Assembly: GCA_025351825.1 (NCBI GenBank)
Contig: JANXVE010000128.1
Location: 1 to 40,336, forward strand
Source: Chamaesiphon sp. 341R_metabat_111
Lineage (GTDB): Bacteria; Cyanobacteriota; Cyanobacteriia; Cyanobacteriales; Chamaesiphonaceae
Direction: 5' to 3'
DNA length: 40,336 nucleotides
In this document: in pieces, positions 1-40,336 of the stretch
Layout: each line of letters opens with the position of its first letter
How positions within the stretch are numbered: the first letter of the stretch is position 1
Position numbers and translations under genes: made by a program
The notes under the pieces: model-generated
Databases searched by the model: none
The model's input: the letters and a program-made list of their open reading frames with translations, nothing else
What the model was told of the DNA's origin: nothing

Positions 1-29
1 TACTAGAGCGTAGTTGAGATCGGGCATTG

Positions 30-109
30 GGGAGTTGGGAGTTGGGGGTTGGGGGTGTGGGGGGTGTGGGGGGTGTGGGGGGTGTGGGGGGTGTGGGGGG
101 TGTGGGGGG
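30..109. repeat. G-rich tract with six 9-bp tandem repeats
   Basis: Bases 56-109 are six perfect copies of TGTGGGGGG. They are preceded by degenerate GGGAGTT/GGGGTT units from about base 30. The top strand has many runs of five or six G, so G-quadruplex formation is possible. The tract lies just beyond the 3' end of the SirB1-like gene on the minus strand. The unit length is a multiple of three, so it reads as a Gly/Cys-rich open frame, which I regard as an artefact. Confidence 0.9.
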
Positions 110-145
110 ATCTATTATTCACTCCGAACTCCGAACTCCCAACTC

Positions 146-805
146 CTAAAGAACGCTTTCAATCCAACTTTTAATCACCAGAGCTTTGTCAAAATTTGGT
201 TGATTGAGATAGATTGACTGCAAGTTATTTAGCATCCGAAATAGGATCTGGCGATTGGTGACTGGCTGGAGGATTTCTGGTGGTAGGATCGGCACATCTT
301 GCGGATAGATATTCATCAATTTTTGGCGACAGTCTTCAGCGAATAATATCTCACCTCGATCGAATGCATCGACAAATATTTCACTATCCTCGAAGTCGGG
401 ACGAATCAGAAAGTGTCCTGGCATCCCGATTCCCACCATCGGGAAGTCGATCCGTTTGGCTATTTCTAGATAAACTATGGCTAAGGTGAGCGGAATTCCG
501 GTTTGGAGATCGAGGACACGATCGAGGAAGCTATTGTGGGGGTTGTAGTAGTCTTGCTCGTTACCCCGAAAGTTGTGCTCTGTATATAGGTATCGATTTA
601 TAGTTTGGATCGTTTTGAGCGGGTATCTGGTTTTGGGCAATTTTTGGGCTACTTCGGTTGCCATTGTGTCTAGTAGTCCCAAATATCGATCGGGATCTAG
701 ATCTGGCTCCTCAATCTGGGCAACGTACAATGCCGCTTTTGCTAAATTAATTTCTCGATCTGCTCGATCGATTTCAACTAAGAATTGGGCTAGGGAGTCA
801 GTCAT
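146..805 (-). CDS. SirB1 family transglutaminase-like protein, short C-terminus
   Basis: 219 residues from ATG at 805. A longer frame to 874 would overlap the upstream gene, and its extra N-terminus does not look like this family. The protein matches the SirB1/transglutaminase-like family of cyanobacteria: helical N-terminus, then the core with motifs NSFLDRVL, TGIPLTLAIVYLEIAKR and GIGMPGHFLIR (the likely papain-like-fold region; in many members the catalytic residues are not conserved), then IFVDAFDRG. Family members usually continue into a TPR-like tail. This one stops after SWIESVL, right where a GAGTTGGGAGTT repeat begins, so the tail may have been lost. Biochemical function is unknown. 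It follows the CruP-like gene by 32 bp on the same strand and is probably co-transcribed with it. Confidence 0.85.
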   Translation of the reverse strand: MTDSLAQFLVEIDRADREINLAKAALYVAQIEEPDLDPDRYLGLLDTMATEVAQKLPKTRYPLKTIQTINRYLYTEHNFRGNEQDYYNPHNSFLDRVLDLQTGIPLTLAIVYLEIAKRIDFPMVGIGMPGHFLIRPDFEDSEIFVDAFDRGEILFAEDCRQKLMNIYPQDVPILPPEILQPVTNRQILFRMLNNLQSIYLNQPNFDKALVIKSWIESVL

Positions 806-837
806 ACAAGGGAGGATAGAGGGTAGGAACAAGAGTG

Positions 838-2388
838 TTAAATGTGCAAATCTTTTCCCGCTCCATACTTCCATGCTTGCAAGAGCTGCTGATAACGATA
901 TTGCTGTGATGGGGGGAGTTGGGTGATGAGTGGTGTAAGTAATTTACCGATCGGATAGAGTCCCGTATATGTACTGAGATTAAGATAGTTAATCAGCCAA
1001 TCGACTAGCGTAATTATACCAACATGGGGGACGATCGGAATTACAGCAAGTGGGCTAGAAATCGATGTCTGAAACAGAGTGCGGGAGAGAGCGGGGAATT
1101 GGACGACATCTTGGAGGAAGGGGCGGAGGACATCATCACCAAGATGGTTCATCGACTGGAACACGGCGGCTAGTAAATTATTGATTCGATCTGGATCGAC
1201 TTTTTGCTGGATACCGACGCTCATTGCCCGTTGGAACATCCAGGTGACGGCGATATTTGGTTGATATGGTTGCAATAGTTGGAGATCGCGATTGCTCAGA
1301 GCATCTGCTCGAACTGCCATTTCAATCCCGTCAGTCAAGCGAGATAAGTGGCGAATCATCGAGCCAAAGCCGCCGAAGCTAACTGGCGACTGACTACCAC
1401 TACTATCGCCGATCATTAATATTCGCGCCCAGGTTGTTTTGAGTGGACTATCGCGGTAGGAGGGAAAGCAGCCAAATAGACAGCGGTGAAAGTTTAGTTG
1501 GGCGAGTTCGATATTTTGATATGTCGGTAGTAGCCGCAGGTATTCTTCAAACAGAAATTCAATGCTAAACCTGTCAGGATGAGCATCTAGATAAGTAAAA
1601 AGATAAGTCGTGCGTCCATCCCGTGCGGGAAATGCTTCCCAAAAGTACTGACATTGGTTTTCAATCGGCGTAATCGAGGCAAAGATATCACCTGTTTCAT
1701 TCTGCGTGAAACCCGACGCACAACTTCCCACTACCAGACAAATTCCTTCCGGCTTGACATTCCCTCGCGCCTGAGCCGCTAGGGGCGAAAAATGCCCCAT
1801 TGCGTCAATAAATAGCTTGCTGGTTAATTCAGATGCTCCCAGACTAATTGCTACCCCATTGGGATGGATGATTACTCGATCGCATGAGGTATATTCGAGT
1901 AACTTCCCTCCATGCTCCAAAAACTTGGCTTTGAGCGTTGCCAGTAAATAAACCGGATCTACTCCAATATTTAAGACATCCCGCACCCAGATATCTGACC
2001 GATCTGGAAAAGAGATCCGAGCAGGATTATACTCAGTAGCAATTGCTATCGCCAGTTCTTGCTCCGATAGCAATTCCAGCTCCACCAACACCGCCAATTC
2101 TGAGCGGGAGATATTCCACTCTTGCACTCTCCCTTTCAACTCCCCGCGCTCGATTACCGCTACTTTCAAGCCCCGCAACTGTAGAGCAGCAGCTAGGATA
2201 ATTCCCAGAGTACCACCTGCGATCGCAATCTCCACATCGATGGTTTTTAAATACTCATCGCTTGAAACGACCATTTCTCGTGATGAAATCTGTCCCTGTC
2301 GCAAATTCTGCCACATCTGCTCGACTCGTTCGAGATTGGCAAAGGTATCTGCGGGAAATTGAGCGGCGACTTTAGCAGCGATCGACAT
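838..2388 (-). CDS. cruP: CruP-type FAD-dependent oxidoreductase (lycopene cyclase family)
   Basis: 516 residues. It has an N-terminal dinucleotide-binding fold around residues 52-80 with the unusual glycine motif AGGTLGI followed by VAVIERG and QEWNISRSEL, which I recognise from the CruA/CruP lycopene cyclase-like flavoproteins. The second FAD contact region is near ILMIGDSSGSQSPVSFGGFG, and a hydrophobic C-terminal part (about residues 430-500) suggests membrane association. CruA converts lycopene to monocyclic and bicyclic carotenes. CruP is its paralogue in cyanobacteria and plants, with weak or no cyclase activity and a reported role in limiting oxidative damage to carotenoids. I favour CruP over CruA from length and the NISRSEL/GGFGS context, but cannot exclude CruA or another FAD oxidoreductase of this group. 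It is divergent from the TerB-like gene with only 38 bp between. Confidence 0.75.
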   Translation of the reverse strand: MSIAAKVAAQFPADTFANLERVEQMWQNLRQGQISSREMVVSSDEYLKTIDVEIAIAGGTLGIILAAALQLRGLKVAVIERGELKGRVQEWNISRSELAVLVELELLSEQELAIAIATEYNPARISFPDRSDIWVRDVLNIGVDPVYLLATLKAKFLEHGGKLLEYTSCDRVIIHPNGVAISLGASELTSKLFIDAMGHFSPLAAQARGNVKPEGICLVVGSCASGFTQNETGDIFASITPIENQCQYFWEAFPARDGRTTYLFTYLDAHPDRFSIEFLFEEYLRLLPTYQNIELAQLNFHRCLFGCFPSYRDSPLKTTWARILMIGDSSGSQSPVSFGGFGSMIRHLSRLTDGIEMAVRADALSNRDLQLLQPYQPNIAVTWMFQRAMSVGIQQKVDPDRINNLLAAVFQSMNHLGDDVLRPFLQDVVQFPALSRTLFQTSISSPLAVIPIVPHVGIITLVDWLINYLNLSTYTGLYPIGKLLTPLITQLPPSQQYRYQQLLQAWKYGAGKDLHI

Positions 2389-2426
2389 AGAATTAAAGCA
2401 GAGAATTACTCAAGATCGTAACTCAT

Positions 2427-2825
2427 ATGAATACTAAAGCTCAGTCACGACTGCTGATGAAAATCTTGATTGGCATCGCTTGGCTCGATGGTAAAGTTCA
2501 ACCAGAGGAACGCCAATATCTAGCCAAAGTAGCTCAAACCCACCAGCTAGAGCAAGATACGGAAGTGGAACCATTATTGACTGGTACGATGACAATTAGC
2601 ATCGCAGAATGCGAGCAGTTGATTCAGGAATATCTCGGAGATCGCTCCATCAATGATGACGATGGACTCATCGAAGCAATTAGCGGATTAATCTACAGCG
2701 ATGGCGATGTTGCTGTCGGTGAAGCAAAACTATTAGTCAATATTCAATCAGAACCTGCCGCTGTTCCGCCATTGGTTAGCAAGATTCAGCAGCTTTATAG
2801 GAAGGCTTTAGGCTTTGGGCTTTAG
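2427..2825 (+). CDS. TerB-like (tellurite resistance protein TerB family) protein
   Basis: 132 residues, helical and acidic, soluble. Two similar segments, IAWLDGKVQPEE near residues 16-27 and IYSDGDVAVGE near 89-99, form the paired acidic helix-turn pattern of the TerB/DjlA-N fold, which can bind metal ions. Function in cyanobacteria is unknown and a tellurite link is only by family name. The last codons and the TAG stop lie inside a GGCTTTA-type repeat (2808-2832), so the C-terminus KALGFGL is repeat-encoded and may be a recent extension. Its promoter must sit in, or overlap, the 38 bp shared with the divergent CruP-like gene. Confidence 0.8.
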   Translation: MNTKAQSRLLMKILIGIAWLDGKVQPEERQYLAKVAQTHQLEQDTEVEPLLTGTMTISIAECEQLIQEYLGDRSINDDDGLIEAISGLIYSDGDVAVGEAKLLVNIQSEPAAVPPLVSKIQQLYRKALGFGL

Positions 2826-2871
2826 GCTTTAGATGAATAGTGGTTTAGTGGTTTAGTGGTTTAGTGGTTTA
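2808..2871. repeat. Heptamer block plus four GTGGTTTA octamers at a gene end
   Basis: Bases 2808-2832 are a GGCTTTA/GGGCTTT block spanning the TerB-like stop codon. The same 25 bases recur at 34060-34084. Bases 2840-2871 are four perfect copies of GTGGTTTA. The same octamer, reverse-complemented, occurs at 4072, 30072-30103 and 37898-37913. Confidence 0.95.
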
Positions 2872-2886
2872 GCAATCAAGAGTTCT

Positions 2887-2920
2887 CCCAGTCCCCCAGT
2901 CCCCCGTCCCCCTGTCCCCC
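2887..2920. repeat. C-rich CCCAGTC-like tract upstream of the permease
   Basis: Degenerate repeats of CCCAGTCCCC/CCCGTCCCC run directly up to the permease ATG and leave no Shine-Dalgarno sequence. Similar tracts occur near 7465-7524, 25393-25466, 25656-25746 and 27073-27118. Confidence 0.85.
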
Positions 2921-3979
2921 ATGACTCCATCCTTATCAAGCAAACCAAATACCCTCACTCAGCTCCGCGATGTCTTCACAGGTGAGACATTCAAATATAT
3001 CGTCAAACGATCGATCCAGGCATTGTTTACCCTCTTTCTGGCTTCGATTCTGTGCTTTGCGATTATTCAGCTATCGCCAGGTAATTTTCTCGATACGCTC
3101 AAACAAAACCCCAAGATTACGCCCCAGCGAATTAAGGAGTTAAAGGATCAGTTTGGGTTGAGCGACAATAAAGATTTTGTCACTCTAGTCGGTCAATATT
3201 TTAAATGGTTGACGCAGGCACTCCAGGGCAATCTGGGCTTGAGTATGCTTTATTTTCAACCTGTATCATTACTAATTGGTCAAAGAATTAGGGCTACACT
3301 AGAACTCGCGATCGCGTCAGTCATCTTAACATGGCTGATTGCGATTCCGCTGGGAATTATTGGGGCTGTCAACCAGAATAAATTCATCGATAAATTCTTG
3401 CGGGTATTGAGTTATACCGCTCAAGGATTTCCGAGTTTTGTAACTTCATTATCGTTACTAATCGTCGCTCAAATCTGTTCGCCGCTGTTACCTGTGGGTG
3501 GTAGAACCAGTATCAATCACGATGAATTATCCGCGATCGGTCAATTGTTTGATATCCTTTGGCATATGATCTTGCCCACGATTGCGTTGACAGTTACGGG
3601 TTTTGCTGGATTGCAACGGATTACTCGTGGGGAGTTATTGGATGTGTTGCGTCAAGACTATATTCAGACAGCTAGAGCCAAGGGTTTGTCAGAAAATCGG
3701 GTGATTTATGTCCATGCCCTGCGGAATGCAATTAATCCATTAGTGACGCTGTTGGGGTTTGAATTTGCTAGTTTACTTAGTGGTGCTTTTATTGCGGAAT
3801 TTTTCTTTAATTGGCCAGGATTGGGTAAGCTAATTCTAGCTGGTGTGACTGCAAAGGATCTCTATTTAGTGATGGGGAGTCTAATGATTGGGGCGATTAT
3901 GTTGATTGTGGGTAATTTGTTTGCAGATCTCTTACTTAAGTTTGTCGATCCACGGATTAAGTTGGCTGATTTAAAGTAA
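2921..3979 (+). CDS. ABC transporter permease, DppB/OppB type
   Basis: 352 residues with an N-terminal transmembrane segment after about residue 34 (ALFTLFLASILCFAIIQLSPG), the family's periplasmic loop with PGNFLDTLKQNP and the QFGLSDN segment, and five further hydrophobic helices. The cytoplasmic EAA-type loop reads TARAKGLSENRVIYVHALRNA around residues 246-266, the contact to the ATPase subunit. This is the inner-membrane channel subunit of a peptide/nickel (or other oligopeptide) importer. No DppC-type permease, ATPase or binding protein lies beside it, so partners must be encoded elsewhere, as is common for transporter subunits in cyanobacteria. Substrate is not predictable. Confidence 0.92.
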   Translation: MTPSLSSKPNTLTQLRDVFTGETFKYIVKRSIQALFTLFLASILCFAIIQLSPGNFLDTLKQNPKITPQRIKELKDQFGLSDNKDFVTLVGQYFKWLTQALQGNLGLSMLYFQPVSLLIGQRIRATLELAIASVILTWLIAIPLGIIGAVNQNKFIDKFLRVLSYTAQGFPSFVTSLSLLIVAQICSPLLPVGGRTSINHDELSAIGQLFDILWHMILPTIALTVTGFAGLQRITRGELLDVLRQDYIQTARAKGLSENRVIYVHALRNAINPLVTLLGFEFASLLSGAFIAEFFFNWPGLGKLILAGVTAKDLYLVMGSLMIGAIMLIVGNLFADLLLKFVDPRIKLADLK

Positions 3980-4015
3980 TTTAGAATCACAAATTACTAA
4001 GCTTCAAATCTAGCT

Positions 4016-4032
4016 GGTGGGCAGTGCCCACC
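4016..4032. terminator. Hairpin between convergent permease and HAD genes
   Basis: Perfect 7-bp arms GGTGGGC/GCCCACC around a 3-nt loop, in the 91-bp gap between two convergent genes. There is no long T-run after it, so it may be a repeat (GTGGGCAGTGCCCACC is a common cyanobacterial word) or a weak bidirectional terminator. Confidence 0.4.
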
Positions 4033-4070
4033 CTACAAGCCTACAATTCAATTGGCGAAACCACTATCAA

Positions 4071-4751
4071 CTAAACCACTAATTCTAATACCTGAGACAG
4101 TGATTCGATCGTTAGATCTGGATGATATGCTAATCCTGGTGGCTGAAGGTTGCCATACTCGGAATCAGATCGCTTCACCCAAATGGTAGACATGCCTAGT
4201 TGACGTGCGCCGAAAAAATCTTTGAGAGGATTGTCACCGATATACGCACTAAACTCTGGCGCGATGTTTAGTCGCTCCAACACTAGTTTAAATGGAGCTG
4301 TACTCGGCTTCCAATTTTCTCGTCCCAAACTATCTGAAAAAACTACCGCATCAAAGAAATGATCCAATCCTAACGCTGCCCATTTACGCTGTTGTACCTG
4401 TAAATAGCCATCGCTAACCAAACCTATTTTATAAGATTTAGTTAGTGTCTTGAGTAGATCGATCGATTCACTAAAGGGGCTAATCGTCGGCGCATGTTCG
4501 CGGTATACATCTAGCAACTTAGTCACAACTTGTGGATTTTCGATCTGATGAATTGCTAACCACTGGTTGAAAGTATTATTTCTAACTCCCTGATGATATA
4601 GATTGCACAATGTTGCAGATCCTCGCTCCTCATCAATCCCTAAGTTAAGTGATGCCCAATTAGCGACTGCTTTAAATCCACTCAAAACATAATCGCGTTC
4701 TGCATATAGCGTATCATCTAGATCGAATACGATCGCTTGTAAGCTATTCAT
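4071..4751 (-). CDS. HAD-superfamily hydrolase, subfamily IA
   Basis: 226 residues. Motif I is FDLDDTLY near residues 9-16, with the nucleophile and acid/base aspartates two apart. A helical cap follows, motif II is the S of LVSDGY, motif III is a lysine near NWKPS, and motif IV is IGDNPLKDFFGARQLG. This is a cytosolic phosphatase or phosphoglycolate-phosphatase-like enzyme, substrate unknown. It starts 6 bp after the ATP-grasp gene's stop on the same strand, so the two form an operon and may act on one metabolite. Its stop codon TAG lies within a GTGGTTTAG octamer of the dispersed repeat set. Confidence 0.9.
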   Translation of the reverse strand: MNSLQAIVFDLDDTLYAERDYVLSGFKAVANWASLNLGIDEERGSATLCNLYHQGVRNNTFNQWLAIHQIENPQVVTKLLDVYREHAPTISPFSESIDLLKTLTKSYKIGLVSDGYLQVQQRKWAALGLDHFFDAVVFSDSLGRENWKPSTAPFKLVLERLNIAPEFSAYIGDNPLKDFFGARQLGMSTIWVKRSDSEYGNLQPPGLAYHPDLTIESLSQVLELVV

Positions 4752-4757
4752 GCAAGA

Positions 4758-5840
4758 TTATCTTCTGGCGACTAGTTTACGGATTCGCTCGTCTAATGTG
4801 ACGGGTGGAAGATCGAACTGTGCAGCTCTGTCTGTGTCCTCAGCCTTGACGAAAATGGCATCATCGTAGCGAAACATCGATAATCCATCTTCCCATTCAT
4901 CGATCGCCACCTGGGGCTTTTTACCCGCACACAGTTGAAATAGCCACAAGGGGAAGTCTGCACCAGCTCGATAAGCTAGTGGATAACCACCTCCAAATCG
5001 GGGGTTGATTTCGATAAAAACAATCTCACCATCGGGTTGTAAAAAGCACTGCACGGTAATGCAGCCAATCGCGCCTGGTAGGGACTCGACAACGTATTTT
5101 GCCGCCGCAATTAATTCTGGATTTTTAACGGTTTTACCTTTACTAGTTTCACCCGCTCTGGTTTCAAGTCTCGCTCTCGGTACGATCGAAACTGCTTTAC
5201 CCCGAAAATTAACTAAGACATCGATCGTATATTCTTCACCACTAATTAATTCTTGAATAATTGGATCTTCGACGTAGTTCGCAAAAAAATTTAGCTCTGT
5301 CCGATTCTTAATTTTGTGTACGCCGACACTAGCACTACCCCGATCCGGCTTGATGAACAAGGGAAAATCTCGCTCTTCTACTTCATCTAATTGATATATC
5401 TTGGGTGTTTTTACCCCAATTGTTTTGAAGAATAAACCTGTCTTCTTTTTACTATGACAAATATCATTTACCACTGCTGATGAAATCAGTACTGTCACAC
5501 CCCGATCCCGAAATCTTTGTTCGTGGAGTGATAAAAGCGGGAGTTCGGTATCGATTAGTGGAATGAGCAGATCGATTTGATGTCGATCGCAAATATCTAG
5601 CAATCGATCGATATAGTCGGGATGGTCGATTCTCGGTACGAGTTCGGCGGTATCGGCGAGGAAAGAAGCTGGAGCACTATGCTTTAAATCCGCAGTAATA
5701 ATCTTTCCGGTAATATTCGTTGGCGGTAGTGGAGCGTTTGCGTCAGCAATAGCCGCTTGGGACGAGAATCGTGACATTGACTCTCGAAAAGCCTTCAAAA
5801 GTTCGACCCTTCTGCCAACGCTTGTGAGTAGTATATTCAT
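4758..5840 (-). CDS. ATP-grasp domain protein (CarB-like)
   Basis: 360 residues. It begins MNILLTSVGRRVELLKAF, a pre-ATP-grasp Rossmann-like domain typical of carbamoyl-phosphate-synthase-large-chain-like stand-alone ligases. The ATP-grasp domain follows from about residue 115, with the phosphate-binding loop IKPDRGSASVGVHK near 168-181, IQELISGEEYTIDVL, and the metal-binding IEINPRFGGGYPL near 275-287. Such enzymes join a carboxylate to an amine or thiol via an acyl-phosphate; the substrate here is unknown. It is the first gene of a two-gene operon with the HAD phosphatase. Its promoter must lie in the 439-bp gap upstream. Confidence 0.88.
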   Translation of the reverse strand: MNILLTSVGRRVELLKAFRESMSRFSSQAAIADANAPLPPTNITGKIITADLKHSAPASFLADTAELVPRIDHPDYIDRLLDICDRHQIDLLIPLIDTELPLLSLHEQRFRDRGVTVLISSAVVNDICHSKKKTGLFFKTIGVKTPKIYQLDEVEERDFPLFIKPDRGSASVGVHKIKNRTELNFFANYVEDPIIQELISGEEYTIDVLVNFRGKAVSIVPRARLETRAGETSKGKTVKNPELIAAAKYVVESLPGAIGCITVQCFLQPDGEIVFIEINPRFGGGYPLAYRAGADFPLWLFQLCAGKKPQVAIDEWEDGLSMFRYDDAIFVKAEDTDRAAQFDLPPVTLDERIRKLVARR

Positions 5841-6279
5841 AGACTTACCTAATTTTAATAAAATTACAATCGGCGGTGCGATTGAATAAATTGATTAGCT
5901 TGTGGCGTGTCGATCGATTGAATAATTTTGAGGATCGGTAATTATGCCAGTCAATGACCCACACGGTCTTAATTTATACATTACCAAAAACTATGTACCA
6001 GATTGAACCTAACACATTGTCCAAAGTACTGGTTTGTGAATATTCAATAACGCTAGCGACGGGGCGATCGAGCCAATTGTTCCCGCAGGTATAAAATGCA
6101 TTTGGGCGATCGGATAGCTAAATATATATTTGTTTGATAGATTCTAGATTTATCAAAATTTAGACATTTATAGTAAATACTATACTTACATGATAGCGCA
6201 CAAATATATTCTCCGCCTACTAAAAAGAAGACTTAATTAGTAATCGATCGACGGAAAAATATGACATTACAATTCTCGA
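5841..6279. other. 439-bp AT-rich intergenic region
   Basis: This lies between the dprA stop and the ATP-grasp start, both on the minus strand. It should contain the ATP-grasp promoter, but I cannot single out a convincing -35/-10 pair. The longest clean reading frame I see on the plus strand is about 20 codons (from 5944). No tandem repeat or strong hairpin is evident. Confidence 0.6.
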
Positions 6280-7431
6280 TCATCGCTGGTATCTCATACC
6301 TGGCAACTGATTGACTAATTCGAGCAACTCTAATTGGAGCAGCATACTTGAAACCATCGCCGTAGGTAATTGAGATTTAATGACAATTTCGTCAAAACTA
6401 ATTGGATCGTCTGTAACGATCGACCAAACTTGTTGCAAATCTGGGGCTAGATCTGGTGGCGGCATTTTGAGCTGGCTAGCTACTGGGAGTGGAGACTGGG
6501 GTGCGGCAGGGAAAAGTTGTAGTTGGGCGGAGCTGTCAAGCTGGGGGATCGCCGCAAGTAGTTCGAGCAGATGATCTAGGCTCAGGATGGGCTGTGCGCC
6601 ACGGCTGAGTAGTCCTAGACAGCCAAGCGCGTTGGGGTTGTCGATCGAGCCTGGAAGGACGTATACATCGCGGCTGAAGTCATTGGCTTGATAGGCGGTA
6701 ATCAGTGCGCCGGATCTAGTGGGAGCCTCAATCACGATCGTGACGCGACTCAATCCAGCGATAATGCGATTGCGGGCGGGAAAATGAGTTCGATCGGGTG
6801 GCGTTCCAGCGACATATTCACCGACAATTAGGCCATGCTGCTGAATATCTGCCCACAGGTTTTGATTGCGAGGGGGATAGACGAGATCGACTCCAGTACC
6901 AACAGCGGCAATGGTACGTCCACCTGCTTCTAGACAGGCGCGATGAGCCTCGGTATCGACACCCTGTGCCATCCCTGAGACGATCGTAAATCCTTTACCA
7001 GCCAAGCAGCTACTAATTTTTCGCGCCCACCGTCTGCCATAATCAGACGGATCGCGAGTACCCACAATGGCAATCGCCGGAGTGGTGCCATAATTTTCGG
7101 CAATGACTACTTTTCCGCGATAATACAAGATACTCGGTGCTGACGGAATTTCACCCAATAAGCGGGGATAATCAGCATCGCTTCGCGCCCACCAGTGAGG
7201 ATTGGCGATCGCATGTGCTACTAGTAATTTGTCAGGATCGATCTTGGCACGAGCGGTGACAATTTTGCTCAGTGATTGATTTCCAACCCTCTCGATCGAC
7301 AATAACGCCTGAGCATCAGCATTCCAGGCCGCTTCTAGGGTACCAAACCGCTGCTGCAATCGATCGATTAAAATTGGCCCAACACCAGCAACCTGCGACC
7401 ATGCTAGCCAGTAAGTACGTTCTTGCGACAT
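6280..7431 (-). CDS. dprA: DNA-processing protein DprA (Smf)
   Basis: 383 residues. An N-terminal helical part contains a helix-hairpin-helix-like GVGPILIDRLQQRFG. The DprA Rossmann domain covers about residues 105-310 with AIVGTRDPSDYGRRWA, IVSGMAQGVDTEAHRACLE, AAVGTGVDLVYPPRN and FPARNRIIAGLS, the family signature for single-strand DNA and RecA interaction. A small winged-helix C-terminal domain follows (VWSIVTDDPISFDEIV). DprA loads RecA on incoming single-stranded DNA during natural transformation, which in cyanobacteria uses type IV pili. Length and domain order are normal. It is a single gene, with no neighbour on the same strand closer than 440 bp downstream. Confidence 0.95.
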   Translation of the reverse strand: MSQERTYWLAWSQVAGVGPILIDRLQQRFGTLEAAWNADAQALLSIERVGNQSLSKIVTARAKIDPDKLLVAHAIANPHWWARSDADYPRLLGEIPSAPSILYYRGKVVIAENYGTTPAIAIVGTRDPSDYGRRWARKISSCLAGKGFTIVSGMAQGVDTEAHRACLEAGGRTIAAVGTGVDLVYPPRNQNLWADIQQHGLIVGEYVAGTPPDRTHFPARNRIIAGLSRVTIVIEAPTRSGALITAYQANDFSRDVYVLPGSIDNPNALGCLGLLSRGAQPILSLDHLLELLAAIPQLDSSAQLQLFPAAPQSPLPVASQLKMPPPDLAPDLQQVWSIVTDDPISFDEIVIKSQLPTAMVSSMLLQLELLELVNQLPGMRYQR

Positions 7432-7464
7432 CCGATCTCTTCCACTCTTTTGCTTAGTATGCCC

Positions 7465-7524
7465 AGGGGGTGGGGGGTTTTATCGGTGTGGGGGACTGGG
7501 GGCGTGGGGGCATGGGGGCATGGG
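7465..7524. repeat. G-rich GGGGGCATG/GGGGACTG tract
   Basis: Degenerate 9-10-mer G-rich repeats (GGGGGTGGGG, GGGGGCGTGG, GGGGGCATG twice) in the divergent gap between dprA and the DUF1574 gene. It is the complement of the CCCAGTC-like tracts seen elsewhere in the window. Confidence 0.8.
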
Positions 7525-7693
7525 AGTAATAATAAGCTCACTATTCACTATTCACCACTTCTGTTTGCAATGTCCGCAAAAATAGATCTACACAAATTGG
7601 CTCACAAATCGATATGATGAGGAGCGATTGTGTCGATGGAAGATTTCTAGACAGAAACACGATCGTTAAATTGCTATCAGTTGTTCGGAGCAA

Positions 7694-10120
7694 ATGTCGA
7701 TCGAGCCTACATATTTTGAACGAGATCGTTACGATCTACCATTGCCATCAATTGGGCTAAACCCGAATATCGTCGCCAGGGAAACTACTTTAATCCAAAG
7801 TGTATCGTCAAACTTAGCGTCAGCACAAGCCAGCCTAATTTTTCAAGCTCTCACCCAAGTGCTTACGCCGACTGGTGTGCGGTTCAAATTTGCAGTTCAA
7901 CATCAGCCGCAACCGCCAGCAGATCCCGTCACCAGCGAGCAGACAATTTTGCAGTCTGCGGAGAGCGAACCGCTGCAATATCGATTGTGGGTACGGTGTA
8001 ACTCTACAAAAAGTCTCGACTGTCAAATCCTCGCAGAGCCACTTGCAAAAGTACTTCGCAGCATCGATCTTCAGGGCTTCCAAACTGCCATCGTCGAATT
8101 TTCACGATTCTCTAGCGGGACTAGCAAGTCAGCTCGTCGAGTCGCTGACTGGCGACTAAAAATCGATCTCACGCCGCCCGCCGTTCGGCTCAGAAATTGG
8201 GCGCGATGGGGGGATGTGCAATCGATTGTCAGATTGCTCAATCTCGCGCTGGCACCTAAAGAGATTCAAGTCAGTGCGGTACTCAAAGACCTCACTTTAC
8301 AGCTTTTTTGCACGCTAACCAATCCCCGCGCCGCCAAATCGCCCTCAAAAAAAATTGTTGTCGATACGATTGCCCCGTTGCTGATTTCGCTCACCCCTCA
8401 GGGAATTCAGGGAGCAACTATTCATGGTGTGCAATCGGGTAAACAGGTGGATGTATCTCCGGCTTGGATTCACTGGCTGGACTTACCTGGTTTGGGCAAT
8501 CCTCAGTTGTCGCCGACACCGATCGTTTTAGCTGCGCGTGGCGATCGAGATGCACTCAATTTTATCCTGGAACGGTTGCTCAATCCCGATTTAGAACAGT
8601 GTTTTGCGATCGGTGGTATCCATTTGTCACTACTACGTCGTCAACATCTGATTCATGTAATGAGTGAATCGCCCATTTGTCCGATTCAAAGTCAAGTCGC
8701 AACGACTGTGGTGAAGGTGATTCAACAGTTAGCATGGCCAGGTATTCGTGGAGTCCGAATTCATGGACGGATCGCCGGACAAGCCACCGCACAGTGGACT
8801 TATGGCGTAGATTTTAGTCAGGCACCGTTAGAGTTACCCCCAGTAGCAGTAGAACATCACTTTGTCGTTGAGCCATCCCTACCCAAGATTGGCTGGAGTG
8901 ATCGCGTTGGTAACTACTTAGTCGGAACGGGCATCTGGAAACATCAATTTAGATCTCTAGAAAATAATCAACTAGTTTATGAACCTCAATTTCGCTGGGA
9001 TCGATCGCTATTACTATTAGTAGTTGGATTAGGATTTGTCATAGTTAGCGATCTGGTAATCGGATCTGGATTAGCACCTAATCAAATTACGATCGAAGCT
9101 CCGGAAAAAGCTGTCCAACTATCATTTAATAACTATCTGCTCGAACAGAAACTAGCTCAATATCAACTCCGCTGTACCCAACAGGGCGTACCAGATATTT
9201 TGATCGTCGGTAGTTCACGAGCATTGCGAGGAGTAGATCCAGCAGTACTGAATAAAAATACCAATCTTCAAGTCTATAATTTTGGCATCAATGGCGCGAC
9301 GGCACAAGTTGTCGATCTAATTTTGAGACAACTATTAAAATCCGAACAGTTACCAAAAAGGGTAATTTGGGCAGATGGTTCACGGGCATTCAATAGCGGA
9401 CGGATCGATCGAACCTATGATACGATCGTCTCATCGAGTGGCTATCGCAAATTAGCCCGTACCGCCGGATTTAATAGTAGTAATTCTCCCCTGCTTCAAG
9501 CGCAAAATTTTTTTCAGAATGCTTACCAAGATTTTGATACAGCGATCGATCTTCAGCTTGCAGCGATATCACCAGCCTATCATCATCGCGATCGACTCAA
9601 AGATTTAGTGCGGACTAATGTGCCCGTGGTGGCACAACTTGCCGATAGCGACAATTCCAACTCTAGTCAAGATCCAGCCGCAAGTATCAATGAGCGGGAT
9701 ATTGATGTCGATGGATTTTTACCACTGCAATTACAGTTCGATCCCGCTACTTATTATCAAAAGTATGCCAAAGTTACTGGCGATAGTGATGGTGACTATG
9801 CTGGCTTTCAATTACAAGATCGTCAAGATACTGCCTTACATCAAACTATCGATTTATTAAAAAATAACAAGATTTCGCTAATATTTGTCAATCTGCCATT
9901 ATCAGATATTTATTTAGATAAATCTCGTCGTCAGCATGAAGTAACTTTCAAAACATATATGCAAAAGTTGATGGACTCAAACCAACTTACTTTTATAGAC
10001 ATGGATGGTTTATTAAATACTCGCTACGATCATTTTTCCGACCCCAGTCATCTCAATCAAACTGGCGCAGTTGCCGTCAGTAAATACTTGGCCCAGACTA
10101 ATGTAGTTTCTGAAAAATGA
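7694..10120 (+). CDS. DUF1574-type membrane SGNH-like protein with a large N-terminal repeat region
   Basis: 808 residues in three parts. Residues about 30-375 form a cytosolic region with what look like three divergent copies of a ~100-residue unit; the second and third end in IHGVQSGKQ...W and IHGRIAGQ...W. A transmembrane helix is at about 437-460. The C-terminal part resembles SGNH hydrolase-fold proteins (DUF1574; AlgJ/AlgX/DltD-like): the nucleophile serine in VGSSRALRGVD near 503-513, GINGATAQ, and a C-terminal Asp-x-x-His in DPSHLN near 783. The neighbour overlaps by 4 bp (ATGA) and is an MBOAT acyltransferase, the standard partner for transferring acyl groups to extracytoplasmic glycans. 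I infer an O-acetylation (acyl) module for the polysaccharide built by the genes downstream. Confidence 0.82.
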   Translation: MSIEPTYFERDRYDLPLPSIGLNPNIVARETTLIQSVSSNLASAQASLIFQALTQVLTPTGVRFKFAVQHQPQPPADPVTSEQTILQSAESEPLQYRLWVRCNSTKSLDCQILAEPLAKVLRSIDLQGFQTAIVEFSRFSSGTSKSARRVADWRLKIDLTPPAVRLRNWARWGDVQSIVRLLNLALAPKEIQVSAVLKDLTLQLFCTLTNPRAAKSPSKKIVVDTIAPLLISLTPQGIQGATIHGVQSGKQVDVSPAWIHWLDLPGLGNPQLSPTPIVLAARGDRDALNFILERLLNPDLEQCFAIGGIHLSLLRRQHLIHVMSESPICPIQSQVATTVVKVIQQLAWPGIRGVRIHGRIAGQATAQWTYGVDFSQAPLELPPVAVEHHFVVEPSLPKIGWSDRVGNYLVGTGIWKHQFRSLENNQLVYEPQFRWDRSLLLLVVGLGFVIVSDLVIGSGLAPNQITIEAPEKAVQLSFNNYLLEQKLAQYQLRCTQQGVPDILIVGSSRALRGVDPAVLNKNTNLQVYNFGINGATAQVVDLILRQLLKSEQLPKRVIWADGSRAFNSGRIDRTYDTIVSSSGYRKLARTAGFNSSNSPLLQAQNFFQNAYQDFDTAIDLQLAAISPAYHHRDRLKDLVRTNVPVVAQLADSDNSNSSQDPAASINERDIDVDGFLPLQLQFDPATYYQKYAKVTGDSDGDYAGFQLQDRQDTALHQTIDLLKNNKISLIFVNLPLSDIYLDKSRRQHEVTFKTYMQKLMDSNQLTFIDMDGLLNTRYDHFSDPSHLNQTGAVAVSKYLAQTNVVSEK

Positions 10121-11643
10121 AGTTTATATCTCCAGAGTACGCGATATTTTTATGTCTAACTTTATTCTGTTATTGGCGGGTAGCTCAGACTCAGAATCAT
10201 AAACTATGGGTGATTGTAATCTCTAGTATCGTCTTTTATATCTCTTTTCTCCAAATCCAATATTTTCCAGTTATTCTCATCATGATTCTGGTAAATTATT
10301 GGATTGGCAAGATATTATTAGAGAGCCAAATTATTGAGTACAAAGAGATCCGGGACAGGCTTGGGGAGGAATACTTCCATCGCTGGCTACCCAGAGGTAA
10401 GCAGCAGCGGCGACGAGTATTAGTTGCTGGAATTGTATTTAATATTTTATTATTACTTGCATCTAAATACATCCCATTTTTGCTGACGATTATTGCCCCA
10501 CTCAATCCACAGCAAATTCAACCACTAGCGACGTGGCTGAAGACAAATTTCTTGCCACCACTGGGGATTTCCTTCCTCAGCTTTGAATCAGCCGCCTACT
10601 TAATTGATGTGTACAAAGGCAGTCCCGCCACGGGAAATCTGCTCAAATATGCTGCATACAAATCATTTTTTCCCAAACTAGTATCGGGGCCAATTACTCA
10701 CTACCACCAATTTGCGCCCCAATTAAACAATCTCAAATTTCCATCGAATGAAAGATTGACTGAAGCTGGCTGGTTAATTGCTAGTGGTGCAATTAAGAAG
10801 ACATTGATTGCTGATAACTTAGCGATTTATGTCAAATTAGTATTCGATCCTAGTACACTCGATCGAGCAGGTAGTATCGATCTGTGGTTGGCAATTTTTG
10901 CCTATGGACTACAACTATATCTCGACTTTAGTGGCTATGTCGATATTGTCATCGGCACCTCAATTTTATTCGGAATTAATTTACCCACAAACTTCAATTT
11001 TCCCTACATGAGCACTAGCATCGCTGATTTTTGGCGACGGTGGCATATTAGTCTGGGAAACTGGTTGCGGGACTATATCTATATTCCCCTCGGCGGCTCA
11101 CGGTTGGGATTGGGGCGGACTTGTCTCAATCTATTTGCACTGATGCTAATTTCGGGGATTTGGCATGGTGCTGATTGGGGTTATCTGGTTTGGGGGATCA
11201 TTCACGGGATTGCCTTAATAGTCAACCGTCTGACTGTGACACTGTCTGAAAAAGTCGAACCTCTCGCCGTATTTTGGCGCAGTCGCTGGGGACTTGGATG
11301 TGGCTGGTTATTAACTCAACTGTTAGTATTTGTCGCTTGGATTTGGTTCAGGCTGCCCAATCTCAGCCAGTCTAATTTAGTCTTTAGTCATCTGTGGGGC
11401 TATGCTCGTGATGCTCAATTTACGACTAAGGTATATGTGGAAAGTATTAAGTTAACTGACAGTCAAATTTTGCTAGTCTTAATCGCATTAACGATCTCGA
11501 TGATAATTGCTTATGGATTCGATCGATTACTAAAATTAAACCTCAATTGGCATCTAAAATTGGTGCTGATTCCGGTATGTTTATATATTGTGTCGCTATT
11601 ATCTCCGGCGGAGAGTTTGGCATTTATTTATTTTGATTTTTAA
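10117..11643 (+). CDS. MBOAT family O-acyltransferase (AlgI-like)
   Basis: 508 residues, about ten hydrophobic helices. The MBOAT signature is complete: PLGISFLSFESAAYLIDVY, then FWRRWHISLGNWLRDYIYIP with His310, and ISGIWHGADWGYLVWG with the conserved catalytic His350. Proteins of this type move an acyl group, usually acetyl, from the cytosolic side through the membrane to a periplasmic partner that acylates a polysaccharide (AlgI with AlgJ/AlgX; DltB with DltD). Start ATG overlaps the stop of the DUF1574 gene, so translation is coupled. rmlD follows after 12 bp, consistent with one transcript. Confidence 0.95.
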   Translation: MKFISPEYAIFLCLTLFCYWRVAQTQNHKLWVIVISSIVFYISFLQIQYFPVILIMILVNYWIGKILLESQIIEYKEIRDRLGEEYFHRWLPRGKQQRRRVLVAGIVFNILLLLASKYIPFLLTIIAPLNPQQIQPLATWLKTNFLPPLGISFLSFESAAYLIDVYKGSPATGNLLKYAAYKSFFPKLVSGPITHYHQFAPQLNNLKFPSNERLTEAGWLIASGAIKKTLIADNLAIYVKLVFDPSTLDRAGSIDLWLAIFAYGLQLYLDFSGYVDIVIGTSILFGINLPTNFNFPYMSTSIADFWRRWHISLGNWLRDYIYIPLGGSRLGLGRTCLNLFALMLISGIWHGADWGYLVWGIIHGIALIVNRLTVTLSEKVEPLAVFWRSRWGLGCGWLLTQLLVFVAWIWFRLPNLSQSNLVFSHLWGYARDAQFTTKVYVESIKLTDSQILLVLIALTISMIIAYGFDRLLKLNLNWHLKLVLIPVCLYIVSLLSPAESLAFIYFDF

Positions 11644-11655
11644 AGTATCACGAAT

Positions 11656-12540
11656 ATGCAAAAGATTTTAATTATTGGACGACAGGGACAAGTTGCCTGG
11701 GAACTACAGCGGACTCTGGCAAGTCTGGGGCACATTACCGTCTGCGGATCTCAGGAACTAGACTTAGCCAATCCTGACATGATTCGGACTCAAGTTCGAT
11801 CGATCCAGCCGGATATTATTGTCAATGCGGCGGCATATACAGCGGTAGACAAGGCGGAAACTGAGTCAGAGCTGTGTACATCAATTAATGCAATTGCACC
11901 TGGAATTCTGGCAGAATTGGCGCGGGAGTCTCAAGCATTGCTGGTGCATTATTCGACTGACTACGTTTTCGACGGCACAAAAGTTGGTGCTTATTTAGAA
12001 ACAGATCCGACTAATCCTTTGAGTGTCTACGGCGCGAGTAAACTAGCCGGAGAGCAAGCCATCATTCAGGTTGATTGTCCCCACCTGATCTTTCGCACAA
12101 CTTGGGTATATGGCAATCGTGGTAAAAACTTTTTGCTGACGATCTTGCGCCTAGCCGCCCAAACGCAGGAGCTAAAAATTGTCGCAGATCAAATCGGTTC
12201 ACCAACTTGGAGTCGATCGATCTCGGAAGCTACAGCTCAGATTGTCGCACAATGCCGCCACAATCATTCTAGTGTTAAAGGCTTGTACAATCTCTCAGCA
12301 GCAGGAGCAACTAGCTGGCATGGTTTTGCCAATCAGATTGTAGATCGATCGAGGTCAATTAATCCAGAATTAGCTCTATCGATCGAGCAAATCTTACCGA
12401 TTCCGGCGACTGATTATCCCACACCCGCCCAGCGTCCAGCGAATTCGGTGCTGGATAATAGTAAGATTCTGGCTGATTTTGGGGTGCAGTTGCCCGACTG
12501 GAAGGTGAGTTTGGAGCAGTGTCTGGGGACGGTTGGTTGA
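11656..12540 (+). CDS. rmlD: dTDP-4-dehydrorhamnose reductase RmlD
   Basis: 294 residues, an SDR-extended fold. The N-terminal NAD(P) motif is the atypical IIGRQGQVAWEL, DIIVNAAAYTAVDKAE and STDYVFDGTK follow, and the catalytic YGASKLAGE (Tyr-x-x-x-Lys) is near residues 129-137. It catalyses the last step of dTDP-L-rhamnose synthesis, NAD(P)H reduction of dTDP-4-dehydro-L-rhamnose. It is the third gene of the DUF1574-MBOAT-rmlD unit and converges on rmlB-rmlA-rmlC, so all four rhamnose genes are adjacent but on two transcripts. Length and motifs are normal. Confidence 0.95.
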   Translation: MQKILIIGRQGQVAWELQRTLASLGHITVCGSQELDLANPDMIRTQVRSIQPDIIVNAAAYTAVDKAETESELCTSINAIAPGILAELARESQALLVHYSTDYVFDGTKVGAYLETDPTNPLSVYGASKLAGEQAIIQVDCPHLIFRTTWVYGNRGKNFLLTILRLAAQTQELKIVADQIGSPTWSRSISEATAQIVAQCRHNHSSVKGLYNLSAAGATSWHGFANQIVDRSRSINPELALSIEQILPIPATDYPTPAQRPANSVLDNSKILADFGVQLPDWKVSLEQCLGTVG

Positions 12541-12551
12541 GTGGGTGCGGG

Positions 12552-12723
12552 GATCTACCCACCCCGTCGCTTCGCGCCACCCCTCCTCGGAGGGGATTTG
12601 TCACCCTAGTCTTTCACACAGCATCTGTGTCAAAGTCTATAATCCTTACGAGCCAACACAAAAAAAGCAAGAGGGCAAAATCCCCTCCGAGGAGGGGTGC
12701 CCGTAGGGCGGGGTGGGTAGATC
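12552..12723. repeat. Long inverted repeat between convergent rmlD and rmlC
   Basis: The arms at 12552-12607 and 12672-12723 are near-perfect inverted copies of about 52 bases beginning GATCTACCCACCCCG. Each arm contains its own short hairpin CCCCTCC/GGAGGGG. The 64-bp centre is AT-rich. The arm matches the single copy at 38682-38730 and its ends resemble the elements at 27891-28102 and 30595-30688. Position and symmetry mean it could terminate both transcripts, but the composition suggests a mobile palindromic repeat. Confidence 0.9.
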
Positions 12724-12739
12724 TCCGCCCTCACTAATC

Positions 12740-13285
12740 CTAATCCGGCAACAATTCCAAAACATCCACCCAACTTGGCAACACCGCATCCTTATCAGAC
12801 AGAATTGGCTGCTCAATCGGCCATTTCACACCTATTTGTGGATCGTTCCAAATCAAACCCACTTCATCCCCAGGTACATAGAAATCCGTACACTTATAGA
12901 CAAATTCAGCACTGTCACTGAGCACACAAAAACCATGTGCAAAATTTTCAGGAATATACATCTGCCGTTTGTTTTCAGCAGATAGAATTTCGCCGTGCCA
13001 TTTGCCAAAAGTGGGTGAATTCTGCCGCATATCAATCGCGACATCAAAGACACTGCCTTGGATTACCCGCACTAATTTGCCCTGGGGGTGACGGAGTTGG
13101 AAATGTAAACCTCGGAGGACATTTTTGGTTGAATAGGATTGGTTATCCTGGACAAATGGCTTGGGAATACCTGCTGCTGCGTATTTCTGCTGTTGGTAGG
13201 TTTCGAGAAAGTAGCCCCGACTATCTGTGAAAACTGGCGGTACAAATACGATCACTTCTGGAATCGAAGTTTTGATAATTTCCAT
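12740..13285 (-). CDS. rmlC: dTDP-4-dehydrorhamnose 3,5-epimerase RmlC
   Basis: 181 residues, cupin fold. The RmlC signature is present: FVPPVFTDSRGYFLETYQ, the substrate-binding NQSYSTKNVLRGLHFQ with the catalytic histidine, GSVFDVAIDMRQNSPTFG, and MYIPENFAHGFCVLSD. It epimerises C3 and C5 of dTDP-4-dehydro-6-deoxyglucose. It is the last gene of the rmlB-rmlA-rmlC operon, beginning 6 bp after the rmlA stop. Length is typical. Confidence 0.96.
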   Translation of the reverse strand: MEIIKTSIPEVIVFVPPVFTDSRGYFLETYQQQKYAAAGIPKPFVQDNQSYSTKNVLRGLHFQLRHPQGKLVRVIQGSVFDVAIDMRQNSPTFGKWHGEILSAENKRQMYIPENFAHGFCVLSDSAEFVYKCTDFYVPGDEVGLIWNDPQIGVKWPIEQPILSDKDAVLPSWVDVLELLPD

Positions 13286-13291
13286 AAGTGA

Positions 13292-14164
13292 CTATAGTCC
13301 TTCTGCTGCTAAATTAAGTAAATACTGCCCATAGGCATTTTTTGACATCGTACTCCCGATCGATATTAACCGTTCGGCATCGATATATCCCATCCGAAAA
13401 GCGACTTCTTCGATACAGGCAATTTTTAAGCCCTGGCGTTGTTCGATCGTTTCGACAAAGATCGACGCTTGGAGTAAACTGCTGTGGGTACCTGTGTCTA
13501 GCCATGCCGTACCGCGACTGAGTTTATCAACTTTTAGTTGTCCCAGTTCTAGATATTTTTGATTGACAGAAGTGATTTCTAGTTCACCCCGTGCGGAGGG
13601 CTGGATCTCGTGGGCGATATCAACTACCTGATTGTCATAAAAATATAGCCCCGTCACCGCATAATTAGACTTAGGTTTGGCAGGCTTTTCTTCGATCGAA
13701 ATTGCTGCACCCGCTGCATTAAACTCGACAACGCCATACCGAGCAGGATCGCTGACATAGTAGCCAAACACAATCGCCCCACTAGTTAGCTGTGCGGCTT
13801 GCTGAAGGCTGACGCTCAGGCTATCGCCATAAAAAATATTATCGCCCAGCACCAACGCCACCGCATCATTACCAACGAACTGTTTACCGATGATAAAAGC
13901 TTGCGCTAACCCATCTGGCTGGGGCTGTGGCGCGTAACTAATCGCCAAACCAAGCTGACTGCCATCGCCCAATAACTCTTGGAATGAGGGCAAATCGTGG
14001 GGGGTAGAGATGATCAGGATTTCCTGAATCCCTGCCAGCATCAGGGTAGACAAGGGATAGTAGATCATCGGCTTGTCATAAATCGGCATCAACTGCTTGG
14101 AAATCACCCGCGTCAGGGGATACAACCGTGTACCAGAGCCGCCAGCTAAGATAATTCCTTTCAT
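13292..14164 (-). CDS. rmlA: Glucose-1-phosphate thymidylyltransferase RmlA
   Basis: 290 residues. The nucleotidyltransferase signature is [18 protein letters not shown] at the N-terminus with the [17 protein letters not shown] segment, [12 protein letters not shown] (metal and nucleotide binding), [18 protein letters not shown] and [12 protein letters not shown]. It makes dTDP-glucose from dTTP and glucose-1-phosphate, the first committed step to dTDP-L-rhamnose. ATG overlaps the rmlB stop by 4 bp (ATGA), indicating translational coupling. Length is typical for the short RmlA group. Confidence 0.97.
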
Positions 14165-15228
14165 ACGCCTACTCCCAACCGTTGCTGTTGATATTTGTCA
14201 GTGGTAACTGTGTCACACCAAGCTTGGTTGTCGATGTACCATTGCACCGTTCGCCGCAAGCCCGAATTGATGTCTTCTTGGGGTTCCCAGCCGAGTTGCT
14301 GCTGAAGTTTGGTAAAATCGATCGCATACCGCCTGTCGTGTCCGGGTCTGTCTTTGACGAATTGAATCAGTTGACTGTGGGGGCAATGGGGTGATGCTGG
14401 TAGTAACTCATCCAGGATGGCACAGAGTTGATTCACCAGCCACAGATTATCCCGTTCGGCATTGCCACCGACATTATAGGTTTCACCAGGCGTGCCTTGG
14501 GCTAGCACCAGGGCAATCGCAGTACAATGATCCTCGACATACAGCCAGTCGCGGACATTTTGACCATCCCCATAGACAGGCAGCGGTTTACCTGCAAAGG
14601 CATTGAGAATCATCAGCGGAATCAGCTTTTCAGGGAACTGATAGGGGCCATAATTATTCGAGCAATTGGTAATTAGGGTCGGTAAGTTGTAGGTGTGAAA
14701 ATAAGCCCGAACTAAATGGTCTGAGCTAGCTTTAGAGGCTGAGTAAGGACTATTGGGACTGTAGGGAGTCAATTCGGTAAAGGCTGGCTCTGATGCAGTG
14801 AGAGAGCCAAATACTTCATCGGTGGAAATATGCAGAAATCGAAATTCAGCTTGTGCCGCAGCGGTAAGTTTTTGCCAGTATTGCCGCGCCGATTCTAATA
14901 AATTAAATGTACCATTAATGTTGGTTTCAATAAAACTGGCTGGGCCATCGATCGATCGATCGACATGAGTTTCGGCTGCGAAGTTGACAATTGCCTGGGG
15001 TTGATATCGATCTAGTAAACCATCAATTAAGATGCGATCTCCAATATCGCCCCGAACAAATATCTGCTGTTCGGTAGCAGCAAACTGTGCTACCGTGGCT
15101 AAATTTCCGGCATAGGTCAATTTGTCCAAATTGACCACAACTAGTTCCGTAGATCTGACGATCTGCGCGATAAAGTTCGAGCCAATAAATCCTGCCCCGC
15201 CCGTAACCAAAATACATTTTTTACTCAT
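14161..15228 (-). CDS. rmlB: dTDP-glucose 4,6-dehydratase RmlB
   Basis: 355 residues from ATG at 15228. The open frame extends to 15261, but the extra eleven residues do not belong to the family, and [19 protein letters not shown] is the normal N-terminus. The NAD-binding GGAGFIG is near residues 10-16, the [13 protein letters not shown] motif follows, then STDEVFGS with the active-site Thr-Asp-Glu, and [10 protein letters not shown] with the catalytic Tyr and Lys. It oxidises and dehydrates dTDP-glucose to dTDP-4-dehydro-6-deoxyglucose. It is the first gene of rmlB-rmlA-rmlC; the upstream 680 bp should contain its promoter. Confidence 0.96.
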
Positions 15229-15909
15229 GCTCGATCGGTAAATGATAAATCCCGATCTCAATATACCAGCAGCCCTGACTAATTGGTCATCGCCAGCACC
15301 AACAGGTGGAGCGATGACAATCGAAGGATATGAAGTTTATACTCGCAGGGACGAGAGCCTTTCACCTGTGCAACTATCAGGATGGACAATTCATTTCATT
15401 GAACGTGAAGCTGATTAATGGATAAGCTGTTTGTCATCTAGATTTTCGACTGAATCCCTTGCTGTAAGAGTTGTAGGGGGAAAAAAGAGTGTTTTAAATA
15501 TTTGACAGCTTAGCAGCAAAGGCTGAGTTGAAAAATGTCTAACTATTTGAAAATGGAGAAAGAAGTATTCGGTGACGAATTACTTAAGCTATATGGCGGA
15601 CGACAAAGTGGTTATTGTAGTGAATAATGATTAATGAACAAGCAATTTTCTAACCCATTCAGTGAAAAATGACTAAATTTCAGATCTATCTTACTTATTA
15701 AAACCGTAACAGCATTTTATTGAGATTTTCTAAAAAGGGAGTTTCAAACTACTTGTGATTACAAAATAATAGTAATACAATATATTAGCCACAATCGATC
15801 GAAGAAAGTTACAGATCTTAAGCAAAGTAATTAGACATTAAGCTAAAGTAAAAGGAGCAGAATTCTAAAATTCTAGACTTACGATCCTTTAATTTAGGAG
15901 TTGGATTGG
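15229..15909. other. 681-bp divergent region upstream of rmlB and the first GT4 gene
   Basis: AT-rich sequence between divergent polysaccharide operons. It holds a possible 58-codon frame (15242-15418, listed separately) and a 30-codon frame from ATG 15535. A good Shine-Dalgarno AGGAG (15896-15900) sits 9 nt before ATG 15910. I see no repeats of the types found elsewhere in the window. Promoters for both directions are expected here but I cannot place them with confidence. Confidence 0.6.
15242..15418 (+). CDS. Possible small protein, 58 residues, unknown
   Basis: Open frame of 58 codons from ATG 15242 to TAA 15416-15418, divergent from rmlB by 13 bp. It contains MTIEGYEVYTRRDES and ends SGWTIHFIEREAD. 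I do not recognise it. Composition is protein-like (mixed charged and aromatic residues, no simple repeats), but there is no clear ribosome binding site. It could be a gene remnant or a chance frame; an internal ATG at 15314 would give 34 residues. Confidence 0.25.
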   Translation: MINPDLNIPAALTNWSSPAPTGGAMTIEGYEVYTRRDESLSPVQLSGWTIHFIEREAD

Positions 15910-17106
15910 ATGAAGGGTACAATTTCGATCGATCGATTAGAATCAATTCAATTGAATAGTGGAGCGAAGCGACAACTTCGCATTCTTCATGTCGTCGGTG
16001 GCATGAGTACAGGAGGGATTGAGACATGGCTGATAAATGTACTGAGATCGATCGATCGATCTCGCTTTCACATAGACTTCCTCGTTCATACTGACCAGCA
16101 ATGTTTTTATGATGAGGAGATTCGCGCTCTTGGGGGTAGAGTTATACCCTGCCTGAATCTACGATCTAACCCTTGGCAGTACAGCCGTAACTTCAGCAAA
16201 ATTTTACAGCAGGAGGGACCCTATGATATCGTCCACTCTCACATCCATCACTTTAGTGGTTTGGTGCTGAAACTAGCCTACCATGCCGGAGTTCCAATTA
16301 GGATTTCCCATAGTCATCTCAGTACATCTGGAGTTAGGTTGAAAATAGCTCGAAAGTTGTACTTGGTTTTAATGAATAGGTGGATTCGACTGTACGGCAC
16401 AGTTGGTCTGGCTGCTAGTTGTCAAGCTGCTGCCGACCTATTTGGCTGTAATTGGCAACAAGACCGGCGTTACCAAATTCTCTTTTGTGGCATCGACATT
16501 ACCCCATTTAAGGAAAATTTAGATCGATTTACGATTCGAGCCGAACTAGGAATCGAGCCTGAAACTTTGGTAATCGGACATGTTGGCAGATTTGAAGCAC
16601 AGAAGAACCATCAATTTTTGATCGAGATTGCTGTTAAGGTTGCCCAGCAACAACCTAATATGTGCCTCTTATTAGTTGGCGAGGGTTCATTAAGATCTCA
16701 ACTTGAAGAACAAGTGCGGGAACTTGGACTAGGGGATCGAACTATTTTTACAGGTGCTCGATCTGACATACCACGATTGATGCTGGGAGCGATGGATGTT
16801 TTTGTGATGCCATCACTTTACGAAGGGCTTGGTTTAGCACTAGTGGAAGCGCAAGCGGCAAGACTACCATGTATTGTTTCTGACGTTATCCCATCAGAAG
16901 CAGATCTAGTGGGAGATCTCATTTGCAGACTTTCTTTATCAAAATCACCAGCTACCTGGGCAAAGATGATATTAGAAATGAAGCATAAATCTTTATCGCA
17001 AAGCACCGTACTCTCGATCGTTGAGAATAGTCCTTTCAATCTGACTGTTAGCAATCAAAATTTAATCAAAATTTATCAGTCTAATGACGATTGTTTAGTG
17101 CAATAG
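15910..17106 (+). CDS. GT4 family glycosyltransferase
   Basis: 398 residues from ATG 15910. An in-frame TTG at 15901 abuts the AGGAG at 15896-15900 and is too close to be used, whereas the ATG is at a normal 9-nt spacing. It is a GT-B fold enzyme. The N-terminal acceptor domain has ILHVVGGMSTGGIETWL and DIVHSHIHHFSG. The C-terminal nucleotide-sugar domain has GHVGRFEAQKNHQFLI, VGEGSLRSQLEE and PSLYEGLGLALVEAQA (the EX7E-type motif). It transfers a sugar from a nucleotide donor during repeat-unit assembly on the cytosolic membrane face; donor unknown, dTDP-rhamnose possible from context. It is the first gene of a + strand set with the polymerase and the secreted protein. Confidence 0.93.
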   Translation: MKGTISIDRLESIQLNSGAKRQLRILHVVGGMSTGGIETWLINVLRSIDRSRFHIDFLVHTDQQCFYDEEIRALGGRVIPCLNLRSNPWQYSRNFSKILQQEGPYDIVHSHIHHFSGLVLKLAYHAGVPIRISHSHLSTSGVRLKIARKLYLVLMNRWIRLYGTVGLAASCQAAADLFGCNWQQDRRYQILFCGIDITPFKENLDRFTIRAELGIEPETLVIGHVGRFEAQKNHQFLIEIAVKVAQQQPNMCLLLVGEGSLRSQLEEQVRELGLGDRTIFTGARSDIPRLMLGAMDVFVMPSLYEGLGLALVEAQAARLPCIVSDVIPSEADLVGDLICRLSLSKSPATWAKMILEMKHKSLSQSTVLSIVENSPFNLTVSNQNLIKIYQSNDDCLVQ

Positions 17107-17173
17107 GTATGAGTAATATAAGTAGATATGAATTAACAAAACTTTCTATTAATATTAATATAAAATTTTCACT

Positions 17174-18514
17174 ATGTGGATGATACCGTTCTGGTTTTGT
17201 ATCACATTTATTTCTCTTTATCCTACAGTACAAACTCCAATTTTACAGTTTGATTTAATTTCTTTTTCTAGCAAAGATTTAATTCTTATTACACTCAGTT
17301 GTTTTTATTTACTGCCAGTAATTCGTCAGAATTCGGTTGTATCTTATTTCAAGAAATCATGGTCCAATAGTTTACCCGTTATTACAACAGCAATACTCGG
17401 CTACGCTGCTATTTCAGTGACATGGAGTGGGATGAGATTTCTCGATATGATAATGATGCTATACACTCTAGTTATAACATTTTTTGTATTTCACCTTAGC
17501 TATAATTTAATTGCGAAAATGCCTGTAGGATCTTTGCGACCATTTCTATGGCAGCTTACAGTCTTTATCTCGATAATTTCCTTAGTCTATTTAGCACAAT
17601 CCTTCTTTTCCTTGGATCTAAGAAGTTCCAGTAGTCTGCAAAATGATGAGTTTGGGGTAGACCGAGTACGCGGACCTCTATTTGGATCCAGCACTGGATA
17701 TTTTATGTTGATACCAGCACTTGCCTTCTCAATCCAGGAGATCGCCAATACTACCAGAAAAGAGCCTTTTAAGTGGATTGTAATGCTGATTTTGGGTACT
17801 ACAATTTTATCTCTTGGTTCGCGGGGTGGTGTAGTAATAATTTTAATTTTTATAATTTCATTAATTTTCTTCTTGCGAGATAGAAAACAACGGCTTGTTG
17901 CATATCTAGTCGCGGCTATAATGATGTTAGCAATAACTTTTACAATCCTTGGTGCAACTACAAATACAAACCGTTTTGCTAAGACAGAAAGTGATGGTAG
18001 ATCTGAGACTTATTCAACATCTTTTGAAATCATAAAAAACAGGTCTGTTCTTGATAATTTTTTGGGCTCCGGCTATGGATCTTACTGGCATTGGTACAGC
18101 ATAGATATAGATATCGACGGACACCCTCTGGACGAATCGGTATCAACTAAGTACGGAACTATGCTGTACCACCCTCATTCAACATTTCTTTTGCTCCTTG
18201 TAGAAATAGGTCTCCCTGGGTTGCTTTATTTGTTCAAGTTAAGTCATATCTTACTTAACATGATTTCTAAAAACAATCAAAATACCTCTGGCACGATATT
18301 TTTCTGCGGTGTTGCCACGTCAGGGCTAGGTCTGTTTTTTGACTTCTTTATTTTTAAAAATTGGACAGTCTCGATGATTTGGTTTATATATTTTTTTGGT
18401 GCTTTAGCTTTGATAGTACAATCGGAGAAAGTGATTCTAATCGGGTCACAACAAAAACTACTGGTATTCACTCCTACCAGAAAACAGCAAGCAATTCCTC
18501 TCAGTAAAAAGTAG
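17174..18514 (+). CDS. O-antigen polymerase/ligase-like membrane protein (Wzy/WaaL)
   Basis: 446 residues, about ten to twelve hydrophobic segments. The large periplasmic loop (about residues 270-340) carries many charged residues and ends in YHPHSTFLLLLVEIGLPG, the HxxxL...E.G pattern of the O-antigen ligase/polymerase (Wzy_C) family. LSLGSRGGVVIIL is the other family hallmark. It probably polymerises lipid-linked repeat units in the periplasm. The gene is visibly more AT-rich than its neighbours and the upstream 67 bp is almost all A/T, common for Wzy genes and suggestive of transfer. The next gene starts 13 bp downstream. Confidence 0.85.
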   Translation: MWMIPFWFCITFISLYPTVQTPILQFDLISFSSKDLILITLSCFYLLPVIRQNSVVSYFKKSWSNSLPVITTAILGYAAISVTWSGMRFLDMIMMLYTLVITFFVFHLSYNLIAKMPVGSLRPFLWQLTVFISIISLVYLAQSFFSLDLRSSSSLQNDEFGVDRVRGPLFGSSTGYFMLIPALAFSIQEIANTTRKEPFKWIVMLILGTTILSLGSRGGVVIILIFIISLIFFLRDRKQRLVAYLVAAIMMLAITFTILGATTNTNRFAKTESDGRSETYSTSFEIIKNRSVLDNFLGSGYGSYWHWYSIDIDIDGHPLDESVSTKYGTMLYHPHSTFLLLLVEIGLPGLLYLFKLSHILLNMISKNNQNTSGTIFFCGVATSGLGLFFDFFIFKNWTVSMIWFIYFFGALALIVQSEKVILIGSQQKLLVFTPTRKQQAIPLSKK

Positions 18515-18527
18515 ATAGATTATTCTG

Positions 18528-19784
18528 ATGTTATTAGCAAAAATTATCCCTTTGCATTTCGCTATCCATCGAAAATTTATTTTGGGTTGCATAATAGTAC
18601 TGCTTTTACTAATGATGTACCTCCCGACAAAAGCTGTTGGACCTCAGGAAGCAACAAGGAAGAAAATGATCGAGTATGGCTGGGATGTACCAACTCCTAA
18701 ATTTTTCCGCCAGCATATTAAGGAAATGGAGCAGCGCCCTTTCGATGGCGTAATAATTAAGCTTAATGTAGGTAAAGAGGTTTTCAGGAAAACTGCCTAT
18801 CCAAATGCAGCGTTTACCCAAGACCAAAAAGATCTGGCGGCTACTAAATCATCCCGCCTTACTGATAACTTTGCGATCGTGTGGTCTGGGATGGAGGAAG
18901 GATGGGACTGGTTTAATGATGCTGATTGGGCTAGTGCGGCAAAAAATATTCAGAACTTTGCCAAAACAGCTAAAGCAGGCCGATTTCGCGGTATTGCGTT
19001 CGATCCGGAACCTTACAGTCATACTCCCTGGAAGTATAACGAGCAATCCCAACAGAAAAACAAAACGTTTCAAGAATATCAAGCGCAGGTGAGAAAGCGA
19101 GGTGCCCAGTTTATGAAACTGTTGCAATCGACACAACCTGATACCCAGGTTCTCACACTAGGTTTGCTGAGTTGGATGAAAGCTTTGGTGGTAGAGCCAA
19201 TTGACCCCCCTATATTGCAACAGCAACTCGCCAATCATGATTATGGACTGTGGCCAGCTTTCATTAATGGGATGCTTGATACAACGCAACCAAGTTCCAC
19301 CATTATTGATGGCAATGAAGGCGCATATTTCTTCTATCGTGCTGCTTGGTTTGAAGGAATGCACAATTTAATCCGCAAAGATATACGGGTATTTGTCGAT
19401 CGAATTAACCATAAGAAATATGACAAACAGGTGAAGTTGGGGCAATCAGTTTTTGTAGATCTTGTGCTTGACCTATTTAAAAAGCCAGCTAACAATATTA
19501 ACAACGGCTGGTTTGGGATGAAAATGCCGCATTTTCTCTCGCCAGATGACCGATTACGGTTGTTAGAACATAATATTTACCACTCACTTCGGACAACAGA
19601 TCGATATGCTTGGATCTACAGTGAGAACTTAAACTGGTGGCAAAAAAATATTCCTAAAGGTGCAGAAGAGGCTATTCGGCGTGCCAAGACAAAAATTCAA
19701 ACAGGAAAACCGTTAGGATTTGATGTCGATTCCGTCACCGCAGCAGCTTTGAAAAAGTGTAAAGCCATCAACCCAGAATGTTGA
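18528..19784 (+). CDS. Secreted TIM-barrel-like protein, possible glycoside hydrolase
   Basis: 418 residues. The hydrophobic segment at about 18-33 (KFILGCIIVLLLLMMY) is a signal peptide or anchor, so the body is extracytoplasmic. I cannot assign a named family. Features suggest an alpha/beta barrel: FDGVIIKLNVG, the tryptophan-rich IVWSGMEEGWDWF, then FRGIAFDPEPYSHTPW near residues 152-167, where paired Asp/Glu at a strand end resembles glycosidase active sites, and DGNEGAYFFYRA near 263-274, another strand-end acidic pair. It has many Trp and Tyr residues, as in sugar-binding clefts. It lies 13 bp after the polymerase gene and before a glycosyltransferase, so it may trim, release or control the chain length of the polysaccharide. 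The enzymatic assignment is inference only. Confidence 0.7.
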   Translation: MLLAKIIPLHFAIHRKFILGCIIVLLLLMMYLPTKAVGPQEATRKKMIEYGWDVPTPKFFRQHIKEMEQRPFDGVIIKLNVGKEVFRKTAYPNAAFTQDQKDLAATKSSRLTDNFAIVWSGMEEGWDWFNDADWASAAKNIQNFAKTAKAGRFRGIAFDPEPYSHTPWKYNEQSQQKNKTFQEYQAQVRKRGAQFMKLLQSTQPDTQVLTLGLLSWMKALVVEPIDPPILQQQLANHDYGLWPAFINGMLDTTQPSSTIIDGNEGAYFFYRAAWFEGMHNLIRKDIRVFVDRINHKKYDKQVKLGQSVFVDLVLDLFKKPANNINNGWFGMKMPHFLSPDDRLRLLEHNIYHSLRTTDRYAWIYSENLNWWQKNIPKGAEEAIRRAKTKIQTGKPLGFDVDSVTAAALKKCKAINPEC

Positions 19785-19935
19785 TCCGTGTCAATCGAAT
19801 ATGGTTCAGATTCAGATCTCCACGCTCTTAGATGGCGGAATAGGAGCGTCATCAAATAGATCGGTCAGGGAATAATCTTGTTAGAGAAGCAACAAAAGTT
19901 AATTGTAGTTAATTTATCAATAATCAAATAATCCA

Positions 19936-21147
19936 ATGAAAGTAGTTATTAGTCTCGAACAACGATTCGATCGCACACCAGATGGTAAGGTCTGGACACA
20001 AACAACCTGTGCGTACCCCTTCTGGACGAGGTATTTAGAAGTTTTCGATCTAGTTTCTGTATTTGCGCGGGTCAAGGATGTGCCCAGTGTCCCAGCCGAC
20101 TGGAAACAGGCTGATGGTGAAGGAGTCTCTTTTGCTCCAGTGCCCTACTATATCGGTCCCTGGCAGTATTTACTCAAAGTTGCTCAGATCGAGCGATCGG
20201 CTAAAAATGCTGTACAGAAAGAAGATGCTGTAATTCTGCGAGTATTTTCACCGATTGCGCTCTTTATCAAGCCAATACTCCAACGCACAGGTCATCCCTA
20301 CGCCGTCGAAGTTGTGGCAGATCCTTACGATGTATTTGCACCTGGCTCGATTAAAACATTGCTGCGCCCGTTTCTGCGCCACTGGTTCTTCTGGGTACTC
20401 AAAAGACTGTGTGCAAATGCGATAGCTGCCGCTTACGTGACCAACAAAGCTCTTCAGCAGCGATACCCCTGTCCAAACTTAGCTGTAGGAATTTCTGATG
20501 TGGAGTTGCCTGATGAGGCGATAGTTGCAAGTGCTCGGCCCCAGCAAGATCGATTGCAAACACCGACGCTGATTTATGTTGGTACTTTACAACAGCTCTA
20601 TAAGGCTCCAAATATTTTAATTGATGCTGTCGCTGCTTGCGTAAGCGAGGGATTAGATCTGAAGTTGATCGTAGTGGGATCTGGTCAATATCAACCGCAA
20701 CTAGAGGCTCAATCCGCACGTCTGAATATCGCCTCAAAAGTCCAGTTTTTGGGACAATTAGGGTCTAGTGAGGTCAGGGAATGGATCGATCGATCCGATC
20801 TATTTGTCCTCCCGTCTTACCAAGAAGGTCTGCCCAGAGCAATGGTAGAAGCAATGGCGCGGGGATTACCTTGTATTGGTTCTGCTGTGGGTGGTGTGCC
20901 CGAATTGATCCCGCCAGAGGATCTAGTTCCTCCTGGGGATGTAGCCGCATTAGCGTCGAAAATTAGGGAGATTGTCATGGATCCTGAAAGATTAGCGCGG
21001 ATGTCACAGCAGAATTTGGAAAAATCCAAAGATTATCGGGATCGACTCCTTAACGGACAGCGGATAGATTTCTACCGTTCTGTTCGCAACAGTACGGAAG
21101 CATGGTTGAAACGACCTAACCTCGATCGTTCGATTGAAGTATTGTAA
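19936..21147 (+). CDS. GT4 family glycosyltransferase
   Basis: 403 residues, GT-B fold. The N-terminal acceptor domain has YAVEVVADPYDVFAP. The C-terminal donor domain begins near residue 213: LIYVGTLQQLYKAPNILIDA, LIVVGSGQYQPQLEAQ, VQFLGQLGSSEVREWIDRSD and PSYQEGLPRAMVEAMARG with the EX7E-type pair. It adds a sugar to the growing polysaccharide unit; donor and linkage unknown. A 151-bp gap separates it from the secreted protein, so it may have its own promoter. It converges with the flippase gene. Confidence 0.92.
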   Translation: MKVVISLEQRFDRTPDGKVWTQTTCAYPFWTRYLEVFDLVSVFARVKDVPSVPADWKQADGEGVSFAPVPYYIGPWQYLLKVAQIERSAKNAVQKEDAVILRVFSPIALFIKPILQRTGHPYAVEVVADPYDVFAPGSIKTLLRPFLRHWFFWVLKRLCANAIAAAYVTNKALQQRYPCPNLAVGISDVELPDEAIVASARPQQDRLQTPTLIYVGTLQQLYKAPNILIDAVAACVSEGLDLKLIVVGSGQYQPQLEAQSARLNIASKVQFLGQLGSSEVREWIDRSDLFVLPSYQEGLPRAMVEAMARGLPCIGSAVGGVPELIPPEDLVPPGDVAALASKIREIVMDPERLARMSQQNLEKSKDYRDRLLNGQRIDFYRSVRNSTEAWLKRPNLDRSIEVL

Positions 21148-21264
21148 ATTTGCCTTTGCCTGGGCCATTTTTCTTTTGATTCGATTACCTCCGGTACCCT
21201 ATTACTAGGGCAAACGCTCTGCTACCACGAACGAGGAGTTCGGATTGGCATGTGTGAGGATATT

Positions 21265-22560
21265 TTACTCGGCGGAATACTGGGATTTATTAATTTTGTG
21301 GAAAACATGAAAAATAATTACTAGACTAAATCCAATCTGAACGACAGCACTAACGATCAGTGCAATTGCCGCGCCAATCAATCCTTGAATGGGTACCAAC
21401 CAAAAGCAGCAGATCGCGGAGACACCAGTAGTAACAATAGACAGGGGCATCTGAACTCGAAAATACTGAGCTGCGGTCATTGCGTACCCCAAAAAAGAGG
21501 CGATATAGCCAATGCCCGCAGATACCATTAATAAGATAAATAAGTAGCCCTGCGCTGCATATTCGGGACGATATAACAGCGTCAGAATCTCCCGCCCAGC
21601 AATCGCCGCCATTAAAATCGATAGCCCACCCAGCAGAGCACCTATTAAAAGTGTTTTGAGTACAAGGTTTTTAAAATCTTTAGTGTTGCCTGCTGCATAA
21701 TATTTGGCTAGACGTGGACAGGCGGATTGCCCCAAGGCCCCGATCACAATATTTCCGGCCACCATCAAGTATGATAAAGCGGAAAAGATCCCCAACTCGC
21801 GCTCGCCCAGATAATGTTGGATAAAGTAGCGCGGAATATTGGCGTTGAGCGAAATCAGCATCATCACCAAACCTAATGGTAAGGATAAGCCTACCAGACT
21901 CCGAAGATCTGTGGCGTTGAATCTCGGCTGAAGCACGCGATTTCGATCGGGTGTTACTTGTGTCTGAACTGAAGCTCTTAAAATCGCGACACCATTGGGA
22001 ATATCGTAGCAGATGAGTACGATCGCCCAAATCACAGCTAGCCCGATCGTGCCCCCCAAGACGTTCCCAGTCAGCCAGATACCGATTCCCAACATTAACA
22101 GCGACAGCGGCCCTTTAATCATCAGGGAGATGGCAATCCGATCCATTCGTTCTTGATACTGGAACAGCCCATGAAATACATCGCTAATCGATTCGAGTGA
22201 TTTGGCAACACCAAGAACCAAGATTGTGAGTGCTGTCTCCCACCGATATCCTGCCGTGAACGCAACTATACCGATCGCTAGTAGTGCTAAACCAGTACAG
22301 ACTAATCGTAGTCCCAGATAATCGCCAAATTGATACCTGCGATCGACATCGGTAGTCTGAATCTGGCGTAATTGCAAGTTGGCAAATAACACAATCGGAG
22401 CTGTCACCGCCAATCCCAGGGTAAATTGACCAACCATTTCGGGGCTGCCCAGTTTTGCCAGCACTACCAACATCCCCCATTGAGACGCGGCATAAATAAT
22501 ATTGCCGACAAACGTCCAAGAGAAGTTTTGACGCAGGGTGAGTGATTTTGGTTGGGTCAT
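21265..22560 (-). CDS. Polysaccharide flippase, Wzx/MATE-like
   Basis: 431 residues from ATG at 22560. The frame extends upstream to 22665, but MTQPKSLTLRQNFSWTFVGN is the typical N-terminus, with an amphipathic segment then the first membrane helix. It has about twelve to fourteen hydrophobic helices. The LRQIQTTDVDRRYQFGDYLGLRL segment and the FQYQERMDRIAIS loop fit the Polysacc_synt family that flips undecaprenyl-linked repeat units across the membrane. It is the export step for the glycan made by the genes at 11.6-21.1 kb. It is convergent with the GT4 gene and preceded on its strand by the small membrane protein. Confidence 0.9.
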   Translation of the reverse strand: MTQPKSLTLRQNFSWTFVGNIIYAASQWGMLVVLAKLGSPEMVGQFTLGLAVTAPIVLFANLQLRQIQTTDVDRRYQFGDYLGLRLVCTGLALLAIGIVAFTAGYRWETALTILVLGVAKSLESISDVFHGLFQYQERMDRIAISLMIKGPLSLLMLGIGIWLTGNVLGGTIGLAVIWAIVLICYDIPNGVAILRASVQTQVTPDRNRVLQPRFNATDLRSLVGLSLPLGLVMMLISLNANIPRYFIQHYLGERELGIFSALSYLMVAGNIVIGALGQSACPRLAKYYAAGNTKDFKNLVLKTLLIGALLGGLSILMAAIAGREILTLLYRPEYAAQGYLFILLMVSAGIGYIASFLGYAMTAAQYFRVQMPLSIVTTGVSAICCFWLVPIQGLIGAAIALIVSAVVQIGFSLVIIFHVFHKINKSQYSAE

Positions 22561-22726
22561 AGGTGACGTGTTTAGTTGGGTGAAATCGACAGCAATCGTT
22601 CGCCCTAATCTAATTTTTGTGAGTATCGTGTAATCAAAAAGATTACTCATCTCAATCATACTCACATTTTGCGCTGAGGATGTGAATTTGGAGCGATCTT
22701 GTCGATCGGGTGAGTGGTGGATTGAG

Positions 22727-23038
22727 TTACTCTAAATCTTGAGACTGGGTTGCTTTTAGCAAAGGTGTCTGAGTCGAACTCAAGACTGGATCTGCGGTGC
22801 TGGTTGGCTGTTGGATGATTTGGCGATCTCTAGCCAATGAGAACTGCTGCTGGTAATTGGAAGCGACAGCGAGGATCGTACCCAATCCTAAATAAACGGG
22901 TAATGGTAAATCGATATCTTTAATTGATTGATACAATTCGGCGACAGCTAAAAGGATGAAAAAGATCGCAATCCAAAATTGAGGCATATCTTTAGAGTAT
23001 GTTTTCCACTCTGATTTTAGCTCACGCCGTCGAGACAT
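22727..23038 (-). CDS. Small membrane protein of unknown function
   Basis: 103 residues from ATG at 23038 (MSRRRELKSEW). The open frame runs further to 23215, but that extension would overlap the start of the divergent regulator and has no family character. There are two hydrophobic helices, PQFWIAIFFILLAVAELYQS and LPVYLGLGTILAVASNY, with a charged N-terminus and a Gln/Thr/Ser-rich tail. I do not recognise the family. It sits 166 bp upstream of the flippase on the same strand and could be co-transcribed. Confidence 0.65.
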   Translation of the reverse strand: MSRRRELKSEWKTYSKDMPQFWIAIFFILLAVAELYQSIKDIDLPLPVYLGLGTILAVASNYQQQFSLARDRQIIQQPTSTADPVLSSTQTPLLKATQSQDLE

Positions 23039-23208
23039 CTGTACCTGCGCGAAGCTATCCGAACAGATCTCAATTGTCAACGGTGTAAAAACCGATCTGA
23101 CTAAGTAATAAAAAGTGACTGAGATCTTAGAAAGTCTAGTAATAATAGCATTCTTTAATGTTCGATAAAGGTGATAAGCTGTTAGCGACGAGTTAGGAAA
23201 CCTTAACT

Positions 23209-23694
23209 TTGGCAATTATCGAACTTACCCCCGATTTCCCAAGTTTAACGACTACAGATCGACTACTAGAGTCGATCCATCATCACCCCGAAGGTTTAAC
23301 AATTAGGCAGTTAGCCGATCGATTAAACCGCCCAATCTCCATGATCCAAATTTGTTTGAATATTCTCATAGCTAGCCGAAAAGTAGCTATTAGACAGCAA
23401 AACAATGGGCACCAATTAGCTAAAGTATACATTCTTAGGCCAGACAAACCTCAGTCCCAGCGTCAGTTTCGGCGAATAACTAGCAATAGTAATAGTAGTA
23501 TCACACCGATCGGATTAAGAGCGGGAGCTGGATTGACAAAAATCCAACTTGCAGCTCAATTGGGCTTGAGCGTCCGAACGATTAATGACTGGGAGCAAAA
23601 ACGCTCTCAGCCAAAATTAGTTCCGTCTCAACTCAAACAAATGATGTCGGTGTATCAATGTACACTAGACGAACTGATTGCGGCATTTGAGTAA
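23209..23694 (+). CDS. Two-domain transcription regulator (winged helix plus XRE HTH)
   Basis: 161 residues with a TTG start at 23209. AGGA at 23195-23198 gives normal spacing and no ATG lies nearby, so TTG is the best choice. Residues about 17-65 form a winged-helix-like domain (GLTIRQLADRLNRPISMIQI). Residues about 103-160 form a Cro/C1-type helix-turn-helix (TKIQLAAQLGLSVRTINDWE, then an MMSVYQCTLDELI tail). It is probably a DNA-binding repressor or activator; target unknown. The divergent 170-bp gap to the small membrane protein may hold an autoregulated operator. Its 3' end overlaps the DUF3084 gene on the other strand by 40 bp. Confidence 0.8.
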   Translation: MAIIELTPDFPSLTTTDRLLESIHHHPEGLTIRQLADRLNRPISMIQICLNILIASRKVAIRQQNNGHQLAKVYILRPDKPQSQRQFRRITSNSNSSITPIGLRAGAGLTKIQLAAQLGLSVRTINDWEQKRSQPKLVPSQLKQMMSVYQCTLDELIAAFE

Positions 23695-25391
23695 GTGCTA
23701 AATAATACTTTGCCGTTGGCGATCGCTCGTAATTGAATTATCAGTGGTCCTAATGTATATGTATCCCGATCGACAATCGTACTGATTTCGATCGGGTATT
23801 TTTGTTTTTTTATCTGTTCGATAAACTGAACGTATGTAGTCAATTGACCATCACCAATTTGTGGTCGATCGTCCAAGATGCCTACCCGCCGAGCGCGGAG
23901 TTGAGATGTTACTAATAGGATGTTTAATTGTTGACGAATTTGCTCTTCATTCATATGCAGTGGATCGACAGTTACGTCAGCAATTTTGGCATTTTGCTTA
24001 AATAATTTTTGATTTGGGATCGCATCAATGAATACCTGAATATTGGTATCGCCAACTAGATAGTTACCTGTCGAAAAGATTCGCACTACATAATCACGGC
24101 GTGCTCCGGCTGGTGCATCCGCTGGATTGGCGATCTGCTGCTTGAGCTGGGTTAATTGATTAGAGCCGATTTCAATTATTTGTCGCCTGCTATCAAACCT
24201 GTCGGGATTAGTCGCTTGTAGGGCATTGAGATTAGCTTGAGTGAGCAGCGCGTTGATGGCTTTGGCTGCAGACCTTGTATTACTAACCGGAATAATTGCA
24301 CTTGCCAATACTTGATTGCGAAGAATGCCAATATTTCCCTGGCGAATCTTGTGATACTCCTGCTCGATATTGTTGACTTCTTTTTCGAGTGAAGCCAATC
24401 CTTGACGATTAGTTTTTACTTGTGATTCAATTTTTTTGAGCTGTCGATCTCGAAGTTTCAATTGCATCGCCCTGGTTTGAAATTCTTGCTCTAAGGTTTG
24501 ATGCTGTTTCTCTTTTTCTTTGAGTTGGGCTTGGCGGACGGCTAGCTGTGGATTGAGTTGCCCGATCTGAGCTTCTACTCCTAATAGTTGTGTTTGCTGT
24601 GTCTGTAACTCTAACTCTAGATTGGTCAATCTCGTAGTCGCCCGATCCAATTCTCGCCCGACTTTTTTGACAGTATTTTCGTATGCTTGGAGGCGTTGAG
24701 TCTTGTCGATCGATCTTGGTTCGACGGTAATGATATTTAGCTGTTGCTGAAGTTGCGATCGTTTGCTGGTATCGATCGCCAATTGTGCCTGGAGCGGCAA
24801 AATCTCCTCTTCCAGGCTGCTAATCCGTTGTTTTAAGTCTCGGACTTGAGTCGAGATTGTCTGCCGTTGTGCCTGCAAATCGCTCCGCTGGCGGGCGATT
24901 TCAGTTACTTCCCGTACGAGGTCGTTTCGCTCACCGGAAACCACCTGGAGCTGCTGTTGGGTGTTTTTGAAATTCTGGGCAGCAATTGATTGTTTGAGCA
25001 GTTCATCTTTGAAAGATTTATTGATGCCCGTCAGCAAATCTGTCGCCTCCAACTGCTGATTCCGAGCAACTTCCAGCTCTTTCTGCACCCGATCTTTTTG
25101 CTCCAAGGCGCGGGCAAGATTTTCCTTGGTAGCAGAGAGTTTGCCCTGAATTTTTTGGAGATCGAATACCCCCGTCCGCAACTGCTCACTCGCTCCAAAA
25201 ATCAGTGTTAGTACGGAGCCAGAGATCAGTGTTCCTGTAACGATCGTCACTAGTGTGGCTGTCTGGCGCGGGCGGAGTTTAAACAGCGTCAATCGCGCCT
25301 TTCCCACCCGCGTGCCAATTCGATCGCCAGATACAGCGATGATCCCCCCTAGAATTAACATTGCCCCGATTAGTAGGTATCCGCTGGTCAT
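23655..25391 (-). CDS. DUF3084 membrane coiled-coil protein
   Basis: 578 residues from ATG at 25391. The frame continues to 25511 through a Pro/Ser-rich tract that is only the translation of the G/C-rich repeat, so it is excluded. Two N-terminal membrane helices (LLIGAMLILGGIIAVSG and about residues 43-65) flank a short basic loop GKARLTLFKLRPRQT. A long coiled coil of Gln/Leu/Glu/Arg heptads follows at about 75-340, then a globular C-terminal domain with YVVRIFSTGNYLVGDTNIQV and VRIF/AIPNQ-type beta strands. This is the DUF3084 family, cyanobacterial, of unknown function, presumed envelope or scaffold role. It is divergent from cdaA across 443 bp and overlaps the HTH gene tail to tail by 40 bp. 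Confidence 0.9.
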   Translation of the reverse strand: MTSGYLLIGAMLILGGIIAVSGDRIGTRVGKARLTLFKLRPRQTATLVTIVTGTLISGSVLTLIFGASEQLRTGVFDLQKIQGKLSATKENLARALEQKDRVQKELEVARNQQLEATDLLTGINKSFKDELLKQSIAAQNFKNTQQQLQVVSGERNDLVREVTEIARQRSDLQAQRQTISTQVRDLKQRISSLEEEILPLQAQLAIDTSKRSQLQQQLNIITVEPRSIDKTQRLQAYENTVKKVGRELDRATTRLTNLELELQTQQTQLLGVEAQIGQLNPQLAVRQAQLKEKEKQHQTLEQEFQTRAMQLKLRDRQLKKIESQVKTNRQGLASLEKEVNNIEQEYHKIRQGNIGILRNQVLASAIIPVSNTRSAAKAINALLTQANLNALQATNPDRFDSRRQIIEIGSNQLTQLKQQIANPADAPAGARRDYVVRIFSTGNYLVGDTNIQVFIDAIPNQKLFKQNAKIADVTVDPLHMNEEQIRQQLNILLVTSQLRARRVGILDDRPQIGDGQLTTYVQFIEQIKKQKYPIEISTIVDRDTYTLGPLIIQLRAIANGKVLFSTYSNAAISSSSVH

Positions 25392-25834
25392 TTTGGGGAA
25401 AGTTTGGGACGGAGGGACGGAGGACGGGGGGATTGAGGGACTGGGAGACGGGGGACTTGGGGAATGTATGTGTTTATGCTGTTTGTTGTGTTCTGAACTC
25501 CCAAATCCCAACTTTATTCAATTGATAAGCTTTATGTTCGATCGAAAAATGAACTAGCAACTATGATATCACAAGCGTTTTGGAGATTCCGATCCGGTAG
25601 CTACAACTCATTCAGCTTTGCTGCACCAGAGGTAATCGACAGCCGCAACCTAATAGTGTCCCCAGTCTCCCAGTCCCCAAGTCCCCAAGTCCCCCCGTCT
25701 CCCAGTCTCCCCGTCTCCCCGTCCCCAAGTCCCCCAGTCCTCCTCGCTCCAAAGACTACTTCTCAAAATTAATTGTCGATCGACTCCAATCTGCCATAAG
25801 ATTTAAAGATTGGTTGTAGTAGATAAAGTTGCCA
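25392..25834. other. 443-bp divergent region with G/C-rich repeat tracts
   Basis: Between the DUF3084 gene and cdaA. Two low-complexity tracts face each other: G-rich at 25393-25466 (GGGACGGAGG, GGGGACTTGGGG types) and C-rich at 25656-25746 (CCCAGTCTCC, CCCAAGTCC units), so they can pair as an imperfect inverted repeat around about 190 bp of ordinary sequence. A 69-codon frame from 25563 is mostly translated repeat and is not called. Promoters for both genes are expected in or between the tracts. Confidence 0.75.
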
Positions 25835-26731
25835 ATGACTTGGGGTATTGGGGTGTCGCAGTTTACAGAATCCTGGTTACGCCAAAGTCTCGACCTAGGA
25901 TTGGTAATTGCCCTCACCTTTATGGTGCTATTGGCGGTCAGAGATCGTCGAACGCTGTGGATGGTGCGAGGGTTGATTGTATTGATGGTAGCCGCAGCGA
26001 TCGCTGAACGGTGTCATTTTCGGCTGTTAAACTTTGCATTGGACAAATTGGTGATTGGAGCTGCACTGGCGATGTCGGTGGTGTTCCAGTCGGAATTTCG
26101 CCGCTTTCTGGAGCAATTGGGGCGGGGGAATCTGCTGCCATCACTCAGTCAAAAAAGACGGGTGGGAGATGGGGCGGATCGATCGATCGATCGAATTGTC
26201 GATGCTGTCAAAGAGCTATCGCAACAGCGGATTGGGGCATTGATGATCCTCGAAACCAATGAAATGATGGACGAGCGAGATTTTGCCGTTCCAGGCGTAA
26301 AATTAGATGCGGAGCTATCCAAGGAATTGATCCAGACCATTTTTCAAAATACTACATTACTCCATGACGGAGCAGTCTTTATTCGGGGCGATCGAGTCGT
26401 GGCGGCGGGAGTGATTTTGCCACTGTCAGATCGGGCGGCTTCCAGGCAGCTAGGCACTAGACATCGAGCCGCGATGGGCATCACCGAACGCACAAACAAC
26501 TGCGTGTGCATCGTCGTCTCCGAAGAGACTGGCTCGATTTCACTTGCTGAAGCTGGCATCCTCGATCGACCCCTGACTAGCAGTAAACTGAAAGAGCTAT
26601 TAGAACTTCGATTTGCACCCATCAGCGAACGTGAATCTGTCAGACCTAGTTTACGCACCTTCGGACGCAAATTCAAGTCTCGCAGTCTATTGCTATTCCG
26701 CCGTCTACTCAAAGTACCAAATCAGAAATAG
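25835..26731 (+). CDS. cdaA: Diadenylate cyclase CdaA
   Basis: 298 residues from ATG 25835; a TTG two codons earlier is less likely. There are three N-terminal membrane helices in the first 85 residues (LGLVIALTFMVLLAV, LWMVRGLIVLMVAAAI, LVIGAALAMSVVFQ). The cytosolic DAC (DisA_N) domain has the LLHDGAVFI motif with Asp178 of DGA, and LGTRHRAAMG with RHR at 209-211, the ATP-binding and catalytic motifs, plus VSEETGSISLAEAG. It makes cyclic di-AMP, which governs potassium, osmolyte and envelope homeostasis and is needed at night in some cyanobacteria. No CdaR partner is adjacent. All catalytic residues are present, so it should be active. Confidence 0.95.
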   Translation: MTWGIGVSQFTESWLRQSLDLGLVIALTFMVLLAVRDRRTLWMVRGLIVLMVAAAIAERCHFRLLNFALDKLVIGAALAMSVVFQSEFRRFLEQLGRGNLLPSLSQKRRVGDGADRSIDRIVDAVKELSQQRIGALMILETNEMMDERDFAVPGVKLDAELSKELIQTIFQNTTLLHDGAVFIRGDRVVAAGVILPLSDRAASRQLGTRHRAAMGITERTNNCVCIVVSEETGSISLAEAGILDRPLTSSKLKELLELRFAPISERESVRPSLRTFGRKFKSRSLLLFRRLLKVPNQK

Positions 26732-27120
26732 GGGGATAGTGAATTGTTGAATGGAAAAGAACTAGATAGACTCACACATTGCACCAGCGATGCGCGCTCC
26801 TCGGGTTTCCCGTTCGTGGAGCGTCTCGTTGGCGTAGCCTCTCGACAGCTAACCGTAGAGGGTACCCATAAAGGGCACCCCTACACAAGTTACCTGTAGG
26901 GGTGCCCTTCATGGGTACCCTAAGATCTACGGTCAGTAGTAGTCTTCACGTATTGGTGCAAGATGTGAGTAGACGAATAAATCGTGAATCGATCGTCGTC
27001 CCCGTAATGTGACGTTCATGAATTGAAGTAAAATATTGTTCTAACAATTTTTGCTACATGTCTCTTGCAATCTCCCAAGCCCCCAAGCTCCCACGCTCTC
27101 ACACCCCCGTACCCTCCCAG
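26732..27120. other. 389-bp gap between cdaA and uppS with an inverted repeat
   Basis: It contains the word GTTCGTGGAGCGTCTCG (26812-26828), whose complement recurs at about 37814-37831. It also has a 27-bp inverted repeat (26859-26885 with 26895-26921, one mismatch, 9-nt loop) that could end cdaA transcription. The 3' part (27073-27118) is a C-rich tract reading up to the chosen uppS ATG. Confidence 0.8.
26859..26921. repeat. 27-bp inverted repeat hairpin downstream of cdaA
   Basis: Arms 26859-26885 and 26895-26921 pair over 27 positions with one mismatch around a 9-nt loop. The core words are GGGTACCCAT and GGGCACCCCTACA. The pairing can extend outward with ACCGTAGA at both ends after a small bulge. 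No T-run follows, so a dispersed repeat is as likely as a terminator. Confidence 0.85.
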
Positions 27121-27870
27121 ATGACCTCCAAAACGACCAGTCTCATCGAACTACCTAGCGATTTAGATTGCACTCAGCTACCACAACACATCGCCGTAAT
27201 CATGGATGGGAATGGTCGATGGGCAAAAAATCGGGGTTTTCCACGAATTATGGGACATCGGCGTGGTGCCGATACGCTGCGCGATCTGCTGCGGTGCTGT
27301 AAGGATTGGGGGATTGGGGCACTGACAGTCTACGCCTTCTCGACCGAAAATTGGGGGAGAACGCTAGAAGAAGTCGATTTTTTGATGACGCTGTTTGAAA
27401 ATCTGTTTCAGTTGGAACTGAAAGAAATGGTGGCAGAGGGCGTGAGGTTAGAAGTAGTCGGGAATCTCGATAATATTCCTGCGTCGCTGTATGATGCGAT
27501 CGACAAAGCTAGAGCAGCCACCGAGCACAATCAAGGTGTGCGGTTTACAGTTGCGATCAATTATGGCGGTAGACAGGAAATTGTGCGGGCTTGTCAGGCA
27601 ATAGCTACTCAAGTTCAACAAGGATCGATCGAGGTTGCCGATATCGACGAGAATTTATTATCAAAACACTTGCACACGGCGCATTTGCCAGATCCAGATT
27701 TATTGATTCGGACTAGCGGCGAAATGCGGATTAGTAATTTCTTGCTGTGGCAATTGGCATATGCGGAGTTCTACGTTACCGATATATTGTGGCCAGATTT
27801 TGACAGACGAGCGTTTCATCAGGCGTTGCTCAATTATCAGCAGCGGCATCGGCGGTTTGGTAAGGCGTAG
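27121..27870 (+). CDS. uppS: Isoprenyl transferase (undecaprenyl diphosphate synthase) UppS
   Basis: 249 residues from ATG 27121, the normal family length. An in-frame ATG at 27058 adds 21 Pro/Ser-rich residues encoded by the C-rich repeat and is less likely. The cis-prenyltransferase motif [17 protein letters not shown] has catalytic Asp29. [31 protein letters not shown] and the C-terminal [20 protein letters not shown] follow. It condenses isopentenyl diphosphate units onto farnesyl diphosphate to make C55 lipid carrier, required for peptidoglycan and for the lipid-linked polysaccharide made by the genes at 7.7-22.6 kb. Same strand as cdaA, 389 bp downstream. Confidence 0.95.
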
Positions 27871-27890
27871 GGAAGGGTTCTTGAGGTGTA

Positions 27891-28102
27891 GCGGATATCT
27901 ATACCCCACCCTAGCCCTCCCCGAGGATGCGCGGATGCGCGCACTGTTCGGGTTCCCCGACAGTGAAGCGCACCAAGCAGGGTAGGGGACAGGAGTCCTA
28001 CTTTTCAAGGGTAAATTCATCCCATATTAAGTTAACGGTCGTCAACGACAACTTGGCTCCTCCCCTTTCCAAGGGGAGGTTGGGTGGGGTATAGATATCC
28101 GC
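27891..28102. mobile_element. 212-bp MITE-like element with 21-bp terminal inverted repeats
   Basis: Perfect terminal inverted repeats at 27891-27911 and 28082-28102 (ends GCGGATATCTATACCCCACC...). Inside each end are CCCTCCCC/GGGGAGG blocks and a small CACTGTTCGGG/CCCCGACAGTG hairpin near 27939-27966. There is no coding potential. Termini are related to those at 30595-30688 and 37723-37776 (TACCCCACCC core). I see no clear target-site duplication. Confidence 0.8.
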
Positions 28103-28142
28103 AACATCTTAGACAGATCACAGATCCATATACGATCGATCG

Positions 28143-28186
28143 AATCGGTGGTAGGGGCAATTCATACATTGCCCCTACCACCGATT
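28143..28186 (+). terminator. Perfect 19-bp hairpin with 6-nt loop and trailing T-run
   Basis: Arms 28143-28161 and 28168-28186 are exact complements, loop TCATAC. The T residues at 28184-28189 (within GATTTTTA) run from the end of the second arm to just past it, fitting an intrinsic terminator for uppS. The GTAGGGGCAATTCAT word is also a widespread cyanobacterial repeat, so it may be a repeat used as a terminator. Confidence 0.6.
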
Positions 28187-28333
28187 TTTAGGGGCAAAAT
28201 CTAATCCGATTCAACCAAATGTCGATCTTCCCATCCCAACGGGGAAATATAAATCTAGGACACATATTAATTATGAACTTTCAATTTTTAAGTCCCACCT
28301 CCACCTTTGTCCACTACGCCATGAGTTCGAGCC

Positions 28334-29599
28334 ATGAATCAAGGTTCTAGCAGCGTTGCTGATACCGAAAGAACGTTAAACCCCATCAAGTTGTTAGAGC
28401 AATTAGCGACTTCCCAAGCAAAAGGTTGTTTACGCATTACATCTAACGAAGTTGTGTGGTTACTCTACTTTTACGAAGGCAAGCTATTTTATGCCAATCA
28501 TTCCCTTGAACCGATCGAGCGGCTCGAACAACATCTGCGGCGGATTAGTCCGATTGTTTTAGCCAATCAGGTTTACACCGATTTGCGAGAGCAGTTGAAA
28601 GAAGCAAATTTGGAGGCTACTTATCCAAGTTTGGATTACCAGGCAATTCGCTGGTTGATCGCTCAGGGACATATTTCCGAACAGACTGCGGGGACGTTAG
28701 TCAAGAGCATTTCCAAAGAAGTCCTTCAGTCTTATCTGTTGATTACGACAGGTACCAGTGAATTGGTATCACGAGAAACAGCGTTCCCCATTTGGTGGAG
28801 CGGCAATTTCTTGTTTGTCACGAAAGAATGTCAGACAGAATTGCAAGCTTGGCAAGCGTTACAACCAGCAATTAAATCACCTTATCAGCGTCCTTATCTG
28901 ATGAATGTCGAGCATCCATTGCTCACAGCAGATGTCAAGGCAAAGTTGAGCAAGATTTTGATTGGATTTAGCTTTAGACAATTGTCTTTGCTGCTCAAAC
29001 AAGATGAGCTGACAGTTGCTAATAATCTCTATCGATTGATTAGTAATCAAATTGTCGGATTGCGTCCACCCCAGCCACCATTCGATCGATTACACAGACT
29101 GTATGCCGCAGAATCTGACAAGAATCGCTTTGACGAGAAAACGCAATCAGTCACTGATACTCTCAATGCAGTTACTGCTGGCAATAATACTTCAGGGACA
29201 ACTGGAGATCTGATCGAACAAGCAACTTATAAGATTGCTTGTGTGGATGATAGTCCGACGATTTTACGGGAAATCAATCGCTTTTTGGATGGTGATAGTT
29301 TCAAGGTATTTCCGATCGTTGATTCGGGTACAGCCTTGATGAAGATTATTCGGATCAATCCTGACATTATTTTATTGGATGTGGGAATGCCAACGATCGA
29401 TGGTTATAAATTGTGCTCGATGTTGCGGAAACATCCAGCCTTTAAAAAGACTCCGATCGTGATGGTAACTGGCAATACAGGCATCATCGATCGAGCTAAA
29501 GCAAAAATGGCTGGCTCGACTGATTATATGACCAAACCGTTTACCCAATCAGGTTTGATCGAGATGGTGTCCAGTCATTTAATGACAGACGATAATTAA
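28334..29599 (+). CDS. PatA/PixG/PilG-type response regulator (PATAN plus receiver)
   Basis: 421 residues. The N-terminal PATAN/DUF4388-like domain (about 10-250) has GCLRITSNEVVWLLYFYEGKL and YQAIRWLIAQGHISEQ. A C-terminal CheY receiver (about 299-421) has the acidic pair in ACVDDSPT, phosphoacceptor Asp349 in LLDVGMPTIDGY, MVTGNTG and the conserved Lys in MTKPF. This architecture is the first gene of Pix/Pil/Hmp chemotaxis clusters in cyanobacteria, where PatA-type regulators act on the type IV pilus motors and positioning. The cheY gene begins 23 bp downstream with a good AGGAG, so they are co-transcribed. Confidence 0.92.
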   Translation: MNQGSSSVADTERTLNPIKLLEQLATSQAKGCLRITSNEVVWLLYFYEGKLFYANHSLEPIERLEQHLRRISPIVLANQVYTDLREQLKEANLEATYPSLDYQAIRWLIAQGHISEQTAGTLVKSISKEVLQSYLLITTGTSELVSRETAFPIWWSGNFLFVTKECQTELQAWQALQPAIKSPYQRPYLMNVEHPLLTADVKAKLSKILIGFSFRQLSLLLKQDELTVANNLYRLISNQIVGLRPPQPPFDRLHRLYAAESDKNRFDEKTQSVTDTLNAVTAGNNTSGTTGDLIEQATYKIACVDDSPTILREINRFLDGDSFKVFPIVDSGTALMKIIRINPDIILLDVGMPTIDGYKLCSMLRKHPAFKKTPIVMVTGNTGIIDRAKAKMAGSTDYMTKPFTQSGLIEMVSSHLMTDDN

Positions 29600-29622
29600 A
29601 AATTTAGGAGATATTAAATAAA

Positions 29623-29985
29623 ATGGTTAAGGTTTTAGTAGTTGAAGATACACCGTCAGAAATGAAATTGATGACGCTTTATCTCAAGGATAATGGCTAT
29701 CTAGTTATCTCGGCGGATAATGCCAAAGATGGATTGAATTTGGTCGAAAAAGAAAAGCCCGATGTCGTCATCACTGATGTAGTGATGGAAGGAATGAATG
29801 GATTTGAATTTTGTCGGACATTGAAAAAAAATCCCGACACGTCAAAAATTCCGGTGATTGCTTGCACCTCTCGCGATCAAGATCTCGATAAATTATGGGG
29901 CAAAAAACAAGGCGTAGATGTCTATGTAACTAAGCCTTATTCCCAGGACGATATCATCAATGCTGTTAAATCAGTTTCTAATTAG
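29623..29985 (+). CDS. CheY-like single-domain response regulator (PixH/PilH type)
   Basis: 120 residues, only a receiver domain: acidic pair Glu8-Asp9, phosphoacceptor Asp52 in VVITDVVMEGMNGFEF, the Thr in ACTSRDQD, and the Lys in VTKPYSQDD. AGGAG at 29606-29610 lies 12 nt before ATG. It takes phosphate from the CheA hybrid at the end of the operon, as output or phosphate sink. Its TAG stop opens directly into TGGTTTAG, one of the dispersed octamers. Confidence 0.93.
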   Translation: MVKVLVVEDTPSEMKLMTLYLKDNGYLVISADNAKDGLNLVEKEKPDVVITDVVMEGMNGFEFCRTLKKNPDTSKIPVIACTSRDQDLDKLWGKKQGVDVYVTKPYSQDDIINAVKSVSN

Positions 29986-30103
29986 TGGTTTAGTTGCTAG
30001 TTGTTAGTTTCTAGCAAGATTTACGATCGGTAATTTAATTACTACTAGTTACTTAATATTATGCCGATCGCTAAACCACTAAATCACTAAACCACTAAAC
30101 CAC
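29986..30103. repeat. Inverted octamer repeats filling the cheY-cheW gap
   Basis: TGGTTTAG at 29986-29993, immediately after the cheY stop, faces TAAACCAC / TAAATCAC / TAAACCAC / TAAACCAC at 30072-30103. These end one base before the cheW ATG. The two ends can pair into a hairpin around a 78-bp centre. No Shine-Dalgarno sequence remains before cheW. Confidence 0.9.
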
Positions 30104-30104
30104 T

Positions 30105-30593
30105 ATGAGCAGTACTCTAACCCCAACCAAACGATCGACTAGAACCACTGGCGACATGTTTTTGCGCTTTCAGCTCGATCGACAAACCACCGCTGTGGTA
30201 CCGATGCTGCAAACGCAAGAAGCGATCGTGTTGCCTGCGAGTAGAGTATCGATAGTCCCCAATCTGCCGTCTCCAGTCATGGGTTTATTCAACCGTCGCA
30301 GTAGCCTGTTGTGGCTGGTGGATCTGCCAGAGATTCTGGGACTGGAGCCGATCGATAGACATACTCAAAGCTACGATGTCGCGCTGCTGAAGGTCGGGCA
30401 AACACCCCTGGCTGTGGCAGTTCGATCGATCCTGGGGGTTACTAGGTTTGCGAAGGATGAAATTTCTTCACCAATTGGCAGTTTCAATCCCGCGTTCACG
30501 CCTTACCTCAACGGCTGGATCTTGCGAAATCAAGAGTTGGTATTGGTACTGGATCCTGAAGCGATCGTCAACGCCAAGGTCTTAAGCAGTTAA
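30105..30593 (+). CDS. CheW-like adaptor protein (PixI/PilI type)
   Basis: 162 residues, a single CheW domain (FLRFQLDRQTTAVVPMLQTQ, MGLFNRRSSLLWLVDLPEILG, YDVALLKVGQTPLAVAVRSI, GWILRNQELVLVLDPEAIV). It bridges the MCP at 30742 and the CheA hybrid at 34257. The start region is made of TAAACCAC octamers rather than a Shine-Dalgarno site, so translation may depend on coupling or on an S1-type unstructured leader. A palindromic element begins one base past the stop. Confidence 0.93.
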   Translation: MSSTLTPTKRSTRTTGDMFLRFQLDRQTTAVVPMLQTQEAIVLPASRVSIVPNLPSPVMGLFNRRSSLLWLVDLPEILGLEPIDRHTQSYDVALLKVGQTPLAVAVRSILGVTRFAKDEISSPIGSFNPAFTPYLNGWILRNQELVLVLDPEAIVNAKVLSS

Positions 30594-30594
30594 A

Positions 30595-30688
30595 GCAGAG
30601 ATCTTTACCCCACCCCAGCCCTCCCCTTGTAAAGGGGAGGGGGCATGAAAGCCCCTTTTACAAGGGGGTTGGGGGTAAAAATCTCTGC
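30595..30688. mobile_element. 94-bp palindromic element between cheW and the MCP gene
   Basis: Near-perfect palindrome. The left end starts GCAGAGATCTTTACCCC, the right end closes GGGGTAAAAATCTCTGC, and both enclose facing CTCCCCTTGTAAAGGGG-like hairpins. It starts one base after the cheW stop. It has no coding capacity. Termini match the element at 37723-37776 and resemble 27891-28102. In mRNA it would form a long stem between two operon genes and could affect decay or relative expression. Confidence 0.9.
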
Positions 30689-30741
30689 CGGAGCCAGCAA
30701 TTCACAACCGAAACAATTATAAAAAATACAGCATCTACCCT

Positions 30742-33700
30742 ATGAATCAGTTTAACCAATCAACTCAATTTAACACTCCCAACAACGCTGAACTCGCGAT
30801 CGACTCAGCTCCCAGATCTACCTCCAAGTGGAGTAGATTGAGCCTCAAAACCAAGGGTACTCTGGTAGCTACATTACTCGGACTGTTACCACTAGCGACA
30901 ATTGGAGTACTGAGCTATTCCCAGATCGATAACGCTCTCAGAAATCAGACAACTCAAGCTCAGAAAGAGCGGGCAATCCAAATCGCCGATAAATTTAACC
31001 GTTTTGTGTTTGAGCGGAATGGTGACGTAGAAGCTCTATCGGCACAGCCAATTTTTACCGACGCAAAATTGCTTGCTTCAACATCGCCAGAGTATAAGGG
31101 TGTGCTGTTGAATCGATATGTAGATATTTATCAGGTCTATGATAGTATCGCGGCGTTTGACCTCAAAGGTAATCCGATCGCCCAAAGCAAAGGCGTAAAA
31201 CTCGGCAATCACCTCGATCGCAAGTATTTTCAAGAAGTCCTGAAAACAGGTAAAACCGTGATTTCCGATCCAGAGGTATCTAAATCCTCCGGCAAAATGT
31301 CCGTGCACTTTGTCACGCCAATCAAGGATCTAGCTACTGGCCAAATCATTGGGGTAATGCGAACCAGAGCACCAATCGACAAATTGGAAGCACCACTCAA
31401 AAACTTGGCAAGCAAGAGTCGAGACTACCATATTATTGATACTCGTACCAAAACAGTATTTATTAGTTCTAATGGCGAGTATGCTGGTAAACCAGTAGAT
31501 GCAGATCTATCAGCGGCCATGCAAGGGTCACTAGTATTGCATCAAAATAAGGTCGGTGACACCGCTGGCGAACGTGCTCAGAAAGGCGATGCGGGCAAGA
31601 ACAACGAACTGCTCACTACTGCCCCATTTGAAAAAATTGAGGGAATGGTACAACTGCCGTGGGTAGCAGTAGCGTCGGTCGATGAAGATGAAGCTTACGG
31701 TACCTTGAGTGGACTACTGCTGACTATCCTCGCAGGAGCTGGTTTAACAGCTTTAGCGACAGTGGCATTGGCGGCATTACTTGCCGATCGAGCTACCAGA
31801 CCAATTGACGCAGCAGCGAAAGCGGTAGAACGAATCGGGCAAGGGGATTTCAATCGCCGGATCGCAGTCACCAGTGAAGATGAAATGGGCAAACTGGGTG
31901 ACAACATTAACTCGATGGCTGGTCAAATTCAAGGACTGTTGAATGAGCAGTCGGATCAAACTAAGCGGACAGAACTATACGCTGAAATCTCACGGGCGCG
32001 GACGACTGAAGATCTAGAAACACCACTGTCCCAAATTCTGATCGAAGCGCGGGAAATCGTCAAAGCCGATCGGCTGGTAGTTTACCGCTTCATGGCGGAC
32101 AATCGCGGTTACATCGCGGGTGAATCATTTGGTACTGGTACCAGCAGTGCGATGGCGGAACAGGTCAATGACCCCTGCATTCCTGAAGAATTGCTCGCGG
32201 CTTATGCCAAAGGGCGGATTATCGCCAATGATAGCGTCACTGACAGCAACTATCATCCCGACCACAAGAACCTGTTGACGCGCCTGAATATCAAGTCAAA
32301 TCTGATCGTGCCGATCGTCCAAAATGGTAACTTACTGGGATTATTAGTCGCTCACCACTGTCAAAATGCTCATGCTTGGCAAGAGTGGGAAAGCATCTAC
32401 ATGACCAAATTTGCCGAACAAATCGGGATTTCGCTCAGTGGTTTCACGATCTCCGAGCGGGGACAGCTCGATGCGACCAGACAGCGGGATAAAGCGGTAC
32501 GGGAGCAATTGCTATCGAGTATTTCTCGTGCTCAAACTACTCAAGAAATGGCTACACCGCTGGCTTATATCCTCGAAGAAGGACGACTAAAACTTGGAGC
32601 CGATCGAGTTGCTATCTATCGGTTTTTCCCTGGCTACGATGGTCATATTGTCGGGGAAGCAATTTTACCAGGCATTACTAGTGCTTTTGGTGAACGATTG
32701 GAAGATGCTGTAATGGCTCAGGATACGATCGACGGTTATCGGGAAGGAATGACGATTGCGACTAATGATGTGACTGCTGGTGATTATGCAGTGGAGCGTC
32801 AGCAGCTACTTAGCAAGCTGCAAGTTAAGTCCAACCTCGTTGTGCCAATTCTCCAAGGTAACAACTTACTCGGACTGCTAGTTGCCCATCACTGTAAGAA
32901 GGCTCATCAGTGGCAAGAATCAGAAGTCAATTACTTTACTGAATTTGCACTACCAATTTCCAGTTGTCTGGGTGGATTTGCGGCTACCGAACGGAGTCAG
33001 TATGAAGCTGAAGCATCGGGCAAACGAGCCGATACAGCCAAGAAGGAAAACGAAAATCGTCAGAAAGAACTGTTCCGGCTGTTGACCGAAATTGAAGGAG
33101 CTTCCGACGGTGACTTGACAGTTCGATCGGAAATTAGCGACGGTGAAATCGCGATCGTCGGTGACTTCTTCAACTCGATTATCGAAAGTCTCCGAGACAT
33201 CGTTACCACTGTAAAAACTGCGGCGGGTCAAGTAAACGGCTCGGTTGGTGCCAATGAATCCGATGTCCGATTGCTAACTGACGCAGCGACTAAACAAGCC
33301 GACCAGATTCAACAGACTCTGAGCAAGCTGGAAAAAGTAACGATCTCAATTCAATCAGTAGCAACAGATGCTCGTCTCGCGGCAAATGTCGCGACCTCTG
33401 CCGCATCCACCGCCGAAGTTGGTGGTCAAGCGATGGATCGGACGGTACAAAGTATCCTGCAACTGCGGGAAACGATCGCCGAAACAGCCAAGAAGGTAAA
33501 ACGCCTCGGTGAATCTTCCCAACAGATTTCCAAAGTAACTGGACTGATCGACCAAATCGCCCTCCAAACCAACTTACTCGCTATCAACGCAAGTATCGAA
33601 GCAGCTCGTGCTGGTGAAGAAGGACGCGGTTTCGCAGTCGTAGCCGAAGAAGTCGGGGAACTAGCCGCCCAATCAGCCGCAGCAACCAAAGAAATCGAAA

Positions 33701-34056
33701 AAATCGTCGAAAACATTCAGCGAGAAACCAGCGCGGTAGCTCAAGCAATGGAACTGAGTACCACTCAGGTAGTCGAAGGTACCCAATCTGTCGAACAAAC
33801 CAAAACCAGTTTGAAACAGATTATTGAACTCTCCAATCAAATGGATGCGTTCCTGAAATCGATTTCGATCGCCACCATCGACCAGGTAGAAACCTCCCAA
33901 GCAGTGAAGGTAGACATGGCCGCAGTCGCCCTGATTTCCGAGCAGACCTCCGACTCCTCCAAGCAAGTATCTACCTCGCTCCAAGCAACGGTAACTATCG
34001 CCCAAGCACTACAGGCTTCGGTAGGTAAGTTTAAAGTTGATGCCGATCGCAATTAG
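30742..34056 (+). CDS. Methyl-accepting chemotaxis protein with dCache and two GAF domains (PilJ/PixJ/HmpD-like)
   Basis: 1104 residues. TM1 is at about 38-58, a dCache-type periplasmic domain at about 60-300 ([32 protein letters not shown]), TM2 at about 320-348 and HAMP at about 350-402. GAF1 covers about 420-570, GAF2 about 600-745, a second HAMP-like segment about 780-830, and the MCP signalling hairpin about 835-1100 with [20 protein letters not shown]. The GAFs resemble cyanobacteriochrome GAFs ([17 protein letters not shown]), but the position of the chromophore cysteine reads [10 protein letters not shown] in GAF1 and [11 protein letters not shown] in GAF2, with no Cys, so covalent bilin binding is unlikely. 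Sensing therefore probably falls to dCache or to a non-bilin GAF ligand. Output goes through CheW and CheA to pilus motility. Confidence 0.93.
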
Positions 34057-34256
34057 GGGTTAGGCTTTGGGCTTTAGGCTTTAGGGTTCGGAGTTAGGGA
34101 TTAGGTTTTAAAAGAGACGCAAGCGTCTTGAAGTCCAGAGATTAATCCTCACATCCAAAGCCCAAAGCCTTCCTCAGTCCGAAGCTTTCCTAACGCCTAA
34201 CGCCTAACGCCTAACGCCTCCTCTTCCCTAAAGACTTCCTAACCCCCAACTCCTAG
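34057..34256. repeat. Heptamer-rich gap between the MCP and cheA genes
   Basis: Within three bases of the MCP stop begins the GGCTTTGGGCTTTAGG block (34060-34084), identical over 25 bases to 2808-2832. Its inverted copy AAAGCCCAAAGCCT is at 34157-34170. Between them are a short hairpin AGACGC/GCGTCT at 34115-34128 and TTAGGG-type units. Then come four perfect CTAACGC heptamers at 34190-34217. The last bases before the cheA ATG are CCCAACTCCTAG, with no Shine-Dalgarno. This resembles the short tandemly repeated heptamers known from cyanobacteria. Confidence 0.9.
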
Positions 34257-37200
34257 ATGATTACCTCAGATCAAGAACAACAAGTCAAACTCCAATTTTT
34301 GGACGAAGCGACGGATTATTTAGATACCCTCGAATCGGGGCTGCTGGGACTGGGTACTGGTGCAGTTTCTGACAAGCAGTTGGATGGACTCCTGCGGGCA
34401 GCGCACTCGATCAAGGGTGGTGCGGCGATGATGGGTTACAAGACACTCGCGGGTCTTGGGCACCATCTGGAGGATTATTTCAAGATTATCCAGTATGGCA
34501 AGGCGGCTGCGCCAGATGCTCAGATCGAGCAGCTCATGCTGGCGACAGTGGATAAGCTGCGGCAGATTGTCGCTCTCAATCGACAGGGCAAGGATGCCGA
34601 CGCAGCTTGGTTAGAGGAACGGGTTAATCCGCTATTTGCTCAACTGCGCGATCGGTTGGGTGAATTCAATCCTGAAGATGAAGCCAATATGCTGGCTTCC
34701 GAATCCGGTGAAGATATTCTCAGCTTTATGTTTGAAACTGAGGTCGAACGATCGCTCACTCAGTTAGAAGATGCTGGCGATGGTCAGAATTCTACTAGTC
34801 TCTTTGATGAGCTAATCGTTACTGGCGAGGAATTGGGTGGTCTAGCTGAAATGCTAGAATTGCCCGCCCTCGCGACCTTATGCCAGTCTGTCCAGCAGCA
34901 TTTGACCGCCCAACCCCATCGAGTTCGGGAAATTTCGGCTCTGGCGATCGCCGCATGGCGGCGCACTCAAGCCCTGGTGGCGATCGGTCAAATTGGCAAT
35001 CTCCCTGAAGAAATCGAACTTCCAGGTTCGGGAATTATCAGCATTAGGGAATCACAAGAATTTCCTGAAAGTTATCGATCTGACACACCAATATTCAATC
35101 TCAATGAAGCTGAAACCCTGCCTGGTTGGGGTGATGACTTCAATGTCAATGAGGTAGCAGTCGTCGCACTTAGTGAAGCTGAGACAGTGCCGGAATGGAG
35201 TAACATCAATCTCAATGCGATCGATCCAAATTCAATCCGTGAATTAGTCGATCTTCAGGACTTCTCGATCGATCCACCTCTGACCATTGCCGATTTGGGT
35301 GATGAACAATTGGCTGATTCAGTCCAGTTTGGGTCTTATTCAGGTGCTCACGATCTCAGCACATTAGCAGATCCTTTTGCCGAATTTACCAGTCCAGTTG
35401 CGCCAGCTTTCTCGACGATTACTGCCAGTGATGAGCTAGAAGCACTGGAGCTAGAAGAATTAGATACTAGAGAGCACGGCGTAGAATCGATTAGTCAAGA
35501 CAACACCACTATTTCCGAACCGCCAGAGATCGTCGATGCTTTTGAAATGCTCGATCTCAGCGGCGACCTCTCTTTTGATGCCGATATTCCCGAAATTTTC
35601 TCCGAGCTATCTGGTTTCCTTTCAGATGTCGCACCGCGAGATATCTCGTCAGCAGTATTCAATATTCCGTCCAAACCAAAGGTCGATTATCTCGCTCAAG
35701 AAGCCGCAGATCTACTCAGTGCCCTCGATGCAGCTCCAGAGGTAATTGACGATCTACCACACAATGCCGACAGTCCAGGCGCGGCTGGCTCCAACTCTAC
35801 CGTCCAAGTCGTCGAGCAAACAATTCGGGTTGCCACTAAGCAATTAGAAGAAATTGGAGATTTATTTGGCGAGCTAACGATCGATCGGAATGGTCTGAAT
35901 CTCCATCTCCAGGGGCTGCGCCAATTAGTGATCAATCTCCAGCTCAAAGTCAAACAGCTAGAACAATCCAACTTCAATCTCAGTGAAGCATACGACGCAT
36001 CAGCCGTTGACAAGCAAGATCCTACCGCCCAAGTCCAAAATAATCCCAGCCTATCGAGCGATTTTACCAGCGAACTAGATCTACTGGAATTCGATCGATA
36101 TAGCGAACTCCACATCCTCTCCCAGGAAGTGATGGACACGATCGTCCAAATCGAAGAACTGACCACAGATTTAGACCTCCAGCTCAACGATGCCGAGCGC
36201 ACCAATCGTGACCTCAATCGCACCGCCAAGCAGCTCCAAACGGGCTTAACCCAAGTGCGGATGCGTCCAGTCTCCGAACTGTTCAATCGCTTCCCTAGAG
36301 CCATTCGGAACCTGTCGATCGAACATAGTAAACCGATCGATCTCCAGCTCAAAGGCGGTACGACTCTAATCGAGCGCAGTACCCTCGAAGCTCTCAACGA
36401 TCCGCTGATGCACCTCGTTCGCAACGCCTTCGATCATGGCATCGAACCCAGTGCCACCCGCCTTGCCAATGGCAAATCCGCCGCAGGTAAGATTGAAATC
36501 AGTGCCACCTATCGAGGCAACCAAACCGTCATCACCATCAAAGATGATGGTGGCGGCATCGATCTCGACAAAATCCGTGCCAAGGTCAAAAAAATGGGCA
36601 TGGATGACAAAGAAATCGCCAACTTTAAAGACAATGAACTAATCGATCTAATCTTTGAACCAGGCTTCAGTACCGCCGCCAAAGTCACCGATCTCTCTGG
36701 ACGCGGCGTGGGCATGGACGTAGTGCGAACCAATATTCGCGCTCTCCGTGGTGATATCTCTGTCGATACCAAACTCGGTCAAGGTAGTACATTTACGATT
36801 ACCGTTCCGTTCACCCTCTCAGTCGTTCGCGTCCTGCTAGTAGAAGTAAACGGGCTATGGCTAGCAATTTCTAGCAACATTGTCGAAGAAATCATCCTGC
36901 TCAACCCCGAAAATATCATCAGCACCGCTGGCCAAAAAATGCTTCAGTGGGATGACTTCACCGTGCGATTGATTCAACCAACTCAATACTTGCACCTCCC
37001 TGAGTTCACCACTCAACTGGCTACTGCGAGTATCCCGACTATCGATCGTCCAACCGTACTGATGATCGACCAAGGACAAGATGTCGTCGCCCTCCAAATC
37101 GATAAATTCTGGGGTGAGCAAGAAGTCACCATTCGTCAGCCGCTCGGCAACCTCAAAATGCCTCCAGGCTTTACTGGCTGCACAATCCTCGGTGACGGTC

Positions 37201-37697
37201 GAATTGTACCGCTCTTGGATGCGATCGAGTTTATCCGCTGGGTTGACGGTGATGTTGCTACCGCAAGATCGGCGACTCCCACCCTTAACTTCCTCGATGG
37301 CGAATCGAAAACAACGCCGACTATCATCCAGAAGTCGCGGATTCTCGTCGTCGATGACTCGATCAACGTCCGCCGCTTTGTCGCCCTCACCCTCGAAAAA
37401 GCTGGCTACCTCGTAGAGCAAGCCAAAGATGGTCAAGAAGCAGTCGAAAAGCTCCAATCCGGTATCCAAGTCCAAGCAGTCGTCTGCGATGTCGAAATGC
37501 CCCGCATGGACGGCTACGGCTTCCTAGCCACCGTCAAGGGTCTAGCCCCATTCAAACACATTCCCGTCCTGATGCTCACATCCCGCAGCGGCGACAAGCA
37601 TCGCAAGATCGCCATGAACCTCGGTGCCAGCGGCTACTTCGCCAAACCGTTCAAGGAGCAAGAGCTGCTTGCTACGCTGACACAATTGGTGAATTAG
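34257..37697 (+). CDS. CheA-type hybrid histidine kinase with C-terminal receiver (PixL/PilL/HmpE-like)
   Basis: 1146 residues. HPt domain about 1-115 has phosphorylated His50 in LRAAHSIKGGAAMMGY. An acidic linker runs about 250-510, rich in Asp/Glu/Ser, with a repeated SEAETVPEW/NEAETLPGW unit. The dimerisation helices are about 518-680. The HATPase has the N-box LMHLVRNAFDHGIE near 715 and G-box LSGRGVGMDVVRTN near 811. The CheW-like domain is about 860-1010. The receiver is about 1025-1146 with ILVVDDSINVRRF, phosphoacceptor Asp1078 in CDVEMPRMDGY, and AKPFKEQE. It is the central kinase that reads the MCP through CheW and phosphorylates CheY and the PatA-type regulator. No cheR or cheB is present in the window, as in many cyanobacterial pilus systems. 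Confidence 0.95.
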   Translation: MITSDQEQQVKLQFLDEATDYLDTLESGLLGLGTGAVSDKQLDGLLRAAHSIKGGAAMMGYKTLAGLGHHLEDYFKIIQYGKAAAPDAQIEQLMLATVDKLRQIVALNRQGKDADAAWLEERVNPLFAQLRDRLGEFNPEDEANMLASESGEDILSFMFETEVERSLTQLEDAGDGQNSTSLFDELIVTGEELGGLAEMLELPALATLCQSVQQHLTAQPHRVREISALAIAAWRRTQALVAIGQIGNLPEEIELPGSGIISIRESQEFPESYRSDTPIFNLNEAETLPGWGDDFNVNEVAVVALSEAETVPEWSNINLNAIDPNSIRELVDLQDFSIDPPLTIADLGDEQLADSVQFGSYSGAHDLSTLADPFAEFTSPVAPAFSTITASDELEALELEELDTREHGVESISQDNTTISEPPEIVDAFEMLDLSGDLSFDADIPEIFSELSGFLSDVAPRDISSAVFNIPSKPKVDYLAQEAADLLSALDAAPEVIDDLPHNADSPGAAGSNSTVQVVEQTIRVATKQLEEIGDLFGELTIDRNGLNLHLQGLRQLVINLQLKVKQLEQSNFNLSEAYDASAVDKQDPTAQVQNNPSLSSDFTSELDLLEFDRYSELHILSQEVMDTIVQIEELTTDLDLQLNDAERTNRDLNRTAKQLQTGLTQVRMRPVSELFNRFPRAIRNLSIEHSKPIDLQLKGGTTLIERSTLEALNDPLMHLVRNAFDHGIEPSATRLANGKSAAGKIEISATYRGNQTVITIKDDGGGIDLDKIRAKVKKMGMDDKEIANFKDNELIDLIFEPGFSTAAKVTDLSGRGVGMDVVRTNIRALRGDISVDTKLGQGSTFTITVPFTLSVVRVLLVEVNGLWLAISSNIVEEIILLNPENIISTAGQKMLQWDDFTVRLIQPTQYLHLPEFTTQLATASIPTIDRPTVLMIDQGQDVVALQIDKFWGEQEVTIRQPLGNLKMPPGFTGCTILGDGRIVPLLDAIEFIRWVDGDVATARSATPTLNFLDGESKTTPTIIQKSRILVVDDSINVRRFVALTLEKAGYLVEQAKDGQEAVEKLQSGIQVQAVVCDVEMPRMDGYGFLATVKGLAPFKHIPVLMLTSRSGDKHRKIAMNLGASGYFAKPFKEQELLATLTQLVN

Positions 37698-37722
37698 ATT
37701 TTAGGTTTAATCACCATTCCTC

Positions 37723-37776
37723 TTGCCCCCTCCCCTTTCCAAGGGGATGGTTGGGGTGGGGTAAAGATCTTCGCAG
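37723..37776. mobile_element. Solo half of the palindromic repeat family, downstream of cheA
   Basis: CCCCTCCCCTTTCCAAGGGG hairpin followed by GGTTGGGGTGGGGTAAAGATC and ending TTCGCAG. The right terminus matches the inverted termini of 30595-30688. The matching left end is absent, so this is a truncated or half-unit copy. Confidence 0.8.
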
Positions 37777-37786
37777 CAAACTAGTT

Positions 37787-37888
37787 CTAGAGATGTTGAG
37801 TTTTCTCCGGTGGGAGACGCTCCGCGAACGAGGCTCAACCCAACCAATCTATTCACTAGAGATGTTGGGTTTCATTCTTCAACCCAAC
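37787..37888. repeat. Duplicated CTAGAGATGTTG(A/G)G unit with hairpins
   Basis: CTAGAGATGTTGAG at 37787-37800 and CTAGAGATGTTGGG at 37856-37869. Each is followed by a complementary CAACCCAACC, forming hairpins (GTTGGGTT/AACCCAAC in the second). The first copy holds GAGACGCTCCGCGAACGAGG (from about 37814), the complement of the word at 26812-26828. Confidence 0.85.
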
Positions 37889-37897
37889 CTACAAATC

Positions 37898-37913
37898 TAA
37901 ACCACTAAACCAC
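37898..37913. repeat. Two TAAACCAC octamers abutting the pentapeptide gene stop
   Basis: Two perfect octamers end at 37913, one base before the complement of the TGA stop of the pentapeptide-repeat gene (37914-37916). This is the fourth locus of this octamer in the window. Confidence 0.9.
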
Positions 37914-38495
37914 TCATCTCAAAATTGCATACCGCAAATCGACTTGACTCAAATCCACATCAACCAGCAAAACATCACTCAGATCTGTATTCTCAAAAAT
38001 CGCGTGGTGCAACATCACCCCGCGCAGATCTGCTTGCGATAAATTCGCGCCAGTAAAATTTGCCCGACTTAAGTTCGCACCTTTTAGATTAATTCCAGTC
38101 AAATCCGCGTAGCGCAAATCGGCACCGCTGAGGTTTACTTGACTCAGATTGGCACCCTGTAAATTAGCCAATCGTAGGTCTGTCTTCCGCAATGATGCTC
38201 CATTCGCATCGATCCCTGTGAGCGTCGCGCGAATTAAATTAGCCTCATTGAGATTGGCAGACATTAGACTAGCACTGTGGAGATTCGATCGCCACAAGTT
38301 CGCCTTCGTCAGCACAGCCGCTGATAAGTTCGCCCGCTGCAAGTTTGACCCTGATAAGTTCGCATTAGCCAAGTGTGACTGGCTCAGATTAATTGCCGCC
38401 AGACAGCGTTCGGTTAGACATGCATCCGATAAATGAGCCAGAACAAAGTCTCGCTCTCCATTGTCATATTGCCGTAGCAATTCATCGGTATTCAT
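37914..38495 (-). CDS. Pentapeptide-repeat protein
   Basis: 193 residues from ATG at 38495. AGGAG (complement of 38506-38510) lies 10 nt upstream, better spaced than the in-frame TTG at 38501. After a short helical N-terminus (MNTDELLRQYDNGERDFVLA) about 30 tandem A(N/D)LXX units run to the end, for example ANLSGSNLQRANLS and GADLRYADLTGINLKGANLS, predicting a right-handed quadrilateral beta helix of seven or so coils. Cyanobacteria encode many such proteins; most have no known function. There is no signal peptide, so it is probably cytosolic. Adjacent to psbA but on a separate transcript, given the terminator between them. Confidence 0.93.
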   Translation of the reverse strand: MNTDELLRQYDNGERDFVLAHLSDACLTERCLAAINLSQSHLANANLSGSNLQRANLSAAVLTKANLWRSNLHSASLMSANLNEANLIRATLTGIDANGASLRKTDLRLANLQGANLSQVNLSGADLRYADLTGINLKGANLSRANFTGANLSQADLRGVMLHHAIFENTDLSDVLLVDVDLSQVDLRYAILR

Positions 38496-38681
38496 TGTCA
38501 ATTCGCTCCTAGAGACGCTGTATGTCTGGATACGTCTTCAAAATTCTGCTGTTCGAGGTAACTCTCGATCGAACCTGTGTAACTGTTATTATTCTTTATA
38601 TTAACTATTGTAACAAAATATAGACAAACTTGCAAATAATTTTGCGGATGTTGTGTCGATCGCAGAGATCTGAGCATTGCC

Positions 38682-38730
38682 GCAGAGATCCACCCACCCC
38701 ACCCTACGGGCACCCCTCCGAGGAGGGGAT
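38682..38730. repeat. Solo arm of the GATCYACCCACCCC palindromic repeat
   Basis: GCAGAGATCCACCCACCCC followed by ACCCTACGGGCACCCCTCC and a GAGGAGGGG hairpin half. It matches one arm of the inverted repeat at 12552-12723. The terminal word CGCAGAGATC is also present as a direct copy at 38661-38670. It lies upstream of the pentapeptide gene and downstream of psbA. Confidence 0.85.
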
Positions 38731-38736
38731 TAATAC

Positions 38737-38765
38737 AAAACCCCCTCACATGGTGAGGGGGTTTT
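38737..38765 (-). terminator. Intrinsic terminator of psbA
   Basis: Perfect 13-nt arms AAAACCCCCTCAC/GTGAGGGGGTTTT with a 3-nt loop. Read on the minus strand, a GC-rich stem ends in TTTT, 25 bp after the psbA stop. The stem is symmetric, so it could also act on the opposite strand. Confidence 0.92.
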
Positions 38766-38789
38766 ATTTCTCGCTAAATCAACTCAGTA

Positions 38790-39872
38790 TTAACCGTTGA
38801 TAGCAGGAGCAATTAAAGCAACAGGAGTAGATTCACCAGCAGCTAAGTCGAGTGGGAAGTTGTGTGCATTTCTTTCGTGCATTACTTCCATACCGAGGTT
38901 AGCGCGGTTGATGATGTCAGCCCAGGTGTTGATGCCATGTCCTTGTGCATCTACTACTGATTGGTTGAAGTTGAATCCGTTGAGGTTGAATGCCATTGTG
39001 GATACACCCAAGGATGTGAACCAGATGCCGACTACTGGCCATGCACCTAACAAGAAGTGAAGTGAACGGCTGTTGTTGAATGATGCGTATTGGAAGATAA
39101 GACGACCGAAGTAGCCATGAGCTGCAACGATGTTGTAGGTTTCTTCTTCTTGTCCAAATTTGTAACCGTAGTTCAAGGACTCGACTTCGGTTGTTTCACG
39201 AACTAGGCTGGAGGTTACGAGTGAACCGTGCATTGCTGAGAATAATGAACCACCGAATACTCCTGCTACGCCGAGCATGTGGAATGGGTGCATCAAGATG
39301 TTGTGCTCTGCTTGGAAAACAATCATGAAGTTGAATGTTCCAGAGATTCCGAGGGGCATACCATCTGAGAATGAACCTTGTCCGATTGGGTAAATCAGGA
39401 ATACTGCGGTTGCTGCTGCTACTGGTGCGGAGTAAGCTACGCAAATCCAAGGTCTCATGCCGAGGCGGAATGATAGTTCCCATTCACGTCCCATGTAGCA
39501 GAAGATTCCAATCAGGAAGTGGAATACTACTAGTTGGTAAGGTCCACCGTTGTACAACCATTCGTCTAGGGATGCTGCTTCCCAAATTGGGTAGAAGTGC
39601 AAGCCGATTGCGTTAGATGATGGGATAACTGCACCGGAGATGATGTTGTTTCCGAACATCAGGGAGCCAGCTACTGGTTCGCGGATGCCGTCGATGTCTA
39701 CTGGTGGTGCTGCGATGAAGGCGATGATGAAGCAGATGGTAGCGGATAGTAGGGTTGGTACCATCAGGACTCCGAACCAACCGACATAAATGCGGTTTTC
39801 GGTGGAGGTGATCCAGCTACAGAAGCGATCCCAGACGTTCGCGTTCTGGGTGCGTTGTAAGGTTGTTGTCAT
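38790..39872 (-). CDS. psbA: Photosystem II D1 protein
   Basis: 360 residues, full length. It is the reaction-centre core subunit in the thylakoid membrane, binding P680, pheophytin, QB and the manganese cluster. Key residues are all present at canonical numbers: Tyr161, Asp170, Glu189, His190, His332, Glu333, His337, Asp342 and Ala344, with a 16-residue C-terminal extension to be cut after Ala344. Residue 130 is Glu, the mark of the high-light/D1:2-type isoform, rather than Gln of the standard D1:1 form. Most cyanobacteria carry several psbA copies, so others probably exist outside this window. It is a single-gene transcript with a promoter at 39929-39957 and terminator at 38737-38765. Confidence 0.99.
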
Positions 39873-39928
39873 TGGTTTATGATTGCTGGTTGTTCTTTGC
39901 AGAACGGTATTTATTTATCTATGTCCTT

Positions 39929-39957
39929 AATCTAACTCGATTGTTAACGTTTGTAAA
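39929..39957 (-). promoter_or_regulatory. psbA promoter with HLR1-like element
   Basis: On the minus strand TTTACA (39957-39952) and TAGATT (39934-39929) are separated by exactly 17 nt, giving a start near 39922 and a ~50-nt leader, typical for psbA. The -35 is embedded in TTTACAAA-CG-TTAACAAT (39957-39940). This fits the HLR1 direct-repeat consensus bound by RpaB, (G/T)TTACA(T/A)(T/A) twice with 2-nt spacing, with one mismatch in the second half. A further CTTTACAAA lies 20 nt upstream. Confidence 0.75.
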
Positions 39958-40081
39958 GTTTTCTCACTTTTGTAAAGCTGATTGCTGCTATCAGGTTTTG
40001 TTATGTTTGTCGATCGCAGTGAGATCTCGATCGAGATTTGGGCATACTCAATATAAGTTCTACCAAACGCGATCGAATATT

Positions 40082-40336
40082 ATGGCTAACGCAGCAACTG
40101 AGTACGCGGTACATTTGCTACTCTCAGGCGGTCATCGGGAAGAAGTGCGCTTTCCGACAATGCAAGATTTTCAGAAGTGGTACAGCAATGAGCTGATGCC
40201 CAAATCTGCCTCTACAGACTTTACAACTGTACCGCTGAAAAATACTCAAGGTGAGTACATGCTGGTGCGTCCTAGCTGTATCGAAGGGATTCGGATCGAG
40301 CCTGTGTTTGCATCTAGTGTCGATCGAAGCTACTAG
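40082..40336 (+). CDS. Small conserved cyanobacterial protein of unknown function
   Basis: 84 residues from ATG 40082 to a TAG ending at the last base of the window, so complete. The frame is open upstream to 39863 but that part lies antisense to the psbA leader and is not protein-like. The protein is soluble, with an alternating beta/alpha pattern: YAVHLLLSGGHREEVRFPTM, QDFQKWYSNEL, FTTVPLKNTQGEYMLVRP, IEGIRIEPVF. This resembles short uncharacterised cyanobacterial proteins, but I cannot name a domain. It is divergent from psbA with 209 bp between, and a shared light-responsive control region is possible. Confidence 0.8.
   Translation: MANAATEYAVHLLLSGGHREEVRFPTMQDFQKWYSNELMPKSASTDFTTVPLKNTQGEYMLVRPSCIEGIRIEPVFASSVDRSY

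Follow-up and report, generated by a model that had tools for sequence, protein, structure and literature searches.

As described in the available parts of the respective reports, hydrolases are already known from exopolysaccharide (EPS) loci. The PelA hydrolase (GH166) yields low-molecular-weight secreted Pel, and its inactivation raises adherent biomass (PMC9894940); the C-terminal domain of PgaB (PgaB-C, GH153) cleaves deacetylated PNAG (PMC5933820); PslG is co-transcribed with the psl genes (PMC9075953) and WceF, a β-helix protein, cleaves stewartan to repeat units (PMC7949094). Both the Pel and the PNAG systems are reported to be synthase-dependent (PMC9384988). The groups GHL1-15 have been proposed as likely glycoside hydrolases, and GHL10 includes Cwp19 (PMC5765458), which is described as a lytic transglycosylase (PMC6016235). 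Like PelA, PgaB-C, PslG and WceF, the protein presented here is encoded inside an EPS locus, the polymer of which would be its substrate. In contrast with Pel and PNAG, its neighbour is a Wzy-type protein, and its product is modelled as a (β/α)8 barrel whereas WceF is a β-helix. The family to which it belongs is without description in Pfam, NCBIfam and the PDB sequences.

The window, i.e. the whole analysed stretch of 40,336 nucleotides, comes from a genome of 4.06 Mb whose nearest named relatives, as judged by the barrel protein, are Chamaesiphon and Amazonocrinis. The features of the locus are collected in Table 1. A sequence-only reading had placed the barrel gene between a Wzy-type polymerase and a glycosyltransferase, in agreement with the Wzy_C and GT4 matches obtained in Pfam. 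The spacing of 13 bp to the polymerase was borne out as well, since the Wzy_C ORF (PF04932) stops at 18514 and the barrel ORF starts, with an ATG codon, at 18528; the gap to the downstream GT4 gene is 151 bp. Judging from its homologues, this ORF is a real gene and not a chance reading frame, because four further members of the genus encode near-full-length homologues and relatives are encoded in 135 of 178 pattern-matched stretches. Promoter and terminator scans of positions 15200 to 21400 gave only chance-level counts (17 versus a mean of 14.5 and 6 versus 5.2, respectively), and no transcription unit is therefore claimed for this region. Further to the left lies an rmlD gene (TIGR01214 match above the cut-off), which only hints at the presence of rhamnose in the polymer.

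Table 1. Coordinates in the window of the barrel gene, its notable codons and the neighbouring genes.
Feature	Position	Strand	Basis or remark
Unclassified glycoside-hydrolase-like barrel gene, 418 aa	18528..19784	+	ORF, homologues, AlphaFold2 model
Codons of the N-terminal hydrophobic helix (residues 15-31), predicted signal peptide or membrane anchor	18570..18620	+	model helix
FRGIAFDPEPY codons (residues 153-163), β4 end, with D159 and E161	18984..19016	+	
DGNEGAYFFY codons (residues 261-270), β6 end, with D261 and E264	19308..19337	+	
D311 codon, β7 end	19458..19460	+	
E366 codon, β8 end	19623..19625	+	
Wzy-type polymerase or ligase (Wzy_C), 446 aa	17174..18514	+	PF04932, E 1.5e-14
GT4 glycosyltransferase, further upstream	15901..17106	+	PF00534, PF13692
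GT4 glycosyltransferase, downstream of the barrel gene	19936..21147	+	PF00534, PF13692
Wzx-type flippase (Polysacc_synt)	21265..22665	-	PF01943, E 5.9e-12
ORF of the nucleotide-sugar dehydratase/epimerase kind	14161-15261		left of the GT4, Wzy_C and barrel genes

Two other gene pairs of the window deserve mention. Further left, an MBOAT acyltransferase gene stands behind a DUF1574 gene (7694-11643); the two ORFs overlap by 4 bp, the DUF1574 product (808 aa) has a weak DltD similarity, and the arrangement recalls AlgI/AlgJ-type pairs and may serve to acylate the polysaccharide. At 25829-27870, near the EPS genes, a gene for a diadenylate cyclase (DAC) precedes one whose product belongs to the undecaprenyl diphosphate synthase family.

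The window protein did not match any Pfam or NCBIfam model at E 1, and its comparison with PDB sequences gave no meaningful match (one, E 0.8). When 84 aligned members of the family were searched at E up to 1, 22 Pfam families (best E 0.0073) and 11 NCBIfam families (best E 0.029) appeared, each in one or two members; they were considered as noise, and these weak matches included no glycoside hydrolase model. The PDB chains likewise gave no credible sequence-profile match to the 84 members, RNF146 and the other weak matches being regarded as noise. Three candidate families were tried and rejected. GHL10 (PF02638), GH114 (PF03537) and DUF4434 (PF14488) were all absent from the Pfam families matched by the 84 members at E up to 1. 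In hhalign the family gave a probability of 0.6% against 20 cyanobacterial GHL10 proteins, 0.1% against 5 GH114 proteins (a shallow comparator) and 0.1% against 3 DUF4434 proteins (a very shallow one), the last two sets being likewise cyanobacterial, in a comparison without positive control in which the comparators did not match among themselves either (0.1%, 0.5%). The sequence-only reading had left the protein outside any known family, and the Pfam, NCBIfam and PDB-sequence comparisons are in agreement with this. No description of the family was recognised in the literature within search reach, from which most subscription journals were excluded. Set against Pfam, NCBIfam and PDB sequences, and not against CAZy models, the family is likely to be new as a glycoside hydrolase family.

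The structure of the window protein was predicted by AlphaFold2 from the 84-sequence alignment (pLDDT 93.5, pTM 0.88; an earlier model based on 7 sequences had a pLDDT of 80.4). The predicted fold is an eight-stranded (β/α)8 barrel, with strands at residues 46-51, 74-77, 115-122, 155-159, 207-210, 258-261, 302-309 (broken) and 360-365 and helices between them, so that the expectation of a TIM barrel, which the model could have refuted, withstood the check. The model also contains, ahead of the barrel, the helix expected as a signal or anchor (residues 15-31), and, for the body read as Trp-rich, 13 Trp were counted by eye among the 418 residues. With VIA-align, the best 50 rows had Z scores of 12.5-14.5 over 252-293 residues and were nearly all glycoside hydrolases (GH5, GH164, Cwp19, PgaB-C and a chitinase). 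Cwp19 (5oq3; Z 14.5, rmsd 3.8, 272 residues) and GH5_18 (7lr7; Z 14.5, rmsd 3.8, 274 residues, 10% identity) stood level at the top, the next rows being tied, and PgaB-C (4p7q) followed with Z 12.6 and rmsd 4.4 over 268 residues. The Foldseek matches were weak (best E 1.9e-5, TM about 0.4); among them were GH18, GH5, GH164, GH20 and O-GlcNAcase, along with barrels that are not hydrolases (old yellow enzymes, sugar epimerases and others). The two models had different top matches: GH84 (Foldseek) and GH5_18 (VIA-align) for the 7-sequence model, GH18 and GH5 (Foldseek) and Cwp19 and GH5_18 (VIA-align) for the 84-sequence one. As the structural scores are tied across many glycoside hydrolase families, the protein was not assigned to any of them; the modelled barrel resembles many glycoside hydrolases without fitting any single one. 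The structures of PelA, Sph3 and Ega3, which we take to be EPS-locus barrels, were not among the fold-search matches listed, and this does not count against them.

The conservation of acidic residues was followed in the 84 aligned members, a set that includes near-copies (e.g. L035/L041 and L077/L081). D159 and D261 were kept in all 84, E161, D311, E366 and D358 in 83 and E264 in 81; a separate 84-member alignment gave the same counts for D159, E161, D261 and E264. In total, 7 of the 42 acids of the protein persist in 80 or more of the 84 members. All but one of the seven fall in a zone at the strand C-ends (from one residue ahead of the strand end to five beyond it), in which 10 of the 42 acids are located (hypergeometric P 2.5e-4, residues being treated as independent). 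Among divergent paralogues (14 copies in three genomes), D159, E161, D261, E264 and D311 are found in 14/14 and E366 in 13/14. The few exceptions are one member without E161 and E264 (L069), two copies without E264 (L085) and one member without D311 (L055); the cyanobacterial copy of G053 carries Gln at position 366. The first of these, at L069 7965-9134, combines E161K and E264M and could be an inactive paralogue. The window protein itself retains all six strand-end acids. The two acidic motifs noticed at strand ends, FRGIAFDPEPY and DGNEGAYFFY, are indeed located there; concerning the acids themselves, placed near residues 158-160 and 264-266, the conservation was confirmed (84, 83, 84 and 81 of 84), with sites slightly shifted to D159/E161 and D261/E264. 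A loss of these acids in most homologues, the other outcome that would have spoken against the reading, was thus not seen.

These data are compatible with a predicted active site formed by D159 and E161 on β4, D261 and E264 on β6, D311 on β7 and E366 on β8, to which we give the same odds, somewhat better than even, as to the main reading below. In the clan GH-A, the acid/base Glu is on β4 and the nucleophile Glu on β7. Compared with this clan by strand position, E161 follows β4, β7 ends in Asp311 and extra invariant acids are present on β6. The barrel fold is shared with GH5_18 and the other GH5 enzymes, and the present family has further invariant acids on β6 and β8. GH71 and GH99 possess a D/E-x-x-E dyad; in AnGH71C, residues 193-194 sit in the β6-α6 loop and Asp265 lies about 70 residues beyond them (PMC12394665). 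The D-x-x-E motif of the barrel protein resembles this dyad but, as far as the available part of that report allows, the GH71 dyad seems to be on a later strand whereas that of the barrel protein is on β6. The sequence-only reading had left the choice between a glycoside hydrolase and a lyase. From the predicted fold and the acids, the first part was kept and narrowed to a hydrolase or transglycosidase; the lyase was rejected as improbable because the conserved carboxylates of the (β/α)8 barrel are hydrolase-like.

Among 148 kin genomes, 7 contain a homologue, the window's own included, and five of these, again including it, belong to the same genus. The homologues of the four other genus genomes cover almost the entire protein at 59-68% identity. 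No homologue was matched in four of the eight remaining members of the genus, three of these four being less than 90% complete, and the barrel gene may thus be dispensable. Scanning the GTDB species genomes with sequence patterns yielded 178 matches; a relative is encoded in 135 of them, and the best 80 of the 135 were kept. The seed patterns correspond to residues ~45-53 and ~66-74; these motifs are over-represented among the relatives because the patterns were built on them, and the six strand-end acids lie outside the seeds. The relatives come from Armatimonadota, Abditibacteriota, Hydrogenedentota, Planctomycetota, Verrucomicrobiota, Lentisphaerota, Kiritimatiellota, Omnitrophota, Latescibacterota, Chloroflexota, Deinococcota, Thermodesulfobacteriota and Cyanobacteriota, some records being unlabelled and most of them metagenome bins; that of Thermodesulfobacteriota hardly differs from a Hydrogenedentes record, so that a misbinning is possible. 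The uncharacterised proteins of Armatimonadota, Lentisphaerota, Planctomycetota, Hydrogenedentota and others share 32-43% identity with the window protein and have the same acids.

The family is rare in the window's order, where the 84-row profile matched 10 of 388 genomes, one of them (G642) through a short piece only (E 2e-6); two of the order's matches extend as far as the stop codon that ends their gene. The same profile matched 63 of 151 genomes, some matches being fragments, in a phylum sample of Armatimonadota taken around a Chthonomonas genome, and 13 of 145 in a sample of the phylum built around a Lentisphaerae bin; with the earlier 7-row profile, a cyanobacterial phylum sample gave 1 of 386 genomes, the window's own. 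The Lentisphaerae bin behind L041 (G673; e.g. L148, L153) has 11 matches, some in tandem, and 11 is also the maximum of the Armatimonadota sample (G800). The cyanobacterial genomes of the order survey have one match each; only Amazonocrinis, added to them for the context comparison below, holds two, in a duplicated stretch. In Amazonocrinis nigriterrae CENA67 (NZ_JAECZC010000012.1), this EPS stretch of 17.2 kb occurs twice on one scaffold, in opposite orientation (L009 62208-79428 and L012 15103-32323), as an inverted duplication or an assembly artefact. In a quick unrooted tree (IQ-TREE, SH-aLRT only), six cyanobacterial rows including that of the window formed one set (support 100), the divergent G053, G102 and G510 formed another and distant one (support 100), and Microcoleus (L013) was separate from both, its neighbours being rows of Armatimonadota and Abditibacteriota; 3 changes are needed for the label 'cyano'. 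Judging from this tree, the cyanobacterial copies were likely acquired separately.

Many members carry additional domains. A CBM9-like C-terminal domain was found in 37 of 80 members with a local profile built from six Pfam-matched stretches, and Pfam itself detected CBM9 in 6 of the 9 members scanned; none of the five cyanobacterial members among the 80 has it. In 2 of 10 divergent paralogues scanned, a Glyco_hydro_2_N-like domain was seen, once barely above and once barely below the Pfam cut-off. Ahead of the barrel, 77 of 80 members have a hydrophobic segment. These domains and hydrophobic N-termini point to secreted enzymes acting on glycans, and the window protein is itself predicted to be secreted or anchored in the inner membrane, which we judge about as probable as the main reading of which it forms part.

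The genomic context was compared in ten cyanobacterial genomes (G000, G003, G004, G005, G006, G053, G102, G510, G635 and Amazonocrinis, G669), the G642 piece being excluded. All ten have a GT4 gene no more than a few kb from a full-length copy, and seven (G000, G003, G005, G006, G053, G635 and G669) have Wzy_C within 2 kb, against 4 to 7 Wzy_C matches per whole genome. By its position, the barrel gene resides in glycosyltransferase and Wzy clusters of cyanobacteria, where the suggested co-occurrence with Wzy holds. In G102 and G510, the contig that carries the barrel gene gave no Wzy_C match; about 4.4 kb from the gene, these two genomes encode polytopic proteins (410 and 452 aa) that resemble Wzy in size and hydropathy alone. 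In G004 (L008 6518-7864), a polytopic protein of 448 aa occupies the Wzy position 137 bp upstream; it has no Pfam match at E 1e-3, is Wzy-like by size and hydropathy only, and is a candidate divergent polymerase. The same-strand order Wzy_C, barrel gene, GT4 is common to the window and to Amazonocrinis (Nostocaceae). Among the other four Chamaesiphon loci, three (L010, L011 and L099) have the barrel gene convergent with the glycosyltransferase and Wzy genes, and a shared transcription is therefore not general; at the fourth, the barrel gene stands 137 bp behind a membrane protein that lacks a Pfam match.

Outside the cyanobacteria, no GT4 match was obtained at 74 loci even at E 1e-3, 34 of these loci being shorter than 12 kb and the GT4 profile being derived from ten cyanobacterial proteins; the family as a whole is therefore not a polysaccharide-assembly family. 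No fixed operon partner was seen there among the families listed: in the same-strand neighbour sets, restricted to the first 25 families each and including 3 (upstream) and 2 (downstream) cyanobacterial proteins, no Pfam family was shared by more than 2 of the 37 upstream or 2 of the 32 downstream neighbours. In 111 of the 184 neighbour proteins outside cyanobacteria, the commonest of the first 25 families were URO-D, counted 5 times, and BNR_2, GFO/IDH/MocA and SBP_bac_10, 4 times each (5 for the GFO/IDH/MocA C3 domain); sulfatase occurred twice and NAGLU once. Such neighbours lean only slightly towards glycan use.

Taking the model, the acids and the gene context together, we propose, with a probability of about 0.6, that the window protein is a secreted or membrane-anchored glycoside hydrolase, beyond the Pfam and NCBIfam families, which trims the polysaccharide made by Wzy; catalysis, hydrolysis over transfer, endo action, substrate and physiological role are all inferred. 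After export, the barrel protein would remain membrane-bound or periplasmic. Acting within the periplasm or on the cell surface, it would cut the polymer supplied by the adjacent Wzy, and this cutting would set the chain length, free the chains or clear stalled polymer, a role close to the chain release, length control or remodelling that the sequence-only reading had proposed from the 13-bp spacing. A wider proposal falls somewhat short of even odds: an undescribed glycoside hydrolase family of more than ten phyla with the acid set D-x-E/D-x-x-E/D/E on β4/β6/β7/β8, in which secreted and often CBM9-bearing members of Armatimonadota and PVC-type phyla would be scavengers and separate cyanobacterial branches would have been drawn into Wzy-type assembly as trimming or release enzymes.

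Scavenging of foreign polysaccharides might also be the task of the window protein, its position in an EPS cluster being then incidental. The relatives of Armatimonadota, Lentisphaerota and others probably digest such polysaccharides, as would suit the abundance of the family in these phyla (commonest in the Armatimonadota sample, up to 11 matches per genome there and in the one Lentisphaerae bin), the CBM9-like domains and the BNR_2, GFO/IDH/MocA, sulfatase and NAGLU neighbours, although URO-D and other families without glycan link are also present in the neighbourhood. For the cyanobacterial copies this explanation is unlikely: in three separate places of the tree they have a GT4 gene nearby, the five among the 80 members are devoid of the CBM9-like domain and, the Amazonocrinis duplicate excepted, the copies are single in their genomes. 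Less likely again is a transglycosidase moving the cut polymer onto an anchor or another chain, by which a sheath or capsule would be fixed to the cell. The fold and the acids serve either reaction equally, the adjacency of the polymerase suits a reaction late in the pathway, and the protein might be kept at the membrane by its hydrophobic N-terminus; however, an acceptor is without positive evidence, GT4 is not encoded near most relatives, and many of these bear carbohydrate-binding domains, as hydrolases often do.

The place of Cwp19 at the shared top of the structural list raises the idea of a peptidoglycan-acting enzyme which would open the wall for polymer export. Cwp19 and the barrel protein share the (β/α)8 barrel, Cwp19 having a signal peptide and the barrel protein a hydrophobic N-terminus, but the score of Cwp19 is tied with many glycoside hydrolase rows and, as mentioned above, the control-free hhalign comparison with GHL10 showed no relation. 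GHL10 (PF02638) differs from the present family in its profile and its β6 and β7 residues: according to the available part of the report, GHL10 has Gly at the β7 end and Cwp19 a Tyr on β6, where acids are found here (PMC5765458). We consequently hold such a function to be improbable. The loss of acids in L069 and in the two L085 copies would suit a non-catalytic polysaccharide-binding barrel, a lectin or a scaffold, which seems slightly more improbable still for a window protein with all six acids, each of them kept in 81-84 of the 84 members.

If the trimming hydrolase reading is true, a sizeable and easily tested enzyme family would join the glycoside-hydrolase-like barrels, and its conserved acids make the mechanism open to direct mutational test. 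The non-cyanobacterial relatives, many of them CBM9-bearing and none of their 74 loci with a GT4 match, differ in setting from the cyanobacterial copies; the same barrel in assembly clusters and, elsewhere, probably in scavenging makes the functions comparable. The last steps of polysaccharide assembly in cyanobacteria are little known, and the main text of a phylum-wide survey of these steps, in the part available, has no word beginning with 'hydrolase' (PMC4594306). The barrel protein would be a concrete candidate for these steps.
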